From Microbacterium oxydans (GTDB taxonomy: Bacteria; Actinomycetota; Actinomycetes; Actinomycetales; Microbacteriaceae): 64,000 nucleotides of DNA. Shown piece after piece: positions 1 through 64,000 of the stretch. How positions within the stretch are numbered: the stretch's first letter is position 1; the number at the start of each line of letters is the position of its first letter. The DNA lies in assembly GCF_000956525.1 (NCBI RefSeq), contig NZ_JYIW01000025.1, positions 1 to 64,000 of the forward strand, read 5' to 3'. The notes under the pieces were generated by a model. That model saw only the letters and a program-made list of their open reading frames with translations. It ran no database searches and was not told the DNA's origin. Made by a program: the position numbers and the translations under genes.

Positions 1-14
1 CTCGCCCTCTCTGC

Positions 15-96
15 GCCGAGCGGCCCCCTTTCGTGCGAGCCACCCCTTTGTGTCGGTCTCGAACGGGCCGGTTCGCAGGCAAAGGGGCCGCTCGGC
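15..96. repeat. Dispersed double-stem palindrome, copy A
   Basis: The arms GCCGAGCGGCCCC (from 15) and GGGGCCGCTCGGC (ending at 96) are reverse complements apart from one extra C. An inner pair of arms lies between them (GCGAGCCACCCC near 35-46 and GGGCCGGTTCGC near 65-76). The same architecture recurs near 1238, 30801 and 48297. It sits just upstream of the AbiEi/DUF559 gene. It could be a REP-like element or a transcription terminator for a gene left of the window. Confidence 0.8.
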
Positions 97-222
97 AGGG
101 GTGAGGGGGAGAAGGGTGAGGCTGCCTGAGCTCTCCTGCACGTTTGGGAGCAGAGGGGAAGGTATGCACAGGGGGCGGTCGGGGAGGGAGTGCGGCGTGA
201 GTGCGCGGGGCAGGATCTGCGG

Positions 223-1209
223 ATGCGCCACGCGACCGTCGACGAGATAGCGGACATCCTCATCAGCAGCCGAAGGCTCAACGCCGAGGGGTGGACCTCA
301 CGAACGCTCCGCTCGGCGATCGATGCACGACGGTTGCATCGGGTGCGCCGGGGGTGGTTCGTCGAGCACGTGCGGTGGGTGAGTCTCTCTCCGGAGTCGC
401 GGCACAGGGCGGAGGTCGTCGCGGCCGCGCTTTCGTCAGCCGGCAGCGAGCCGATCTTCTCGCATGCGTCGGCCGCCGTGCTCTGGGGTCTGCCGCTCTA
501 CCGGCTCCGGCCCGAGCGGGTCCACGTGCTCACGCCACCCGATCACCGGCACAGCACCCAGGGCATCCTGCGGCATGAGGGGGCGTTGCCGGATTCGGAC
601 ATCGTCGAGCTGGACGGCATCCGATGCACCTCGCTGGCGCGCACCGTATTCGATGTCGTCCGCACGGTCAGCGGCGAGGCGGCGCTCGCCGTCGCGGATG
701 CTGCGCTCGCATCGCTCGGCGGCGAACCGTGGGACTACGACGAGAATGCAGCCGACGCTCTGCTCGGTGAGCTGGCGATCCGCGCGGGCAGACCGGGAGC
801 GCGCGGCATCCTGCAGGCACGACGGATCGTCGAGCTCGCCGACGGACGCGCGCAGCTGCCGCTCGAGAGTGTCACCAGGTATCGCCTGCATCAGCTCGGC
901 TTCGCGCGTCCTCGCCTGCAGGTGCCGATCGAACGGGACGGGGCCTCGAAGTATTGGATGGACATCGCGCTCGACCAATCGCACACCTTCATCGAGTGCG
1001 ATGGGCGCGAGAAGTATCTGAACGCCGAGCTTCGAGGCGATCGATCAGCCGACGACGTCGTGCTCGCCGAGAAGATGCGCGAGGACTGGGTGCGAGGGAC
1101 GACGGGATGGCGGGTCGCGCGTGTGATGAGCGAGCACGTGCGGACGCTGGATGCTGCGGAGTCGCACTTTCGCGCCGTCGGGTTGTTCGCCCGCCGTCGC
1201 TCCGCCTGA
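223..1209 (+). CDS. AbiEi/DUF559-type protein with a nuclease-like C-terminus
   Basis: This protein of about 328 residues resembles the actinobacterial proteins annotated as type IV toxin-antitoxin AbiEi-family antitoxin or DUF559 proteins. The N-terminal 60 residues look like a winged helix. The C-terminal region carries D247 and then E258-C-D260-G with K264, a spacing like the Vsr/DUF559 branch of PD-(D/E)XK nucleases. No AbiEii-like nucleotidyltransferase toxin is adjacent; the next gene is convergent and metabolic, so a classical two-gene system is not supported. The ATG at 223 is preferred over the GTG at 190 because a weak -10-like CAGGAT ends 6 nt before it. The gene lies between two palindromic repeats (15-96 and 1238-1302). 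Family membership is fairly safe; activity and role are inference. Confidence 0.7.
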   Translation: MRHATVDEIADILISSRRLNAEGWTSRTLRSAIDARRLHRVRRGWFVEHVRWVSLSPESRHRAEVVAAALSSAGSEPIFSHASAAVLWGLPLYRLRPERVHVLTPPDHRHSTQGILRHEGALPDSDIVELDGIRCTSLARTVFDVVRTVSGEAALAVADAALASLGGEPWDYDENAADALLGELAIRAGRPGARGILQARRIVELADGRAQLPLESVTRYRLHQLGFARPRLQVPIERDGASKYWMDIALDQSHTFIECDGREKYLNAELRGDRSADDVVLAEKMREDWVRGTTGWRVARVMSEHVRTLDAAESHFRAVGLFARRRSA

Positions 1210-1237
1210 TGAGCCCAGCGCCGACCCGGCCCTTTCC

Positions 1238-1302
1238 GACCGAGCGGGCCCCCTGCGCGCGTGCAACAGGGGGCCGGGTCGCACGAAAAGGGGCCGCTCG
1301 GC
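1238..1302. repeat. Dispersed double-stem palindrome, copy B (short)
   Basis: Its right arm AAAAGGGGCCGCTCGGC (1286-1302) is shared with copies A and D. Its left arm, CCGAGCGGGCCCC (from 1240), has one extra G. The inner part is shortened to a simple stem around CAGGGGGCC. It lies between the convergent ends of the DUF559-type gene and the zwf-like gene, so it may also act as a two-way terminator. Confidence 0.75.
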
Positions 1303-1316
1303 AAAGGAAGAAGAGC

Positions 1317-1364
1317 AGAGGGAAGAAGGGGAAGGGGAAGAAGGGGAGAGAGGGGAGAGGGGGA
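1317..1364. repeat. 48-nt uninterrupted polypurine tract with a mirror repeat
   Basis: Every base from 1317 to 1364 is A or G, and the tract abuts the complement of the zwf-like stop codon. Positions 1320-1345 form a perfect 26-nt mirror repeat centred on GGGGAAGGGG. The zwf-like transcript therefore has a pure pyrimidine run directly after its stop codon. Such tracts can form triplex H-DNA; a role in termination is inference. Confidence 0.85.
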
Positions 1365-2729
1365 TCAGGCCAGGGCGGGCCAGGATGCGGGGCCGGGGGA
1401 GCCTGCGACGTACTCCTCGAGCGGCACCTCGCCGCGGCGCCATGCCTCGAGGATCGGTGCGACGATCCGCCAGCACTGCTCCGCGGCGTCGCCGCGCACG
1501 GCGAGCAGCGGGTCCCCGTCGAGCACGCCGGACAGTACTTCGGCGTAGGCCTTGAGGGCGCCCTCGCCGAGCTCGGCCGACAGGGTCGCGCGTTCCAGCT
1601 CGAACGGGTCCTCCGCGGCGTTCAGGTTCAACTCGAGCGAGATGCGGTCGGGGCCGAGCGAGAAGCGCAGCACCGCGCCGTCCGCGGAGCCGGTCAGCCC
1701 GGTCGGCACGTGTCGGACGGGGCGGAAGCGCACGATGATCTCCGTCGCCGGCGTGCCGAGCGCCTTCCCTGAGCGCAACCGGAACGGCGTGCCAGCCCAG
1801 CGGCTGTTGCGCACCTCGAACGTCGCTTCGGCGAGGGTCTCGGTCTGCCGGTCGGGATCGACTCCCGGCTCGTCGACGTACGACGGCTTCGCCACGCCGC
1901 CGATCGTGCCGGCCGTGTACCGCGCCCGGCGAGAGGATGCCGCCGGGTCATCGCCCCACACCGTGGTCGCGCGCAGCACGGCGCTGGTCGCCGCGCGGAA
2001 GTCGACCTCGTCGAGCGTCGTCGGCTCCTCCATCGCCAGCACGGCGAGCACCTGGAGGAGGTGGCTCTGGATCATGTCGACCAGCGCGCCGGCGGAGTCG
2101 TAGTAGCCGGCGCGTCCCTCGAGCGCCAGCGATTCGTCGTAGACGATGTCGACCGACTCGATGCTCTCCGCCGACCAGAGCGGTTCGAGGATGCGGTTGG
2201 CGAAACGCGCCCCGAGCAGGTTGAGGGTGGTCGAACGACCGAGGAAGTGGTCGACCCGGAACACCTGACTCTCCGGCACGAGCGCCGTCAGCGTCCGGTT
2301 CAGGGCCCGTGCGCTCGCCTCATCGATGCCGAAGGGCTTCTCCATGACGAGCATCGCCCCGTCCGGCAGCATGTCGGCTGTCATGGCCGACACGGATGCC
2401 GCGGCGACCGCCGGCGGTACGGCGAAGTAGAGCGCGACCTGCCCGGTGCGGTCGTGCAGCAGCGCGCGCAGGTCGTCGGGCTGCGTGATGTCGGTGCGCA
2501 CGTAGGTCACGTCCACGCGGGCGGCGGCATCTTCGGCGTCCATCGTCGCGAACGCGGTGCGGACGACGGCCTCGAGGTCGGCGCCGGTCCAGTCCTCACG
2601 GTCGGCGCCGACGATGCGCACCGCTCGCGAGGGCTCCCTCGTCAGCAGCTGTCCCAGCGCGGGAAGGAGGAGCCGGGAGGCGAGATCGCCGCCGGCTCCG
2701 AAGATCACGAGCGTCGTCGCTTCGGCCAT
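1365..2729 (-). CDS. zwf: Glucose-6-phosphate dehydrogenase, divergent paralogue
   Basis: Family members oxidise glucose 6-phosphate to 6-phosphogluconolactone with NADP+ or NAD+, the entry step of the oxidative pentose phosphate pathway. The 454-residue protein has the nucleotide-binding GAGGDLASR near residues 11-19, EKPFG at 130-134 and the substrate-site motif RVDHFLG at 158-164. It is shorter than the usual 480-510 residues. The usual lysine after the substrate motif is arginine here, and the first motif differs from the usual GASGDLAKR, so this is probably a second, divergent copy rather than the main housekeeping enzyme. The mRNA looks leaderless: TACGGT (complement of 2736-2741) ends 6 nt before the ATG. 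It is divergent from the GH15 gene with only 51 bp between start codons. Confidence 0.85.
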   Translation of the reverse strand: MAEATTLVIFGAGGDLASRLLLPALGQLLTREPSRAVRIVGADREDWTGADLEAVVRTAFATMDAEDAAARVDVTYVRTDITQPDDLRALLHDRTGQVALYFAVPPAVAAASVSAMTADMLPDGAMLVMEKPFGIDEASARALNRTLTALVPESQVFRVDHFLGRSTTLNLLGARFANRILEPLWSAESIESVDIVYDESLALEGRAGYYDSAGALVDMIQSHLLQVLAVLAMEEPTTLDEVDFRAATSAVLRATTVWGDDPAASSRRARYTAGTIGGVAKPSYVDEPGVDPDRQTETLAEATFEVRNSRWAGTPFRLRSGKALGTPATEIIVRFRPVRHVPTGLTGSADGAVLRFSLGPDRISLELNLNAAEDPFELERATLSAELGEGALKAYAEVLSGVLDGDPLLAVRGDAAEQCWRIVAPILEAWRRGEVPLEEYVAGSPGPASWPALA

Positions 2730-2780
2730 GATTCCACCGTAACTCGTCCTTCCCCGGGACGGGCATGTCAGAATCAGGCG

Positions 2781-4574
2781 ATGCCTGCTCCGATCGAGGA
2801 CTACGCCCTGCTCAGCGACTGCCGCACCGGGGCGCTCGTCTCGCGGGACGGCAGCATCGACTGGCTCTGCCTGCCGCGCTTCGACGCGCCGTCACTGTTC
2901 GGCGCGCTGCTGGGAGAACCACGCAACGGATGCTGGAGCCTGCGCCCGCTCGATGCGGCCGCGACCTCGCGACGGCACTACATCTCGGACACCTTCATCC
3001 TCGTCACCCGCTGGGAGAGCGCGACCGGGATCGCAGAGGTGCACGAGTTCATGCCGCTGCATCCCACGCGCAGCGATGTCGTTCGCCGGATCGTCGGAAT
3101 CTCCGGGCAGGTGGAGTTCGTCACCGAACTGCGGCTGCACTTCGACTACTCCCGCCGGCTGCCCTGGGTTCGGCAGGTGGGCACTGGGGAGGAGCCTGCG
3201 CTGCACGCGACCGCCGGCCCGGAGGCGGTGATCGTCCGCGGCGTGCGACTCGTCGCCGAGGACCACATGCACCGGGCGACATTGACGGTCGCAGCCGACG
3301 AGGTCCGCGACCTGACGCTCAGCTGGTTCCCCTCGCACGAGCATTCGCCGAAGCCGCTCGACGTCGACGACGCGATCGCCGCCACGCGCTCGTGGTGGCA
3401 GGGATGGGCGAGCGGCATCCAGCATGAGGGCTCGTATCGCGCTGAGGTCGTCCGCTCGCTGCTCGTGCTCCGGGCGCTCACCAACAAGGACACCGGTGGC
3501 ATCGTGGCCGCGGCGACGACGTCGCTGCCCGAGGAGTTCGGCGGCTCGCGCAACTGGGACTACCGCTTCGTCTGGCTGCGGGATGCCGCGCTGACCCTGG
3601 AGGCACTGATCGCGCACGGCTTCCTGACGGAGGCGCATCATTGGCGGCGATGGCTGCTGCGCGCGGTCGCCGGGGAGCCGAAGGAGGTGCAGATCATGTA
3701 CGGGATCGCGGGGGAGCGCGATCTCGTGGAGCGCGAGCTCACCAGCCTGCCCGGCTACGAGGGCGCCGCGCCGGTGCGCATCGGCAACGGCGCGGTCGAC
3801 CAGTACCAGGGCGATGTGATCGGCGAGGTGCTGGTCGCACTGGAATCCGCCAGGATCGCCGGCCTCGAGGAGGGCGACTTCTCCTGGCCGCTCCAGCGTG
3901 CGCTCATCGAGCAGGTGATCGCGTCGATCGATCGTCCGGATAACGGCATCTGGGAGATCAGGGGCGAACCGCAGTGGTTCACGCACTCCCGGGTCATGAT
4001 GTGGGCCGCGCTCGACCGCGGCGTCCGCGCGGTGCGGGAGCACGGACTCCCGGGCGATGCCGACCGGTGGGCTGCGGTCCGCGACGGCCTGCAGCGCGAG
4101 ATCGACGAACGCGGAGTGGATGCCGAGCAGGGGTGCTTCGTGCAGCACTACGGCTCGACCGAGGTCGACGCCTCGCTGCTCGTGCTCCCGCAGGTGGGCT
4201 ACTGCCCGCCGGACGACCCGCGGATGCTCAGGACCGTCGACCGGATCGAGCGCACCCTGCTCACCGGGGGATTCCTGCGGCGGTACCGCACGGAGTCCGG
4301 GGTCGACGGGCTCGCCGGGGGCGAGCATCCCTTCATCGCGTGCAGCTTCTGGCTCGTCGAGCAGTATGCGACGAGCGGGCGCAGCGACGATGCCCGCGAC
4401 CTGATGGCGCGGCTGATCGCGATGTCGAACGACCTCGGCCTGCTGTCGGAGGAGTACGACGTCGAGCACGCTCGGCAGGCGGGCAACACCCCGCAGGCGC
4501 TCTCGCATCTGAGCCTCATCCGCGCAGCCGACGCACTCGCCGGTCATGGAGGTCGTGCCGCCCACCGGCAGTGA
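2781..4574 (+). CDS. GH15 family trehalase/glucoamylase
   Basis: This predicted cytoplasmic glycoside hydrolase family 15 enzyme has 597 residues. Actinobacterial members of this length include trehalases; others are glucoamylases or glucan-processing enzymes. An N-terminal beta-rich domain opens with IEDYALLSDCRTGALVSRDG. The (alpha/alpha)6 catalytic domain carries RNWDYRFVWLRDAA near residue 257 and GIWEIRGEPQWFTHSR near residue 390, where the glutamate is a catalytic candidate. No signal peptide is visible. The ATG at 2781 is chosen because homology begins there and a -10-like CAGAAT (2769-2774) ends 6 nt upstream. An in-frame opening continues upstream across the zwf-like gene but is only antisense shadow. 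Substrate specificity (trehalose or alpha-glucan) cannot be settled from sequence. Confidence 0.88.
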   Translation: MPAPIEDYALLSDCRTGALVSRDGSIDWLCLPRFDAPSLFGALLGEPRNGCWSLRPLDAAATSRRHYISDTFILVTRWESATGIAEVHEFMPLHPTRSDVVRRIVGISGQVEFVTELRLHFDYSRRLPWVRQVGTGEEPALHATAGPEAVIVRGVRLVAEDHMHRATLTVAADEVRDLTLSWFPSHEHSPKPLDVDDAIAATRSWWQGWASGIQHEGSYRAEVVRSLLVLRALTNKDTGGIVAAATTSLPEEFGGSRNWDYRFVWLRDAALTLEALIAHGFLTEAHHWRRWLLRAVAGEPKEVQIMYGIAGERDLVERELTSLPGYEGAAPVRIGNGAVDQYQGDVIGEVLVALESARIAGLEEGDFSWPLQRALIEQVIASIDRPDNGIWEIRGEPQWFTHSRVMMWAALDRGVRAVREHGLPGDADRWAAVRDGLQREIDERGVDAEQGCFVQHYGSTEVDASLLVLPQVGYCPPDDPRMLRTVDRIERTLLTGGFLRRYRTESGVDGLAGGEHPFIACSFWLVEQYATSGRSDDARDLMARLIAMSNDLGLLSEEYDVEHARQAGNTPQALSHLSLIRAADALAGHGGRAAHRQ

Positions 4575-4585
4575 CCTCGCCTGAT

Positions 4586-4614
4586 TTGGGGGAGGCGAAC
4601 GGGTGGGGTAGAGT
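4586..4614 (+). promoter_or_regulatory. Sigma-A-type promoter of rplJ-rplL
   Basis: A -35-like TTGGGG (4586-4591) and a -10 TAGAGT (4609-4614) are separated by 17 bp. They lie just upstream of the conserved L10 leader, so transcription would begin near 4621. Confidence 0.65.
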
Positions 4615-4620
4615 GATGGC

Positions 4621-4705
4621 AACCGAAGACCGCTGGTCATCGTCGTGTGCGCAAGTGCACGAAGATCGAAGCTCTGCACCGCAGGGGCCCGCGCAGGACA
4701 CGAAC
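4621..4705 (+). promoter_or_regulatory. Ribosomal protein L10 leader
   Basis: The AACCGAAGACCGCTGGTCAT segment at the start matches the conserved core of actinobacterial L10 leaders upstream of rplJ. It is followed by a GTGTGCGCAAGTGCAC stem-loop. In the known family, the L10 or L10-(L12)4 complex binds this RNA and represses its own operon. The family match is from memory of the consensus; a covariance-model search would settle it. Confidence 0.75.
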
Positions 4706-4710
4706 TTTCC

Positions 4711-4746
4711 AAAGCTCCGTGCGCTTGCGCCGGAGCTTTTTCGTTT
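4711..4746 (+). terminator. Intrinsic terminator (attenuator) in the rplJ leader
   Basis: AAAGCTCCG (4711-4719) pairs perfectly with CGGAGCTTT (4731-4739). The loop holds a further GCGC/GCGC pairing, and a T-rich tail follows (TTTCGTTT region). It lies between the L10 leader and the rplJ start, so it can only act as an attenuator. AAGCTCT at 4669-4675 could pair instead with GGAGCTT at 4732-4738 (six Watson-Crick pairs and one wobble), a candidate antiterminator. Confidence 0.75.
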
Positions 4747-4809
4747 GCAGTCGGGTCGAGGTCGGCGCCCCACCACCGTGAGGCGCCTCGTACACACCAA
4801 GGAGTGACC

Positions 4810-5298
4810 ATGGCGCAGAAGGATGCATCGGTTGCCGAGCTCACGAAGTCATTCGAGAACTCGTCCGCCGTTCTGCTGACCGAGTACCGCGGTCTGACGG
4901 TTGCCCAGCTCAAGGAGCTGCGCAACAGCATCCGTCAGGACGCTGAGTACGCCGTGGTGAAGAACACGCTGACCAAGATCGCCGCCAACAAGGCTGGCAT
5001 CACCGCGCTGGACGACGACCTCAAGGGTCCGTCTGCCGTCGCGTTCGTGCACGGTGACTTCGTCGCCACTGCCAAGGCTCTTCGTGACTTCGCCAAGGCC
5101 AACCCGCTTCTCGTGATCAAGTCCGGCATCTTCGAGGGCAACGCGCTCTCCGCCGACGAGGTCAACAAGTACGCCGCGCTCGAGAGCCGTGAGGCTCTGC
5201 TGGCGAAGGCTGCGGGCATGATGAAGGCGACGATGGGCAAGGCTGCCGCGACCATCGACGCGCTTCGCGAAAAGCTGGAGACCGCAGAGGCCGCGTAA
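4810..5298 (+). CDS. rplJ: 50S ribosomal protein L10
   Basis: L10 forms the base of the ribosomal stalk, binding 23S rRNA and carrying L7/L12 dimers. The 162-residue protein begins [15 protein letters not shown] and has the typical [17 protein letters not shown] and [10 protein letters not shown] segments, ending in the L12-binding helix [12 protein letters not shown]. Length is normal. The ATG at 4810 follows the Shine-Dalgarno AAGGAG, 7 nt upstream. It is the first gene of the rplJ-rplL operon, preceded by an L10 leader and attenuator, consistent with autogenous control. The rplL start is 48 nt after the stop. Confidence 0.98.
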
Positions 5299-5346
5299 GC
5301 GACCTGCGATCTCGTCTACAAACCCCATCTATCTAGGAGATACATC

Positions 5347-5724
5347 ATGGCTAAGCTCACCACTGAGGAGCTGCTCGAGCAGTTCGCCGGCCTGACCCTC
5401 GTCGAGCTCAACGACTTCGTCAAGGCGTTCGAGGAGAAGTTCGAGGTCACCGCTGCTGCACCCGTCGCCGTTGCCGGCGCAGGTGGAGGCGCTGCTGAAG
5501 AGGTTGAGGAGAAGGACTCCTTCGACGTCATCCTCGAGGCTGCTGGCGACAAGAAGATCCAGGTCATCAAGACGGTCCGCGAGCTCACCTCGCTCGGCCT
5601 CGGCGAGGCCAAGGCTGTCGTCGACGGTGCTCCCAAGGCCGTGCTCGAGGGCGCGAACAAGGAAGCTGCCGAGAAGGCGAAGGCTGCTCTCGAAGAGGCA
5701 GGCGCCACGGTTACCCTCAAGTAA
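5347..5724 (+). CDS. rplL: 50S ribosomal protein L7/L12
   Basis: L7/L12 is the multimeric stalk protein that recruits translation GTPases. The 125-residue protein has the N-terminal dimerisation segment [20 protein letters not shown], an Ala/Gly-rich hinge near residues 38-50, and the globular C-terminal domain with [17 protein letters not shown] and the conserved [11 protein letters not shown]. Length and sequence are standard. It follows rplJ by 48 nt with an AGGAG ribosome-binding site upstream, and the operon ends in a strong hairpin at 5779-5808. Confidence 0.98.
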
Positions 5725-5778
5725 TCGGATTCGGGTCGGAGCGCAGCGCGCATCGACCTGAGCGTCTCGACGCTGTAT

Positions 5779-5808
5779 CGAAGGCCCCGGGTTCGCCCGG
5801 GGCCTTCG
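5779..5808. terminator. Bidirectional terminator hairpin
   Basis: A perfect 13-bp stem, CGAAGGCCCCGGG with CCCGGGGCCTTCG, is closed by a TTCG tetraloop. It lies between the convergent rplL and lacI-type genes. There is no clear T-run on the rplL side. Confidence 0.75.
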
Positions 5809-5836
5809 TGCGTTCCCTGGTCGGCGGGCCGCCTGC

Positions 5837-6841
5837 TCAGCGGGGCGCGGCGGTCGAACTGCGCACCACGAGTGCGGATGCCGCTGACACGTGCTCGAGC
5901 GGAGCATCCGCGTCGGCCATCTGCCCCGTCAGCAGACGAACGGCCTCATGGCCCTGCTCGCGTGGGGACTGCCCGATCGTGGTCAGTGCGAACATCTCGG
6001 CGTGCTCGTGATCGTCGATGCCGACGACGCTGAGTTCCGATGGGACGGCGATGCCGAGCCGTCGCGCAGCGATCACGGCTCCGATGGCCGCCTCGTCGCA
6101 CACGCCGACGATCGCGGTCGGACGGTTGCGACGGTCGCCCAGCATCCCGGCGGCAGCGGCGTACCCGCCGGGCATCGTCGGTGCGGCGTCCACCACGCGG
6201 ATGTGCGCCGTCAGTCCGGCGGATTCGAGCGCGCCACGGTAGCCGTCGAGGCGCCGCCCATCGCCGAAGCTCAGATCTGCGGCATCGACCTGCCCGCCGA
6301 TGAACGCGATGTCGGCATGGCCGAGCTCGATCAGGTGCTCCGTGGCGATGCGGGCCGCTGCCACGTCGTCGATCGACACCGAGCTCGAGCCTTCGTTGTA
6401 CGGCCCGACGCTCACGAGCGGGCGACCGGTGCGCTGCAGCTGCTCGAGCTCGAGGGCACTGGGCTGGATGCCGACGGCGATGATGCCATCGAAGCGCCGG
6501 CGGGGGAGCACGCTCTCGAACAGGCGTGCCCTGGCCGACGAGCGCTCCGGCACACCGTAGAGCGACAGGTCGTAGTCGAGTGCGAACAGCGACTCCTGGA
6601 TGCCGGCGAGCAGCTCTGCGAAGAACCACCGGTCGACCGGCGGCATCACGACTCCGACGGTCTGCGTGCGTCCGGTCGCGAGGCTCGTGGCGGAGGAGTG
6701 CGCGATGTAGTCGAGGGCGTCGGCCGCATCCTCCACGCGGCGACGCGTCGCTTCGGCGACGTAGCCGCGGCCGGTCAGCGCGCGACTGGCGGTGGCCTTC
6801 GAGACGCCGGCGCGCTCGGCGACATCCGCGATCGTGCTCAT
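5837..6841 (-). CDS. LacI-family sugar-responsive regulator
   Basis: This 334-residue DNA-binding regulator has an N-terminal LacI helix-turn-helix and hinge (TIADVAERAGVSKATASRAL from residue 3), followed by a periplasmic-binding-protein-like ligand domain starting near TVGVVMPPVDRWFF. The ATG at 6841 is chosen over an upstream in-frame start because GGAGGA lies just 5' of it and the helix-turn-helix starts there. It is divergent from an ABC sugar importer at 7127-10639, and three palindromic sites lie between them. It very probably represses the importer and perhaps itself until a sugar binds. Sugar identity is inference: the importer resembles AglEFG, while one operator resembles cellobiose-regulator sites. 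Confidence 0.92.
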   Translation of the reverse strand: MSTIADVAERAGVSKATASRALTGRGYVAEATRRRVEDAADALDYIAHSSATSLATGRTQTVGVVMPPVDRWFFAELLAGIQESLFALDYDLSLYGVPERSSARARLFESVLPRRRFDGIIAVGIQPSALELEQLQRTGRPLVSVGPYNEGSSSVSIDDVAAARIATEHLIELGHADIAFIGGQVDAADLSFGDGRRLDGYRGALESAGLTAHIRVVDAAPTMPGGYAAAAGMLGDRRNRPTAIVGVCDEAAIGAVIAARRLGIAVPSELSVVGIDDHEHAEMFALTTIGQSPREQGHEAVRLLTGQMADADAPLEHVSAASALVVRSSTAAPR

Positions 6842-6928
6842 CGGTCCTCCTCGACCTGGCTGCGCATGCACGTCTGCGTGTCGCCGCAGCGGCACGCGGA
6901 GTCAGCGTAGCTTGCCGTGACGGAAAAA

Positions 6929-6940
6929 GGAACCGGTTCC
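6929..6940. promoter_or_regulatory. Candidate LacI-type operator 1
   Basis: GGAACCGGTTCC is a perfect 12-bp palindrome with the central CG typical of LacI-family operators. It lies between the regulator and importer genes, and a one-mismatch copy is at 7053-7064. Confidence 0.65.
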
Positions 6941-6952
6941 ACAGTCGGATTC

Positions 6953-6966
6953 TGAGAGCGCTCCCA
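6953..6966. promoter_or_regulatory. Candidate LacI-type operator 2, CebR/CelR-like
   Basis: TGAGAGCGCTCCCA differs by one base from TGGGAGCGCTCCCA, the site recognised by actinobacterial cellobiose/beta-glucoside regulators. It may bind the adjacent regulator or a different LacI-family protein. Confidence 0.55.
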
Positions 6967-6993
6967 TCCGCCGAGGTCCATGTGCGTGAAAGG

Positions 6994-7021
6994 TTGCGAG
7001 CTTGTGATGTTCTCGTATTGT
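6994..7021 (+). promoter_or_regulatory. Candidate promoter of the ABC importer
   Basis: TTGCGA (6994-6999) and TATTGT (7016-7021) are separated by 16 bp. Operator-like palindromes lie upstream (6929, 6953) and downstream (7053). Transcription would start about 100 nt before the binding-protein ATG. Confidence 0.45.
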
Positions 7022-7052
7022 GCGGGGGCGTGGGAGCCAAGTAGGTTTGCCT

Positions 7053-7064
7053 GGAATCGGTTCC
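7053..7064. promoter_or_regulatory. Candidate LacI-type operator 3
   Basis: GGAATCGGTTCC matches the perfect palindrome at 6929-6940 with one change. It lies about 30 nt after the predicted transcription start, where a bound repressor would block elongation or loop with the upstream site. Confidence 0.55.
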
Positions 7065-7126
7065 CGATCCGCGCCGGGGGTGGCGTCGGAGGAGGTAGGG
7101 GCCGTGAACTCGAAGAGGAGAATCAC

Positions 7127-8440
7127 ATGGGTCTTTCGCAGCGTTCCAGGCGGTATGCGCCGATCGCTCTGCTGGGGGTCGCGGGCATCGCTCTCGCCGG
7201 TTGCGGTGCTCCGGGCGGCGCGCCTTCGGGTGGCGGCGGAGGTGACGACGAGACGGTCACCATCTACGGCACGATCGTCGACGACGAGGCGAAGCTCCTC
7301 GCGAAGTCGTGGGCCGACTTCGAGAAGGAGAACGGCATCAAGATCAAGTACGAGGGCAGCCAGGACTTCGAGACGCAGCTCGGTACGCGCGCTCAGGGCG
7401 GCAACCCGCCCGACATCGCGATCTTCCCGCAGCCGGGTCTGTTCGCCGACTACGCATCGCGTGACCTCCTGAAGCCCGCCCCCGATGCCGTGAAGAAGAA
7501 CGCGGAGGAGGGGTGGACCCAGGGCTGGGTCGACTTCGGCACGTATGACGGCACGTTCTACGGCGCACCGCTGATGGCGAGCGTCAAGGGCTGGGTCTGG
7601 TACTCGCCGACCAAGTTCAAGGAGTGGGGTGTCGAAGAGCCCACGAGCTGGGACGAGCTGCTCACCCTCACGAAGACGATCCAGGAGAAGAGCGGCAAGG
7701 CACCGTGGTGCGCCGGCTTCGAGTCGGGTGTGGCGACGGGGTGGCCCGGAACGGACTGGATCGAGGATCTCGTGCTGCGCAACGCCGGCCCGGACGTCTA
7801 CGACCAGTGGGTCAAGAACGAGATTCCGTTCACCGACCCGCAGATCAAGGCCGCCTTCGATGCCACAGGTGAGGTCCTGCTCAACCCGGCGTACGTGAAC
7901 GCCGGATTCGGCGACGTTCGCTCCATCAACTCGACCGCGTTCGGTGACGTGGCTCCGGCTCTGGCCAAGGGCGATTGCGCACTGACGCACCAGGCCTCGT
8001 TCCTCTCGGGCTTCTTCCCCGAAGGGACGAACATCGCCGAGGACGGCGACGTCTGGGCGTTCCTGCTGCCGAGCAAGAGCCCGGACGAGACGTTCATCAC
8101 CGGTGGTGGCGAGATCGTCGGTGCGTTCAGCGACTCCGAGGCGACGCAGAAGGTTCTGGAGTACCTCTCCAGCCCGGAGTGGGCCGACAGCCGCCTGGCA
8201 CTCGGCGGCGTGACCTCTGCGAACAAGGGCGTGAACATCGACGCTGTCGAGAACCCGATCCTGCAGGAATCGATCAAGCTCCTCCAGGACGACTCGGTGA
8301 CGTTCCGCTTCGACGGTTCCGACCAGATGCCCGGCGCGGTCGGCTCCGGCACCTTCTGGAAGGGCATGGTCGCCTGGATCAACGGCTCCTCGACGGACGA
8401 CGTCCTCGCGCAGATCCAGACCGGTTGGCCCTCCAGCTGA
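7127..8440 (+). CDS. AglE-like sugar ABC transporter binding lipoprotein
   Basis: This extracellular solute-binding lipoprotein of 437 residues captures a sugar for the permeases encoded downstream. The signal peptide ends in the lipobox LAGC (cysteine near residue 26), followed by a Gly-rich linker. The segment with WCAGFESGVATGWPG and TDWIEDLVLR resembles AglE, the alpha-glucoside-binding protein of rhizobia, more than maltose-binding protein. The ATG at 7127 follows GAGGAG, and the signal peptide starts there; earlier in-frame codons would spoil it. A strong hairpin lies directly after the stop codon, so this gene is probably expressed more strongly than the permeases. Family is secure; alpha-glucoside specificity is inference. 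Confidence 0.9.
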   Translation: MGLSQRSRRYAPIALLGVAGIALAGCGAPGGAPSGGGGGDDETVTIYGTIVDDEAKLLAKSWADFEKENGIKIKYEGSQDFETQLGTRAQGGNPPDIAIFPQPGLFADYASRDLLKPAPDAVKKNAEEGWTQGWVDFGTYDGTFYGAPLMASVKGWVWYSPTKFKEWGVEEPTSWDELLTLTKTIQEKSGKAPWCAGFESGVATGWPGTDWIEDLVLRNAGPDVYDQWVKNEIPFTDPQIKAAFDATGEVLLNPAYVNAGFGDVRSINSTAFGDVAPALAKGDCALTHQASFLSGFFPEGTNIAEDGDVWAFLLPSKSPDETFITGGGEIVGAFSDSEATQKVLEYLSSPEWADSRLALGGVTSANKGVNIDAVENPILQESIKLLQDDSVTFRFDGSDQMPGAVGSGTFWKGMVAWINGSSTDDVLAQIQTGWPSS

Positions 8441-8448
8441 TCCGATGA

Positions 8449-8476
8449 GGAGGGCCGCCCCACGGGGCGGCCCTCC
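8449..8476 (+). terminator. Intercistronic hairpin after the binding-protein gene
   Basis: GGAGGGCCGCCCC (8449-8461) pairs perfectly with GGGGCGGCCCTCC (8464-8476), followed by TTCTC. It lies inside the operon between binding protein and first permease. This is the usual place for partial termination or 3'-end protection that keeps binding protein in excess. Confidence 0.75.
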
Positions 8477-8543
8477 TTCTCGCACCCGGTTCGCGCATGG
8501 CCGCGCGGGCCGCTGATCAGCTCCGTCTCATGAAGGGGATTCC

Positions 8544-9683
8544 ATGAACGCGACTGTGTTCTTCCAATGGATCGGGGCACTGCCGCCGATCCTGCAGGCC
8601 GTCGCCGTGGTCATCGCATTCGCGGTGGTCGTGGTGATCATCCTGCTTCTCGTCGATATCGCTCCGCGCCGGGGCGCGCTCTACACCTGGGTGCGGCTGG
8701 CGATGTGCCTGCTCATCCCGCTGGCGGTGATGTGGTTCTTCAACTCCTACTACTGGGCTATGGGAGTCGCCGTCCTCGTCGGCGCACTGTTCTTCTTCCT
8801 CGACTACCGCTCGCGCGACGGAGCCGGATATCTGATCCAGCTCGTCGCCTTCATGGCTCCAGCGATGCTCCTGCTCCTGGCCGGCCTCATCCTGCCGTCG
8901 ATCCAGACCGTCTACGCGTCCTTCTGGAACTCGACCGGCAACGATTTCGTCGGGCTGTCCAACTATCTCTGGATCTTCACGCAGTCGGACGGCGTCACGT
9001 CCGTGATCAACACGATCGTGTGGGTCCTGCTCGTGCCGACGCTCTCCACGATCATCGGTCTCGCCTACGCGGTGTTCATCGACAAGACCCGCGGCGAGAA
9101 GGTCTACAAGCTCCTGGTCTTCATGCCGATGGCGATCTCGTTCGTGGGCGCGAGCATCATCTGGCGGTTCGTGTACGCCTACCGCAGTGCCGAGTTCGAG
9201 CAGATCGGTCTGCTCAACCAGATCCTGGTCTGGTTCGGCGGCGAGCCGCAGCAGTTCCTCCTGAACGGCCCGTGGAACAACCTCGCCCTCATCGTCGTGC
9301 TGATCTGGGTGCAGACCGGTTTTGCCATGGTCGTGCTCTCGGCATCCATCAAGGGCGTCCCCCAGGAGCTGCTCGAAGCCGCGGAGCTCGACGGGGCGAA
9401 TGCGTGGGAACGCTTCCGCTCGGTGACGATTCCGTCGATCCGCCCGGCGCTCATCGTCGTCCTCACCACGATCTCGATCGCCTCGTTGAAGGTGTTCGAC
9501 ATCGTTCGGACGATGACGGGTGGAAACTACGGGACATCGGTTCTCGCCAACGAGATGTACACGCAGTTCTCGAAGTTCGAGGCGGGACGCAGCGCTGCGC
9601 TCTCCGTCATCCTGTTCATCCTGGTGCTGCCGATCGTCATCTACAACGCGCGCCAGATCAAGAAGCAGCGGGAGATCCGATGA
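8544..9683 (+). CDS. Sugar ABC transporter permease, AglF/MalF type
   Basis: This inner-membrane permease of 379 residues pairs with the next gene product to form the channel of a sugar importer. The last two thirds are a typical MalF-type domain with the cytoplasmic EAA loop EAAELDGANAWERFRSVTIP, which contacts the ATPase. The N-terminal 110 residues hold about three extra membrane segments (for example LQAVAVVIAFAVVVVIILLL), as in MalF- and AglF-type permeases that are longer than the usual 290-310 residues. The ATG at 8544 follows AAGGGG. The stop overlaps the next start as ATGA. No ATPase gene is present nearby, so a shared MsiK-like ATPase elsewhere in the genome is likely. Confidence 0.9.
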   Translation: MNATVFFQWIGALPPILQAVAVVIAFAVVVVIILLLVDIAPRRGALYTWVRLAMCLLIPLAVMWFFNSYYWAMGVAVLVGALFFFLDYRSRDGAGYLIQLVAFMAPAMLLLLAGLILPSIQTVYASFWNSTGNDFVGLSNYLWIFTQSDGVTSVINTIVWVLLVPTLSTIIGLAYAVFIDKTRGEKVYKLLVFMPMAISFVGASIIWRFVYAYRSAEFEQIGLLNQILVWFGGEPQQFLLNGPWNNLALIVVLIWVQTGFAMVVLSASIKGVPQELLEAAELDGANAWERFRSVTIPSIRPALIVVLTTISIASLKVFDIVRTMTGGNYGTSVLANEMYTQFSKFEAGRSAALSVILFILVLPIVIYNARQIKKQREIR

Positions 9684-10639
9684 CCGACACCGTGAAGTCA
9701 GAGTCAGCGACCAGCACGAGGGCGATCACGACCGGCGGCAGGTTCGAAGCATCCGCCGGGCGTGCACGCAAGCGTCTCAGCCGACCGTGGGCGACCGTCG
9801 CGTCGATCGTCATCGCCGTGCTGTGGACCATTCCGACGGTCGGCCTGTTCATCTCGTCGTTCCGCGAGCGGGACGCGATCGAGACGACCGGCTGGTGGAC
9901 GTTCTTCACCAACCCGCAGCTGACGCTGGACAACTATGCGGCCGTGCTGCAGTCCGGCACCACCCAGCTGACGATCCTGGAGTCCTTCTTCAACTCGATC
10001 GTGATCACGATCCCGGCCACGATCATCCCCCTGATGATCGCGGCGATGGCGGCGTACGCCTTCTCGTGGATCGAGTTCAAGGGACGCAACGCGCTGTTCA
10101 TCTTCGTGTTCGCGCTGCAGATCGTGCCGATCCAGATGGCGCTGGTACCGCTGCTCTCGTCGTTCTCACGAGGGATCAACCTGTTCGGACTCCCGGTGAC
10201 CCTGGGGCTCGACGTCGCAGGCGGCTATGCCCAGGTCTGGTTCGCCCACACGATGTTCGCACTGCCGCTGGCGATCTACCTGCTGCACAACTTCATGTCG
10301 GAGATTCCCGGTGAGATCATCGAGGCGGCTCGCGTCGATGGTGCATCGCGCGGTCAGATCTTCTTCCGAGTCGTGCTGCCGCTGACGATGCCGGCGATCG
10401 CCTCGGTCGCGATCTTCCAGTTCCTCTGGGTCTGGAACGACCTGATCGTCGCGCTGGTGTTCGCCGACGGCGCGGCCTCGCCGATCACGAAGGTGCTCGC
10501 CGAGATCACCGGTCGAGGCGAGGGATGGTACCTGCTGACGGCCGGTGCATTCGTGTCGATCATCGTGCCGCTGATCGTGTTCTTCTCGTTGCAGCGCTAC
10601 TTCGTGCGAGGGCTGCTGGCAGGATCCACGAAGGGCTGA
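9680..10639 (+). CDS. Sugar ABC transporter permease, AglG/MalG type
   Basis: This second permease (319 residues) is in the MalG group of carbohydrate importers. After a hydrophilic N-terminus of about 35 residues, membrane segments begin at WATVASIVIAVLWTIPTVGLF. The EAA loop is EAARVDGASRGQIFFRVVLP, followed by the usual PAIASVAIFQFLWVWND helix. The start overlaps the previous stop (ATGA), implying translational coupling. It is the last gene of the importer operon, and the cluster ends without an ATPase or glycosidase gene. The start is fixed by the coupling; longer in-frame readings run antisense-like through the previous gene. Confidence 0.9.
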   Translation: MTDTVKSESATSTRAITTGGRFEASAGRARKRLSRPWATVASIVIAVLWTIPTVGLFISSFRERDAIETTGWWTFFTNPQLTLDNYAAVLQSGTTQLTILESFFNSIVITIPATIIPLMIAAMAAYAFSWIEFKGRNALFIFVFALQIVPIQMALVPLLSSFSRGINLFGLPVTLGLDVAGGYAQVWFAHTMFALPLAIYLLHNFMSEIPGEIIEAARVDGASRGQIFFRVVLPLTMPAIASVAIFQFLWVWNDLIVALVFADGAASPITKVLAEITGRGEGWYLLTAGAFVSIIVPLIVFFSLQRYFVRGLLAGSTKG

Positions 10640-10642
10640 CCG

Positions 10643-10660
10643 TTCGACAGGCTCAGGGAC
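10643..10660. repeat. TTCGACAGGCTCAGGGAC repeat, single copy
   Basis: An intact 18-bp unit lies immediately after the permease stop codon. The same unit occurs inside cbs (11761) and, in inverted pairs, at 57107-57227. Confidence 0.75.
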
Positions 10661-10760
10661 GCAGTGGTGGTCCACGGGTCGTGACGGATTCGATCAGGAC
10701 GGATGCCGCGACGGGTGCAACACATGCCCGCCGCGGCATTCGTCCACGTACCCTGAAACC

Positions 10761-12227
10761 ATGAAGTACGCAGACTCGATCGTCGACCTGATCGGCGACA
10801 CGCCCCTCGTGAAGCTCCAGCACGTCACCGAGGGCGTCGAGTGCACGGTGCTCGTGAAGCTGGAGTACCTGAATCCGGGCGGCTCCTCGAAGGACCGCAT
10901 CGCCTCGCGCATCATCGATGCGGCCGAGGCATCCGGTGCGCTGCAGCCCGGCGGCACGATCGTGGAGCCGACCAGCGGCAACACCGGCGTCGGACTCGCC
11001 CTCGTCGCGCAGCAGCGCGGCTACCGGTGCGTCTTCGTCGTGCCGGACAAGGTCGGCGAAGACAAGATCGATGTCCTGCGCGCCTACGGCGCCGAGGTGG
11101 TCATGACCCCGACCTCCGTCGCACCGGACAGCCCGGAGTCGTATTACAGCGTGAGCGATCGGCTCGTCACCGAGATCCCCGGCGCGTTCAAACCGAACCA
11201 GTACGACAACCCGAACGGTCCCCGCAGCCACTACGAGACGACGGGGCCGGAGATCTGGCGGGACACCGAGGGGACGATCACGCACTTCGTCGCCGGCGTC
11301 GGCACTGGCGGCACGATCACCGGCACCGGCCGCTTCCTGCGCGAGGTCTCGGACGACCGGGTGCGCATCGTCGGGATCGACCCGGAGGGCAGCGTCTACA
11401 GCGGTGGCACCGGGCGCCCGTACCTCGTGGAGGGCGTCGGCGAGGACATCTGGCCCGGCTCCTACGACCCGACCGTGCCGCACGAGATCGTGGCGGTCGG
11501 CGACGCGGAGTCCTTCGCGATGACACGGCGCCTCGCCCGCGAGGAGGGCATCCTGGTCGGCGGATCCAGCGGCATGGCGGTGGTCGGCGCACTGCGCATC
11601 GCGCGTGATCTGCCGGCGGATGCCGTGATGGTCGTGCTGCTGCCGGACGGCGGCCGCGGCTATCTCAGCAAGATCTTCAACGACGGCTGGATGCGGTCGT
11701 ACGGCTTCAGCGAGGTCGAGGACGGGGAGACGGTCGCCGATGTGCTCGCGGCCAGGGCCCTTCGACAGGCTCAGGGACCCAGGGGGGCGGCTCAGGGGCC
11801 CAGGGGCGCGGCTCAGGGACCCAAGGGTGCGAAGGCGGGGGAGTGGGGGCAGACGACGGGAGCAGGCATCCCGGATCTCGTGCACGCGCACCCGACCGAC
11901 ACGGTGCTCGAAGCCATCGGGATGATGACCGAGTACGAGGTCTCGCAGCTCGTCGTGCTGAGTGCCGAGCCGCCGGTCATGATGGGTGAGGTCGTCGGCA
12001 CCGTCGACGAGAAGCACCTGCTCGACCTGCTGTTCCGCGGCGAGGCGAAGCCCACGGATGCCGTCGGCGAGCACACCGGGGAGCGGCTGCCCTTGATCGG
12101 CATCCACGCCTCGATCGCAGATGCTCGCGCTGCACTGGCCGACGCCGACGCGCTGCTGGTCACCGAGGGTGGCAAGCCGCACACTGTGCTCACCCGTCAG
12201 GACCTGCTGGCGTACCTGTCGCGCTGA
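10761..12227 (+). CDS. cbs: Cystathionine beta-synthase with an in-frame repeat insertion
   Basis: The enzyme condenses homocysteine with serine (or works as a cysteine synthase) in transsulfuration. The 488-residue protein has a PLP-dependent fold-II domain with the PLP lysine K44 in GGSSKDR and the phosphate-binding TSGNTG near residue 74. Two C-terminal CBS motifs occupy roughly residues 365-488 (TDTVLEAIGMMTEYEVSQLV onward). The linker at about residues 332-356 contains repeat-derived ALRQAQGPRGAAQGPRGAAQ, the translation of the TTCGACAGGCTCAGGGAC element with partial copies, in frame. It stands directly before metB. The start looks leaderless: TACCCT (10749-10754) ends 6 nt before the ATG. 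An O-acetylserine sulfhydrylase-like activity cannot be excluded. Confidence 0.92.
   Translation: MKYADSIVDLIGDTPLVKLQHVTEGVECTVLVKLEYLNPGGSSKDRIASRIIDAAEASGALQPGGTIVEPTSGNTGVGLALVAQQRGYRCVFVVPDKVGEDKIDVLRAYGAEVVMTPTSVAPDSPESYYSVSDRLVTEIPGAFKPNQYDNPNGPRSHYETTGPEIWRDTEGTITHFVAGVGTGGTITGTGRFLREVSDDRVRIVGIDPEGSVYSGGTGRPYLVEGVGEDIWPGSYDPTVPHEIVAVGDAESFAMTRRLAREEGILVGGSSGMAVVGALRIARDLPADAVMVVLLPDGGRGYLSKIFNDGWMRSYGFSEVEDGETVADVLAARALRQAQGPRGAAQGPRGAAQGPKGAKAGEWGQTTGAGIPDLVHAHPTDTVLEAIGMMTEYEVSQLVVLSAEPPVMMGEVVGTVDEKHLLDLLFRGEAKPTDAVGEHTGERLPLIGIHASIADARAALADADALLVTEGGKPHTVLTRQDLLAYLSR
11758..11826 (+). repeat. Repeat array inside the cbs linker
   Basis: A complete TTCGACAGGCTCAGGGAC unit (11761-11778) is followed by two degenerate CAGG-rich GGCTCAGGG(G/A) partial units. 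The array encodes Gln-, Gly- and Pro-rich linker residues without breaking the cbs frame. Confidence 0.8.
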
Positions 12228-12295
12228 TCCCGGGGATCGGACGCGCGGCGTAACAGGGGCGCCACGCCCCCTGAGCCCGGTCGTAGGCTGGACAG

Positions 12296-13450
12296 ATGTC
12301 CGAGCATGCTTTCGCCACCCGAGCCATCCACGCAGGGCAGACGCCCGACCCGATCACCGGGGCGATCATCCCGCCGATCTACCAGGCCTCCACGCACGTG
12401 CAGGACGGCATCGGCGGACTTCGCGACGGGTACGAGTACAACCGCTCGGGCAACCCGACCAGGACGTCGCTCGAGACGCAGATCGCCGCCCTCGAGGGTG
12501 GTGAGCGTGCGCTGTCGTTCGCCTCCGGCCTCGCGGCGGAAGACGCACTGCTGCGCGGCATCCTCAAGCCGGGCGACCACATCCTGCTCGGCAACGACGT
12601 CTACGGCGGCACCTACCGCCTGCTCACCCGGGTGCTCGCGCCGTGGGGCATCGAGACGACCACCGCTGAGCTGGGTGACCCGGAAGCGATCCGTGCGGCG
12701 CTTCGCCCCTCGACGAAGATCATCTGGCTGGAGACGCCGAGCAACCCGCTGCTCAAGGTCGTCGACATCGCCAGGCTCGCCGAGATCGCGCACGCAGCCG
12801 GTGCCCTGCTGGTCGTCGACAACACGTTCGCCTCGCCCGCGCTGCAGCTGCCGCTGTCACTCGGCGCCGACGTGGTCGTGCACTCCACCACCAAGTACCT
12901 CGGCGGGCACTCCGACGTGCTCGGCGGTGCGCTGGTGTTCGCCGACGACCGCTTCGTCGAGCAGGTAAAGTTCCAGCAGTTCGCCGTCGGTGCCGTGTCG
13001 GCGCCCCTCGACGCGTGGCTCACCACCCGCGGGATCAAGACGCTGGCGGTGCGCATGCGCCAGCACTCCGAGAACGCGCAGGCGATCGCCGAGTGGGCGG
13101 CATCGCGGCCGGAGTTCGACGGCGTCTACTACCCGGGGCTGTCGTCGCACCCGGACCATGAGGTCGCAGCGAAGCAGATGCGGGGCTATGGCGGGATGCT
13201 CTCGCTGGCACTCGCCGGCGGCGCCGCGGCCGCGCATGCGTTCGCCGAGTCGACCGAGATCTTCCAGCTCGCCGAATCGCTCGGCGGTGTGGAGTCGCTC
13301 ATCGGATACCCGGCGGAGATGACCCACGCCTCGGTCAAGGGAACCGCGCTCGCCGTGCCCGAGAACGTCATCCGTCTCTCGGTCGGCATCGAGGATGTGT
13401 CGGACCTGCTCGCCGACCTCGAACATGCACTGGGGCGCATCGCGCGCTGA
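12296..13450 (+). CDS. metB: Cystathionine gamma-synthase / gamma-lyase
   Basis: This PLP enzyme of the Cys/Met metabolism family has 384 residues. It makes cystathionine from O-acyl-homoserine and cysteine, or cleaves cystathionine to cysteine; the two activities are hard to separate by sequence. Visible motifs are YNRSGNPTR near residue 44, ETPSNPLL near 144 and the PLP lysine K200 in VHSTTKYLGGHSD. Next to cbs, it suggests either reverse transsulfuration (homocysteine to cysteine) or methionine supply. The gene has its own leaderless promoter (TAGGCT at 12284-12289, 6 nt before the ATG). No SAM-riboswitch-like structure is visible in the 68-bp gap. Confidence 0.9.
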   Translation: MSEHAFATRAIHAGQTPDPITGAIIPPIYQASTHVQDGIGGLRDGYEYNRSGNPTRTSLETQIAALEGGERALSFASGLAAEDALLRGILKPGDHILLGNDVYGGTYRLLTRVLAPWGIETTTAELGDPEAIRAALRPSTKIIWLETPSNPLLKVVDIARLAEIAHAAGALLVVDNTFASPALQLPLSLGADVVVHSTTKYLGGHSDVLGGALVFADDRFVEQVKFQQFAVGAVSAPLDAWLTTRGIKTLAVRMRQHSENAQAIAEWAASRPEFDGVYYPGLSSHPDHEVAAKQMRGYGGMLSLALAGGAAAAHAFAESTEIFQLAESLGGVESLIGYPAEMTHASVKGTALAVPENVIRLSVGIEDVSDLLADLEHALGRIAR

Positions 13451-13491
13451 CCCTCGCCCCACACGGAGGTGCAGCGGCCGCGAGGCGGCGG

Positions 13492-13497
13492 TAGCAT
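13492..13497 (+). promoter_or_regulatory. -10 element of the MFS gene
   Basis: TAGCAT lies upstream of the palindrome at 13511-13526 and about 52 nt before the preferred GTG start, so transcription would start near 13504. Confidence 0.5.
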
Positions 13498-13510
13498 GGA
13501 TGCTTTGCCG

Positions 13511-13526
13511 CTCGAATCGATTCGAG
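13511..13526. promoter_or_regulatory. 16-bp perfect palindrome, candidate repressor operator
   Basis: CTCGAATCGATTCGAG is exactly self-complementary. It begins about 7 nt after the predicted transcription start of the MFS gene, a position where a TetR- or MarR-type repressor would block transcription. No regulator gene adjoins it. Confidence 0.55.
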
Positions 13527-13549
13527 ACCCCGAACTCCGGAAGGACCTC

Positions 13550-14914
13550 GTGTCCGACGCTCCACGCACCAGCCCGATCCCCACGGTCACGCCGACCGAA
13601 CGCACCGCCACCGGCAGCATCCGCGTGCCGTCAGCGACCGGTGCGATCCGCACGCTCGGCTCGAACCCGGCGACCGCGCCGATCATGCTGCATCCGGGCG
13701 ACGCGATCCCCAACCGCCGCCGCGTGCTCTACATCGTGCTGCTGGGCGCCCTCACGGCGCTCGGGCCGTTCACGATCGACCTCTACCTGCCGGCCTTCCC
13801 GGTGCTGGAGGAGGATTTCCAGACGACGGCAGCCGCGATCCAGCTGACGCTCACCGGCACCATGATCGGCTTCGCGATCGGCCAGCTCGTCGTGGGCCCG
13901 TTGAGCGACAAGGTCGGCCGCCGCATCCCGTTGATCGTGGTCACGGCGCTCCACGTGCTCGCGAGCGTCGCCGCCGCCTTCGCGCCCACCCTCGAGCTGC
14001 TCAGTGCGGCCAGGGTGATGATGGGCGTCGGTGCCGCAGCCGGTGGTGTCGTCGCGATGGCGATCGTCCGTGATCTCTTCGGCGGTCGCCGCCTCGTCGT
14101 CATGCTGTCTCGGCTGGCGCTGGTCTCCGGCGTCGCCCCGGTGATCGCTCCGCTGATCGGCTCCTGGCTGCTCACGCTCATGCCCTGGCGAGGCATCTTC
14201 GTGGTGCTCGCGGCGTACGGCGTGCTGATGCTGCTCTCGACCGTGCTCGTCATCCCGGAGACCCTGCCCGTCGCGCGGCGTGGCGAGCGTGGCGGCGGGA
14301 CCGTGCTGCAGCGCTACCGCTCGGTGTTCTCCGACCGGGTGTTCATCGGCGTGCTCATCATCGGCGGCATGACCTTCTCGGGCCTCTTCTCCTACCTCTC
14401 GGCATCGCCGTTCCTGTTCCAGCAGACGCACGGACTCGACGCCCAGCAGTACGGACTGCTGTTCGCCGTGAACTCGCTCGGTGTGGTGCTCGGCGTGCAG
14501 ACCGCCTCCCGGCTGGCCGCGCGCTTCGGCCCGCAGTGGGTCATGGCGTACTCGACAGCCGTGCTGCTGCTCGCCGGCATCGCGATCGTCGTCACGGATC
14601 AGCTCGGGCTGGGCCTGTGGGGCACCGTCATCCCGCTGTTCGTGTTCATGACGGCGTGCGGATTCACGTTCCCGAACGTGCAGGTGCTCGCGCTCGACCG
14701 GCACGGGAAGGCGGCCGGCACCGCGGCATCCGTCCTCGGCGCGGTCAACTTCGGGGTCGCCGGGCTCATCTCGCCGGTCGTCGGATGGATTTCGAAGGAC
14801 GCGGGCATCACCGCCACGACCATGGCATCCGTCATGGTCGGCTGCGCCACGATCGGTCTCCTGTCGCTCTGGCTGATCGTGCGTCCTCGCACCGTCGGCA
14901 TGCTCACTCCCTGA
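13550..14914 (+). CDS. MFS drug-efflux transporter, Bcr/CflA type
   Basis: This 12-helix major facilitator of about 454 residues probably exports drugs or other small toxic molecules by proton antiport. After a hydrophilic N-terminus of about 60 residues comes LGPFTIDLYLPAFPVLEEDF, characteristic of the Bcr/CflA subfamily. The loop motif GPLSDKVGRR follows helix 2 and RVMMGVGAAAGGVVAMAIVRD marks helix 4. The GTG at 13550 follows GGAAGGAC. An upstream in-frame ATG at 13496 overlaps the -10 element and palindrome and is less likely. A single-gene unit under a candidate palindromic operator suggests drug-inducible expression. Substrate is unknown. Confidence 0.88.
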   Translation: MSDAPRTSPIPTVTPTERTATGSIRVPSATGAIRTLGSNPATAPIMLHPGDAIPNRRRVLYIVLLGALTALGPFTIDLYLPAFPVLEEDFQTTAAAIQLTLTGTMIGFAIGQLVVGPLSDKVGRRIPLIVVTALHVLASVAAAFAPTLELLSAARVMMGVGAAAGGVVAMAIVRDLFGGRRLVVMLSRLALVSGVAPVIAPLIGSWLLTLMPWRGIFVVLAAYGVLMLLSTVLVIPETLPVARRGERGGGTVLQRYRSVFSDRVFIGVLIIGGMTFSGLFSYLSASPFLFQQTHGLDAQQYGLLFAVNSLGVVLGVQTASRLAARFGPQWVMAYSTAVLLLAGIAIVVTDQLGLGLWGTVIPLFVFMTACGFTFPNVQVLALDRHGKAAGTAASVLGAVNFGVAGLISPVVGWISKDAGITATTMASVMVGCATIGLLSLWLIVRPRTVGMLTP

Positions 14915-14945
14915 CTGCACAGGCTTCATCGGCCATGATGGGACG

Positions 14946-15578
14946 ATGAACAGACGGATGCTGCTGTGGTGGGGTGTCGCGTGCCTCGTGCTCGCGACGG
15001 GGATCGGAGCGTCGGTCGTCTTCGGGTTCGACACGACACCGGGGTTCGACTCCTGGTGGAACGACCTCGTCTCCGGCATGCGCACGCAGGCCATGATCGC
15101 GTTCGCAGAGGTGCTCAATGCGGTCGGCGGCGGGTGGATCGCGATCTACGCCATCCCGCTGCTCGTGATCATCGCATTCCTGCTCGCGCGGCGTTGGCGC
15201 TCCGCACTGTTCTCGGCGCTCTGCTTCGCCGCGAGTGCCGGGGTCGTGCAGATCCTCAAGCATCTGTTCGGGCGTGCGCGGCCGGAGGACATGCTGGTGC
15301 TCAGCGACTTCGGATCCTTCCCCTCGGGGCATGCGGCGAACGCGGCGACGATCGCCGTGGTCGCGTGGGTGCTGTTCCCACGCGTCTGGATCGCGGTCGC
15401 CGGCTTCATCTGGATCGTCGCGATGGCGCTCTCGCGAACCTTCCTCTCGGTGCACTGGGCGAGCGACACCGTCGGCGGCGCGCTGGTCGGCGCGGGCGTC
15501 GTGCTCGTGCTCGGCGCCTGGCTGCTGCCATGGGTGCAGCAGCGACGTGAAGCGGCCGTCGAGGCGCCGATAGGCTGA
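14946..15578 (+). CDS. PAP2-family membrane phosphatase
   Basis: This integral-membrane phosphatase of 210 residues belongs to the type 2 phosphatidic acid phosphatase family, which acts on lipid phosphates such as undecaprenyl pyrophosphate or phosphatidic acid. The three signature motifs are complete: KHLFGRARP, the FPSGH segment near residue 122, and SRTFLSVHWASD with the catalytic histidine. About five to six membrane segments are visible. A -10-like CATGAT (14934-14939) ends 6 nt before the ATG, so the mRNA is probably leaderless. The lipid substrate is not predictable. Confidence 0.9.
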   Translation: MNRRMLLWWGVACLVLATGIGASVVFGFDTTPGFDSWWNDLVSGMRTQAMIAFAEVLNAVGGGWIAIYAIPLLVIIAFLLARRWRSALFSALCFAASAGVVQILKHLFGRARPEDMLVLSDFGSFPSGHAANAATIAVVAWVLFPRVWIAVAGFIWIVAMALSRTFLSVHWASDTVGGALVGAGVVLVLGAWLLPWVQQRREAAVEAPIG

Positions 15579-15604
15579 GGTCTCCGATTCATCGAGGAGT
15601 CCCC

Positions 15605-16207
15605 GTGTCGCAGATCCGCCCCTATCGACCGTCCGACCGTGCAGCCCTGACCGAGGTGTGCGTGAAGACCGCGGATGCCGGAGGGGATGCCACCGGGATC
15701 CTCCCGGACGACACCCTCTGGGGCGACCTGTTCGCGGTGCCCTATGCGGAGCGGCATCCCGACCTCGCGTGGGTCGTCGAGACCGACGACGAGCGGGTCA
15801 TCGGCTACATCGTCGCGACCGACGACACGGATGCCTTCTACGCCTGGTTCCGGGACGAGTGGTGGCCCGCATTCCACGAGCGCTTCCCGCGCCCCGAGAC
15901 GCCGACGACCCGCGAAGGCCACATGGTCACCTACGGGTACACCAGGGCCCCCGGGGCCGAACCGCTTGCCGCCGAGTATCCGGCGCACCTGCACATCGAC
16001 CTGTTGCCCGAGACGCAGGGGCAGGGGTTCGGGCGGAAGCTCATCGCCACCCTGTTCGATGAGCTGGCGCGTCGCGGCGTCTCCGGTCTGCACCTCGGCA
16101 TGGACCCGAACAACACCGGCGCAGCAGCGTTCTACGAGCGTCTCGGTATGACCCCGCTGCCGACCGCGCCGGGTGGGCAGAGCTTCGGCATCCGTTTCGG
16201 GGACTAG
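15605..16207 (+). CDS. GNAT-family acetyltransferase
   Basis: This 200-residue single-domain acyl-CoA-dependent acetyltransferase starts with the typical IRPYRPSDRAALTEVCVKTA strand-helix. It has the acetyl-CoA pyrophosphate loop QGQGFGRKL near residue 142 and the NTGAAAFYERLGM motif at the end. The middle insertion (residues about 75-115) with AWFRDEWWPAFHERFP resembles GNAT domains related to the C-terminus of O-GlcNAcase-type proteins. The GTG start follows AGGAG. Acceptor substrate is unknown. Terminator hairpins follow the gene. Confidence 0.85.
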   Translation: MSQIRPYRPSDRAALTEVCVKTADAGGDATGILPDDTLWGDLFAVPYAERHPDLAWVVETDDERVIGYIVATDDTDAFYAWFRDEWWPAFHERFPRPETPTTREGHMVTYGYTRAPGAEPLAAEYPAHLHIDLLPETQGQGFGRKLIATLFDELARRGVSGLHLGMDPNNTGAAAFYERLGMTPLPTAPGGQSFGIRFGD

Positions 16208-16220
16208 CTCGGACCGAAGA

Positions 16221-16278
16221 ACGAAAAGAGCCCCCGCTGGCGCGGAGGCTCTTCTCGTGTTTGGCGGTGACGGCGGGA
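16221..16278. repeat. Direct repeat copy 1: terminator plus truncated tRNA-Ser 3' end
   Basis: This 57-58 nt segment recurs at 16329-16385, 108 bp away, with only minor change. It holds a terminator hairpin and then, read on the minus strand, CCA, the acceptor 3' strand and the start of a T-arm. It then diverges into CTCCGGTGCTCGCTTCGC, so the tRNA copy is only a fragment. Confidence 0.85.
16225..16252. terminator. Terminator hairpin, copy 1
   Basis: AAGAGCC(CCCGC)...(GCGGA)GGCTCTT forms a stable stem between the GNAT gene and the tRNA region. It can serve the GNAT gene. Confidence 0.7.
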
Positions 16279-16328
16279 CTCCGGTGCTCGCTTCGCTCGC
16301 TCCTCCCGAATCCCAGTCCAGAAGAAAC

Positions 16329-16385
16329 ACGAAAAGAGCCCCCGCTGGCGCGGAGGCTCTTTCGTGTTTGGCGGTGACGGCGGGA
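16329..16385. repeat. Direct repeat copy 2, overlapping tRNA-Ser
   Basis: This is the second copy of the 57-nt repeat. Its right part is the true 3' end of the tRNA-Ser gene and its left part is the terminator hairpin for that tRNA. Confidence 0.85.
16332..16359 (-). terminator. Terminator hairpin of tRNA-Ser, copy 2
   Basis: Read on the minus strand, AAGAGCC and GGCTCTT arms enclose CTCCGCGCCAGCGGG and are followed by a T-rich TTCGTGTTTCTT. This is a good intrinsic terminator directly after the tRNA. Confidence 0.75.
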
Positions 16386-16456
16386 TTCGAACCCGCGGTT
16401 GCTTTCACAACACACGCTTTCCAAGCGTGCTCCTTCGGCCGCTCGGACACGTCACC
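16369..16456 (-). tRNA. tRNA-Ser (GGA anticodon)
   Basis: Read on the minus strand, the gene starts GGTGACGTGTCCGAGCGGCC and ends in an encoded CCA. The acceptor arms GGTGACG and CGTCACC pair perfectly. The anticodon stem CACGC/GCGTG encloses the loop TTGGAAA, giving GGA (serine, UCC/UCU). A long variable arm typical of class II tRNAs is present, and the T-loop is TTCGAAT. A terminator hairpin follows at once. Confidence 0.96.
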
Positions 16457-16588
16457 AAGGAACAACCTGTCCATCCTATCCGATCGATCGTGTGCCCAGT
16501 GACGGGGTCGTCCCGAGGGCGGAGCGTGTTGGACGCGTTCACGGCGATGCGGGTGGAAATCTCTCGCTCATCGTCATATCATCCTCAG

Positions 16589-17134
16589 ATGACGACAGAT
16601 ACCGCGGCGCCGGTGCTCGCCGGGTCGCCGGTGCTCATCGGGGCGCCGACGTCGACGCCAGCGTGGTGGTCGCAGCTCGAGCGGAAGCTGGCTTCGATCA
16701 CGGCGTCAGGGCCCACGCGACGCGCGTTCGAACCGATCGACGCGTGCCGGCGGATCGCCGTGCGCTTCGGCCTCGACGTCGATACGGATGCGCAGGACTG
16801 GCGTCCGAGTCACGGGCGGCTGGACTGGCGCAGCATCCGCACCCAGCCGCCGGTGCTCGTCGATCGTGGGCCGGCACTCCTCGCGCCTCGTGGGTACGAC
16901 GCCGCCTGCCTGCTCGGCACCGCGCTCGCCGTGCCCGAGGTCGCGGACGAGGTCGCACATCGCTTCCGCGACGACCTCGACACGGCGGACGGCGTCTTCT
17001 CCCAACTCGTCGTGCTGGCATCGCTGCTGGCGCGTGCGGATGCGGGGGAGCACCTCGAGCTCGTCACCCCGATCCACCGGCACGTCGACCACCTGCTCGG
17101 CCGCCCGACCGTCGCCCGCCCGCCCACGGCGTAA
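16589..17134 (+). CDS. Hypothetical protein, unknown family
   Basis: This 181-residue protein is not recognised. It is hydrophilic with no signal peptide or membrane helix. It has a conserved-looking middle (AFEPIDACRRIAVRFGLDVD), a WRPSHGRLDWRSIRTQPPVL segment, and a C-terminal helix-rich part ending in histidine-containing VTPIHRHVDHLLGRP. Codon use matches its neighbours. The ATG at 16589 is supported by TATCAT (16577-16582) ending 6 nt upstream, so the transcript looks leaderless. The trhO gene follows after 9 bp but has its own promoter-like hexamer. Confidence 0.6.
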   Translation: MTTDTAAPVLAGSPVLIGAPTSTPAWWSQLERKLASITASGPTRRAFEPIDACRRIAVRFGLDVDTDAQDWRPSHGRLDWRSIRTQPPVLVDRGPALLAPRGYDAACLLGTALAVPEVADEVAHRFRDDLDTADGVFSQLVVLASLLARADAGEHLELVTPIHRHVDHLLGRPTVARPPTA

Positions 17135-17143
17135 AATCGCCAG

Positions 17144-18034
17144 GTGGCAACCCCCAAGATCGTTCTCTTCTACGCCTTCGCCCCGCTCGCCGATCCCGAG
17201 GCCATCCGCCTGTGGCAGCGCGACCTCGGCGAGGCGCTCGGCCTCCGCGGCCGCATCCTCATCTCGAAGGACGGCGTGAACGGCACCCTCGGCGGCGATC
17301 TGCCGGTGCTGAAGAAGTGGCTGCGATCGTTCCGCTCCTACGCCCCGTTCGCGAACACCGACATCAAATGGAGCGAGGGCACCGGGGTCGACGCCGACGG
17401 ACGCAGCCTCGACTTCCCGAAGCTGAGCGTGAAGGTGCGCGACGAGATCGTCTCGTTCGGGGCGCCGGGCGAGCTCCGTGTCGACGAGCACGGCGTGGTC
17501 GGTGGTGGCACCAGGCTCACCCCCGACGCGCTGCACGAGCTCGTGGAGGAGCGCGGCGATGAGGTCGTATTCTTCGACGGCCGCAACTCGCTCGAGGCGC
17601 AGATCGGACGCTTCCGTGGCGCGGTGGTGCCCGACACCGAGACGACGCGCGACTTCGTGCAGCTGCTGGATTCCGGCATCTACGACGACCTGAAGGGCAA
17701 GCCGGTCGTGACCTACTGCACCGGCGGCATCCGCTGTGAGGTGCTGTCGAGCCTGATGACCGCCCGTGGGTTCGGCGAGGTGTACCAGCTCGAGGGCGGC
17801 ATCGTCCGGTACGGCGAGCAGTACGGCGATGACGGACTCTGGGACGGCTCGCTCTACGTGTTCGACAAGCGCGGCTCGATCGACTTCTCCGACCACGCGG
17901 CAGTGATCGGCGAGTGCGTCGGATGCGGTGCCGCGACGAACCGCACCGCGAACTGCCCTGACCTGTCGTGCCGGGTGCAGTCCGTCGTGTGCGCCGACTG
18001 CGACAGCGTGGCCTGCGAGACGCACGCGGCCTGA
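17144..18034 (+). CDS. trhO: tRNA U34 hydroxylase TrhO (rhodanese family)
   Basis: TrhO hydroxylates uridine 34 in some tRNAs during 5-methoxyuridine or 5-oxyacetyluridine formation. The 296-residue protein has the N-terminal UPF0176 domain ([20 protein letters not shown]), a rhodanese domain, and the active-site loop YCTGGIRCE holding the catalytic cysteine near residue 190. The tail has paired cysteines (CVGCG, CADCDS) like a small metal site. The GTG start is leaderless-type: TAAAAT (17132-17137) ends 6 nt upstream. It is convergent with the transglutaminase gene with a 15-bp gap. Confidence 0.92.
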
Positions 18035-18049
18035 GCGTCGCACCCGGCC

Positions 18050-20317
18050 TCAGCCGAGCGAGGTCGACTCCGCGCTGCGGGTCATGAACAGCGAGCGTGG
18101 CAGCAGCAGCGCCCGCACCTGGGTGACGCGGTCGCAGTGGCGCTGCATCCCGCCGAGCACGGCCCGCAGCGGATCGGCGAGATCGTCGCCCGCTGATCCT
18201 CCGCGCGCGTAGTTGGTGCGCTCGACGGCGCGCGTCAACCGGCCGACGGCATCGGCATCCACGTGATACTGCGTCACCAGCGCGGCTCCTCGTACCCGAG
18301 GCGTGTCCGCCGCCGACAGCGGCAGCTGCAGGTCGACCATGGTGTCGCGCATCTCGGCCCAGGCGGCTCCGGCGTCACCGCGACGCGCACGGCCGAGGCG
18401 GACCGAGCGCTCGATTCTGCGGATCGCCGCTGGGAGCAGCAGCACTGCGAGCACGCCGGCGATGCTCCACACCACCGGCATCGGGTCGAGCCGTCGCAGC
18501 GCGCCGGTCGTGGAGCTGTTGTCGCCCGCGTCGCCTCGATCGATCTCCGGCCCGGTGGTCTGCTCCGTCTGCGGAGCCGTGGTGGGCGCAGGGGTCGACG
18601 GTCCGGTCGTACCGCCGCCGGTGGTGGTCGCGGCCCGGAAGGCGGTCGGCACCCCGAGCGAGGCGGTCGGCTCGAACGGCACCCAGCCGATACCGGGGAA
18701 CAGCACCTCGGGCCAGGAGTGCAGCTGATCGCTGTCGACCGAGAAGATCGACTCGTCGCCGCGCTTCTCGGTCGTCAGCGACCCGGGAAGGTACCCGACG
18801 ACGATGCGGGTCTGCATGTCGAGGCTCTGCGCCATCAGCGCGAACGCGCCGGCGAAGTGCACGCAGTAGCCGGAGCGCACATCGAGGAACTGCGCCACCG
18901 CGTCAGCGCCGGTGCCGTCGAACCCCTCGTCGACCGGAGTCTCGAGCGAGTACGTGAACGACGAGCGGAACCACGTCTGCAGGGCAACGAGCCGGTCGTA
19001 GTCGTTCGACTCCTCGGCCGTGACCTCGGTCGCCAGGTCCCCGATGATGGCGGGGAGCTCGACCGGCTCCTCGTCGTCATCGACCACCGGCGGCGCTGCG
19101 TCGACCGCACGGATCTGCTCGAGCGTCGGCGTCACCTTCGTCGCCGTGATCGTGTAGTCGTTGCCCGCGGCATCCGCGCTCCTGGAGACGAGGGTGCGGT
19201 TCTCCGGCATGACACGCCAGGCGCCGGAGACACCCTGCACGCGAGTGGCCGGGTAGGGCACCGGCAGCCAGGAACTCGACATGCGCAGCACCCGCACCGA
19301 GGTGGTCTCCTCCTCGGCCGCGATCTGCTCGCCCCACTCCGGCTCGCCGAAACCCTCGCTCTGCGAGGTGAGCTCCCCGCGGTCCGGCTGCCAGACGCGG
19401 CCGTCGAACTGCGAGAGCGTGGTCAGGCGGAGGTACGGTGCGACATCGCCCTCGGTGGCGACGGTCAGCACCTCGACCGGGTTCGGCTGCCGCAGATCGT
19501 CGCCCAGTCGGAGGGACGCATCGACCGTGGTGCCGACGCCGGTGCCGACGATCGTCGACGACACCGGCAGGGCCGGGGCGACGATCATGGTCACGGCGAT
19601 CGCGGCGGCTCCGACGCCGACCGCGAGCGAGGTCGACGAGCGGCGCGGGGCGATCGGATGCCGACGCGCGGTGTAGCCGAGCAGGACCAGTGCGAGGATG
19701 CCGAAGAGCACGAACCAGGCGACGTTCGCGTCGCCCATCGTCACGATCATCGGCACAGCGCCGAGCACGCCGGTCAGCACGATCGCGAGCACGGCGAGAC
19801 GCAGGGTGATCAGCTGGTCGAGGAGCAGCGCGACGAGCGCGAATCCCAACCCGAGCACGGCTGCGAGTCCTGCCGACGGCGAGAGCGGCGCCGCACCGAA
19901 CACGATCTCCTCCATCGCGGATGCCGCGAGCGAGGCGAACACCGAGACGGTGGTCGCGGTCGGGAAGAGTCCGAGAAACGCGGTGTCGCCGGCGACGAGC
20001 TGCGTCACGACGGCCACCGCGACGAGCAGCTGGACGAGGAAGGTCGACAGGTCGCGAACCCAGCCACGGCGCCGGCGCAGCAGGAAGCGCAGCAGCGCCC
20101 CGCTCGCAGCGACCGCGACGACGACCGCCACGACGACGAACGACCAGGCGCCTGGCTCGATCACCGAGGTGAACGGCCACATCGCGACGAGTCCGGCCGC
20201 GGCGGCGAGCACGGCGGGAACCACGACGCCGTCGGGCTCCTCGTGCTCGCGGTGCCAGTGCTGGGGAGCGGTCGCGTCAGCGCCTCGGGAGGGGCGCTTC
20301 GACTCAGCGCGGAACAT
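18050..20317 (-). CDS. Membrane transglutaminase-like protein (TgpA/DUF3488 type)
   Basis: This polytopic membrane protein of about 755 residues has an extracytoplasmic transglutaminase-like domain. About seven or eight N-terminal helices are followed by a large outer region, with the catalytic cysteine in RSGYCVHFAGAFALMAQSL, histidine in QLHSWPEVLFPG and GWVPFEPT where the third acidic residue would lie (Glu rather than Asp). A Thr/Pro-rich linker and one more helix precede a C-terminal cytoplasmic tail. The ATG at 20317, with GGTGGAG upstream, is preferred to a GTG at 20329. It overlaps the DUF58 gene by 14 nt. With MoxR and DUF58 it forms a conserved actinobacterial operon whose biochemical role is not established. 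Confidence 0.87.
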   Translation of the reverse strand: MFRAESKRPSRGADATAPQHWHREHEEPDGVVVPAVLAAAAGLVAMWPFTSVIEPGAWSFVVVAVVVAVAASGALLRFLLRRRRGWVRDLSTFLVQLLVAVAVVTQLVAGDTAFLGLFPTATTVSVFASLAASAMEEIVFGAAPLSPSAGLAAVLGLGFALVALLLDQLITLRLAVLAIVLTGVLGAVPMIVTMGDANVAWFVLFGILALVLLGYTARRHPIAPRRSSTSLAVGVGAAAIAVTMIVAPALPVSSTIVGTGVGTTVDASLRLGDDLRQPNPVEVLTVATEGDVAPYLRLTTLSQFDGRVWQPDRGELTSQSEGFGEPEWGEQIAAEEETTSVRVLRMSSSWLPVPYPATRVQGVSGAWRVMPENRTLVSRSADAAGNDYTITATKVTPTLEQIRAVDAAPPVVDDDEEPVELPAIIGDLATEVTAEESNDYDRLVALQTWFRSSFTYSLETPVDEGFDGTGADAVAQFLDVRSGYCVHFAGAFALMAQSLDMQTRIVVGYLPGSLTTEKRGDESIFSVDSDQLHSWPEVLFPGIGWVPFEPTASLGVPTAFRAATTTGGGTTGPSTPAPTTAPQTEQTTGPEIDRGDAGDNSSTTGALRRLDPMPVVWSIAGVLAVLLLPAAIRRIERSVRLGRARRGDAGAAWAEMRDTMVDLQLPLSAADTPRVRGAALVTQYHVDADAVGRLTRAVERTNYARGGSAGDDLADPLRAVLGGMQRHCDRVTQVRALLLPRSLFMTRSAESTSLG

Positions 20318-21494
20318 CGGTCGCTCCACCCGGGCTCGGCAGCGCCGCTTCCCAGGCCTCCGGGATGTCGGCGCCCAGTGTCGTCACGCTCCAGCCGTGC
20401 TGCCGTGCAGCGGCAGCCGCACCGGGGAGCGGCTCGGTCGCGAAGAGCATCGGCGCCGCGGCGCCGGACGATCGCAGCAGCGCGGCATCCTCTTCGTCGA
20501 TGCGCCCGGTGATGTACACGAGCGGCCCCGGAGGTGAGCCGCCGATCAGCGTCGCGACATCGCGGGAGTCGCCGCGCGGCCCGACCATCGAGAGGGCGAC
20601 CAGCAGCCCGTCGCGGTCGTCCTCGTGTCCGCGGAGCGTGCCGAGCAGCACACCGGCGCTGTCGATCACATCGACGCCGTAGCCCTCATCGGCCAGATGG
20701 ACCGCGATCGACGCGCACAGCGAGACCGCCGCTTCGAACGCCTCGTCCTCGTGCGCGCCGGGGGCGTCCCAGTGCGCGCTGCTGCGGTCCAGCACCACCA
20801 GCGCGTCAGGGCTGGACTCCTCTTCCTCCTGCCGCACCATCAACTCGCCCCGGTGCGCGGTGGCTCGCCAGTGGATGCGTCGCATCGAGTCGCCGGAGAT
20901 GTAGTGCCGCGGGGAGAGGTTGTCGCTGCCCTGACCGAGCCGCGTCGACGATGTCTGCGCCGTGCCGCCGGCTGCGCCGATCCGCACCGAGAGCGGGGCG
21001 AGCGAGAACACCTCGGGAACGACGGTGACGGTGCGGTGCTCGCCGAATTCCTGCTCGCGCTGCGCGAGACCGAACGGGTCGACCGTGCGGAGCATCAGTG
21101 GTCCGATCGGCCAGACGCCGCGGCGGACGCCAGTGATGAGATAGCTGAGCCGGCCGATCTCCGGTGGATACTCGCCGCTCGAGTCTCCCGAGACGGCATC
21201 CGGCAGCACATCGTGCCAGAGCCCGTGCGGGATGCGGATCGAGCGCAGCGCGAAGCGCACCGTCACGCGCGAGGTCTCTGACACCGTCAGGAGGTCGGTG
21301 GAGATCTGCCTGGCGACCGTGCCGCTGCGCCGGGGGAGTCGCACCACGAGCACCGAGAACACCGTGAGCAGGGCCAGCAGGAGTCCGATGAAGAGCAGGA
21401 TGGGCGCCGCGACGAGGTTCGCGAGGATGACGCAGCAGAGCGCTGCGAGCAGCGCACCTGCGCCTCGTGCGGTCAGGGCTCGACGTCGTCGCAT
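20304..21494 (-). CDS. DUF58 domain protein
   Basis: This 396-residue protein has two N-terminal membrane segments (LLAALCCVILANLVAAPILL and the next) and a C-terminal DUF58 domain with the signature RHYISGDSMRRIHWRATAHR near residue 200. The fold after the signature is von Willebrand A-like (DALVVLDRSS). DUF58 proteins work with MoxR AAA+ ATPases, presumably as substrates or adaptors for a chaperone-like function at the membrane. The start at 21494 lies 13 nt after the moxR stop; longer in-frame readings run into moxR. The stop overlaps the transglutaminase start, so all three genes should be co-translated. Confidence 0.88.
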   Translation of the reverse strand: MRRRRALTARGAGALLAALCCVILANLVAAPILLFIGLLLALLTVFSVLVVRLPRRSGTVARQISTDLLTVSETSRVTVRFALRSIRIPHGLWHDVLPDAVSGDSSGEYPPEIGRLSYLITGVRRGVWPIGPLMLRTVDPFGLAQREQEFGEHRTVTVVPEVFSLAPLSVRIGAAGGTAQTSSTRLGQGSDNLSPRHYISGDSMRRIHWRATAHRGELMVRQEEEESSPDALVVLDRSSAHWDAPGAHEDEAFEAAVSLCASIAVHLADEGYGVDVIDSAGVLLGTLRGHEDDRDGLLVALSMVGPRGDSRDVATLIGGSPPGPLVYITGRIDEEDAALLRSSGAAAPMLFATEPLPGAAAAARQHGWSVTTLGADIPEAWEAALPSPGGATDVPR

Positions 21495-21507
21495 GGTGAT
21501 CGGTCGA

Positions 21508-22485
21508 TCAGGATCGCGTGGCCACTGGCACGCGGACGCGCTCGACGATCTGGGCGAGCGCTGCCTCGATCGGCTGGGCGCCTGCGCGGTGCGCCCCACG
21601 TGCTGGGAGCAGCCGGTGCGCGAAGACGGGGATGATGAGCGCGGTGACGTCGTCGGGGATCACGTAGTCGCGGCCGTCGAGCGCCGCCCACACCTTCGCG
21701 GCGCGGATCAGCTGCAGCGTCGCCCGTGGGCTCGCGCCGAGGTGCAGGTTCGGATCCGCGCGCGTCGCCTGGGCGAGTGCGACGGTGTACTCCTCGAGCG
21801 CCGGCGCCACGTGCACCGAACGCGCGAAGGCGATGAGCTGCGCGATCGATGCGGCATCCGCGACGGGGGAGACCCCGCTCAGCGGGTTCACGGTGTCGCG
21901 CTGGCGGAGCATGAGGGCCTCGGCGGCGGCGTCCGGATAGCCCATCGAGATGCGCATCATGAAACGATCGCGCTGTGCCTCCGGCAGCGCGTAGGTGCCT
22001 TCCATCTCGAGCGGGTTCTGCGTCGCGACCACGAGGAACGGCTCGGGGAGCAGATGGGTCGAGCCGTCGACCGTGACCTGTCCCTCTTCCATCGCCTCGA
22101 GGAGCGCAGACTGCGTCTTGGGCGATGAGCGGTTGATCTCGTCGGCGATGACGATGTGCGCGAAGATGGCTCCTCGCTTGAACTCGAACTCGCGGTCGAC
22201 CGGGTTGTAGACCGAGACCCCGGTGACGTCGCCCGGCAGGAGGTCGGGTGTGAACTGGATGCGGCGCACCGTCGCATCGACGCTCGCAGCCAGCGCGCGG
22301 GCCAGCATCGTCTTGCCGACGCCAGGCACATCCTCGATCAGCAGGTGGCCCTCGGCGAGCAGGCACACCAGTGCGCTGCGCACGGCATCCGGCTTCCCGT
22401 CGATCACGCTCCCCACCGACCCGAGGATCGCAGAGGTCTGCACGGCGAACTGCTCGGCCGTGATCTGGGGGGCGTTGTCTGGCAT
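21508..22485 (-). CDS. MoxR-family AAA+ ATPase
   Basis: This cytoplasmic AAA+ ATPase of 325 residues belongs to the MoxR group, with suggested chaperone roles in maturing enzymes or complexes. Walker A is EDVPGVGKTMLARALA near residue 51, Walker B is IVIADEINR, and the family-specific NPLEMEGTYALPEAQ and DRFMM motifs follow. The ATG at 22485 follows GAGAGGGA. A -10-like TACGAT lies on the minus strand at 22526-22531. It is the first gene of the moxR-DUF58-transglutaminase operon. Confidence 0.92.
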   Translation of the reverse strand: MPDNAPQITAEQFAVQTSAILGSVGSVIDGKPDAVRSALVCLLAEGHLLIEDVPGVGKTMLARALAASVDATVRRIQFTPDLLPGDVTGVSVYNPVDREFEFKRGAIFAHIVIADEINRSSPKTQSALLEAMEEGQVTVDGSTHLLPEPFLVVATQNPLEMEGTYALPEAQRDRFMMRISMGYPDAAAEALMLRQRDTVNPLSGVSPVADAASIAQLIAFARSVHVAPALEEYTVALAQATRADPNLHLGASPRATLQLIRAAKVWAALDGRDYVIPDDVTALIIPVFAHRLLPARGAHRAGAQPIEAALAQIVERVRVPVATRS

Positions 22486-22628
22486 GCGTTCCCTCTCGCG
22501 TGGGCGCCTCCGTGCGCGTTCCTCGATCGTAACCCGGTGCGGGTCGCCGCGCTCTGGCAGGTTCCCCTGAGAGCCTCGGGGGCCCGCGGATGTCGAACCA
22601 TGCCGCGCACTCGGGTTAGGATGGTTGA

Positions 22629-22720
22629 CGGCTCTCCGCGTGGCGGCATCCAGGCCAATTCCCCCAGGGCGGAAACGCAGCAAGGGTAACCGGGCTCTGC
22701 TGGGTGCGCGGAGGGTCACT
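22629..22720 (+). ncRNA. ffs: Small signal recognition particle RNA (4.5S-type)
   Basis: The segment contains the conserved SRP domain IV hallmark: CAGGGCGGAAACGCAGCAAG followed by GGTAACCGGGCTCTGCTGG. The outer arms GGCTCTCCGCG and CGCGGAGGGTC pair to close the helix. A T-rich stretch (TTTCTTTTT) follows as terminator. This RNA binds Ffh for co-translational targeting of membrane proteins. The exact ends are uncertain by several nucleotides. Confidence 0.92.
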
Positions 22721-22731
22721 TTCTTTTTCAG
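22721..22731 (+). terminator. T-rich 3' end of SRP RNA
   Basis: TTTCTTTTTC follows the closing stem of the SRP RNA, giving a simple intrinsic terminator using the RNA's own helix. Confidence 0.55.
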
Positions 22732-22764
22732 CGTCCTCCGGGGCGGCACTGCGAGGATCGTGAC

Positions 22765-23361
22765 GTGACCAGCCCCGCCGACACCCGCCGCTCGACTCCG
22801 CTCGGCCGTTTCGTCTCGCCGGTCGCTCTGCTCGCACTGATGTGGGTCGTGCAGTTCGCGGATGCCGTGCTTCCGGGCTCCTTCTCCGGCTTCGGACTGC
22901 GCTCCTGGGATCCGTCCGGTCTCGGTGGCATCGTGGTCGGCCCGCTGCTGCACGCGAGTTGGCCGCACCTGATCGCGAACTCCGTGCCGTTCCTCGTGCT
23001 CGGCTGTCTCGTCGCGGTCGAGGGCACCCGCCGGTTCTGGGCCGTCACGGCCATGGTCGCCGTGATCGGAGGCCTCGGAACCTGGGTGGCGAACGCGCCA
23101 GGCACACTGACCGTCGGTGCATCCGGACTCGTGTTCGGCTACTTCGGTTACGTGGTGCTGCGGGTCTTCGCGCCGGGCCGGGTCGCGCACCGCATCCTGT
23201 ACGCCGTCGTCGCCATCATCGTGGTCTCGCTGTACGGCGGATCCATGCTGGCCGGCGTCATCGGCGTGCGCGAGGGCATCTCGTGGCAGGCGCACCTGTT
23301 CGGCGCGATCGGCGGCGGCATCGCAGCGTTCGCCGGACGACGACGCACCCCATCGCCATGA
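22765..23361 (+). CDS. Rhomboid-family intramembrane serine protease
   Basis: This 198-residue membrane protein with about six helices cleaves membrane-spanning substrates inside the bilayer. Catalytic serine is in GASGLVFGY (near residue 118) and catalytic histidine in SWQAHLFGAIGG (near 178). HASWPHLIAN with His and Asn in helix 2 stabilises the oxyanion hole. The length is compact and lacks extra domains. The GTG at 22765 has GAGGA 7 nt upstream. The stop overlaps the next start as ATGA, linking it to a membrane-anchored lysozyme-like protein. The natural substrate is unknown. Confidence 0.92.
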   Translation: MTSPADTRRSTPLGRFVSPVALLALMWVVQFADAVLPGSFSGFGLRSWDPSGLGGIVVGPLLHASWPHLIANSVPFLVLGCLVAVEGTRRFWAVTAMVAVIGGLGTWVANAPGTLTVGASGLVFGYFGYVVLRVFAPGRVAHRILYAVVAIIVVSLYGGSMLAGVIGVREGISWQAHLFGAIGGGIAAFAGRRRTPSP

Positions 23362-24038
23362 ACGCGCGTGCTGCGACGACGCGGCGCGGAACGAAGCGGA
23401 AGCCGCGGCGGAGCACCACGGCGAAGCGGCGCAAACCCGGCGCGCGGAAGCTGGCGGCGCTGCGGCTGCGACGCCGGCGGATGCTGCGCCGGGCCCTCAT
23501 CTCGACCGCGGTGGTGGCGGTGGTCGTCGGCATCGGCGTGCTCGTGCCGCTCACGATCGCGCACGACCCGGTCGTGGTGTGCGCCGCCGACCCGGCCACC
23601 TACCCGGACTCCGGCATCGCGGGGTGGCGAGGGGAGCAGCTCGAGAACGCGGCGACGATCATGCAGACGGCGACCGGGATGGGGCTGGGGCGCGACGCGC
23701 AGATCCTCGGCGTGATGACCGCGATGGGTGAGAGCAGCCTGCACAACATCGACTACGGCGACTGGGAGACGAACGGCGTCACCAACCCCGATGGCACCCG
23801 CACCAGCAGCATCGGGCTGTTCCAGCAGCAGACGTGGTGGGGGAGCATCGAGCAGCGGATGGACCCGGCGACCGCGGCTGGTCTGTTCTTCACCAGGCTC
23901 GCCAGGCTCCAGGACTGGCAGTCGATGGAGCGATCTCATGCCATCCACCGGGTGCAGATCAACACCGATCGCGACTACTACAGCCGATACGAAGCCGACG
24001 CCGTCGCTGTCGTCGACGGGTTGTCGGGATCCTGCTGA
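23358..24038 (+). CDS. Membrane-anchored lysozyme-like protein
   Basis: The 226-residue protein has a very basic N-terminus (many Arg and Lys in the first 45 residues), one membrane helix (LISTAVVAVVVGIGVLVPLT) and an outer domain. The outer domain resembles lysozyme/transglycosylase-like domains of actinobacterial cell-wall and phage proteins: MGESSLHNIDYGDW holds a candidate catalytic glutamate, and TSSIGLFQQQTWWG follows. It is translationally coupled to the rhomboid protease (ATGA overlap), so it might be a substrate of that protease or act in the same wall process. Family assignment is moderate; activity is inference. Confidence 0.65.
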   Translation: MNARAATTRRGTKRKPRRSTTAKRRKPGARKLAALRLRRRRMLRRALISTAVVAVVVGIGVLVPLTIAHDPVVVCAADPATYPDSGIAGWRGEQLENAATIMQTATGMGLGRDAQILGVMTAMGESSLHNIDYGDWETNGVTNPDGTRTSSIGLFQQQTWWGSIEQRMDPATAAGLFFTRLARLQDWQSMERSHAIHRVQINTDRDYYSRYEADAVAVVDGLSGSC

Positions 24039-24078
24039 GTCCAGCTGCGTCCAAGTGAGGTGCGCCTAAGCTGGAACG

Positions 24079-26196
24079 GTGGCACGGAGCATCTACATCA
24101 CCTCGGCAGAAGGTCATACGGGCAAGTCCACGATCGCGCTCGGCGTGCTCGATGCGTTGATGCGCGTCAGCCCGCGGGTCGGCGTGTTCCGACCCATCGC
24201 GCGCTCGGTCGCCGAGCGCGACGAGGTGCTCGAACTGCTGCTCGCCCACGACGGCGTGCACCTCGACTACGACGACTGCATCGGCGTCACCTACGACGAT
24301 GTGCGCAGCGACCCCGACCGGGCGCTGTCGACGATCGTGGCGAGGTTCAAGGCCGTCGAGGCGCAGTGCGACGCGGTCGTGATCATCGGCAGCGACTACA
24401 CCGATGTCGGGAGTCCGGCCGAGCTCGGCTACAACTCGCGCATCGCCGCGAACCTCGGAGTGCCGGTGCTGCTCGTGCTCAGCGGACGCGATCAGCAGCG
24501 TCAGGCCGAGCAGCTCGGCACCACCACGGCCCGCGTGCCCTCGGCGGTCGGGCAGATCGCGGCGCTCGCGCTCGCCGAGCTCGACGCCGAGCGTGCTGAG
24601 CTGTTCGCCGTGATCGTGAACCGGGCCGACCCTGCGGTGCTCGACGAGATCGTGGCGTCGGTGCGCGCGGTGCGGCCGGGCAAGGACACCCCGGTGTGGG
24701 CCATGCCGGAGGATCGGATGCTGGTCGCGCCGTCGATCCGCGGCATCCTCGCCGCCGTGGATGGACGCCTGATCAAGGGCGATGCGGATCGGCTGACCCG
24801 CGAGGCGCTGTCGATCGTCGTCGCCGGCATGTCGATGGTGAACGTGCTGCCGCGGCTCACCGAGGAGGCGGTCGTGGTGATCCCGGCCGACCGCACCGAG
24901 GTGCTGCTGGCGACGCTGCTCGCCGACGCCTCCGGCACCTTCCCCCGGGTGGCCGGCATCATCCTGAACGGCCCGTTCCCGCTGCCGGAGCCCATCGTGC
25001 GACTGCTCGACGGCTTCTCGTCGACCGTGCCGATCATCGCGACCGACCTCGGCACCTACGACACCGCCGTGCAGGTCATGGGCGCCCGCGGCCGCATCTC
25101 ACCGGATTCGCGCGGCCGGTACGACCGCGCGCTCGGCCTCTTCCAGACCCACGTCGACATCGCCGAGCTCACCACGCAGCTGGGGCTCGCCGAGTCGCGC
25201 GTGGTCACCCCGCTCATGTTCGAGTACGCGCTCATCGAGCGGGCGCGCGCCGACCGCCGCCGCATCGTGCTGCCGGAGGGCGACGACGACCGCATCCTCC
25301 GCGCGGCAGCGACACTGATCGCACGCGACGTGGCCGATCTGACGATCCTCGGCGACGAGGCCGCCGTGCGGGCGCGGGCCACCGAGCTCGGCGTCGACAT
25401 CGCGGCCGTGCAGGTGATCAGCCCGAACGACCCTGCGCTCGTCGAGCGCTTCGCAGCGGAGTACGCGACGCTGCGCGCCCACAAGGGGATCACGCTCGCA
25501 CAGGCCGCGGACACCGTGACCGACGTGTCGTACTTCGGCACGATGATGGTGCACCTTGGGCTCGCCGACGGCATGGTCTCCGGTGCCGCGCACACCACGG
25601 CCCACACCATCCGTCCCTCGTTCGAGATCATCAAGACGAAGCCGGGCGTGAACGTCGTCTCGAGCGTGTTCCTGATGGCGCTCGCCGACCGGGTGCTCGT
25701 CTACGGCGACTGCGCGGTCATCCCCGATCCGACCAGCGAGCAGCTCGCCGACATCGCGATCTCGTCCGCGGCGACCGCGACGCAGTTCGGCATCGAGCCG
25801 CGCGTCGCGATGCTGTCGTACTCGACCGGGGAATCGGGATCGGGCGCCGACGTCGACAAGGTGCGCGCCGCCACGGCGCTGGTCCGCGAGCGCGCGCCTG
25901 AGCTGCTCGTGGAGGGGCCGATCCAGTACGACGCAGCAGCGGACGCCGCGGTCGCGAAGGCGAAGCTCCCCGATTCCGCGGTCGCCGGTCGCGCGACGGT
26001 GTTCGTGTTCCCCGACCTCAACACCGGCAACAACACGTACAAGGCCGTGCAGCGCTCCGCCGGTGCGGTGGCGATCGGACCGGTGCTGCAGGGGCTGAAC
26101 AAGCCGATCAACGATCTGTCGCGCGGCGCGCTCGTGGACGACATCGTCAACACGGTCGCGATCACCGCGATCCAGGCCCAGGGAGATTCGGCATGA
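24079..26196 (+). CDS. pta: Phosphate acetyltransferase, long form
   Basis: The enzyme interconverts acetyl-CoA plus phosphate and acetyl phosphate plus CoA. The 705-residue protein is the long form: an N-terminal BioD-like P-loop region (SAEGHTGKSTIALGVLDAL), a DRTGG domain in the middle, and the C-terminal PTA domain from about residue 390 (RRRIVLPEGDDDRILRAA) with the conserved SYSTGESGSGADVDKV. The GTG is leaderless-type (TAAGCT at 24067-24072, 6 nt upstream). The stop overlaps the ackA start by 4 nt. With ackA it carries out overflow acetate production or reversible acetate assimilation. Confidence 0.96.
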   Translation: MARSIYITSAEGHTGKSTIALGVLDALMRVSPRVGVFRPIARSVAERDEVLELLLAHDGVHLDYDDCIGVTYDDVRSDPDRALSTIVARFKAVEAQCDAVVIIGSDYTDVGSPAELGYNSRIAANLGVPVLLVLSGRDQQRQAEQLGTTTARVPSAVGQIAALALAELDAERAELFAVIVNRADPAVLDEIVASVRAVRPGKDTPVWAMPEDRMLVAPSIRGILAAVDGRLIKGDADRLTREALSIVVAGMSMVNVLPRLTEEAVVVIPADRTEVLLATLLADASGTFPRVAGIILNGPFPLPEPIVRLLDGFSSTVPIIATDLGTYDTAVQVMGARGRISPDSRGRYDRALGLFQTHVDIAELTTQLGLAESRVVTPLMFEYALIERARADRRRIVLPEGDDDRILRAAATLIARDVADLTILGDEAAVRARATELGVDIAAVQVISPNDPALVERFAAEYATLRAHKGITLAQAADTVTDVSYFGTMMVHLGLADGMVSGAAHTTAHTIRPSFEIIKTKPGVNVVSSVFLMALADRVLVYGDCAVIPDPTSEQLADIAISSAATATQFGIEPRVAMLSYSTGESGSGADVDKVRAATALVRERAPELLVEGPIQYDAAADAAVAKAKLPDSAVAGRATVFVFPDLNTGNNTYKAVQRSAGAVAIGPVLQGLNKPINDLSRGALVDDIVNTVAITAIQAQGDSA

Positions 26197-27413
26197 GTGC
26201 GATCCTCGTGATCAACAGCGGTTCCTCGTCGCTGAAGTACAGCCTGCTCGACGTCGAGACCGAGAACGAGCTCGCCTCAGGGCTGATCGAGCGGATCGGC
26301 CAGGGGATGGGCAGTGCGGCGCACACGGTGCGCCCGGAGACGGATGCGGACGCCGTGCCCACCATGCTCGACGCGACGTACCGCGACGAGCGCGAGATCG
26401 CCGACCATCACGCGGCCTTCGCCGTGATGCTCGAGCAGTTCGCCGAGCACGGACCATCGCTCGCGGCCAGTCCGCCGGTCGCCGTCGGCCACCGCGTCGT
26501 GCACGGCGGAGCCCGATTCTTCGCGCCGACCCTGATCGACGCCGATGTGGAGCGCCAGATCGAGGAGCTCTCAGTGCTCGCGCCGCTGCACAACCCGGCC
26601 AACCTGTCTGGCATCCTCGCGGCGAAGGCCGTGTTCCGGGGTGTGCCGCACGTCGCGGTCTTCGACACCGCGTTCCACCAGACCCTGCCGCCGGCCGCCT
26701 ACACGTACGCGATCGACGCCGAGCTCGCGAAGCACCATCGCGTGCGGCGCTACGGCTTCCACGGCACGAGCCACCAGTTCGTGAGCGAGTCGGCTGCCGC
26801 GTTCCTCGGCCGCGATCTCGCGTCGCTGCGGCAGATCGTCTTCCACCTCGGCAACGGTGCATCGGTCACCGCGATCGACGGCGGACGCTCGGTCGAGACC
26901 TCGATGGGGCTCACGCCGCTGGAAGGGCTCGTGATGGGCACGCGCTCCGGCGACCTCGACCCCGCGGCGCTCGTGCACCTCTCGCGCCGCGCCGGGCTCT
27001 CGATCAACGAGCTCGACGCCCTGCTCAACACCCGAAGCGGGCTCAAGGGACTCGCCGGACACAGCGACATGCGCGACATCCTGGCCGGGGCGGATGCCGG
27101 AGACGAGGCCGCCATGCTCGCGTTCGACGTGTACGTGCACCGGCTGCGCGCCTACGCCGGCTCGTACATCGCGCAGCTCGGCGGCGTTGACGTCATCTCC
27201 TTCACCGCCGGCGTCGGCGAGAACGCTGCGCGCGTGCGCGCCGAGGCCATGGCGACGCTCGGGTTCGCCGGTATCGAGATCGATCAGGAGCGCAACGAGG
27301 AGCGGTCGCGCGGCATCCGTCGCATCTCCACCGATGCCTCGGTCGTGACCGTCCTCGTGGTGCCGACGAACGAGGAACTCCAGATCGCACGGCAGACCGC
27401 CGAGCTGCTCTGA
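26193..27413 (+). CDS. ackA: Acetate kinase
   Basis: The enzyme converts acetyl phosphate and ADP to acetate and ATP, reversibly. The 406-residue protein has the ASKHA-fold signatures: NSGSSSLKYSLLD at the N-terminus, VGHRVVHGG near residue 95, GFHGTSHQFV near 190, and the phosphate-binding HLGNGASV. FTAGVGENAARVR lies near the C-terminus. The start overlaps the pta stop (ATGA), so both enzymes are co-translated. A stem-loop follows the stop. Confidence 0.97.
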   Translation: MSAILVINSGSSSLKYSLLDVETENELASGLIERIGQGMGSAAHTVRPETDADAVPTMLDATYRDEREIADHHAAFAVMLEQFAEHGPSLAASPPVAVGHRVVHGGARFFAPTLIDADVERQIEELSVLAPLHNPANLSGILAAKAVFRGVPHVAVFDTAFHQTLPPAAYTYAIDAELAKHHRVRRYGFHGTSHQFVSESAAAFLGRDLASLRQIVFHLGNGASVTAIDGGRSVETSMGLTPLEGLVMGTRSGDLDPAALVHLSRRAGLSINELDALLNTRSGLKGLAGHSDMRDILAGADAGDEAAMLAFDVYVHRLRAYAGSYIAQLGGVDVISFTAGVGENAARVRAEAMATLGFAGIEIDQERNEERSRGIRRISTDASVVTVLVVPTNEELQIARQTAELL

Positions 27414-27414
27414 A

Positions 27415-27448
27415 CGCCGCCGAGATCTGAGGGTTCCCGTCGGCGGCG
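27415..27448 (+). terminator. Stem-loop after ackA
   Basis: CGCCGCCGA (27415-27423) pairs with TCGGCGGCG (27440-27448) over a 16-nt loop. There is no T-run, so termination would be inefficient or factor-dependent. Confidence 0.45.
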
Positions 27449-27518
27449 ATCGGCAACTACGCTGGCACAGTGGCACGGAGAAGTGCCGACGCCCTCGCCC
27501 CTTCTCCTGGAGGCTCCC

Positions 27519-28277
27519 GTGCCCGAAGCCCTTCCCGATCTGCTCGCTGCCGACGGCGTGCTGTTCGACCTCGACGGCGTGCTCACGCCGACCGCCGAGG
27601 TGCACATGCGCGCCTGGAAGGTGGTGTTCGATCAGGTCTTCGCGCAGTGGGGGATCACTCCCGAATACACCGACGCCGACTACTACGAATACGTCGACGG
27701 CAAGAAGCGCTACGACGGCGTCGCCAGCCTGCTGCGCAGCCGCAACGTCGAGATCCCGTGGGGCGACGTCGACGACGCCCCTGAGGCCGAGACGATCTGC
27801 GGCATCGGCAACCGCAAGAACGCCGCGTTCGCGAGCTCGCTGCGCGCGGAGGGCATCGCTCCGTACCCGGGTTCGCTCGCGGTCGTCGAGCGTCTGCACG
27901 CCGCCGGCATCCCGCTCGGCGTCGTCTCGAGCTCGAAGAACGCCGAAGAGGTGCTCGCCTCCGCCGGCATCCGCTCGTTCTTCCGCATCGTGGTCGACGG
28001 CGTCGTCGCCGAACGCGATGGGTTGGCCTCCAAGCCGGCACCCGACATGTTCCGAGAGGGCGGCATCGCCCTCGGCGTCGATCCCGCGCGCAGCATCGCC
28101 GTGGAGGACGCCACGTCCGGCGTCGCCTCCGCTGCAGCTGCCGGCTACGCCGACGTGATCGGCGTCGACCGCGGCACCGGCGCAGACGCGCTGCGCGCCG
28201 CCGGCGCCACGGTCATCGTCGACGACCTCTCCCTCTTCCTCCCGACCCTCTCGAACGACACCACGGAGACCGCATGA
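27519..28277 (+). CDS. pgmB: Beta-phosphoglucomutase-like HAD phosphatase
   Basis: This HAD-superfamily enzyme of about 252 residues is of the beta-phosphoglucomutase type, converting beta-glucose 1-phosphate to glucose 6-phosphate. HAD motif I is FDLDGVLTPTAEVH with two aspartates, the cap domain follows, motif II is GVVSSSKNA, the lysine is in ASKPAPDMF and motif IV is AVEDATSGVASA. The GTG at 27519 follows TGGAGG at 5-nt spacing; an in-frame GTG at 27483 lacks a site. It overlaps the GH65 phosphorylase by 4 nt. This pairing matches phosphorolysis of a disaccharide to beta-glucose 1-phosphate and then glycolysis. Confidence 0.88.
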   Translation: MPEALPDLLAADGVLFDLDGVLTPTAEVHMRAWKVVFDQVFAQWGITPEYTDADYYEYVDGKKRYDGVASLLRSRNVEIPWGDVDDAPEAETICGIGNRKNAAFASSLRAEGIAPYPGSLAVVERLHAAGIPLGVVSSSKNAEEVLASAGIRSFFRIVVDGVVAERDGLASKPAPDMFREGGIALGVDPARSIAVEDATSGVASAAAAGYADVIGVDRGTGADALRAAGATVIVDDLSLFLPTLSNDTTETA

Positions 28278-30790
28278 TCGACCGCGACCGCTTTCCCGTC
28301 GACCCGTGGCGGCTGATCGAGACTCGCTACACCGAGGAGGGCGTGGGCGAGACGCTGTTCTCGGTGGGCAACGGCTACCTCGGCCTCCGGGGCAACCACA
28401 TCGAGGGGCGCGGTGCCCACGAGCACGGCACCTTCATCAACGGGCTGCATGAGACCTGGCCGATCCGGCACGCGGAGCAGGCCTACGGGTTCGCGGAGGT
28501 CGGCCAGACCATCGTGAACGCACCGGACGCCAAGGTCATGCGCGTCTACGTCGACGACGAGCCGATGTCCTTCGACGTGGCAGACGTGCGGGAGTACAGC
28601 CGCACGCTCGACATGCGCACCGGCGTGCTCGAGCGCATCGTCGTCTGGGAGACGCCGTCCGGCAAGCGCGTACGCATCCGCGATGAGCGCATCGTGAGCT
28701 TCCAGGAGCGTCACCTCGCGATCCTCCGTCTCGAGGTGACCGTCGAGAACTCCGACGCGCCGGTCACGATCAGCTGTCAGCTGCTCAACCGTCAGGACGG
28801 TGCCGGCGTCTACGCGGGAACGCCGGATGCCGCCAAGAAGAAGAAGGCCGACGGGTTCGATCCTCGGAAGGCTGAGAAGATCGCCGACCGCGTGCTGGAG
28901 CCGGCCGAGCACTGGCAGGACGGCATGCGCTCTGCGCTGTCGTACCAGGTCGCCGACTCGGGGATGACGGTCGCCGTGGTCGCCGACCACATCATCGACA
29001 CCGAGAACGACTACAACGCCCGCACGCTGATCGAGGCCGACATCGCCAAGAACGTGTTCCGCGTGCAGGCGAAGGCCGGGGTGCCGATCCGCATCACGAA
29101 GCTCGTCAGCTACCACACCTCCCGCGGCGTGCCGCCGCGCGAGCTCGTCGACCGCTGCCGCCGCTCGCTCGACCGGGTCGCGGTCGAAGGAGTGCAGACG
29201 CAGTTCCAGCGCCAGGAGGAATGGCTCACCGCGTTCTGGGCGCGCAGCGACGTGCAGATCGGCGGACGCGACGACCTGCAGCAGGCCACCCGCTGGTGCC
29301 TGTTCCAGCTCGCCCAGGCATCGGCCAGGGCCGACGGCACCGGCGTGCCGGCGAAGGGTGTGTCCGGCTCCGGGTACAGCGGCCACTACTTCTGGGACAC
29401 CGAGATCTACGTGCTCCCGTTCCTCACGTACACCTCGCCGCAGTGGGCTCGCAACGCGCTGCGCGCCCGCGTGCACATGCTGCCGGCTGCCCGCCGTCGT
29501 GCGGCGCAGCTGAACGAGGCTGGTGCACTGTTCCCCTGGCGCACGATCAACGGCGAGGAGGCCTCGGCCTACTACGCCGCCGGCACGGCGCAGTACCACA
29601 TCAACGCCGACGTCAGCTTCGCGCTGGGCAAGTACGTGCGGGCGACCGGCGACGAGGAGTTCCTCCGCCGCGAGGGTGCTGATGTCGCGGTCGAGACGGC
29701 CCGGCTCTGGGCGACGCTCGGCTTCTGGCGCGGCTCGACCGTCGTCGAGGAGAGCGGTGCCGGTGACGGCATCCAGACCTTCCACATCCACGGTGTGACA
29801 GGTCCTGACGAGTACACGACCGTGGTGAACGACAACCTCTACACGAACGTGATGGCGCGCTACAACCTGCGCTACGCCGCCAGGATCGTGCGCGAGATCG
29901 CCGCCGACTTCCCGGAGGACTACGCGCAACTCGTCGAGCGCACCGATCTCGGCTTCGATGAGGCCGAGTCCTGGGAACGCGCGGCCGAGGCCATGTTCAT
30001 CCCGTACAGCGATGCCCTCGGCATCCACCCGCAGGACTCCCTGTTCCTCGAGCGCGAGGTGTGGGACCTGGCGAACACGCCGGACTCGCAGCGCCCGCTG
30101 CTGCTGCACTTCCACCCGCTCGTGATCTACCGCTTCCAGGTGCTGAAGCAGGCGGATGTCGTGCTGGCGCTGTTCCTGCAGGGCAACCACTTCACGCCAG
30201 AGGAGAAGCGCGCCGACTTCGACTACTACGACCCGCTGACGACCGGCGATTCGACCCTGTCGGCAGTGGTGCAGTCGATCCTCGCGGCCGAGGTCGGCTA
30301 CCAGGAACTCGCGCAGGAGTACTTCGAGCAGTCGCTGTTCGTCGACCTGCACGACCTGCACCACAATGCGGCCGACGGTGTGCATGTCGCCTCCGCCGGC
30401 GGCGTCTGGACGGCGCTCGTGTGCGGCTTCGGCGGCATGCGCGACTACGCTGGCGAGCTCAGCTTCGACCCGCGTCTGCCCGCCGACTGGCCGTCGCTGT
30501 CGTTCCCGCTGCAGTGGCAGGGGTCTGCGGTGCAGGTCACGATCACGGCTGATGAGCTGCGGGTGCGCGTGAGCGAAGGGGCACCGGTGCCGTTCACGGT
30601 GCGCGACGTCGCCTACATCGCCACGGTCGATGAGGTCGTCGTCGTGCCGCTCGCGGACCAGGGGCCGATCATCGCCGGTCGCCCGTCGCTGCGGCAGTTC
30701 GCCGAGGCCCGCCGGTCGGACGGCACACTGCTGTCGGCATCCGTCCCGGTGATCACGACCACGATCCCGGTGATCGAGCCGATCGACTGA
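28274..30790 (+). CDS. GH65 family disaccharide phosphorylase
   Basis: Members cleave an alpha-glucosidic disaccharide (maltose, trehalose, kojibiose or nigerose) with phosphate, releasing glucose and beta-glucose 1-phosphate. The 838-residue protein has the N-terminal beta-sandwich (PWRLIETRYTEEGVGETLFS), a helical linker and the (alpha/alpha)6 barrel. The catalytic acid is E513 in GVTGPDEYTTVVNDNLYTN; the LLLHFHPLVIYRFQVLKQADV segment is the expected substrate/phosphate region. It is translationally coupled to pgmB (ATGA). The arrangement matches Rv3400-Rv3401 of M. tuberculosis. No signal peptide, so it acts in the cytoplasm. The disaccharide is undetermined. Confidence 0.9.
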   Translation: MIDRDRFPVDPWRLIETRYTEEGVGETLFSVGNGYLGLRGNHIEGRGAHEHGTFINGLHETWPIRHAEQAYGFAEVGQTIVNAPDAKVMRVYVDDEPMSFDVADVREYSRTLDMRTGVLERIVVWETPSGKRVRIRDERIVSFQERHLAILRLEVTVENSDAPVTISCQLLNRQDGAGVYAGTPDAAKKKKADGFDPRKAEKIADRVLEPAEHWQDGMRSALSYQVADSGMTVAVVADHIIDTENDYNARTLIEADIAKNVFRVQAKAGVPIRITKLVSYHTSRGVPPRELVDRCRRSLDRVAVEGVQTQFQRQEEWLTAFWARSDVQIGGRDDLQQATRWCLFQLAQASARADGTGVPAKGVSGSGYSGHYFWDTEIYVLPFLTYTSPQWARNALRARVHMLPAARRRAAQLNEAGALFPWRTINGEEASAYYAAGTAQYHINADVSFALGKYVRATGDEEFLRREGADVAVETARLWATLGFWRGSTVVEESGAGDGIQTFHIHGVTGPDEYTTVVNDNLYTNVMARYNLRYAARIVREIAADFPEDYAQLVERTDLGFDEAESWERAAEAMFIPYSDALGIHPQDSLFLEREVWDLANTPDSQRPLLLHFHPLVIYRFQVLKQADVVLALFLQGNHFTPEEKRADFDYYDPLTTGDSTLSAVVQSILAAEVGYQELAQEYFEQSLFVDLHDLHHNAADGVHVASAGGVWTALVCGFGGMRDYAGELSFDPRLPADWPSLSFPLQWQGSAVQVTITADELRVRVSEGAPVPFTVRDVAYIATVDEVVVVPLADQGPIIAGRPSLRQFAEARRSDGTLLSASVPVITTTIPVIEPID

Positions 30791-30800
30791 TCTCGGTCCC

Positions 30801-30893
30801 CGCCCGCCGACCCACCCCTCTGCGCGCGAACCACCCCCTTTGTGTACGCGTACAAGGGGGCGGTTCGCAGCGAAGGGGGTGGGTCGGCGGGCG
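30801..30893. repeat. Dispersed double-stem palindrome, copy C
   Basis: CGCCCGCCGACCCACCCC and the reverse complement GGGGTGGGTCGGCGGGCG close a 93-bp hairpin with inner arms GCGAACCACCCCCTT and AAGGGGGCGGTTCGC. It lies between the convergent GH65 and ABC-ATPase genes. Compared with copies A and D, the left arm changes GCGG to CCCA and the right arm changes CCGC to TGGG, keeping pairing. Confidence 0.88.
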
Positions 30894-30915
30894 CGATCCG
30901 GAAGCGGATGCCGCG

Positions 30916-32544
30916 TCAGGACGCGCGTCGGGCCCGTTGCACCTCCGGGTCAGGGATGGGCGCCGCGTCGAGCAGCGTGCGGGTGTACGCATCCTTCGGC
31001 GCCTGGAGCACCTGCAGGCGGTCGCCGATCTCGGCGAGACGGCCGTGGTGCATCACCGCCACGCGGTCAGCGAGCTCGTCGACCACCGCGAGGTCATGAC
31101 TCACGAACAGGCACGCGAAGCGGAACTCCTGCTGCAACCGCCGGAACAGTTCGAGCACGGTCGCCTGTACCGAGACGTCGAGCGCCGACGTCGGCTCGTC
31201 AGCGATCAGCAGGTCGGGGCCCAGCGAGATCGCCCTCGCGATCGCGACGCGCTGACGCTGCCCGCCCGACAGCTCATGCGGGTAGCGCTCCGACCACGCC
31301 CCTGGCAGCTCGACGGACTCGAGCAACTCGGTCACGCGGGCCTGCAGCGCAGCGCCGCGGAGGCCGGCGTGCACGGCGAGCGGTTCGCCGACGGACTGCG
31401 CGACCGTGTACCGCGGGTTCATCGAACCGAGCGGGTTCTGGAACACGACGCCGACCCGACGCCTGACCTCGCGCTGCGCCGCCCTGGAACCTGAGGCGAC
31501 GTCGACCCCGTTGATGCGGATCGCACCCGACGTGATCGGCGCGAGGCCGAGGGCAGCGCGCCCGAGCGTCGACTTGCCCGATCCGGACTCGCCGACGAGG
31601 GCGAGCATCTCGCCAGGGGCGATCTGCAGGCTCACGCCGTCGACAGCCCGGACGCGGCGGCGGCGCGATGAGTACTCGACCACCAGGTCGTCGACCTCGA
31701 GCACGGTGCCCGGCTGCGACGACGACGGTCGCGCTGCGGCACCGATGCGCGGTACGGCTGACAACAGCTGCTGCGTGTAGGCGGCCTCGGGGGCGGCGAA
31801 CAGCCGGTGCACCTCGGCGCTCTCCACGGCCTCGCCATGGCGCATCACGACGACGCGATCGGCGAGATCGGCGACGACCCCCATGTCGTGGGTGATCAGG
31901 ATGATCGCAGCTGAGGTGCGGTCGCGCAGACGCCGGAGCACGTCGAGCACCTCAGCCTGCACCGTGACGTCGAGGGCGGTGGTGGGCTCGTCCGCGATGA
32001 GCAGTTCGGGATCGCACGCGAGCGACATCGCGATCATGACGCGCTGGCACTGCCCGCCGGAGAACTGGTGCGGATAGAACCGCATGCGAGCCTCCGGGTC
32101 AGGCAGATCGACCATCCGCAGCAGTTCGATCGCGCGTTCCTGGCGCTGGGCGCGATCGAGATCCGGACGGTGGCGCGCCAGCACTTCGCGCAGCTGCGCG
32201 CCGATGGTGAACACCGGATCCAGTGCGCCGATCGCATCCTGGAACACCATCGAGATCCGCTTGCCGCGGATGTCGGACAGCGCGGTTCGGCTGAGCCCGA
32301 GCATCTCGACGTCGCCGAGCCTGGCGCTGCCGGTGACCGTCGCGGTGTCCGGCAGCAGCCCCATGACCGCCATCGAACTCACGGACTTGCCCGACCCGGA
32401 CTCGCCGACGATCGCGAGGATCTCGCCGGCGGCGACCTCATAGCTCAGCCGCGTCACGGCTGCGACGTCGGGCTGGCGACCGCCGTCGACCTCGAACCGC
32501 ACGCTCAGGTCGCGGACGCTCAGAACGGGGGCATCAGGGCGCAT
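30916..32544 (-). CDS. Dipeptide/oligopeptide ABC transporter, double ATPase (DppD-DppF fusion)
   Basis: This 542-residue cytoplasmic protein holds two complete ABC ATPase domains, replacing separate DppD and DppF subunits. Each half has Walker A GESGSGKS (near residues 45 and 330), a signature (SGGQCQRVMIAMSL and SGGQRQRVAIARAI) and Walker B (LLIADEPTTALD and LLIADEPTSALD). Both halves end with the oligopeptide-transporter extension (AAPEAAYTQQLLSAVPR, APKDAYTRTLLDAAPIP). The start overlaps the regulator gene by 11 nt. It powers import through the DppB and DppC permeases of the same operon and is its last gene. Confidence 0.94.
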   Translation of the reverse strand: MRPDAPVLSVRDLSVRFEVDGGRQPDVAAVTRLSYEVAAGEILAIVGESGSGKSVSSMAVMGLLPDTATVTGSARLGDVEMLGLSRTALSDIRGKRISMVFQDAIGALDPVFTIGAQLREVLARHRPDLDRAQRQERAIELLRMVDLPDPEARMRFYPHQFSGGQCQRVMIAMSLACDPELLIADEPTTALDVTVQAEVLDVLRRLRDRTSAAIILITHDMGVVADLADRVVVMRHGEAVESAEVHRLFAAPEAAYTQQLLSAVPRIGAAARPSSSQPGTVLEVDDLVVEYSSRRRRVRAVDGVSLQIAPGEMLALVGESGSGKSTLGRAALGLAPITSGAIRINGVDVASGSRAAQREVRRRVGVVFQNPLGSMNPRYTVAQSVGEPLAVHAGLRGAALQARVTELLESVELPGAWSERYPHELSGGQRQRVAIARAISLGPDLLIADEPTSALDVSVQATVLELFRRLQQEFRFACLFVSHDLAVVDELADRVAVMHHGRLAEIGDRLQVLQAPKDAYTRTLLDAAPIPDPEVQRARRAS

Positions 32545-33052
32545 CGTGCTCCTCTTGCGGCAGAGCCTGGCCGTCGAGGGCGCTGGCGTCGCGGTATGCC
32601 TGCCAGTCGGCCAGCATCTTGGTGTGATATCCCCGCAGCCACGTCATGTAGTTGTGGGCGTTGCGCAGGCGTCGCTCCGGGAGGCCGCCTGCGTCGATCT
32701 CATCCATGCCGACCGAGATCGCCGCCGAGAGCATCCTCAGGTAGTTGCGTTCGGAGGCGAGGAACCCGCCCCAGACGTCGTCCTCGACCGCGAAGTAGTA
32801 GCTGCGGTCTCCGGCGATCGCGACCCGGTGGATGAAGCCGATCTCGCTGAGATGCCGCGTCGCGGTCGACACCGATCCGGCGCTCGCGGTGAGCAGCGTC
32901 GCGATCTCGCCGCTCGAGAGATACGGGCGGTCGACGATCATCAGGAGCGCGATGATCCGCGCCTCCATCCGGTTGCTCGTGGTCGTCTGCCAGGCCAGCG
33001 CGAACTGTTCGACGAATGTTCGTTGGCCGCTGGTCAGCGTTGGTTCCGTCAC
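32534..33052 (-). CDS. GbsR/MarR-family transcriptional regulator
   Basis: This 172-residue winged-helix regulator has a DNA-binding region with YLSSGEIATLLTASAGSVST as helix-turn-helix and DRSYYFAVEDDVWGG as the wing-following segment, as in GbsR-type MarR proteins. The helical C-terminus is a dimerisation region. The GTG at 33052 follows AAGGAG and overlaps the preceding stop as GTGA; upstream in-frame codons overlap the hydrolase gene. Encoded within the peptide-import operon, it probably senses an imported peptide or product and controls the operon promoter near 39400. Confidence 0.82.
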   Translation of the reverse strand: MTEPTLTSGQRTFVEQFALAWQTTTSNRMEARIIALLMIVDRPYLSSGEIATLLTASAGSVSTATRHLSEIGFIHRVAIAGDRSYYFAVEDDVWGGFLASERNYLRMLSAAISVGMDEIDAGGLPERRLRNAHNYMTWLRGYHTKMLADWQAYRDASALDGQALPQEEHDAP

Positions 33053-34461
33053 GTTGCGGGCTCCTTGAGAATGCGGGTCATCGACTCTCGACGCGCCAGG
33101 AAGTCGTCGAGAGGCCACTGGGTCATGCCGTTGACGCGGATGGACGCGACTGTGCCATCACCGTTTCGTGTGAACGATACCGGCTCGCCGGAAGCACCGA
33201 AGCTCGGCTGGAGGAATGTGCGGAGGGTGTCGGCGTCGACGATCTCGAGCTCTTCCATGCTCTCGTACACGTCGCGCGCTCCCGGATAGGCGAGGACGAG
33301 CCGACCGCCGAGCTCGACCACGTCGACGAGGCCCCACAGGGATGCATATCGTCCGGTGAAGGATGCTGGCGCATGACCGTCGGTCGCAGGACGTTTCTCG
33401 GCCCCTGGCAGCGGGCGCTGCGCGGCATCGATCACTGCGAACACCGCCTGCGCGATCTGCTCGGCTGGTCCGTCGACGGCATTCGTGAGCACGCTCACGA
33501 CGAGCTTGCCGACCGGATCGATGTAGGTGCGGGTGATGTGCCCCGGATATCCGCCCGAGTGCCCGACCAGCGCGCGGTCGCGGATCTTCGCCACCTCGAT
33601 TCCGACGCCGTAGCGGCCGATCTCCGTGCCGTAGCGACGCACGACGGATGCGGTGCGCTGCATGATGCGCTTGGAGTCGTCGGAGAGCAGCGCGTCAGAG
33701 CCGAGCCAGTGCGCGGCGCCGTACACGGTGAGGTCCTCCGCGGTCGAATAGAAGCCGGTCGCGGACGCCATGGCCCGGGTGTCGACGTGCTCGATCGTGA
33801 GGCGCTCGTTCTCGCCGAGCAGCAGGCCGGTGTGGCCGGCCGCGTACTCGTCGGCCCGTTCAGCGTCGTATTCCGCGCCGGTCCTGGTCAGCCCCAGCGG
33901 CTCGACGATGTGCATCCGGCAGTAGTCCGCGTAGCGCATGCCGCTCGCGGATTCGATCGCGAGCCCGAGCAGCGAGTAGCCGACGTTCGAGTACCGGAAG
34001 TACTCGTTGCGGGCGGCGATGGTGCCGTGCGCGAGGATCTCGGCGATCAGACCGTCGCGGTCGGGGAAGGGTCGCTCCAGCTGCCAGAAATCTGCCTCGG
34101 TGCCGTCGCGCTGGATGCCGGACTGGTGCTCGAGCAGCTCGCGGACGGTCGCAGCGCCGATCGCCGCCCCCGCCAGCTCCTCGACGTGCACGCCGATCGG
34201 ATCATCGAGCCGGATCGACCCCGCTTCGACCAGTTGCATGATCGCGGTTCCGGTGAAGGTCTTCGAATGCGACGCGATGCGGAACAGGTGGTCGGTGCGC
34301 AGCGGCTCGCCCGTCGACACATCGGCGGTGCCGACCGCGAACGACGCGATCAGTGCGTCCTCCGTGCGGACGGCGACCTGCGCCCCGGTGGCGCGATACT
34401 GCCGCACCTGTGCCTCAACGAGCTCAGGCAGGTAGGCGACGGCGGATGCGAGGTCGGACAT
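33049..34461 (-). CDS. Serine hydrolase, beta-lactamase/DD-peptidase superfamily (S12-like)
   Basis: This 470-residue hydrolase belongs to the class C beta-lactamase-like group, whose members include D-aminopeptidases, DD-carboxypeptidases and esterases. The nucleophile is S64 in SHSK, the YSN motif occurs in FRYSNVGYSLLG and the third motif is HSGG in VGHSGGYPGH. A C-terminal domain of about 110 residues (from FTGRYASLWG) resembles the extra beta domain of some S12 enzymes. There is no signal peptide or membrane helix, so it should act in the cytoplasm on imported substrate. It sits 22 nt after dppC and overlaps the regulator gene by 4 nt. Exact activity is unknown. Confidence 0.85.
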   Translation of the reverse strand: MSDLASAVAYLPELVEAQVRQYRATGAQVAVRTEDALIASFAVGTADVSTGEPLRTDHLFRIASHSKTFTGTAIMQLVEAGSIRLDDPIGVHVEELAGAAIGAATVRELLEHQSGIQRDGTEADFWQLERPFPDRDGLIAEILAHGTIAARNEYFRYSNVGYSLLGLAIESASGMRYADYCRMHIVEPLGLTRTGAEYDAERADEYAAGHTGLLLGENERLTIEHVDTRAMASATGFYSTAEDLTVYGAAHWLGSDALLSDDSKRIMQRTASVVRRYGTEIGRYGVGIEVAKIRDRALVGHSGGYPGHITRTYIDPVGKLVVSVLTNAVDGPAEQIAQAVFAVIDAAQRPLPGAEKRPATDGHAPASFTGRYASLWGLVDVVELGGRLVLAYPGARDVYESMEELEIVDADTLRTFLQPSFGASGEPVSFTRNGDGTVASIRVNGMTQWPLDDFLARRESMTRILKEPAT

Positions 34462-34483
34462 GATGCTCCTTCGTGCTGAGCCG

Positions 34484-35374
34484 TCAGCGGCTCTTGGGGT
34501 CGAGGGTGTCGCGCAGGATGTCGCCGAGCGTGATGACGGCGAGCACTGTGGCGGTGAGGACGAGCGAGGGGAACAGCAGCATGTGGGGCGCGGTCTGGAA
34601 CCGCTCCTGCGCGCTCGCCAGCTGCAGTCCCCAGGAGATCGACGGGGCGCGCAGCCCGAGACCGAGGAACGTCAGGGTCGCCTCTGCCACGATGACCGAG
34701 CCGACCATGATCGTCGCGATGGCCAGCACGGGGCCGATCGAGTTCGGCAGGACGTACCGACGGAGGATGCGCGCGGTCGACAAGCCCATCGCCCTGGCCG
34801 CATCGACGTAGTCGGCACCGCGGATCGTGCGCACGGATCCGCGGACCAGCCGCGCCATGGTCGGCCAGGAGAACAGCGCGAGCACGATGGCGACGTTGAG
34901 CACCGTGCGCTCGTTCAGGGTCGTCAGCACCACGACGGCGCCGAGCAGGAACGGGAAGCCGAGGAACACGTCGGTCAATCGGGAGATCAGTCGGTCGGCC
35001 CATCCGCCCCAGTAGCCCGCGATCACCCCGAGCACCAGTGCGACGATCAGGGCGAGTGCGGTGCACAGCAGCCCGACGCTGAGCGAAGCCCGAGCCCCGT
35101 AGATCACGTTCGAGAGCACGTCGCAGCCCTGCAGGTCGGTGCCGAACGGATGCGCCGCGCTCGGCGGCCTTGCCGACTCGGCGAGCACGCAGGCCCTGGG
35201 ATCCGGGGTCGGGCCGAGCTGCGCGAACCACGCAGGGAAGAGCGCCACCAGGGCCAGGATCGCGAGCACCGCGCAGCACACCCAGAACAGCGCGCGGCGC
35301 CGCAGGGACCGCCAGACGCCGCGACGGGGCATCCGACTGAAATGCGACTCCATGGTCGCGGCGACCTCACTCAT
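34484..35374 (-). CDS. Peptide ABC transporter permease, DppC type
   Basis: This 296-residue inner-membrane permease is a standard DppC/OppC protein. An N-terminal helix (ALFWVCCAVLAILALVALFP) precedes an extracytoplasmic loop with HPFGTDLQGCDVLSNVIYGA, the family hallmark. Five further helices follow, and the EAA-type loop AARAMGLSTARILRRYVLPN contacts the ATPase. It overlaps dppB by 8 nt. With DppB it forms the channel for peptide import. Confidence 0.94.
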   Translation of the reverse strand: MSEVAATMESHFSRMPRRGVWRSLRRRALFWVCCAVLAILALVALFPAWFAQLGPTPDPRACVLAESARPPSAAHPFGTDLQGCDVLSNVIYGARASLSVGLLCTALALIVALVLGVIAGYWGGWADRLISRLTDVFLGFPFLLGAVVVLTTLNERTVLNVAIVLALFSWPTMARLVRGSVRTIRGADYVDAARAMGLSTARILRRYVLPNSIGPVLAIATIMVGSVIVAEATLTFLGLGLRAPSISWGLQLASAQERFQTAPHMLLFPSLVLTATVLAVITLGDILRDTLDPKSR

Positions 35375-36299
35375 GGCGGATCCTCGGGTCGAGAACGGTG
35401 TGCAGCAGATCGACGATCAGATTGGCGATCAGGAAGATGATGATGAGTGCGACGGAGATGCCGATGATGGTGGGTCCCTCGTGTGCTCTGATCGACTGGA
35501 ACAACAGCTGCCCGACGCCGGGCAGATTGAACACGCCCTCGATCACGACCGTTCCGCCGAGCAGATAGCCCAGGTCGATCGCGAGGAAGGTGAGCACCGG
35601 CAGCGCGGAGTTGCGCATCACGTGCACGCCGATCACGTCCCGCGGGCGCATCCCCTTCGCCCAGAGCGTGCGGACGTAGTCGGCGTTCAGGGCGTCGATC
35701 ACCGAGCCTCGCATGAGCCTGGCGACCGCGGCGAGTCCGAACACCGCGACGCAGAGCGCCGGAAGCAGGTACGACACCGGCCATCCGGCGGATGCACCGG
35801 CGACGGGGAACCAACCAAGGTGCACACCGAAGATCAGCTGCGCGGAGACCGCGAGCACGAACACCGGGATCGAGCTGGCGAGAATCGTGCCGGTGAGCAC
35901 GAGCTTGTCGTCCCAGCGCCCGTTGCGCACGCCGGCCCAGAGCCCGAGGGCGACACCGACGAGGACTTCGATGCCCCATGCCGTCAGCGCGAGCGTGATG
36001 GTCACCGGCCAGCGGTCGGCGAGCTTGTCGGCGACGGCCTGGCCGGAGAAGTTCCTGCCGAGATCGCCCTGGAACAGGTTGGCGAGGTAGTTGAGGTACT
36101 GCTGCCACAGCGGTTGGTCGAGGTGATACTCGGACCGGAGCTGTGCGACCACCGCCTCGGGGAGCGGGCGGTCACCGCCGAGGCTCGCGATCGGGTCGCC
36201 CGGCAGACCGAACACCATGGCGTAGATGATGAACGTCACGCCGAAGAAGACGATGGCGAGTTCACCGAAGCGTCGGGCGATGTACCACGTCGTCTTCAC
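35367..36299 (-). CDS. Peptide ABC transporter permease, DppB type
   Basis: This 310-residue permease begins with the typical first helix (IVFFGVTFIIYAMVFGLPGDP) and the DppB loop with YHLDQPLWQQYLNYLANLFQ. The EAA-like TLWAKGMRPRDVIGVHVMRN and FNLPGVGQLLFQSI near the end complete the family pattern. The GTG at 36299 overlaps the upstream peptidase stop as GTGA, with GGAGA 9 nt upstream; a longer in-frame opening would lie inside the peptidase gene. It pairs with DppC. Confidence 0.94.
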   Translation of the reverse strand: MKTTWYIARRFGELAIVFFGVTFIIYAMVFGLPGDPIASLGGDRPLPEAVVAQLRSEYHLDQPLWQQYLNYLANLFQGDLGRNFSGQAVADKLADRWPVTITLALTAWGIEVLVGVALGLWAGVRNGRWDDKLVLTGTILASSIPVFVLAVSAQLIFGVHLGWFPVAGASAGWPVSYLLPALCVAVFGLAAVARLMRGSVIDALNADYVRTLWAKGMRPRDVIGVHVMRNSALPVLTFLAIDLGYLLGGTVVIEGVFNLPGVGQLLFQSIRAHEGPTIIGISVALIIIFLIANLIVDLLHTVLDPRIRHE

Positions 36300-37687
36300 C
36301 GGTCCGTCTCCGCATCGATCAGGCATCGCGCCACGGCCAAAGTCGCCCCGAACTGCACGCCGACGAGGGATTCGATCGGCAGCGCGGTGAGATCGGCGTG
36401 CGAGTCGGACTCCTCGCACCACCGTCCGAACAGCGCCTCCATCTCAGCGTGAGCGCGGCGGGTGCGTGCAGTGGCGTGTCCGGCAGCGACCTCGGCATCG
36501 AGCATCCGCAGCGTCATGCCGCCATACCGGAGGCGGAAGCAGCGCACGATGTCCTCGTTGCTGAACACCTCGGCTCCGGTCGCTCGGCGCGCGGTGTCTT
36601 CGCCCTCTGCCCGGCGGTGCTCGGTCTCGCCGTTCACGATGAGGTAGGGCACGAACGCCCCGGTGGCGCGCCGGAACGGAGTGTCGAGCGTCAGGTCTGC
36701 CGCGTCGACGATCCGCTGCAAGGCTGTGCCTGTCTCGATCAGGGCATCGGCTTTGCGGCGCAGCACCGCCGCATACGACTGCGCGGTCGGCGTCTCGTCG
36801 TCCGCGTCGGGGTGCGACCAGTACGGCAGCTCTGCGACCAGCGACACGGTGCCGTACTTCGCGGCATACGACGACGACGATTCCCCGTTGGAGATCATCG
36901 TGGCCGCATCCACGCCCAGCCCCTCGAGGAAGTCGTACTCCTCGCTCATCGAGATCATGCTGTAGACGGCTGTGCCGAGAGGACGGACGGTGGGCGTCTC
37001 CGGCTCTCCGGTGTCGAGCGGCAGCCCGAGGGAGCGGGGAACCGCCTGCAGCGCGTCGACCGCCCCGCCGACCTCGCCGCTCAGGTAGAAGTAGACGCCG
37101 CCGAGCTCGGCGTTGTGCAGCGAGACCATGAAGTCCGGCTGCACCTCGTCGATCACGCGCATCAGCGCCTGCGTCTCGGGCAGCACCCGGTCGAACCACG
37201 CCTGCTTGTATGCGAACGGGAAGGTCCATTCGACCTGCTCGTCCGGCGCCGGCCGGTAGAAATGCCTCGCGTAGAAGCTGCGGTCCGAGGGGGCGGGGTA
37301 CCAGCCCTCGTTGAGCCTCGTGCCGTCCGGATCGATGCAGGGGATGATGTGCCACGTCGCGTCGAAGGCGTCGCGAAGCGTGTCGTCGTCGGTGAGGGCG
37401 GCGGCCAGGTGCTGCAGCATCCTGAACCCGATCGGCTCATTCGGATGCACGCCGGCGAAGAGCAGGTGCGAGCGGCTCCCGTCGCCGATCGAGAACATGG
37501 GGATGGGTTCGCCGAGCCGGGAGGTGCCGATGCGCCGCGACCTCATGAGTCCGGGGTGCAGCGAGCTCAGCTGCTCGAACGACGCGAGGAGCTCGTCGAC
37601 CCCGGGGAAGTCGACGATGGCGGGGATCGCCCCGGATCGCTCGAGGATGTCCTCGAGCGATCCGGGGGTGGGGGAGTGCGTCATCAC
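36296..37687 (-). CDS. M14-family zinc carboxypeptidase
   Basis: This metallopeptidase of 463 residues has zinc ligands H81 and E84 in GVHPNEPIG and H191 in SLHNAELGG; a later glutamate in VAELPYW is the candidate catalytic base. M14 enzymes remove C-terminal residues or cleave gamma-D-glutamyl-diaminopimelate bonds (MpaA group). No signal peptide is visible, so it should act inside the cell. It lies between the binding-protein gene and dppB, overlapping both by 4 nt, so its substrate is probably the imported peptide. Substrate is inference. The extra C-terminal 120 residues are not assigned. Confidence 0.85.
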   Translation of the reverse strand: MMTHSPTPGSLEDILERSGAIPAIVDFPGVDELLASFEQLSSLHPGLMRSRRIGTSRLGEPIPMFSIGDGSRSHLLFAGVHPNEPIGFRMLQHLAAALTDDDTLRDAFDATWHIIPCIDPDGTRLNEGWYPAPSDRSFYARHFYRPAPDEQVEWTFPFAYKQAWFDRVLPETQALMRVIDEVQPDFMVSLHNAELGGVYFYLSGEVGGAVDALQAVPRSLGLPLDTGEPETPTVRPLGTAVYSMISMSEEYDFLEGLGVDAATMISNGESSSSYAAKYGTVSLVAELPYWSHPDADDETPTAQSYAAVLRRKADALIETGTALQRIVDAADLTLDTPFRRATGAFVPYLIVNGETEHRRAEGEDTARRATGAEVFSNEDIVRCFRLRYGGMTLRMLDAEVAAGHATARTRRAHAEMEALFGRWCEESDSHADLTALPIESLVGVQFGATLAVARCLIDAETDR

Positions 37688-39282
37688 TCGTTGCCGGCCA
37701 GAACCGTCATCGAGTAGTTCGGGTTGCCGGCTGCCGAGGTGTTCAGCGTCGCGACACGCTTCGACGTGACGTAGGCGTACGACTCGTTGAACAGCGGCGG
37801 GACGGGGAACGTCTCCATCAGACGCTCCTGGACCGCGGTGTACGTCGCAGCCACCTCGTCGTCGCTCAGGGCGGCGTCCGCGGCATCCATCAGCGTCGCG
37901 ACCTGCGCGTCGTACTCGCCGACGCAGCCGGCGCAGCCGCCGTTCTCGATGAACATCGCGCGCAGCGTGGCCTGCTGGCTCGGGTACAGCGCGCCCCAGC
38001 GGGAGAAGTACGGTCCGGGGGTGGCGCCCTTCAGACGGTTCTCGTAGAACTCGGCCCAGTCGGCGCTCGGAGTGGCGATGGATTCGACGCCGAGCGCCTG
38101 GCGGATCGAGTTGGCGATCGCCGCGTAGAAGTCGTCGAGTCCGACGCCGCCGGGGTAGTAGATCTCGATCGTGCCGTCGAAGCCGCCGGCTTCGGTGAGC
38201 AGCGCCTTGGCGGCGTCGGGGTCGTACTCGCAGTACTCGCCGCAGATGCCGACGGGAGTGCCCGGCTCGATGTCGGGGGTGAACGCCGTCGCGGGTGCGT
38301 AGAGCCCGCCGTAGATGACGTCGTTGATCGTCGCGCGGTCGATGGCCATCGAGATCGCCTGGCGCACGCGGATGTCCTGATATCGCGGGTCGCTCAGCGG
38401 GATGCCCAGGAACGAGATGCCCGGGGCCTCGAAGGAGTACACGTTGTCGGCGCCGAAGTCGGAGTCGGCCTGGGTCATCTTGGATGCCGGAAGGCTGGCG
38501 ACGTCGAGGTTGCCGGCGAGGACGTCGTTGTACGCCGTCGAGGTGTCGGTGTAGGGCACGAAGGTGATCTCGTCGACCGTGGGCTTCTCGCCCTTGTAGT
38601 CGGCGTAGGCGGTGAGCGTGATGGGCTCGCCCTCCTGGTAGTCCTCGGTGAACTCGAAGGCGCCGTTCCCGATCGGGTGCGTGTTGTAGGCGTCGAAGTC
38701 CTCCAGCGCGGAGGCCGGCATCGGGTACATCGCCGTCTGCGCCTGTGAGACCTGCATCGGGAACTGGCTGTCCGGGCCGATGAGCGTGACGGTGAACGTC
38801 AGGTCATCGACGACGGCGAGCCCGGACATCGCGGTGGCAGGGGTCTCGCTGGTGACGTCGGCATAGCCGGTGATCTTCGCCAGCTGCCCGGAGTTCTCGA
38901 AGGCGTTCGGGCCGTATGCCACGGCATTCCAGGAATCGACGTAGTCCTGGGCCGTCACCGGGGTGCCGTCCTGGAAGGTCCAGCCGTCGCGGAGCGTGAT
39001 CGTGTAGGTCTGCGAGTCCTCGGTGTCGATCGACTCCGCGGCGATGTATTCGATGTCGCCGTCGGAGCCGACGAAGGTGAGCGGAGCCCAGACGGCCATG
39101 TTGATGTCGTAGGCGACGGTCTGACGTCCGGGGATGATGAGCGCCGGGTCGGTCACCGCCACCGTGATGGCGGACGAGCCGTCGCCGCCGTCGGAGGGAG
39201 TTCCTGTGGAGCCGCTACAGCCGGACAGGACGAGGGCGGCCGCCGCGAGCAGGGCGGGTACGGCGAGATGTGAGTGCTTCAT
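37684..39282 (-). CDS. Peptide-binding lipoprotein of an ABC transporter (SBP family 5)
   Basis: This extracellular binding protein of 532 residues belongs to family 5 (DppA/OppA). The signal peptide ends with the lipobox LSGC (cysteine 22), followed by a Ser/Gly linker. The family segments TYTITLRDGWTFQDGTPVTA and IRVRQAISMAIDRATINDVI are clear. It is the first gene of a seven-gene operon reading to 30916. The ATG at 39282 has AAGGAA upstream on the minus strand. The ligand could be dipeptides or cell-wall peptides, given the two co-encoded hydrolases; specificity is inference. Confidence 0.93.
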   Translation of the reverse strand: MKHSHLAVPALLAAAALVLSGCSGSTGTPSDGGDGSSAITVAVTDPALIIPGRQTVAYDINMAVWAPLTFVGSDGDIEYIAAESIDTEDSQTYTITLRDGWTFQDGTPVTAQDYVDSWNAVAYGPNAFENSGQLAKITGYADVTSETPATAMSGLAVVDDLTFTVTLIGPDSQFPMQVSQAQTAMYPMPASALEDFDAYNTHPIGNGAFEFTEDYQEGEPITLTAYADYKGEKPTVDEITFVPYTDTSTAYNDVLAGNLDVASLPASKMTQADSDFGADNVYSFEAPGISFLGIPLSDPRYQDIRVRQAISMAIDRATINDVIYGGLYAPATAFTPDIEPGTPVGICGEYCEYDPDAAKALLTEAGGFDGTIEIYYPGGVGLDDFYAAIANSIRQALGVESIATPSADWAEFYENRLKGATPGPYFSRWGALYPSQQATLRAMFIENGGCAGCVGEYDAQVATLMDAADAALSDDEVAATYTAVQERLMETFPVPPLFNESYAYVTSKRVATLNTSAAGNPNYSMTVLAGNE

Positions 39283-39419
39283 GACGTTCCTTCGGAGGTG
39301 CGACGTGTGTCGCAGGTGCCGGGTAGTGAAGGAGATCCCGATTGCGACACCGTTGTGAGGTGTCTGCGTTCGGCACGCAGATCGGCGGATGACGGCATGC
39401 GTGATAAAGATAACTTTCA

Positions 39420-39452
39420 GAAGATAGTGAATCTTCGGATGGTTTCGAAGAT
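39420..39452. promoter_or_regulatory. Iterated GAAGAT/ATCTTC half-sites upstream of the peptide operon
   Basis: GAAGAT (39420-39425), ATCTTCG (39431-39437) and CGAAGAT (39446-39452) form two overlapping inverted repeats with spacers of 5 and 8 nt. They lie about 140 bp before the binding-protein start in an unusually AT-rich patch. This is a candidate operator for the MarR/GbsR regulator of the operon. The remainder of the 300-bp gap shows no gene. Confidence 0.5.
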
Positions 39453-39582
39453 GTTACGGGCTGACGCCGCGTTTGTGAAGATCTCCTATGCGGCGACGGC
39501 GACCGGACCCCTTCGACGAGCGGCTCCTGGCACCATCACGCGCGTCGATGCGGGTGTCCGTGGCACGCCGTAGGCTGTTGAG

Positions 39583-41907
39583 GTGACCACAGCCCTGTAC
39601 CGCCGCTACCGCCCCGAGACGTTCGGCGAGATGATCGGGCAGTCGCAGGTGACCGACCCACTGATGACGGCGCTGCGCGGCGACCGTGTCGGTCACGCCT
39701 ACCTGTTCTCCGGCCCTCGCGGGTGCGGCAAGACGACGTCCGCACGCATCCTCGCCCGCTGCCTGAACTGCGCTGAGGGCCCGACCGATGTGCCATGCGG
39801 CACGTGCCCGAGCTGCGTCGAGCTCTCGCGCGCCGGCGGCGGATCCCTCGACGTGGTCGAGATCGATGCTGCGAGCCACAACGGCGTCGACGACGCGCGC
39901 GACCTGCGTGAGCGCGCGACGTTCGCCCCGAGCCGCGACCGGTACAAGATCTTCATCCTCGACGAGGCGCACATGGTGACCCCGCAGGGGTTCAACGCGC
40001 TGCTCAAGCTCGTCGAGGAGCCACCGGAGCACGTGAAGTTCATCTTCGCGACAACCGAGCCGGAGAAGGTGCTCGGCACCATCCGCTCGCGCACGCACCA
40101 TTACCCGTTCCGTCTGGTGCCTCCGGCGGCGATGCTCGAGTACGTCGAGAAACTGTGCACCGAAGAGGGCGTCGTGGTCGAGCAGGGTGTGCTCCCGCTC
40201 GTCGTCCGAGCCGGTGGTGGCTCGCCGCGTGACACCCTGTCGCTGCTCGACCAGCTGATCGCCGGTTCCGACGCGCCCGCCGGCTCCGCCACCGTCACGG
40301 TCGGCTACGCCCGCGCCGTCGCCCTGCTCGGCTACACGCACGGAGCGCTGCTCGACGAGATCGTCGACGCGCTCGCCGCAGGAGACGCGGCGGCGGCCTT
40401 CCCCGCGATCGACCGCGTGGTGCAGACCGGCCAGGACCCCCGGCGATTCGTCGACGACCTGCTCGAGCGATTGCGCGACCTCATCGTGATCGCAGCGGTC
40501 GGCAACGGCGCCTCAGCCGTGCTGCGCGGCATCGCAGAAGACGACCTGGAGCGCATGCGCGGTCAGGCCGATGTCTTCGGCGCTGCCCGCCTCTCGCGTA
40601 CGGCCGATGTCGTCAGCGCTGCGCTCGACGACATGTCCGGGGCGACGTCGCCGCGACTGCACCTCGAACTCATGGTCGCGCGCGTGCTCGCCTCGGCCAA
40701 GGCGGATGCCGAGGCGCGCGGTGGCCCGGCCGTGGCTGCGGCCGCCCCGGCTGCGGCTGCGCCGGTTCGCACGGCTTCGCCCGCGCCCGCCGGGGTTGCG
40801 CCCTCTGTGCAGGCCGCAGTTCCGCCGGCTCCGGAGGTCGCGAGTGCGACTCCCGTGGCGCCGCTGCCCGCATCGGTCGTCGAGGCGCCTGCTGCCCACG
40901 CACCTGCTGCAGACGCACCTGCAGCAGACGCAGCTCCTGCAGCGGCACCGGCTCCTTCGGCAGCCCCCGAGCCCGGTGCGCCGTCATCCGCCCCCACCGG
41001 ACCGGTCACGTTCTCGCACCTGACGGCGGCATGGCCCGCGGTGCTGACGCGCCTCGAGGGCATCAGCCGTACGTCGTGGCTCGTCGTCACGGCCGTGCAG
41101 CCGCTCGCCTACGACACTGACTCCGAGGTGCTGACCCTCGGGTTCGCCAGCCAGCACGATGTCGGCAGGTTCAAGGGAACGACGCCCGGCTCCGGCACGT
41201 CGGATCACCTCCGCACCGCGATCGAGCAGGAGCTCGGCGTGCGCGTGAAGTACCTTCCGGCACCGTTGCCCGCCGGCGGCGCTGCCCGAGCGCCGCAGGC
41301 GCCGTCGAACGGCTCAGCCCCGGCGGCTCCCGCGAAGGACTTAGCAGCTCCGAAGGACTCATCCCCGAACGACGCTGCGCCGAAGACATCGTCCCAGCGC
41401 GACGCCACCCCTGCCGCCGGCGCTCGGCCGCAGTCGCGTTCCTCGTCGGCACCTGCCGTGACCGAATGGGCTGTCGCGCCGATCCCCGCAGGCGAGGCAC
41501 CACGCGACGCGCCTGCAGCGCCGCTCCCGGTCGATGACGAGCCGGAAGAGGTCGAAGCCGCGGCGTCGGCGCCGACTCCTCCACGTGATGGTTCCGTCGA
41601 CCGCTCTGAGCCGCCGCTGCCTGGCGACGACGACGCCCCCGACTTCGACGACGAGCCGCCGTACGACCCGTCGTATGAGCCGGCCCCCTCCGGCGGCCCC
41701 CCGCCGCGCAGCCAGAGCCCATCCGCACCGCAGGCGGCACCGCGAGCTGCGGCGGCACCCGCCCCGCGCGCCGCTGCCCCGGTCGTGACGGAGCGTTCGC
41801 CATCGGCCGGCGGCGTGCAGCGCTATGGAGAGGCCGTGATCCGCCAGGTGCTCGGCGCGACGTTCGTTCGCGAAGAGCCCTATGAGCCCCCGACGAGGTT
41901 CGCCTGA
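39583..41907 (+). CDS. dnaX: DNA polymerase III subunit gamma/tau
   Basis: This clamp-loader subunit of 774 residues couples ATP hydrolysis to loading the beta clamp. Walker A is [15 protein letters not shown] near residue 45, the zinc site is built by CLNCAEG and CGTCPSC, and Walker B is FILDEAHM. The C-terminal half is low-complexity Ala/Pro-rich (residues about 375-480 and 560-740) with an interposed structured segment near 480-560, as in other actinobacterial tau proteins. The GTG is leaderless-type: TAGGCT (39571-39576) ends 6 nt before it. The stop overlaps the recR start. No obvious slippery site for a short gamma form was seen. Confidence 0.96.
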
Positions 41908-42500
41908 TGTATGACGGCATCGTTCAGGAACTGATCGACGAGTTCGGTCGGCTCCCCGGCATCGGCCCGAAGTCCGCGCAGCGGATCACCTTCCACATCC
42001 TCCAGACGCCGACGTTCGACGTCGCGCGGCTCGCCGAGCTGCTGTCGGAGATCCGGTTGCGGGTGCGGTTCTGCGAGGTGTGCGGCAACGTCGCCGAGCA
42101 GGAGCGCTGCGTGATCTGCCGCGACCCTCGCCGCAACCAGACACTGATCTGCGTCGTGGAAGACGCGAAGGATGTCGCTGCGATCGAGCGCACCCGTGAG
42201 TTCCGCGGGCTGTACCACGTGCTCGGCGGCGCGATCAGCCCGATCGCGGGCATCGGCCCTGACGACCTGCGCATCACCCAGCTGATGTCGCGGCTCGCAG
42301 ACGGCACGGTGCAGGAGGTCATTCTGGCGACCAACCCGAACCTCGAGGGCGAAGCCACCGCGAGCTACCTCAGCCGACTGCTCACGACCATGCAGATCAC
42401 GGTGTCGAGGCTCGCGTCCGGCCTCCCCGTCGGCGGGGACCTCGAGTACGCCGACGAGGTCACGCTCGGCCGCGCATTCGAGGGACGGCGCATCCTGTGA
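41907..42500 (+). CDS. recR: Recombination protein RecR
   Basis: RecR (197 residues) acts with RecO and RecF in loading RecA at gaps. Motifs in order are the helix-hairpin-helix [12 protein letters not shown] near residue 14, the C4 zinc finger [16 protein letters not shown] near 57, and the Toprim domain with [12 protein letters not shown] and [12 protein letters not shown]. The ATG overlaps the dnaX stop by one base (TGATG), so the genes are co-translated. The stop overlaps a possible coupling mini-ORF at 42497. Confidence 0.97.
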
Positions 42501-42553
42501 GCCGCCGCCGCAGCGCGACCGCGCGTGCACCGATGAACGCCGCACGGCGGTGA
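42497..42553 (+). CDS. Possible 18-codon coupling mini-ORF
   Basis: A GTG at 42497 overlaps the recR stop (GTGA). It encodes [18 protein letters not shown] and ends with a TGA that overlaps the next gene's GTG start, again as GTGA. The open frame fills the gap exactly, so ribosomes leaving recR could pass to the EamA gene by two reinitiation steps. Codon bias is weak evidence because the frame is short. It may be a chance overlap. Confidence 0.3.
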
Positions 42554-43470
42554 CCGCGCAGCAGACCGGGTTCACCCGCCGCGGGTGGCTGCTCTTCGGA
42601 GCGATGGCGTTGCTGTGGGGCGTGCCCTACCTGTTCATCAGCATCGCGGTCGAGACGATCTCCCCGCCGGCGATCGTCGCCGGCCGAACATTGATCGCCG
42701 CACTCCTGCTGCTGCCGTTCGCGCTGCGGAGCGGTGCCCTGCGCGCCGCCCTGCAGCACTGGCCGTGGGTCCTGGCGTTCGGACTGGTCGAGATGGCCGG
42801 CCCCTTCGTGCTGCTCGGTCATGCCGAGATGACGCTGCCGTCCGGCATGACCGGACTCCTCGTCGCGACCGTCCCGCTGTTCGCAGCCGTGATCGCGCTC
42901 GGCGGCGGCGATCGCGGCGTGCTGCGACCGGCGCGCGGCATCGGCCTGCTCGTCGGGTTCGTCGGCGTGGCCATCGTCGTCGCCGGCCCCGGTCTCTTCG
43001 GCGGCGAGGTCAGCCTGCTCGCGGCAGGCGAGGTACTCCTGGTCGCGATCCTCTATGCGATCGCCCCCTTCATCGTGGCCCGTAAGCTCGCCGACGTCCC
43101 CTCGCTCGGCACCATCACGCTGTCGTTGCTCATGATCGGCATCCTCTACCTGCCGATCGGGCTGCTGACCCAGCACCGGATGCCGTCGGTCCCGTCGCTC
43201 TTCGCACTGCTCGCCCTCGCGGTGATCTGCACGGCGGTCGCGTTCCTGGCATTCTTCGCGTTGATCCGCGAGGTCGGACCGGTCCGCGCCCCGCTGTTCA
43301 CCTACGTCAACCCGGTCGTCGCGATCGTGCTCGGCGCGATCGTGCTCGCCGAGCCCCTCACGCCGGGCCTGCTTCTCGGGTTCCCGCTCATCATCGTCGG
43401 GTGCTGGTTCGCCGCCACCGGCGGCCGGTTCCGACCTTCGGCATCCCTCCCGCTCCCACCGACCCCCTGA
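42550..43470 (+). CDS. EamA/DMT-family transporter
   Basis: This 306-residue membrane protein of the drug/metabolite transporter superfamily has ten predicted helices in two EamA repeats. The first helix is [20 protein letters not shown] and the repeat boundary lies near residue 145. The C-terminal motif [22 protein letters not shown] is typical. Members export amino acids, metabolites or drugs; substrate is unknown. The GTG start lacks its own ribosome-binding site, fitting coupling from the preceding mini-ORF. Confidence 0.85.
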
Positions 43471-43547
43471 CACATGCGCACCGGGGCATATGCCGCGATC
43501 GTAGAATGAGCGGTGGGCGGATCCGCCCGACATCCCAGGGAGTGATC

Positions 43548-44828
43548 GTGGCCCTCATCGTGCAGAAGTACGGCGGCTCGTCCGTCGCCAACGCAGAGAG
43601 CATCAAGCGCGTCGCCAAACGCGTCGTCGACACGCGGCGTGCCGGGCACGACGTCGTCGTCGCCGTGAGCGCCATGGGCGACACGACCGACGAGCTGCTC
43701 GACCTCGCGAACGAGGTCGCCCCCATCCCGGCACCGCGCGAGCTCGACATGCTGCTCTCCAGCGGAGAGCGCATCTCGATGGCGCTGCTGGCGATGGCCA
43801 TCCACTCGATGGGCTTCGAGGCGCGCTCGTTCACCGGCAGCCAGGCCGGCATGATCACCGACTCCCAGCACGGAGCGGCGCGCATCGTCGATGTGACCCC
43901 GGTGCGCCTGCGCGAAGCACTCGACGAGGGCGCGATCGTGATCGTCGCCGGGTTCCAGGGCTTCAACCGCGACACCCGCGACATCACGACGCTCGGCCGC
44001 GGCGGCTCCGACACGACGGCCGTCGCGCTCGCGGCGGCACTGGATGCCGACGTCTGCGAGATCTACAGCGACGTCGACGGCATCTTCACCGCCGACCCCC
44101 GCATCATCCCGCGTGCGCAGAAGCTCGACCACATCTCCAGCGAGGAGATGCTCGAGCTCGCCGCGAACGGTGCGAAGGTGCTGTACATCCGCGCGGTCGA
44201 GTACGCACGCCGTCACGGCGTCCTGATCCACGCCCGGTCGACGTTCTCGTCGTCCGAGGGTACGTACGTTCTGGGCGAGGGCATGAAGAACCCCCGCGAG
44301 ACAGAGGGAGCAGTCATGGAAGAACCGATCGTCGCAGGGGTCGCCACCGATTTCAGCCAGGCGAAGATCACCGTCTCGGGTGTGCCCGATGTGCCCGGCA
44401 AGGCGGCGGAGATCTTCAAGATCGTCGCGAAGTCGGGTGCGAACGTCGACATGATCGTGCAGAACGTGTCGGCCACCGGACGCACGGACATCTCGTTCAC
44501 GGTCCCGAAGGCGGATGCCGCTGCTGCGCTCAAGGCGCTCGCGGGCGAGCAGGGCGAGGTCGGCTTCCAGAATCTGATCCACGACGACCAGATCGGCAAG
44601 CTCTCCGTGGTCGGCGCCGGCATGCGCACGCACTCCGGGGTCTCGGCCGTGCTGTTCGAGGCGCTGTCCGCCGGCGGGATCAACATCGAGATGATCTCGA
44701 CGTCCGAGATCCGCATCTCGGTGGTGCTCCGTGGCGATGACCTCGCCGAGGCCGCGCGAACCGTGCACACGGCGTACGGACTCGACGGCGACGTCGAAGC
44801 CACGATCCACGCCGGCACCGGTCGCTGA
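43548..44828 (+). CDS. lysC: Aspartate kinase, alpha subunit
   Basis: The enzyme phosphorylates aspartate, the first step of lysine, threonine and methionine biosynthesis. The 426-residue protein starts [20 protein letters not shown] and has the kinase core with [15 protein letters not shown] and the [16 protein letters not shown] nucleotide segment. Two C-terminal ACT domains bind lysine/threonine for feedback control. The GTG follows AGGGAG; a longer ATG start at 43506 would overlap a -10 TAGAAT (43502-43507). An internal start at 44316 probably yields a separate beta subunit. asd follows after 124 bp, as in C. glutamicum. Confidence 0.95.
44316..44828 (+). CDS. lysC: Aspartate kinase, beta (regulatory) subunit from an internal start
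   Basis: An ATG at 44316 preceded by GAGGGAG (44304-44310) opens the last 170 codons of lysC in frame: [20 protein letters not shown] onward. This matches the position and length of the C. glutamicum LysC-beta subunit (about 172 residues), which makes the alpha2-beta2 feedback-regulated enzyme. The internal ribosome site is direct sequence evidence; expression is inference from the family. Confidence 0.75.
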
Positions 44829-44853
44829 TCGCGACCGTCTCGCGGCGCGGTAG

Positions 44854-46023
<1,170 letters not shown>

Positions 46024-46106
46024 CCGCATCCCCGCGATACGGAACCCGTCTGGTCGGACGAGTCCGCATGGTCGGTCGCGGCCTGCCTGCGAACTAGACT
46101 GTTCTG

Positions 46107-47576
46107 GTGACCGAAACCGTCGATGTCGTCCTGATCGGTGGTGGCATCATGAGCGCCACCCTGGGTACTCTGCTGCACCAGCTGCAGCCGGAGTGGAAGA
46201 TCGTCGCCTTCGAGCGACTCTCCGATGTGGCCCAGGAGAGTTCGAACCCCTGGAACAACGCCGGCACCGGGCATGCCGCGCTCTGCGAGCTGAACTACAT
46301 GCCGCAGGGTGACGGACCGCTCGACCCCGCCAAGGCGGTGTCCATCAACGAGCAGTTCCAGCAGAGTCGTCAGTTCTGGTCCTCGCTCGTCGACAAGGGT
46401 GTGCTCGACGCGCCCTCGACGTTCATCAACGCGACGCCGCACATGACGTTCGTGCGCGGTGAGAAGGATGTCGCGTACCTCAAGGACCGGTACGAGGTGC
46501 TCAAGAAGCAGCCGCTGTTCGCCGGCATCGAGTACAGCGAGGACTCCCGCGTGATCAACACGTGGGCGCCCCTGCTCATGCAGCAGCGCCGCAAGGGCGA
46601 GCCCTTCGCCGCGACCAGGGTGCCCGCGGGCACCGACGTCGACTTCGGTGCGCTCACCCACCAGCTCTTCGATCATCTGACGTCGTCGGGTGTCAGCCTT
46701 CGCACGAACCACGAGGTCCGCTCGCTGAAGAAGCAGAAGGACGGAACCTGGCTGGTCAAGTACCGCCACAGCCTCGGCCGCACGCCGGGCGACGTCAAGG
46801 CGCGCTTCGTCTTCGTCGGTGCCGGTGGCTGGGCGCTCAAGCTGCTGCAGCGCTCCGGCATCCCCGAGATCAAGGGGTACGGCGTCTTCCCGATCGGCGG
46901 ACAGTTCCTCAAGACCTCCGACCCGAAGATCGTCGCCCAGCACCAGGCGAAGGTGTACTCGCAGGCGTCCGTCGGTGCTCCGCCGATGTCGGTCCCGCAC
47001 CTCGATACGCGCGTGGTCGGCGGCGAGGCGTCGTTGATGTTCGGCCCGTTCGCGACGTTCAGCCCCAAGTTCCTCAAGCAGGGATCGATGCTCGACATCG
47101 TGTCGCAGGTGCGCCCGCACAACCTGGTGCCGATGCTGCAGGTGGCGGTCAAGAATCCCGACCTCATCACGTACCTCGTGGGTGAGCTCATGAAGAACCA
47201 CGCGAAGAAGGTCGACAGCCTCCGCACGTTCATGCCAACGGCGAAGGACGAGGACTGGACCCTCATCGACGCCGGCCAGCGCGCCCAGGTCATGAAGAAG
47301 GACCCGAAGAAGGGCGGCGTGCTGCAGTTCGGCACCGAGGTCGTCTCGGCATCCGACGGTTCGATCGCCGGTCTGCTCGGCGCTTCTCCCGGCGCGTCCA
47401 CCGCAGTGCCGATCATGCTCGGCCTGCTGAAGAAGTGCTTCCCGAACGAGTTCCCGAGCTGGGAGCCCGAACTGCGCGACCTCATCCCGACGTTCGGCAT
47501 GCAGCTGAACACGGATGCCGCGCTCGCGGAGGAGTCGACCGCGGCGACCGCGGCGACCCTCGGCATCAACCGCTGA
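46107..47576 (+). CDS. mqo: Malate:quinone oxidoreductase
   Basis: This FAD-dependent peripheral membrane enzyme of 489 residues oxidises malate to oxaloacetate, passing electrons to menaquinone in the TCA cycle. The FAD-binding VDVVLIGGGIMSATLGTLL is at the N-terminus, the ERLSDVAQESSNPWNNAGTGH segment is characteristic, and GLLGASPGAS is near the C-terminus. The GTG start is leaderless-type (TAGACT at 46095-46100, 6 nt upstream, no Shine-Dalgarno). tdk follows 7 bp after the stop. Confidence 0.97.
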   Translation: MTETVDVVLIGGGIMSATLGTLLHQLQPEWKIVAFERLSDVAQESSNPWNNAGTGHAALCELNYMPQGDGPLDPAKAVSINEQFQQSRQFWSSLVDKGVLDAPSTFINATPHMTFVRGEKDVAYLKDRYEVLKKQPLFAGIEYSEDSRVINTWAPLLMQQRRKGEPFAATRVPAGTDVDFGALTHQLFDHLTSSGVSLRTNHEVRSLKKQKDGTWLVKYRHSLGRTPGDVKARFVFVGAGGWALKLLQRSGIPEIKGYGVFPIGGQFLKTSDPKIVAQHQAKVYSQASVGAPPMSVPHLDTRVVGGEASLMFGPFATFSPKFLKQGSMLDIVSQVRPHNLVPMLQVAVKNPDLITYLVGELMKNHAKKVDSLRTFMPTAKDEDWTLIDAGQRAQVMKKDPKKGGVLQFGTEVVSASDGSIAGLLGASPGASTAVPIMLGLLKKCFPNEFPSWEPELRDLIPTFGMQLNTDAALAEESTAATAATLGINR

Positions 47577-47583
47577 GGCGACT

Positions 47584-48237
47584 GTGGGCAAGCTCTACTT
47601 CCGCTACGGAGCGATGAACTCGGGCAAGTCCACGGCTCTCCTGCAGGCCGCCTACAACTATGAGGAACGCGGTCAGCATGTGCTGCTCGCCAAGCCCGCG
47701 ATCGACACCAAGGGCGCATCCGAGATCGCGAGCCGTCTCGGCGTGACTCGCGAGGTCGATTTCCTGATCGCCCCCGACGACGATGCACGCGACCTGTTCG
47801 CCGAGCATCGTGAGCGCGCCAGGGAGTCGGTGGCTGAGGAACTGCTCCCGAGCGGGCCGGTCGACATCGCCTGCCTGTTGATCGACGAGGCGCAGTTCCT
47901 CACGCCCGAGCAGGTCGATGATCTGTTCCGCATCGCGATCGAGGACGGCATCCCGGTGATCGCGTACGGCATCCGCAACGACTTCCGCACGCATGCCTTC
48001 CCCGGCTCCGCACGTCTCCTCGCGATCGCGCATTCGCTGGAGGAGCTCAAGACGATCTGCCGCTGCGGGCGGAAGGCCGTCTTCAACGGCAGGGTGATCG
48101 GCGGACGCTTCGTGTTCGACGGCGACCAGGTCGCGATCGATGAGGGCGCCGGCGGCGCTGCCGCACCCGAGATCACGACATATGAGTCGCTGTGCGGTGC
48201 GTGCTATCTCGAGGAGTCCGCCGGACGCCTGGGCTGA
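47584..48237 (+). CDS. tdk: Thymidine kinase
   Basis: This type II thymidine kinase of 217 residues phosphorylates thymidine to TMP in the salvage pathway. The P-loop is GAMNSGKSTALLQAAYNYEE near residue 10, the catalytic DEAQFL is near residue 100, and the zinc ligands are CRCGRKA and CGACYLEE. The GTG start, 7 nt after the mqo stop, gives the family N-terminus. It probably shares the mqo transcript. The palindromic repeat at 48297 follows it. Confidence 0.95.
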   Translation: MGKLYFRYGAMNSGKSTALLQAAYNYEERGQHVLLAKPAIDTKGASEIASRLGVTREVDFLIAPDDDARDLFAEHRERARESVAEELLPSGPVDIACLLIDEAQFLTPEQVDDLFRIAIEDGIPVIAYGIRNDFRTHAFPGSARLLAIAHSLEELKTICRCGRKAVFNGRVIGGRFVFDGDQVAIDEGAGGAAAPEITTYESLCGACYLEESAGRLG

Positions 48238-48296
48238 CCGCCCCGTCCCCGCCGCTTTTCCTTCGCTCCCGCTCCTCACTCGCCCTGTCTCCGATC

Positions 48297-48379
48297 GCCG
48301 AGCGGCCCCCTTCTGCGCGAGCCACCCCGTTGTGTGCTGCCTTCAAGGGGGTCGCTCGCGCACAAAGGGGCCGCTCGGC
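48297..48379. repeat. Dispersed double-stem palindrome, copy D
   Basis: GCCGAGCGGCCCCCTT and AAAGGGGCCGCTCGGC are the outer arms. The inner arms are GCGAGCCACCCC and GGGGGTCGCTCGC, with a short TGTGTGCTGCCTT loop. It lies after tdk and before the lldR promoter. The rest of this 228-bp gap holds the lldR promoter and operators. Confidence 0.88.
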
Positions 48380-48401
48380 GACGGGGGAGCGCCGCGTTTG
48401 C

Positions 48402-48414
48402 GTGGTCCGACCAC
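48402..48414. promoter_or_regulatory. LldR-type operator 1
   Basis: GTGGTCCGACCAC is a perfect 6-1-6 inverted repeat. It is centred 25 bp upstream of operator 2 and overlaps the -35 region of the -10 TAACCT at 48421-48426. TGGTC-N-GACCA fits FadR-group GntR binding sites. Confidence 0.75.
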
Positions 48415-48420
48415 ACGCGC

Positions 48421-48426
48421 TAACCT
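48421..48426 (+). promoter_or_regulatory. -10 element of the lldR-lldD operon
   Basis: TAACCT lies between the two operators, with TTTGCG (48397-48402) as a -35-like partner at 18-bp spacing. Confidence 0.5.
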
Positions 48427-48440
48427 GTGGTCAGACCACA
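48426..48440. promoter_or_regulatory. LldR-type operator 2
   Basis: TGTGGTCAGACCACA is a perfect 7-1-7 inverted repeat that overlaps the transcription start region. Binding here would block initiation. Confidence 0.75.
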
Positions 48441-48465
48441 GAGGGTCGCGATCGGGGAGAACAAG

Positions 48466-49200
48466 ATGGCGGAGCAGCCTGCACGTGCGTGGCGCGTCGT
48501 CCTCGAGCACATCGAGCGCCACCTGCTCGACGGGCGCCTCGGCCCCGGTGACCGGCTGCCATCCGAGCGCGAGCTCGCGACCGAGCTCGGGGTCGGGCGC
48601 TCGAGCGTGCGCGAGGCGTTCCGCGTGCTCGAGGTCCTCGGTCTGATCCGTACCGCGACCGGGTCAGGCCCGCAGTCGGGAGCGATCGTCATCGCGACCC
48701 CCACGGGCGGGATGTCCGCGTTGCTGCGGCTGCAGGTCGCAGCGCAGGGCTTCCCGCTCCATGACGTGCTGCAGACCCGTCTCGTTCTCGAGGACGCGGT
48801 CGTCGGCGACATGGCGGCAGCATCCGATCGCGACACCGCAGGCGCGCACCGGATGCTCGAGGCGATGGATGCCGTCGACCTCACCCCTGCGGAGTTCCTC
48901 GCGCTCGACGCGCAGCTGCACCTCTCGCTCGCCGAGGCGAGCGGCAACGTCGTGATCGCGGCGATGATGGCAGGTCTCCGCTCCTCGATCGAGTCGTACG
49001 TGCAAGCGGGCGTCTCGTCGATCGCCGACTGGGATGCCATGGCGTCCAGGCTCCGCGGCGAGCACCGTGCGCTGATCGCCGCGATCGATGCGGGCGACGC
49101 CGACACGGCTCGCTCCCTCGTGCATGCGCACATCACCGGCTACTACGCCGCCGCGGGACTCACCCGCACAACCCCGTCCGACACGACCACCGAGAACTGA
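48466..49200 (+). CDS. lldR: GntR/FadR-family regulator, LldR-like
   Basis: This 244-residue regulator has an N-terminal GntR winged helix ([34 protein letters not shown]) and a C-terminal helical FCD ligand domain with conserved polar residues ([35 protein letters not shown]). The ATG at 48466 follows GGGGAGA; a GTG at 48427 would lie in operator 2 and is rejected. Two palindromic operators at 48402-48440 suggest autorepression. The next gene encodes a lactate-oxidising flavoenzyme, so lactate is the probable inducer. Confidence 0.88.
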
Positions 49201-49210
49201 GAGGAACACC

Positions 49211-50491
49211 ATGGTCCAGCGCCAGGTTCCCAACCCCGCGGAGCTCCTCGAGCTGATGAAGTTCAAGAAGCCCGAGCTGAACGGCCGCAAGCGCCGACTC
49301 GACGCCGCCCTCACGATCGACGATCTGCGTCTGATCGCGAAGCGCCGCACGCCCAAGGCGGCCTTCGACTACACCGATGGGGCCGCAGAGGGCGAGCTGT
49401 CGCTGACGCGCGCCCGGCAGGCCTTCCAGGACGTCGAGTTCCACCCCGGCATCCTGCGCCCCGCCCCCGATGTCGACACCACGGTCGACATCCTCGGCGG
49501 TCCCTCTGCACTGCCCTTCGGCATCGCGCCGACCGGTTTCACGCGGCTCATGCAGACGGAAGGCGAGATCGCGGGCGCCGGAGCCGCTGCCGCCGCCGGC
49601 ATCCCGTTCACGCTGTCGACCCTGGGTACGACCTCGATCGAGGGTGTCCGCGAGGCGACGCTCCGCGAGCCCGAGGCGAAGACTCCGGGTCGCGACTGGT
49701 TCCAGCTGTACGTCATGCGCGATCGCGAGATCTCGTACGAGCTCACCCGCCGAGCCGCTGCCGCGGGCTTCGACACGCTGCAGTTCACGGTCGACACCCC
49801 GGTCGCTGGCGCGCGCCTGCGCGACAAGCGCAACGGGTTCAGCATCCCGCCGCAGCTCACTCTCGGCACGATCATCAACGCGATCCCGCGACCGTGGTGG
49901 TGGGTCGACTTCCTCACCACGCCGAAGCTCGAGTTCGCGTCGCTCAGCACCACCGGCGGCACCGTCGGCGAGCTGCTGGATGCCGCCATGGACCCCACGA
50001 TCAGCTACGACGACCTTGCCGTCATCCGCGACATCTGGCCGGGCAGGATCGTGATCAAGGGCGTGCAGAACATCGAGGACTCGGTGCGCCTGCGCGACGC
50101 GGGGGTCGACGGCATCGTGCTGTCGAACCACGGCGGCCGCCAGCTCGACCGTGCACCCATCCCGTTCCACCTGCTGCCGGAGGTTCGTCGGGCCGTCGGC
50201 GACGACTTCACGGTCATGATCGACACCGGCATCATGAACGGTGCCGACATCGTCGCGGCCGTCGCGCTCGGTGCCGACTTCACGCTGATCGGCCGCGCCT
50301 ACCTCTACGGCCTGATGGCCGGCGGGCGGCAGGGTGTCGACCGGACCATCGCGATCCTGCGCACCGAGATCGAGCGCACCATGCGCCTGCTCGGTGTCTC
50401 GTCGCTCGCTGAGCTCGAGCCCTCGCACGTCACGCAGCTCACCCGGCTGGTGCCGGTGTCGCGAGCCGCTGCCGAGGCTCGCGCGCACTGA
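49211..50491 (+). CDS. lldD: Alpha-hydroxy-acid oxidising flavoprotein, L-lactate dehydrogenase type
   Basis: This FMN enzyme of 426 residues oxidises L-lactate (or a related 2-hydroxy acid) to pyruvate with quinone as acceptor. The N-terminus has [20 protein letters not shown]. The FMN-binding [10 protein letters not shown] follows, and the catalytic histidine H307 lies in [10 protein letters not shown] hydrophobic insertion near [10 protein letters not shown] may be the membrane-contact region of quinone-linked members. The ATG follows AGAGGAA, 10 nt after lldR, so it is in the same operon. Oxidase or mandelate-type activity cannot be ruled out. Confidence 0.9.
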
Positions 50492-50498
50492 CCGACGT

Positions 50499-50512
50499 CC
50501 ACCGCGCGGTGG
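50499..50512. terminator. Short palindrome between convergent genes
   Basis: CCACCGCGCGGTGG is a perfect 14-bp palindrome between the convergent lldD and DUF1295 genes. There is no T-run, so it is a weak terminator candidate. Confidence 0.35.
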
Positions 50513-50522
50513 GCTCGTGGTC

Positions 50523-51365
50523 TCAGGACTGCGGGGCCACCGCGCGCGTGCTCGGGGGCCACGGCACCAGCATCGACGTGGTCCGTCGATAGGCGGCGTA
50601 GGCCGGGTACTTCGAGGCGGTGATCGACTCGGTGAAGATCGTCGAACCGATGAAGAGCACTGTGAGCAGCGCAGGGCCGACGATCGTGGAGTTGATCGCA
50701 CCGCCGATGACCCCTGTCCCTGACGTCACGGCCGCAGCGGCGCCGATCGCGTAGAACGCCCACCATTGGGCCTGCTCGAAGAAGAAGTTCGGGTGCCGGC
50801 TGTAGCGGAACAACCCGCCCGTCGCGAAACCAGGGGCGAGAGTCCCACCGGCCGCCTTCTTGCGCTCGTGGAAGCGCCACTGCTGCTGGTCCGCGATCGT
50901 CTCGCCGACGAGGAACGCCACGAAGGCCGCGATGAACAGTGCGTCCCAGCCGGTGAGGGCGGACGGATGCTCCGCGGCGACGCCGGCGGGGAGGGTGATG
51001 AGCACGAGCAGCGTCATCTGGTAGCAGATGATGAAGAGCAGGTTGAAGATCTGGAACTGCCACGGCCGCATCCGCTTCCGCAGGATCGCCCAGCGATAGT
51101 CCTCCATGCCGCTGTACCCGCCCTTGCGGGCGAAGTTGAAGGTCAGCCGCGCACCCCAGGCGGTGGCGAGGACCCCCATGATCACGAGGCGAGCGGACCC
51201 GTCGCCCTGCGCGAAGGCCACACCGACGAAGATCCACACGTACGCGACAGGGACGATCGACCAGGCGCGATCGACCCACGATGTGTCGCGCGTGATCAGC
51301 GAGAGCACCCAGCACGCGAAACTGGCGAGTGCCGCGACGACGATGACGGTCTGCAGGGCATCCAT
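50523..51365 (-). CDS. DUF1295 membrane protein (steroid-reductase-like)
   Basis: This 280-residue membrane protein has six to seven helices, with the family motif FRYSRHPNFFFEQAQWWAFY near residue 195. DUF1295 resembles steroid 5-alpha-reductase and isoprenylcysteine methyltransferase-type proteins, but bacterial substrates are unknown. A WVDRAWSIVPVAYVW segment near residue 30 is also typical. The ATG looks leaderless: TAGCAT on the minus strand (complement of 51372-51377) ends 6 nt upstream. Confidence 0.85.
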   Translation of the reverse strand: MDALQTVIVVAALASFACWVLSLITRDTSWVDRAWSIVPVAYVWIFVGVAFAQGDGSARLVIMGVLATAWGARLTFNFARKGGYSGMEDYRWAILRKRMRPWQFQIFNLLFIICYQMTLLVLITLPAGVAAEHPSALTGWDALFIAAFVAFLVGETIADQQQWRFHERKKAAGGTLAPGFATGGLFRYSRHPNFFFEQAQWWAFYAIGAAAAVTSGTGVIGGAINSTIVGPALLTVLFIGSTIFTESITASKYPAYAAYRRTTSMLVPWPPSTRAVAPQS

Positions 51366-51403
51366 GACGCCATGCTAGAGCGCGCGATGCGCGGCGGAGC
51401 GGA

Positions 51404-52159
51404 TCAGAGCGTCTTCAGCAGCGCGTCGAGCTTGTCTGCGGTGTCTTCCCAGCCCTCGACGGGCACGGACGGCACACCGAGTGCGAGCACCGGGTAGTCG
51501 TTGCCGCCTTCATCGAGCCGGTCGCCGTAGAACAGCATCGCGGTGAGCGGGATACCGGTGCGCTCGGCGAGCTCGCGCATGCCGAAGGCCTTGTCGATGC
51601 CCTCCTGCGTGATGTCGATCGATGTCGACCCACCCGAGCGCACCTCGAGGCCGGGCAGTCGCACCGCGACCGCGTCGCGGAGCGCGGCTCGCTTGGCGCC
51701 GTTCGGGTCCCAGTCGTGCTTCGCCTCGCGAGGTGCGCGCTGCCCGAGCGCGGAGAACGTGATCTGCGAGCCGCGGTCCTCGAGGATGTCGCCCCAGGGC
51801 TCCGCCTCCCAGAAGCCGAGTCGCTCGGCCTCTTCGCGCAGGGCGGTGAGGGCGTCGTGCTTCTGGGCATCCGAGAGCTCGTGGGCGTAGATCGGCGCGA
51901 ACTCCGTGCCGTCGTGGCGCAGGTACCGGGTGCCGCAGGTGGGCAGCAGGTGCAGGCGCGCGAGGGCAGCGGCATCCGTGTCGCCGAGCTGGGCGATCAC
52001 CTGGGCGCGGAACTGCGCCTCGTTGCCACCGGAGATGATGGCGACGTCGACGGTGCGCAACAGTGCGCGCAGCAGATCCGCGATGCGCGGGTCGATCGGA
52101 CCCTTCGACGGGGCGAGGGTGTCATCGAGGTCGAAGGCGACGAGTGCAGGTGTGGTCAT
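51404..52159 (-). CDS. HAD-IIB sugar-phosphatase-like hydrolase
   Basis: This HAD-superfamily phosphatase of 251 residues has motif I LVAFDLDDTLAPSKGPID with both aspartates, motif II IISGGNEAQF, and a IIB cap. The motif III/IV region is MLFYGDRLDEGGNDYPVLAL. Members act on phosphosugars, and some are annotated as phosphomannomutase-like, but substrate is open. The ATG overlaps the upstream VanZ-like stop (ATGA). Longer in-frame readings lie inside that gene. Confidence 0.85.
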   Translation of the reverse strand: MTTPALVAFDLDDTLAPSKGPIDPRIADLLRALLRTVDVAIISGGNEAQFRAQVIAQLGDTDAAALARLHLLPTCGTRYLRHDGTEFAPIYAHELSDAQKHDALTALREEAERLGFWEAEPWGDILEDRGSQITFSALGQRAPREAKHDWDPNGAKRAALRDAVAVRLPGLEVRSGGSTSIDITQEGIDKAFGMRELAERTGIPLTAMLFYGDRLDEGGNDYPVLALGVPSVPVEGWEDTADKLDALLKTL

Positions 52160-52632
52160 GATGCTTCCAGCGTAGGAGACGGATGCCGCGTGCGGCGCGG
52201 CGCGAACAGCAGGGTGAGGAGAACGGCGAGGATCACGCCGGCGGTCGCGCCGGCGGAGTTCGCGACGACGTCGGTGACGGTCGCCGCCCGGTGCGGCAGG
52301 GCGACGCGCTGCGAGATCTCGATCGCGGCGGACAGTGCAGGACCGATCAGCAGGGCGAGCGGCCACACACGCCGGGGGAGGAGGACGAAGGCGAGCACGC
52401 CCACCGGCACGAACACGAGGATGTTGGCGAGGATCTCGAGGCGAGTGAAGTCGAGCGACTCCCACCCGATGCGATGCGCGGCGCCGAGTACCAGATCGAG
52501 GAGGTTGGGCATCGTCTGCTCGATGCGTTCGGGCGTGAGCGTGAGCAGCGCGAGACCGGCGAGGAAGGGGATGCCGAGGACGAGCGCCCAGCCGCGGGTG
52601 AATCGTCGCGGAGGAGGGAGCAGAGGGCTCAT
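52156..52632 (-). CDS. VanZ-like family membrane protein
   Basis: This small membrane protein of 158 residues has about four helices: WALVLGIPFLAGLALLTLTP first, then NILVFVPVGVLAFVLLPRRV and LIGPALSAAIEISQ, the core VanZ-like motif. The VanZ family is named from teicoplanin resistance, but most members have no known function. The ATG at 52632 follows AAGGAGA, so longer in-frame readings through the terminator and tRNA are not used. It is co-translated with the HAD gene. Confidence 0.8.
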   Translation of the reverse strand: MSPLLPPPRRFTRGWALVLGIPFLAGLALLTLTPERIEQTMPNLLDLVLGAAHRIGWESLDFTRLEILANILVFVPVGVLAFVLLPRRVWPLALLIGPALSAAIEISQRVALPHRAATVTDVVANSAGATAGVILAVLLTLLFAPRRTRHPSPTLEAS

Positions 52633-52664
52633 GCCGTCTCCTTCCTGGGCTGTACCGGTACAGA

Positions 52665-52690
52665 GAAGGCCGCCCCTCGGGGCGGCCTTC
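52665..52690 (-). terminator. Terminator hairpin after tRNA-Pro
   Basis: GAAGGCCGCCCC pairs perfectly with GGGGCGGCCTTC around a TC turn. It lies directly downstream of tRNA-Pro on the minus strand and just before the VanZ-like gene. Confidence 0.7.
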
Positions 52691-52699
52691 TGAGTGTTA

Positions 52700-52777
<78 letters not shown>

Positions 52778-52833
52778 TTTGCAACCCTCCGAGTCTACAA
52801 GGAAAACGCTCGCGCGCCCAATCGAGACGCGGA

Positions 52834-53775
52834 TCAGTCGCGCGCGGTCAGCGTGAGCAGCGTCGCCTCGGGGCGGCAGGCGAAGCGGACGGGCGCGTAG
52901 ATCGAGTGTCCGCAGCCTGCGCTGACGTTCAGCGGCACGCTGTGCGCGCCGTGCGACCAGGTGCTCAGCCCCTTGGCCTGCTTGAGCGGAATGTCGCAGT
53001 TCGCGACGAGCGCGCCGTAGCCGGGGATGCAGACCTGGCCACCATGCGTGTGGCCGCCGAGGATGGCATCAGCGCCGAGATCGATGAAGCCGTTCAGCAC
53101 CCGCTGGTACGGCGCGTGCGTGACGCCGAGCACCGAGGTGTCCTTCTTCCGCTTCCCGAGGCCGGCGATCGCATCGGGGAGGAGGTCGAGCCGGTCCCAA
53201 TCGCGGTGCGCATCGTTCACACCGAAGAGGTCGACCGTGTTGCCCGCGATGTTCATGCGGGCCGCAGTGTTGTTCAGATCGGTCCAGCCGAGCTCGTCGG
53301 TGAAGTAGTGGTCCATCGCGGCGGTGTCGAGCAGTGCGGGCGTGCGGTGCTTCTTCGAAGGGCCGGAGAAATACCGCAGCGGGTTGCGCGGAGAAGGCGC
53401 GGTGACATCGTTCGACCCGTGCACGAAGACGCCGGGGACGCCCGCGAACGGTTCGAACGCGCGCCGGATGCCCTGGAGTCCGTCCTCATGGCCGAGGTTG
53501 TCGCCGGTGTTCACGATCAGGTCGGGCTGCAGCTGGGCGAGCGAGGCGAGCCAGTCCTGCTTGCGGTGCTGCCACGGCGCCATGTGCGCATCCGAGAGGT
53601 GCAGGATACGGATGGGTGCGGAACCAGGGGCGAGCGCGGATGCCGAGACCTCCCGCACCGTGAAGAGATAGCGTTCGATGCCGATACCCCAGACCGCTGC
53701 GGCGACGCCCGCGGCCCCCACCGCGCCGAGCGCGATGAGGGCCGGGTGAGCCGAGGAACGACCCGTCGTCAACAC
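52834..53775 (-). CDS. Metallophosphoesterase (calcineurin-like)
   Basis: This 313-residue dinuclear metallophosphoesterase has one N-terminal membrane helix (LIALGAVGAAGVAAAVWGIG) and metal motifs LHLSDAHMAPW, NTGDNLGHE, HGSNDV (replacing the usual GNHD), GVTHAPY and LGGHTHGGQ. It may act on phospholipid or wall-linked phosphates at the membrane. The GTG at 53775 overlaps the PBP stop by 7 nt, so it is in the PBP operon. The Ser in place of the usual first residue of GNHD is an oddity that could tune activity. Confidence 0.88.
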   Translation of the reverse strand: MLTTGRSSAHPALIALGAVGAAGVAAAVWGIGIERYLFTVREVSASALAPGSAPIRILHLSDAHMAPWQHRKQDWLASLAQLQPDLIVNTGDNLGHEDGLQGIRRAFEPFAGVPGVFVHGSNDVTAPSPRNPLRYFSGPSKKHRTPALLDTAAMDHYFTDELGWTDLNNTAARMNIAGNTVDLFGVNDAHRDWDRLDLLPDAIAGLGKRKKDTSVLGVTHAPYQRVLNGFIDLGADAILGGHTHGGQVCIPGYGALVANCDIPLKQAKGLSTWSHGAHSVPLNVSAGCGHSIYAPVRFACRPEATLLTLTARD

Positions 53776-56336
53776 GCCACCGAGATCTTCGTCGACTTCT
53801 TGGCTGCGGAGTTCGCGGCCGGGTCGGTCGAGGTGACCTTGGCGTTCGGGGCATTGCACGAACCGGCGAAGTCGACCGAGGAGAAGCCTGCCCCGACGAG
53901 GGCCGCGCCGGCAGCCGTCGGCGCCTGCCCTGTGACATCCGGCACGGTGGCTCCCTCCCCGTTGCTGGGGGAGATGGTCACGGTGCCGCCACCGGCCGTC
54001 TGGCCGGACGGGTCCTGTGCGGCGACGATGTTGGTCGCGAGGTTGCTGTCGACCGGGGCGCCGACCGAGACCGTGAAGCCGGCGGTCTCGAGCGCCGCGG
54101 TGGCTTCTTCGATCGTCATGCCGACGACGGCCGGCACGTTCGTGAGCACACGACGCGTGAGGTTGTTGTCGGGGTTCGGGAAACGATCGCCGCCGTACAC
54201 GTCATCGGCAGCCGCCTGGGCGGTCCGCGCCAGCGGGTAACGCATCTCGTTCACGCTGTAGCCGTTCTGCCGCACACGGTAGATGTTCGCCTCACCGTTG
54301 AATCGTCCGACCCACGCGACGCTGGCGACCTTCGTGCTCGACTCGACCATCATGGTCTGGGACTGGTTGTGCGTTCCCGTCTTGCCGATCAGCGGAGTGC
54401 CGTCCCTCGGGTTCGCCACCGCACCGGTCCCGGTTCCCGTCATCACGCCCTGGAGCGCGTACGCGGCCGTCGCGGCCACCTCAGGGCTGATCACGCCCGG
54501 CGTGCACGACGACTTCGGAAGCTCACGATCCGCACCGTCAGGGCCGACGACCCGGTCGATCGCGCGCGGGGTGCAGTACGTGCCACCGCTGGCGACCGTG
54601 GCGTACGCGTTCGCCATCGCGAGCGGCGAGATGTTCTTCGAACCGAGGATGTCGAACGGTGCGACCTTGTCGGTCGTCTTGCCGCCGTCGGCGAGCTTGA
54701 CACCCATGCGGTCGGCGACCTTGTTGATGTCGCAGAGATCGAGCTTCGAGGCCATCGCGAAGAAACCACTGTTCAACGACTGCGCCGTGAACCGCATGAC
54801 GGAGTCGGTGGAGCCCTGGTTGCCGCCGAAGTTGCCGATCTCCTTGGTGTTGGCGGTGTGCGTCACCGGAGACGCTCCGCAGGAGTCCTTGAACTTCATG
54901 CTGGTCTGCACGCGGCCGTTGAGGACTTCGTTGACCGAGTGCCCCTTCTCGAGCCAGTCGATCAGCGTGAACAGCTTGTAGGCCGAACCCACCGGGAATC
55001 CGTCGGAGTTGCCGTTCGTCCGATCGCCGGCGAAGACCAGCGAGGAGAAGGCCTGGTCATCTGTGGGGGTCTCCTGGAACTGCGTGTTCTGCGTGATCGA
55101 CAGCACGCGACCGGTGCCGACCTCGATCGAGATGCCGGCCGCACCGAAGTACTGGTTGTCGAAGTTCGCCGGAACGATGTCCGCCATGGCCTGGGCTGCC
55201 GGGTCCTGGATGCGGAAGTCCATCGTCGTGTAGATCTTCAGTCCACCGCGGCGCAGCAGGTCGCGGCGGTCCTGCGGGGTCTCGCCGAAGGCGGCGTCGT
55301 TCTCGACGATCGATTTCACGTACTGGCAGAAGTAGGCGTTGCGGCCGGCGGCCTGACAGCCCTGCTGCGGCACCGTGATCGCCGGAGCGATCGGCGACGC
55401 ATCCGCTTCGTCGTACTGGGCCTGCGTGATCTTGCCGTTCGCGAGCATGCGTCCGAGCACATAGTGACGCCGGTCGAGCGTGTCCTTATAGCCGTCGGTC
55501 GCTGTGTTCTGCGCGACTCCGTCGGCCGTGTAGGTGCCGGTCTCGCCGCGGTCGATGCGATAGATGTTCGGGTTCTGCACGATGCCGGCGAGCGTCGCCG
55601 CCTGCGCGACGGTGAGGTTCGCTGCCGAGGTCGAGAAGTAGTACCGCGACGCGGCTTCGATGCCGTACACCGTGCCGCCGAAGTTCGCGATGTTCAGGTA
55701 CCCGAGCAGGATGTCGTTCTTCGAGTAATCCTTCTCGATCTGGATGGCGTAGCGCATCTCCTGCAGCTTGCGCTGGATGCCCTCGGAGCCGGTCGCCTCC
55801 GTGGCCTTCTGCCAGCACGCCTGCAGCTCTTCCGAGTACGTCTCGGAGGCCGTGTCGACCTCCTGCTCGCACTGCTGGATCAGCACGTTCTTCACGAACT
55901 GCTGGCTGATGGTCGAGGCGCCGCGCGAAGAGGTGCCCTTGATGTTGTCGATCACAGCGCTGACGGTGGCGCCGAGGTTCACGCCGCCGTGGCTGTAGAA
56001 GTTCTTGTCCTCGCTCGAGAGGATCGCGTCGTAGAGCACCGGGGCGATCTGGTCGTACGTCACCGGGACACGGTTCTGCTCGTAGAACGATGCGAGAGCG
56101 ACGGGGTTGCCGTCCGGGTCGTTCGCGTAGATGGTCGACTGCTCCATGGGGGTGTCGACCTTGAGGACCTCGGGGAGGTCGTCGAACAGCGTGAGCGCCT
56201 GGGTACCCGCAAGGCCCGTCATCGCGAGGACGGGCGTGACGCTGGCGGTGACCAGGAGACCGGCGACGGCGCTCAGGCCGACGACCCCGAGGAGGCCGCC
56301 GAGCACGCCGTTCACCGTGCGATTCTTTTGAGGCAT
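53769..56336 (-). CDS. Bifunctional penicillin-binding protein with PASTA domains (class A)
   Basis: This class A PBP of 855 residues polymerises and cross-links peptidoglycan. After one N-terminal helix, the transglycosylase domain shows EDKNFYSHGGVN and GASTISQQFVKN. The transpeptidase domain has the SxxK serine in GSAYK, the SxN motif SLN before SGFFAMASK, and KTG in IGKTGTHNQ. Two C-terminal PASTA repeats (VPAVVGMTIEEATAALETAG and VPDVTGQAPTAAGAALVGAG) match the mycobacterial PonA1/PonA2 style. The start at 56336 is leaderless-type: TACGAT (complement of 56343-56348) ends 6 nt upstream. Confidence 0.95.
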   Translation of the reverse strand: MPQKNRTVNGVLGGLLGVVGLSAVAGLLVTASVTPVLAMTGLAGTQALTLFDDLPEVLKVDTPMEQSTIYANDPDGNPVALASFYEQNRVPVTYDQIAPVLYDAILSSEDKNFYSHGGVNLGATVSAVIDNIKGTSSRGASTISQQFVKNVLIQQCEQEVDTASETYSEELQACWQKATEATGSEGIQRKLQEMRYAIQIEKDYSKNDILLGYLNIANFGGTVYGIEAASRYYFSTSAANLTVAQAATLAGIVQNPNIYRIDRGETGTYTADGVAQNTATDGYKDTLDRRHYVLGRMLANGKITQAQYDEADASPIAPAITVPQQGCQAAGRNAYFCQYVKSIVENDAAFGETPQDRRDLLRRGGLKIYTTMDFRIQDPAAQAMADIVPANFDNQYFGAAGISIEVGTGRVLSITQNTQFQETPTDDQAFSSLVFAGDRTNGNSDGFPVGSAYKLFTLIDWLEKGHSVNEVLNGRVQTSMKFKDSCGASPVTHTANTKEIGNFGGNQGSTDSVMRFTAQSLNSGFFAMASKLDLCDINKVADRMGVKLADGGKTTDKVAPFDILGSKNISPLAMANAYATVASGGTYCTPRAIDRVVGPDGADRELPKSSCTPGVISPEVAATAAYALQGVMTGTGTGAVANPRDGTPLIGKTGTHNQSQTMMVESSTKVASVAWVGRFNGEANIYRVRQNGYSVNEMRYPLARTAQAAADDVYGGDRFPNPDNNLTRRVLTNVPAVVGMTIEEATAALETAGFTVSVGAPVDSNLATNIVAAQDPSGQTAGGGTVTISPSNGEGATVPDVTGQAPTAAGAALVGAGFSSVDFAGSCNAPNAKVTSTDPAANSAAKKSTKISVAC

Positions 56337-56425
56337 ACGCTGATCGTAGGGGAGTTCCCTGAATACCGCCTTTGACGAGCGTCGGCCCGCTTTCACGGCG
56401 CGACGCCGGAATAGACAGGAGTGCC

Positions 56426-56650
56426 ATGACCACGTGGGAGTACGTCACCACCCCGCTGCTGATCCACAACACGGCAGCCATCCTCAACAACTGGGGCAAG
56501 CAGGGCTGGGAGCTCGTGCAGGTCGTGCAGGGGCCGGAAGGCGGCCTCGTCGCCTACTTCAAGCGTCCGGTCACGCAGGACGGATCCAACACCTCTGGGC
56601 TCAAGGCCGCCGCAGAGGCCGCCCGCCAGTTCGATGGGGGCCAGGCATGA
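56426..56650 (+). CDS. DUF4177 domain protein
   Basis: This 74-residue protein of the small DUF4177 family starts MTTWEYVTTPLLIHNTAAIL and contains WGKQGWELVQVVQGPEGGLV, the family core. Members often precede RidA-type proteins in actinobacteria, as here. The function is unknown. The ATG at 56426 follows AGGAG. The stop overlaps the next start as ATGA. Confidence 0.82.
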   Translation: MTTWEYVTTPLLIHNTAAILNNWGKQGWELVQVVQGPEGGLVAYFKRPVTQDGSNTSGLKAAAEAARQFDGGQA

Positions 56651-57105
56651 GCGTCAGCGCCCGTCTCGCCGAACTGGGCATCGAGCTGCCGGCGGTCGCC
56701 GCCCCCGTCGCCGCATACGTCCCCGCGGTCGTGCACGGTGGACTCGTGTACACGTCCGGACAGCTGCCGTTCGCGGCCGGCTCCCTCCCGGCGACCGGCA
56801 AGGTCGGTGCCGAGGTCGCAGCAGACGACGCCAAGGCCTACGCCCGCACCTGCGCGCTGAACGCGCTCGCCGCAGCCGCGGATGCCGCAGGCGGCGTCGA
56901 CCGCATCGGCGGTGTCCTGCGGGTCGGCGGATTCGTGGCATCCGTCCCAGAGTTCTCCGGCCAGCCCGGGGTGATCAACGGCGCGAGCGAGGTGCTCGGC
57001 GAGATCTTCGGCGATGCCGGACGCCACGCTCGTGCTGCGGTCGGTGTTCCCGTGCTGCCGCTGGACAGCCCGGTCGAGGTCGAAGTCACCTTCATCCTCG
57101 CCTGA
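56647..57105 (+). CDS. RidA/YjgF-family protein
   Basis: This 152-residue trimer-forming protein is of the Rid superfamily; RidA hydrolyses reactive enamine/imine intermediates from PLP enzymes. The N-terminal segment includes VVHGGLVYTSGQLPFAAGSL and the C-terminal PVEVEVTFILA strand is typical. The classical RidA active-site arginine (in RSAR-type motifs) is not clear; this resembles the longer actinobacterial subgroup, so deaminase activity is uncertain. It is co-translated with the DUF4177 gene. Confidence 0.85.
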   Translation: MSVSARLAELGIELPAVAAPVAAYVPAVVHGGLVYTSGQLPFAAGSLPATGKVGAEVAADDAKAYARTCALNALAAAADAAGGVDRIGGVLRVGGFVASVPEFSGQPGVINGASEVLGEIFGDAGRHARAAVGVPVLPLDSPVEVEVTFILA

Positions 57106-57106
57106 C

Positions 57107-57227
57107 GCTTCGACAGGCTCAGCGACCCACGGGCGGCTGAGCCTGTCGCCCCTTGGATATCCGAGCCTGTCGCCCTTGGGTCTCCGAGCCTGTCGCGCCC
57201 CTGTGGGTCCCTCAGCCTGTCGAAGGG
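57107..57227. repeat. Inverted cluster of TTCGACAGGCTCAG(G/C)GAC repeats
   Basis: TTCGACAGGCTCAGCGACCCA (from 57109) and its inverse GTCCCTCAGCCTGTCGAA (57207-57223) close the segment. Three further GAGCCTGTCG units (near 57139, 57163 and 57187) lie between, each followed by CCC(T)TGG-type spacer. The cluster ends 1 bp before the acs stop codon, between convergent RidA and acs genes, so it may serve as a terminator. Confidence 0.85.
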
Positions 57228-59195
57228 CTACTTGACCTGCGCCGAAATGATGCTCATGACCGCCGTGTCGGCGAGGGTCGTGGTGTCGCCGACCTCTCGG
57301 CCCTCGGCGACATCGCGCAGCAGCCGTCGCATGATCTTCCCGGAGCGTGTCTTGGGCAGTTCGCCGACGATGTAGACGTCGCGCGGACGCGCGATCGCCC
57401 CGATCTGCTCCCCGACCCACAGGCGAAGCTGCTGTGCGAGTCCGGCAGGGTCGTGCGCTGCGAGATAGCTCTCCTTGATGATGACGAAGGCGACGACCGC
57501 CTGTCCGGTCGTCTCATCCGAGGCTCCGACGACCGCGGCTTCGGCCGTCGCCTCGTGTGCGACGAGCGACGACTCGATCTCAGCGGTGGAGAGGCGATGG
57601 CCCGAGACGTTCATGACGTCGTCCACCCGGCCGAGCAGCCAGAGGTCGCCATCGTCGTCGAGGCGGGCGCCGTCCCCGGCGAAGTAGTAGCCCTGATCCT
57701 CGAACTTCTCCCAGTACGTCTCGCGGTAGCGTTCCGGGTCGCCCCAGATGCCGCGCAGCATGCTCGGCCACGGCTCGGTCACCACGAGGAGTCCGCCGTT
57801 GCCGTTGCCGACCTCTTCGCCCTGCTCGTCGACCACGTCGATCGAGATGCCGGGCAGCGGCACCTGCGCCGAGCCGGGCTTGGTGGATGTCACGCCGGGG
57901 AGCGCAGACACCATGATCGCGCCGGTCTCGGTCTGCCACCAGGTGTCCACGATCGGTGTCGTGCCGGCGCCGATGACCTCGCGGTACCACATCCATGCCT
58001 CGGGGTTGATGGGTTCGCCCACCGATCCGAGCAGACGCAGCGACGAGAGATCGAACTTCGCGGGGACGCTGCGGCCGATCTTCATGAACGAGCGGATCGC
58101 CGTGGGCGCCGTGTAGAAGATCGAGACCTTGTACTTCTCGATGATCTCCCACCAGCGGCCGGGGTGCGGAGCATCCGGTGTGCCCTCGTAGAGCACCTGG
58201 GTGGCGCCGTTCGCGAGCGGGCCGTAGGTCACGTAGGAGTGCCCGGTGATCCAGCCGATGTCCGCCGTGCACCAGTAGACGTCGGTCTCGGGCTGCAGGT
58301 CGAACACGTACTTGTGCGAATAGGCCGCCTGGGTGAGGTAGCCGCCGGAGGTGTGCAGGATGCCCTTCGGCTTCCCGGTCGTTCCGGAGGTGTAGAGGAT
58401 GAAGAGCGGGTTCTCGGCAGGGAACGCCTGGGCCTCATGCTCGGCGGATGCCGCCGGCACCGCGTCGTGCCACCAGACGTCGCGGCCATCGACCCAGTCG
58501 ACCTCGTTCTCGCCGCGGCGCACGACGAGCACGTGCTCGACGGTCTGCTGCTCGCCCTCGCCACGGTCGCCGAGCGCCTGGTCGACCGCGGGCTTCAGAG
58601 CGGAGACGCGACCCTTGCGGTAGCCGCCGTCGGCAGTGATGACGACCTTCGCCCCGGCATCGTCGATGCGTGACCGCAGGCTGTCTGCGCTGAATCCGCC
58701 GAAGACCACCGAGTGGATCGCACCGAGGCGGGCGACCGCGAGCATCGAGATGATCGCTTCGGGGATCATCGGCAGGTAGATCGCGACACGATCGCCATGC
58801 GTGATGCCGAGGTCGGTCAGCACGTTGGCCGTGCGCTTGACCTCTTCGGTGAGCTCCGCATAGGTGATGCTGCGGGAATCGCCGGGCTCGCCCTCCCAGT
58901 GCAGCGCCACGCGGTCGCCGTTGCCCGCTTCGACGTGACGGTCGAGGCAGTTGTACGCCACGTTGAGTTCGCCGTCGTCGAACCATTTCGCGAACGGCGG
59001 CGTCGACCAGTCGAGCACGTTCGTGAAGGGCGTGTGCCAGTGCAGGAGCTCTCGTGACTGCTCGCCCCAGAACGCTTCGCGGTCGGCACCGGCACGTTCG
59101 TAGAGCTCGGGCGAGGAGATCGACTGCGCGACGAACTCCTCGGACGGCGGGAAGCGGCGGGTCTCGTCGAGAAGATGGTCGATCTGGCTGCTCAT
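57228..59195 (-). CDS. acs: Acetyl-CoA synthetase
   Basis: The enzyme makes acetyl-CoA from acetate, ATP and CoA through acetyl-AMP. The 655-residue protein has YTSGTTGKPKG near residue 265, the adenylate-binding WWQTETGAIM and YFAGDGARLDDDGD segments, and the C-terminal acetylatable lysine in PKTRSGKIMRRLLR. Length is normal. The ATG at 59195 follows AAGGAG. A minus-strand promoter-like pair (TAGATT at 59255-59260, TTCGAC at 59276-59281, 15 bp apart) lies upstream. With pta-ackA it lets the cell both excrete and scavenge acetate. Confidence 0.97.
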   Translation of the reverse strand: MSSQIDHLLDETRRFPPSEEFVAQSISSPELYERAGADREAFWGEQSRELLHWHTPFTNVLDWSTPPFAKWFDDGELNVAYNCLDRHVEAGNGDRVALHWEGEPGDSRSITYAELTEEVKRTANVLTDLGITHGDRVAIYLPMIPEAIISMLAVARLGAIHSVVFGGFSADSLRSRIDDAGAKVVITADGGYRKGRVSALKPAVDQALGDRGEGEQQTVEHVLVVRRGENEVDWVDGRDVWWHDAVPAASAEHEAQAFPAENPLFILYTSGTTGKPKGILHTSGGYLTQAAYSHKYVFDLQPETDVYWCTADIGWITGHSYVTYGPLANGATQVLYEGTPDAPHPGRWWEIIEKYKVSIFYTAPTAIRSFMKIGRSVPAKFDLSSLRLLGSVGEPINPEAWMWYREVIGAGTTPIVDTWWQTETGAIMVSALPGVTSTKPGSAQVPLPGISIDVVDEQGEEVGNGNGGLLVVTEPWPSMLRGIWGDPERYRETYWEKFEDQGYYFAGDGARLDDDGDLWLLGRVDDVMNVSGHRLSTAEIESSLVAHEATAEAAVVGASDETTGQAVVAFVIIKESYLAAHDPAGLAQQLRLWVGEQIGAIARPRDVYIVGELPKTRSGKIMRRLLRDVAEGREVGDTTTLADTAVMSIISAQVK

Positions 59196-59311
59196 CGGCA
59201 GGCGCTCCTTTGCGGCTGGGTGTGATCGTGAGGGTGCACGATCAGGTCCTGGCGAATCTAGTCTCGCGACGGGGTGTCGAATACTGCCGAAAGTCGGTAG
59301 TCGATCGGGTT

Positions 59312-59339
59312 TTGTGAGGACGGTCGCCTTGCGTACACT
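59312..59339 (+). promoter_or_regulatory. Promoter of the 6C RNA
   Basis: TTGTGA (59312-59317) and TACACT (59334-59339) are separated by 16 bp. They lie just upstream of the paired stem-loops at 59346-59440. Confidence 0.6.
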
Positions 59340-59345
59340 CGACCA

Positions 59346-59446
59346 CAGCCGAATACTCATTCTGGCCTTGGCGCGCCCGATTCCCCCGATCGTGGCCAGC
59401 CGTGGGCGGCACCTCATTCCCCCCGTGAGGCGCCGCCCTTCTCCGT
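59346..59446 (+). ncRNA. 6C small RNA
   Basis: Two stem-loops with C-rich loops fit the actinobacterial 6C RNA. The first stem CTGGCC/GGCCAG encloses GATTCCCCCGATC. The second stem, GGGCGGC-A-CCTCA with TGAGG-C-GCCGCCC (59404-59438), has the loop TTCCCCCCG, and CTTCTCC follows as terminator. In M. tuberculosis the 6C RNA (B11) lies in the same neighbourhood as the tad genes and pairs C-rich loops with G-rich ribosome-binding sites. A promoter lies at 59312-59339. The rest of the 360-bp gap holds the acs promoter and the tadA -10 element. Confidence 0.75.
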
Positions 59447-59555
59447 TTCCGGATGCCCTCCACTGCGCCCTCCACGGCCGTGCGCCCCTCGGAGTTCTGC
59501 ACAACAGCCGTGACCCAGGACCGCGCGTGCGGCGGGGTCGTCTTACCGTCGAGGC

Positions 59556-60563
59556 ATGTCCTCGTCGTTCATCATCCAGCCCCGGCAGGGAAGCTCCGTG
59601 CACTCGGCGGACGCCGGGCCCCGATCGCTGCATCTCGATCCCGCATTCGGACCGCTGCGCGAGCATTGCGACGACGGGACCGTGACGGACGTGTTCGTGA
59701 ACGGACCGCACGGTCTGTTCGTCGATCGGGGTGATGGCGCGGAGCCGGTGCCCGAATGGCGCGCATCCGAACGAGAGGTCCGAGACCTCGCCGTCGCCCT
59801 GGTCGGACTCGGCGGGCGGCACCTCGACGATCAGGCGGCCTGCGTCGATGTGCGCCTCGACTCCGGTATCCGTGTGCACGCCGTGCTCGCCCCGGTGTCC
59901 ACGCGGGGGACCGCGCTGTCGATCCGCATCCCTCGAGTGCTGGCTGCGGATCTCAGTGCCCTCGCCGCGCTCGGCGCCTTCGACGCCCGACAGCATCGCT
60001 GGCTCAGCGAGTTGGTGTCGACGCGCGCGAACCTCCTGATCACGGGTGGCACCGGCACGGGCAAGACGTCGCTGCTCTCGGCACTGCTCTCAGAGGTACC
60101 GGGCGGCGAGCGTCTCGTGACGATCGAGGATGTCGCTGAACTGCAGCCGCGGCATCCGCACCATGTGGCACTCGAAGCACGCCAGGCGAACCTCGAGGGA
60201 GCAGGAGGGATCAGCCTGGCCAGGCTCGTGCGCGAGTCCCTGCGCATGCGACCTGACCGACTCGTGGTCGGCGAGTGTCGGGGAGAAGAGGTGCGCGAGC
60301 TGTTGACCGCGCTCAACACCGGACACGACGGGGGAGCGGGCACACTGCACGCGAGTGGGCTGCGCGACGTCCCGGCGAGGCTTGAAGCACTGGGCGCACT
60401 CGCCGGGATGGATGCCACGGCGCTCGCCCGGCAGGTCGTCAGCGCGTTCACGATCGTGCTGCACCTCGATCGCGCGCCGGGCGGCAGGCGACGGATCGCC
60501 CAGGCTGGCGTCTTCGCCGTCGAGGACGACCGCCTGGCCATCCACGAGGTGGCGCCATGGTGA
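59556..60563 (+). CDS. tadA: Tad/Flp pilus secretion ATPase
   Basis: This type II/IV secretion ATPase of 335 residues powers Flp pilus assembly, like Rv3659c of M. tuberculosis. Walker A is ITGGTGTGKTSLLSAL near residue 165, the Asp-box RLVTIEDVAEL follows, Walker B is RLVVGECRGEEV and the His-box is NTGHDGGAGTLHASG. The ATG is leaderless-type (TACCGT at 59544-59549 ends 6 nt upstream). It overlaps the next gene by 7 nt. Length is shorter than CpaF-type ATPases because the N-terminal region is trimmed. Confidence 0.92.
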   Translation: MSSSFIIQPRQGSSVHSADAGPRSLHLDPAFGPLREHCDDGTVTDVFVNGPHGLFVDRGDGAEPVPEWRASEREVRDLAVALVGLGGRHLDDQAACVDVRLDSGIRVHAVLAPVSTRGTALSIRIPRVLAADLSALAALGAFDARQHRWLSELVSTRANLLITGGTGTGKTSLLSALLSEVPGGERLVTIEDVAELQPRHPHHVALEARQANLEGAGGISLARLVRESLRMRPDRLVVGECRGEEVRELLTALNTGHDGGAGTLHASGLRDVPARLEALGALAGMDATALARQVVSAFTIVLHLDRAPGGRRRIAQAGVFAVEDDRLAIHEVAPW

Positions 60564-61459
60564 TCCGGTTCCGTCGCGCTGCGACGAACGATGCAGGACC
60601 GGATGCCGTGGCGACATCCGTGCAGACGCTCGCCGTGCTGCTGCAGGCCGGCGCGGTGCCGCTCGTCGCCTGGCGGCATCTCGCCGAGACCGGCGATCAG
60701 CGAGCAGCGGCCGTGATCGGGCGCCTTGACGACGGCGTGCCGCTGATCCCCGCGATCGAGGCCGAGGGCGGCGCCTGGGTCGATCTCGCCGCAGCCTGGG
60801 AGGTCGCCACGACGGTCGGCGCACCCCTGGCGGCCGTCCTGCGCATGATCGCGGAGACCTTGCGCGACGCCGGCGCCGCAGCCGACGACGTGCGCATCGC
60901 TCTGGCGGAACCCGCAGGCACGGCCCGGCTGCTCCTGTGGCTGCCGCTGGCGGGGCTTCTGCTCGGGTTCGCACTCGGCTTCGACACGGTCGGCGTCATC
61001 GTGCGCAATCCGCTCGGTGTGGTGTGCGTCGTCGCCGGCCTGTTCCTGGTGCTGGCTGCGAGGCTCTGGACGAATCGGCTGCTGCGACGAGCGCACCCGG
61101 CTCCCGGCACGCCGGGGATGACCGCCGAGCTGGTCGCCGTCGCGCTGTCCGGTGGGGTCTCGGTCGATCGCGCGCTGCGCCTCGTGGCGGACAGCGCTGC
61201 GTCGCGCCACGGCGATGAGCACCGCATCCGGACGGTGCTCGACCTCTCGCTCGCCGCCGGGGTGCCAGCGGGCGAGCTCCTCCGAGCCTCGGCTGCACAG
61301 GAGCGGCACCGTGCCCGGATCGACGGCCGCCTGCGCGCATCGCGCCTCTCGACGCAGCTCCTGATCCCGCTCGGGGTGTGCACGCTGCCGGCATTCCTGC
61401 TGCTCGGCGTCGCTCCACTGCTGCTCAGCGTGCTCGGCTCGACGCCCGTGCCGCTGTGA
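60557..61459 (+). CDS. TadB/TadC-type membrane protein of the pilus system
   Basis: This 300-residue type II secretion F-like protein holds two halves. A soluble helical part with TLAVLLQAGAVPLVAWRHLA is followed by a helix pair near residues 115-165, a second soluble part with ELVAVALSGGVSVDRALRLV, and a last helix LLIPLGVCTLPAFLLLGVAP. In mycobacteria this role is split over Rv3658c and Rv3657c; here one gene seems to do both. It overlaps tadA by 7 nt. Confidence 0.85.
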   Translation: MVIRFRRAATNDAGPDAVATSVQTLAVLLQAGAVPLVAWRHLAETGDQRAAAVIGRLDDGVPLIPAIEAEGGAWVDLAAAWEVATTVGAPLAAVLRMIAETLRDAGAAADDVRIALAEPAGTARLLLWLPLAGLLLGFALGFDTVGVIVRNPLGVVCVVAGLFLVLAARLWTNRLLRRAHPAPGTPGMTAELVAVALSGGVSVDRALRLVADSAASRHGDEHRIRTVLDLSLAAGVPAGELLRASAAQERHRARIDGRLRASRLSTQLLIPLGVCTLPAFLLLGVAPLLLSVLGSTPVPL

Positions 61460-61503
61460 ACGACCACCGGATGCTGCGGCATCACCCAGAGAGAAGGAAC
61501 ACC

Positions 61504-61701
61504 ATGCACACGATCCCGACATTGACCCGCCGCCGCGCGACCTCGTTGTTCGCCGACGACACCGGTGCCGCGACGGCGGAGTACGCGATCACCACGATGG
61601 CCGCCGTCGCCTTCGCGGGGCTCCTGGTCGTCATCATGCGATCCGACGAGGTGCGCGGCATCCTGACCGATCTCGTCCGCCGAGCGCTCAGCGTGTCATG
61701 A
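61504..61701 (+). CDS. Flp-type pilin subunit (DUF4244)
   Basis: This 65-residue prepilin has the cleavage-type motif G|AATAEY: a Gly (residue 21), then Glu at +5 and Tyr at +6 as in Flp pilins. It continues into a helix AITTMAAVAFAGLLVVIM. The ATG at 61504 follows AGAAGGAA. It is the probable main pilin, like Rv3656c. It overlaps the next gene by 4 nt. Confidence 0.88.
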   Translation: MHTIPTLTRRRATSLFADDTGAATAEYAITTMAAVAFAGLLVVIMRSDEVRGILTDLVRRALSVS

Positions 61702-62060
61702 GGCCGGCCCTCACCGCATTCCGTCGAGCAGACGGTGAGCGCGGATCGGTCGCCGGCGAGCTCGCCGTCGCGCTGCCCGCCGTCGTGCTCGTGCTGCTGC
61801 TCGGCGTCGGGGCGCTCGGCGCCGCGTCCAGACAGGTGGTGCTGCAGGACGCCGCCGCGGATGCCGCCCGTCTGCTCGGCAGAGGGGAAGCAGGCGGCGA
61901 GGCGGCGGCAATCGTCCGAAGGGCGGTCCCCGGGGCGTCGCTGGTCTCGTCGGCCCAGGGCGACCTCGTGTGCGTCTCGGCGAGCGTCGATCTGAGCGTC
62001 GGCACGATGATCCGGGTGCCGCTTCGCGCATCGAGCTGCGCGCTCGACGGCGGCCGCTGA
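61698..62060 (+). CDS. TadE-like pseudopilin
   Basis: This 120-residue protein has the prepilin-like G|SVAGELAVALPAVVLVLL motif: Gly, then Glu at +5, followed by one membrane helix. It corresponds to Rv3655c and TadE proteins, minor pilins of the Tad apparatus. The C-terminal part contains two cysteines (VCVSASVD, ASSCALDGG). It starts within the pilin stop (ATGA) and ends overlapping the next ATG. Confidence 0.82.
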   Translation: MRPALTAFRRADGERGSVAGELAVALPAVVLVLLLGVGALGAASRQVVLQDAAADAARLLGRGEAGGEAAAIVRRAVPGASLVSSAQGDLVCVSASVDLSVGTMIRVPLRASSCALDGGR

Positions 62061-62389
62061 TGGCAGGCACTGCGCTCGCCGCCGGCGTACTGGTCGTGGC
62101 CGCATCGCTCTCGCTCGGGCTCGCCGCGGTTGGTGGAGCGGCGGTGACCGCCCAGCGAGCAGCCGGTGCGGCAGACGCCTCAGCGCTCGCCGCGGCCGAT
62201 GCGGCGAGCGGAGCGGTGGCATCCTCCGAAGCGCCGTGCGCGCTCGCGGCGCGGGTCGCGAGCGCAGCCGGGGCAGAGCTCACCGGGTGCGCGATCGAGG
62301 ACTTCGTGGCGACCGCGCAGGTGCAGTCGGCGTACGCTGGACTCACTGCCGTCTCCCGAGCCCGTGCTGGGCCACCCGAGGGCCACTGA
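62060..62389 (+). CDS. Rv3654c-like TadE-associated secreted protein
   Basis: This 109-residue Ala-rich protein has an N-terminal helix (TALAAGVLVVAASLSLGLAA) and a ADASALAAADAASGA segment typical of Rv3654c-type proteins, the last gene of the actinobacterial tad cluster. Two cysteines (APCAL, LTGCAIEDF) lie in the exported region. The ATG overlaps the previous stop (TGATG). No signal-peptidase-type or prepilin site is certain. The function is unknown. Confidence 0.75.
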   Translation: MAGTALAAGVLVVAASLSLGLAAVGGAAVTAQRAAGAADASALAAADAASGAVASSEAPCALAARVASAAGAELTGCAIEDFVATAQVQSAYAGLTAVSRARAGPPEGH

Positions 62390-62467
62390 CGGCGGTGGCT
62401 ACCTCTCTCACTGTGAGTGACCCCGCACAGTGGTGTGTATGGTGTGCTTCGAAGAAAGGACGCACCC

Positions 62468-64000
62468 TTGGCTGAAGGCAAGAAGCTCGTCATCGTCGAG
62501 TCCCCGACGAAGATGCGGTCTATTCAGGGATACCTCGGCGACGGTTACGAGGTGCTCAGCTCCGTCGGCCACATCCGTGATCTCGCCGACAAGAAGGACA
62601 TCCCGGCCGAGGACAAGCAGGCGTACGGGAAGTACTCGATCGACATCGACAACGGCTTCGACCCGTACTACGTCGTGTCGGATCGGAAGACCAAGACGGT
62701 CGCCGAGCTCAAGCGTGCGCTGAAGACGGCCGACGAGCTCCTGCTCGCCACTGATGAGGACCGCGAGGGCGAGGCCATCGCGTGGCACCTCCTCGAGACG
62801 CTGAAGCCCAAGGTCCCGGTGAAGCGGATGGTCTTCCACGAGATCACCAAGGATGCGATCCAGGCTGCGGTCGGCAACACCCGCGAACTCGATCACGACC
62901 TCGTCGATGCGCAGGAGACCCGGCGTATCCTCGACCGGCTGTACGGCTGGGATGTCTCGCCTGTGCTCTGGTACAAGGTCAAGACCGGTATCTCGGCCGG
63001 ACGTGTGCAGTCAGCCGCGACCCGACTCATCGTCGACCGGGAGCGCGAGCGCATGGCGTTCACGTCTGCCGAATACTGGGATGTCGACGCCGCAGCTGCG
63101 GCGACCGGAACCTCGTTCAAGATCCGCCTCGTCCGCGTCGACGGTGGCCAGCTCGCTCGCGGCACCGACTTCGATGACAACGGAAAGCTCAAGAAGGCCG
63201 TCGTCATCCTCGACGAGGCCACCGCTGCAGCGCTCGCCGAGGCCGTCGACGCCGTCGGCGCAGGCACGGTCACCAAGGTCGAGGCGAAGCCGGGAACCCG
63301 CAGCCCATACGCACCCTTCACGACCTCCACGATGCAGCAGGAGGCCGGTCGCAAGCTCTCGATGGGAGCCAAGCAGGCCATGGGCGTCGCCCAGCGTCTG
63401 TACGAGAAGGGCTACATCACCTATATGCGTACCGACTCCACGTCGCTGAGCACCCAGGCGGTGCAGGCGGCGCGGAGCCAGGCGGTCGCACTCTACGGCG
63501 ATGCCGCAGTGCCGCTGAAGCCGCGCGTGTACAAGTCGAAGAGCAAGAACGCGCAGGAGGCCCACGAGGCGATCCGCCCCTCTGGCGACAACTTCCGCAC
63601 GCCCGCATCGCTGTCGTCCGAGCTGGACCGCGACGAGCAGCGCCTCTACGACCTGATCTGGAAGCGCACGGTCGCCAGCCAGATGTCCGACGCGAAGTAC
63701 GAGACCACGACGGTCACGATCGCGGTCGATGCCGGCGGGAAGAAGGCGGAGTTCACGGCATCCGGAACCGTCTACACCTTCAAGGGCTTCCTCGAGGCGT
63801 ACGAAGAGGGCCGCGACGAGAAGCGCGGCGACGCGGATGCCGCCGAGAACCAGTCGCTGCCGGCGGTCGCCGTCGGCGACGAGCTCGCAGTGTCGGATGC
63901 CGAGGCCAAGGGCCACCGCACCACGCCGAAGCCGCGATACACCGAGGCGTCCCTCGTGAAGGTGCTCGAGGAGAAGGGCATCGGGCGGCCGTCCACGTTC
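62468..64000 (+). CDS. topA: DNA topoisomerase I, 3' end beyond window
   Basis: This type IA topoisomerase relaxes negative supercoils. The first 511 codons are present and the rest lies beyond the window. The Toprim segment LVIVESPTKMRSIQGYLG opens the protein, ATDEDREGEAIAWHLLE holds the metal-binding acidic residues, the GRVQSAATRLIV motif follows, and the active-site tyrosine Y319 is in YITYMRTDST. The start is a TTG at 62468, preceded by GAAAGGA, because the family N-terminus begins there and no other start fits. A -10-like TATGGT lies at 62438-62443. Confidence 0.95.
   Translation, partial: MAEGKKLVIVESPTKMRSIQGYLGDGYEVLSSVGHIRDLADKKDIPAEDKQAYGKYSIDIDNGFDPYYVVSDRKTKTVAELKRALKTADELLLATDEDREGEAIAWHLLETLKPKVPVKRMVFHEITKDAIQAAVGNTRELDHDLVDAQETRRILDRLYGWDVSPVLWYKVKTGISAGRVQSAATRLIVDRERERMAFTSAEYWDVDAAAAATGTSFKIRLVRVDGGQLARGTDFDDNGKLKKAVVILDEATAAALAEAVDAVGAGTVTKVEAKPGTRSPYAPFTTSTMQQEAGRKLSMGAKQAMGVAQRLYEKGYITYMRTDSTSLSTQAVQAARSQAVALYGDAAVPLKPRVYKSKSKNAQEAHEAIRPSGDNFRTPASLSSELDRDEQRLYDLIWKRTVASQMSDAKYETTTVTIAVDAGGKKAEFTASGTVYTFKGFLEAYEEGRDEKRGDADAAENQSLPAVAVGDELAVSDAEAKGHRTTPKPRYTEASLVKVLEEKGIGRPSTF

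Follow-up and report, generated by a model that had tools for sequence, protein, structure and literature searches.

A probable L10-responsive transcription attenuator in the rplJ leader of Microbacterium oxydans, with a terminator-loop pairing found in many related Actinomycetes

Introduction

How does Microbacterium oxydans adjust the synthesis of ribosomal proteins L10 and L7/L12? In the window analyzed here, a stretch of 64,000 nucleotides of M. oxydans DNA (contig NZ_JYIW01000025.1), the rplJ gene is preceded by an L10-type leader followed by a hairpin with a T-rich tail, raising the question of whether this leader decides between termination and read-through and, if so, which RNA strands compete. 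A sequence-only reading of the window had proposed a terminator/antiterminator switch at this position, in which an AAGCTCT segment would pair with the 3′ arm of the terminator and attenuation would be added to the known translational control by L10. We addressed these proposals by comparing the leader with its counterparts in the genus, the family, the order and the class, and in a sample of the phylum.

Results

Layout of the rplJL locus

The operon and its immediate surroundings contain the following elements.

4586-4614, + strand: predicted promoter, read from the sequence (TTGGGG at 4586-4591, a 17-nt spacer and a -10 element TAGAGT at 4609-4614)
4711-4746, + strand: intrinsic terminator (stem 4711-4719/4731-4739, T-rich tail TTCGTTT reaching 4746)
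4799-4804, + strand: Shine-Dalgarno-like AAGGAG, outside the terminator and about 60 nt past its stem
4810-5298, + strand: rplJ, ribosomal protein L10 (Pfam PF00466, E 4.4e-29)
5347-5724, + strand: rplL, L7/L12 (Pfam PF00542 and PF16320)
5780-5807, + strand: terminator after rplL, used as a control hairpin; it forms at best 5 of 7 pairs with GCGCAGG

A simple promoter scan listed nothing at 4586-4614. Among related leaders, a TANNNT hexamer lay within 40 nt upstream of the conserved AGACC in 283 of 286 cases, as compared with 11 of 228 control windows, and in at least 270 of those 283 it was placed 11–14 nt before AGACC. From this placement, the probable transcription start is the 5′ strand of the helix P1 described below, which in the window would put it near 4621.

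Some features of the window lie outside the leader fold. A GC-rich hairpin occupies 4764-4787, between the terminator and the Shine-Dalgarno-like sequence, and similar sequences are visible in members of the genus; the stretch that holds it, 4747-4812, is no more stable than its shuffled versions (z 0.17). Farther downstream, a repeat of the CTTCGACAGGCTCAGGG type at 11760-11831 comprises 3.0 copies of a 21-nt unit (11768-11831). It runs in frame through a PALP/CBS-domain (cystathionine beta-synthase-like) gene at 10761-12227, between the PALP and CBS domains, and related 17-mers occur at 10642-10658, 57108-57124 (+) and 57209-57225 (-).

Comparative sample

A match to rplJ was present in 263 genomes of the family, genus included, from which 198 leaders were fetched, 90 of them from the same genus. 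The order and class provided 206 further genomes with a match, and 106 leaders were fetched from these, chosen for spread over families. The pairing counts leave out L162 from the family leaders, which has no T-rich tail, and, from the order and class, L259, L280, L283, L285, L291 and L301, which have no terminator by our rule, together with L250, whose core is misplaced; L199–L201 are duplicates and were unused. The remaining 296 leaders reduce to 287 distinct ones, of which 82 are from the genus, 106 from the rest of the family and 99 from the order and class.

Covariation of the terminator and the antiterminator was scored on an alignment, A1, of 76 of these 287 leaders, picked for hairpins of 20–31 nt and made up of one genus member, 34 (half) of the 68 other family members that qualified and all 41 class leaders that did so. 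A second alignment, A2, holds 76 of 100 reference leaders. We also used a swap test, in which each 12-nt leader segment was scored against its own terminator and against the terminators of other species, such that composition and conservation were kept. The test covered 29 segments in each of two sets (family; order and class), and thinned sets held 75 leaders (one per genus) or 47 leaders (one per family).

The leader folds into a three-way junction like an L10-binding site

The 5′ part of the leader can be folded into three helices.

4621-4699, + strand: L10-binding-site-like three-way junction (P1, P2, P3), the proposed anti-antiterminator, from a covariance model and covariation
4622-4638, + strand: P1 5′ strand (CC 4623-4624, CGC 4631-4633, GGUC 4635-4638); U4634 is unpaired opposite C4690
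4639-4666, + strand: P2 hairpin with a GCAA loop at 4651-4654, variable in length and sequence among relatives; from the fold with the terminator forced
4672-4686, + strand: P3 hairpin, whose 5′ side holds most of AAGCUCU (4669-4675); from the fold with the terminator forced
4686-4698, + strand: P1 3′ strand (GGCC, then GCG, then GG)

The core AGACC...(G/A)CG(C/U)AGG was present in all 198 family leaders. For the 23-pair P1–P3 structure, 85.3% of the alignment cells were paired against 71.8% after shuffling (0 of 500 shuffles), and the covariation score was 0.397 against 0.181 (0 of 500); sliding the register lowered pairing to 35–42%. All 7 modelled pairs of P2 and all 6 of P3 showed changes on both sides. 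In P1, the pair equivalent to 4633:4691 was kept in all 286 leaders counted (L287 is missing from this count), as C-G (252), U-A (24) or U-G (10). RNAalifold and the alignment A2 agreed on a P1 with an AAAGAC/CA internal loop. This conserved loop and a near-invariant AA before P3 may, by their sequence, be counterparts of the kink-turn and UAA reported to be needed for L10 binding in Geobacillus (cited in passages of PMC4538822).

A covariance model of P1–P3, R1, built from 76 leaders with the window leader among its training rows, scored 61.5 bits at 4621-4699, while the next best site listed in the genome scored 16.1 bits (150 of 7856 first-look candidates scored). Among the candidates scored, the only strong match in the genome was thus the one at rplJ.

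The leader ends in a conserved intrinsic terminator

The 4711-4719 strand, AAAGCTCCG, is complementary to CGGAGCTTT at 4731-4739. The hairpin at 4711-4746 has a predicted energy of -17.9 kcal/mol, whereas 200 shuffled versions averaged -9.37 and none was as stable (z -3.72). A simple terminator scan did not list the hairpin at 4711-4739 because it wanted at least 5 T in 8 bases beginning 0–2 bases after the stem, and part of the T run here is taken up in the stem. A hairpin with a T-rich tail lay between the leader core and rplJ in 197 of 198 family leaders, L162 being the exception, and in 100 of 106 order and class leaders by a looser rule, L250 included. In A1, all 8 modelled pairs of the terminator stem showed two-sided changes, with a covariation score of 0.338 against 0.192 for shuffled alignments (0 of 500). 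The terminator that the sequence-only reading had placed between the L10 leader and rplJ is thus borne out by its letters, its predicted stability, its conservation in the family and its covariation. As judged from comparative sequences, both the P1–P3 fold and the terminator are established.

Two order and class leaders, L259 and L280, have a hairpin at this position that is T-poor. Four class leaders (L283, L285, L291 and L301) keep the L10-type core and have no terminator by the rule before rplJ; a switch from attenuation to another mode of control is possible in these species.

The loop of the terminator hairpin is conserved among relatives while its stem changes, a pattern that in our view would be unexpected for a simple terminator.

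The 3′ strand of the L10-type site coevolves with the terminator loop

The loop and inner stem have the consensus CYUGYGC, which is complementary to GCGCAGG in the P1 3′ strand. The pairing that we propose as antiterminator involves the following strands.

4691-4697, + strand: GCGCAGG, proposed 5′ strand of the antiterminator, coinciding with the lower half of the P1 3′ strand
4724-4730, + strand: CUUGCGC, proposed 3′ strand of the antiterminator, in the apical loop and inner stem of the terminator
4700-4702 with 4718-4720, + strand: possible extra pairs, ACG with CGU, from the window sequence only

With the register taken as the best within the terminator, which inflates pairing, all 7 pairs could form in 217 of the 287 distinct leaders (66/82 in the genus, 72/106 in the rest of the family and 79/99 in the order and class), and 70 of 287 lacked the full match. 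The permuted, shuffled and swapped controls were given equal freedom. Permuted 7-mers matched on average 10.3, 11.4 and 8.4 leaders in the three groups (largest of 200 permutations: 20, 19 and 17), and shuffling the terminator interior gave means of 4.7, 5.7 and 4.1 (largest 11, 13 and 11). In the 81 leaders that had long flanks and in which rplL and a terminator could be located, the full match occurred in the rplL 3′ terminators of the same operons in 0 of 50 and 1 of 31 cases (1/81 overall), as compared with 41 of 50 and 23 of 31 in the leader terminators of those operons.

The swap test singled out the same segment. For windows beginning at +0, +2 and +4 of GCGCAGG, z was 7.0, 6.1 and 8.5 in the family and 4.0, 4.0 and 3.8 in the order and class; the overlapping windows at -2 and +6 gave 3.1 and 3.4, and 2.0 and 1.8. 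All other segments ranged from -2.4 to 1.8 in the family and from -0.9 to 2.8 in the order and class, where the value of 2.8 belongs to the segment just before the hairpin. The result held with one leader per genus (z 5.7) and one per family (z 3.4), none of 1000 swaps reaching the score of the own terminator in either set. Segments from the P1 5′ strand, P3, the spacer and the downstream region were also scored against the terminator and rejected as a conserved antiterminator.

Covariation in A1 pointed in the same direction. For the antiterminator, 83.9% of cells were paired against 81.9% after shuffling (0 of 500) and at most 65.8% in slid registers, and the covariation score was 0.198 against 0.165 (0 of 500). 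The two-sided changes were less clear: they affected 5 of 11 pairs, a number reached by 38 of 500 shuffles; there were 15 two-sided cells, reached by 2 of 500 shuffles, but 18 in the register slid by +3.

Individual leaders illustrate the exchanges. GCGUAGG faces CCUACGU in L197, CCUACGC in L203 and CUUACGC in L298, with 7 pairs each. ACGCAGG faces U in L193, L210, L263, L265, L269 and L306, with 7 pairs in L210, L265, L269 and L306; it faces C in 18 of 287 leaders, 15 of them among the 82 of the genus. Within the genus, the 7-mer is nearly invariant and cannot show coevolution (100 of 100 swaps), and the extension beyond it showed none (own score 18.46, swapped 18.74; 96 of 100 swaps at least as good). 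Taken together, the comparisons demonstrate, at the level of sequence covariation, that GCGCAGG and the bases following it coevolve with the terminator.

In many relatives, the antiterminator helix has 10–12 pairs and reaches into the 5′ side of the terminator: at the best register, at least 10 of 12 pairs could form in 49 of 82, 74 of 106 and 53 of 99 leaders. In the window, the fold with the antiterminator forced (-45.7 kcal/mol) was 2.3 kcal/mol weaker than that with the terminator forced (-48.0 kcal/mol), and it was also weaker than the fold containing the AAGCUCU pairing (-48.8 kcal/mol). By itself, the 7-bp helix reaches only the loop and three pairs of the inner stem and might not exclude the 9-bp outer stem. 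The block of termination may be kinetic, or it may need the longer helix seen in relatives.

These features bear on a different explanation, namely that the terminator is constitutive or answers another signal, with L10 control being translational and the loop being kept for another reason: a stabilizing loop capture, binding of NusA or another factor, or a leader RNA with a role of its own. Such an arrangement would fit the absence of overlap between the minimal 7-bp pairing and the outer terminator stem, the leaders that retain the fold without a matching loop or without a terminator, and the translational nature of L10 control in E. coli (cited in passages of PMC4538822 and PMC10931766). 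Three observations speak against it: the 3′ strand of the L10-type site shows coevolution with the loop and its flank, about 60 nt separate the terminator stem from the Shine-Dalgarno-like sequence downstream, and the closely analogous arrangement in B. subtilis promotes termination (passages of PMC4538822). We regard this explanation as improbable and favor the pairing of GCGCAGG with the terminator loop as the antiterminator.

Other candidate antiterminator strands

The sequence-only reading had assigned the antiterminator to a different strand.

4669-4675, + strand: AAGCUCU, the earlier proposed antiterminator strand, present as AAGCTCT; its pairing is not conserved

The segment is indeed able to pair with the 3′ arm of the terminator, forming 7 pairs, one of them U-G, with GGAGCTT at 4732-4738, and this pairing is part of the minimum-energy fold predicted for 4621-4746 (-48.8 kcal/mol). 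The stability of that whole-leader fold is unremarkable (z -1.37; 16 of 200 shuffles equalled it), and the fold prefers a non-conserved pairing, so we did not count it as evidence. In the relatives, the full AAGCUCU pairing was found in 33 of 82 genus, 53 of 103 family and 9 of 90 order and class leaders, after removal of 3 family and 9 class leaders in which the P3 anchor had landed on P1. It exceeded permuted 7-mers among the 197 of 287 leaders that could be anchored (33/45, 37/76 and 7/76 against means of 0.1, 0.6 and 0.9). The 7-mer also did slightly better with its own terminator than with swapped ones, 2 of 100 swaps being as good in the genus and 0 of 100 in the family, and z was 2.3 with one leader per genus (8 of 1000 swaps as good).

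Against these points, one leader per family gave z 0.7, 15 of 100 swaps were as good in the order and class, and the 12-mer gave z 0.6 and 0.1. Among the 82 genus leaders, the 5′ side of P3 is AAGCTCT in 38 and AAGCACT in 34; none of the 34 carries a compensating U in the terminator arm, all having CGG(A/G)GC. The pairing also depends on the terminator 3′ arm, which is made last. Some match would be expected without any switch, since AAG belongs to the conserved leader CGAAG and AGCTCC to the conserved terminator stem. Comparison across relatives thus upholds terminator-based attenuation and the terminator stem in the earlier proposal, and makes AAGCUCU very improbable as the antiterminator strand.

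P2 offers a longer match. Its apical segment, GCGCAAGUGCACG (4649-4661), can form 13 contiguous pairs with CGUGCGCUUGCGC (4718-4730), and this helix appears in the predicted folds of transcripts ending at 4730, 4731, 4733 and 4735. P2 varies in length and sequence among relatives, in which the longest P2:terminator runs were mostly 7–8 in the genus and scattered elsewhere (197 of 287 leaders); two P2 segments gave swap z values of -0.4 and -1.3 in the family and -0.5 and 1.0 in the order and class; and GC-rich hairpins with GCAA loops produce such matches. We consider it extremely improbable that P2 provides the antiterminator strand. The 13-bp complementarity, without conservation in relatives, could alter folding in this species.

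Distribution within and beyond the class

A pattern combining the core and the loop, searched in one genome per species, matched at least 117 stretches. Of these, 80 were fetched, and 78 had an L10-like frame just downstream (67 by motif, 11 by eye); for L379 and L396, the remaining two, the sequence stops too soon to show the frame. The loop was included in the search pattern, so this result shows specificity for rplJ and spread and gives no independent support for the pairing. The matches listed include Streptomyces, Microbacterium, Actinomadura, Frankia, Pseudonocardia, Thermobifida, Geodermatophilus, Blastococcus and Nanopelagicales.

A model of P1–P3 with no terminator in it matched 50 of 119 genomes of a phylum sample at E ≤ 1, the class's own members included. 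Twenty out-of-class loci were read from the model coordinates: 12 precede an L10-like frame, 9 of the 12 with the core, and 4 of these 9 gave a terminator by the rule. L323 (ACGCAGG; CCTGCGT) and L328 (GCGCAGG; CCTGCGC), both from one family and found by the P1–P3 model alone, have 7 of 7 pairs. L329 and L330, from another family, have the core and a strong terminator, but 5 and 4 of 7 pairs; they may use a different antiterminator, or none. By eye, CCTGCGC lies downstream in L325 and L332, neither of which shows a clear terminator; the terminator of L331 has no good loop match. On these sequences, the loop match characterizes the class and reaches some of its relatives, but it is not shared by the whole phylum.

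Discussion

We consider it likely that rplJL is under an autogenous transcription attenuator with three competing RNA structures: the P1–P2–P3 anti-antiterminator, the antiterminator formed by GCGCAGG with the terminator loop, and the terminator. In the comparative alignments, the proposed antiterminator shares bases with both the L10-type site and the terminator. In the proposed mechanism, 4621-4699 would fold as P1–P2–P3, the presumed L10(L12)4 site. When free L10(L12)4 is plentiful, it would bind and stabilize this fold, locking GCGCAGG in P1; the terminator could then fold, and transcription would end near 4740-4746, before rplJ. When ribosome assembly consumes the L10, GCGCAGG would leave P1 and capture the emerging terminator loop and inner stem while the 3′ arm is still being made, so that transcription would read through into rplJL. 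Here we infer the ligand L10(L12)4, the direction of the response, its efficiency and the ability of the pairing to prevent termination.

We lean towards the broader view that most Actinomycetes control rplJL by an L10-sensing attenuator in which the 3′ strand of the L10 site captures the loop and inner stem of the terminator. The analysis offers a specific mechanism with named bases, and the same core and loop precede L10 genes from Microbacterium to Streptomyces, Frankia and Nanopelagicales. If the broader view is true, attenuation, and not translational repression of the E. coli type, would be a usual form of control of rplJL in a large class of industrial and medical importance. The leader would then also be a class-wide regulatory RNA missed by the current Rfam model, with a geometry unlike that of a textbook antiterminator. 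The covariance model and the loop-capture motif are supplied for annotation.

The leader class itself is known. Passages of a 2024 review (PMC10931766) state that mechanisms remain to be explored. We found no rplJ attenuator in Actinobacteria in the open-licence literature among the matches listed, nor in passages of PMC2965389, PMC3766115, PMC8388888, PMC4895711, PMC7160235, PMC3890552, PMC8914203 and PMC13236596. Within the open-licence literature searched, attenuation in this lineage and the loop-capture pairing thus appear to be undescribed.

The Rfam family RF00557 (L10_leader) occupies the same gene position as the leader described here. It gave no match in the window up to E 5, nor in 10 relatives, and exceeded its cut-off in 0 of 98 class genomes. 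Weak sub-threshold matches occurred in three genomes of a single genus of the class, and in every one of them a match lay directly upstream of rplJ (E 0.044, 0.045 and 0.52; best 24 bits against a cut-off of 44), and in the genome with E 0.52 two other places scored better. In control genomes, RF00557 matched in 9 of 14, three over the cut-off; B. subtilis and C. glutamicum were among the 9.

The E. coli rplJ leader likewise has an L10-type site upstream of rplJ, but there L10(L12)4 acts by translational repression, not attenuation (cited in passages of PMC4538822 and PMC10931766). The translational control by L10 that the sequence-only reading took as known corresponds to this E. coli result, and nothing of the kind was found for the present lineage in the passages searched.

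The closest parallel is the rplJL leader of B. subtilis, a member of a different phylum that we compare by description, for which passages of Yakhnin et al. (2015; PMC4538822) report proven L10(L12)4-dependent attenuation. Both leaders have the order promoter, L10-type site, antiterminator, intrinsic terminator and rplJL. In both, the L10 site and the antiterminator share bases, and the antiterminator and terminator overlap by only a few. In B. subtilis, the anti-antiterminator stabilized by L10(L12)4 shares 8 nt with the antiterminator, which in turn shares 5 nt with the terminator; here, the first overlap comprises the 7-mer, and the second the loop together with three bases of the inner stem. 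A leader peptide is a feature of the B. subtilis operon in the same account. The distinguishing feature of the leader described here is an antiterminator that would use a conserved 7-mer to pair with the terminator at its apical loop and inner stem.
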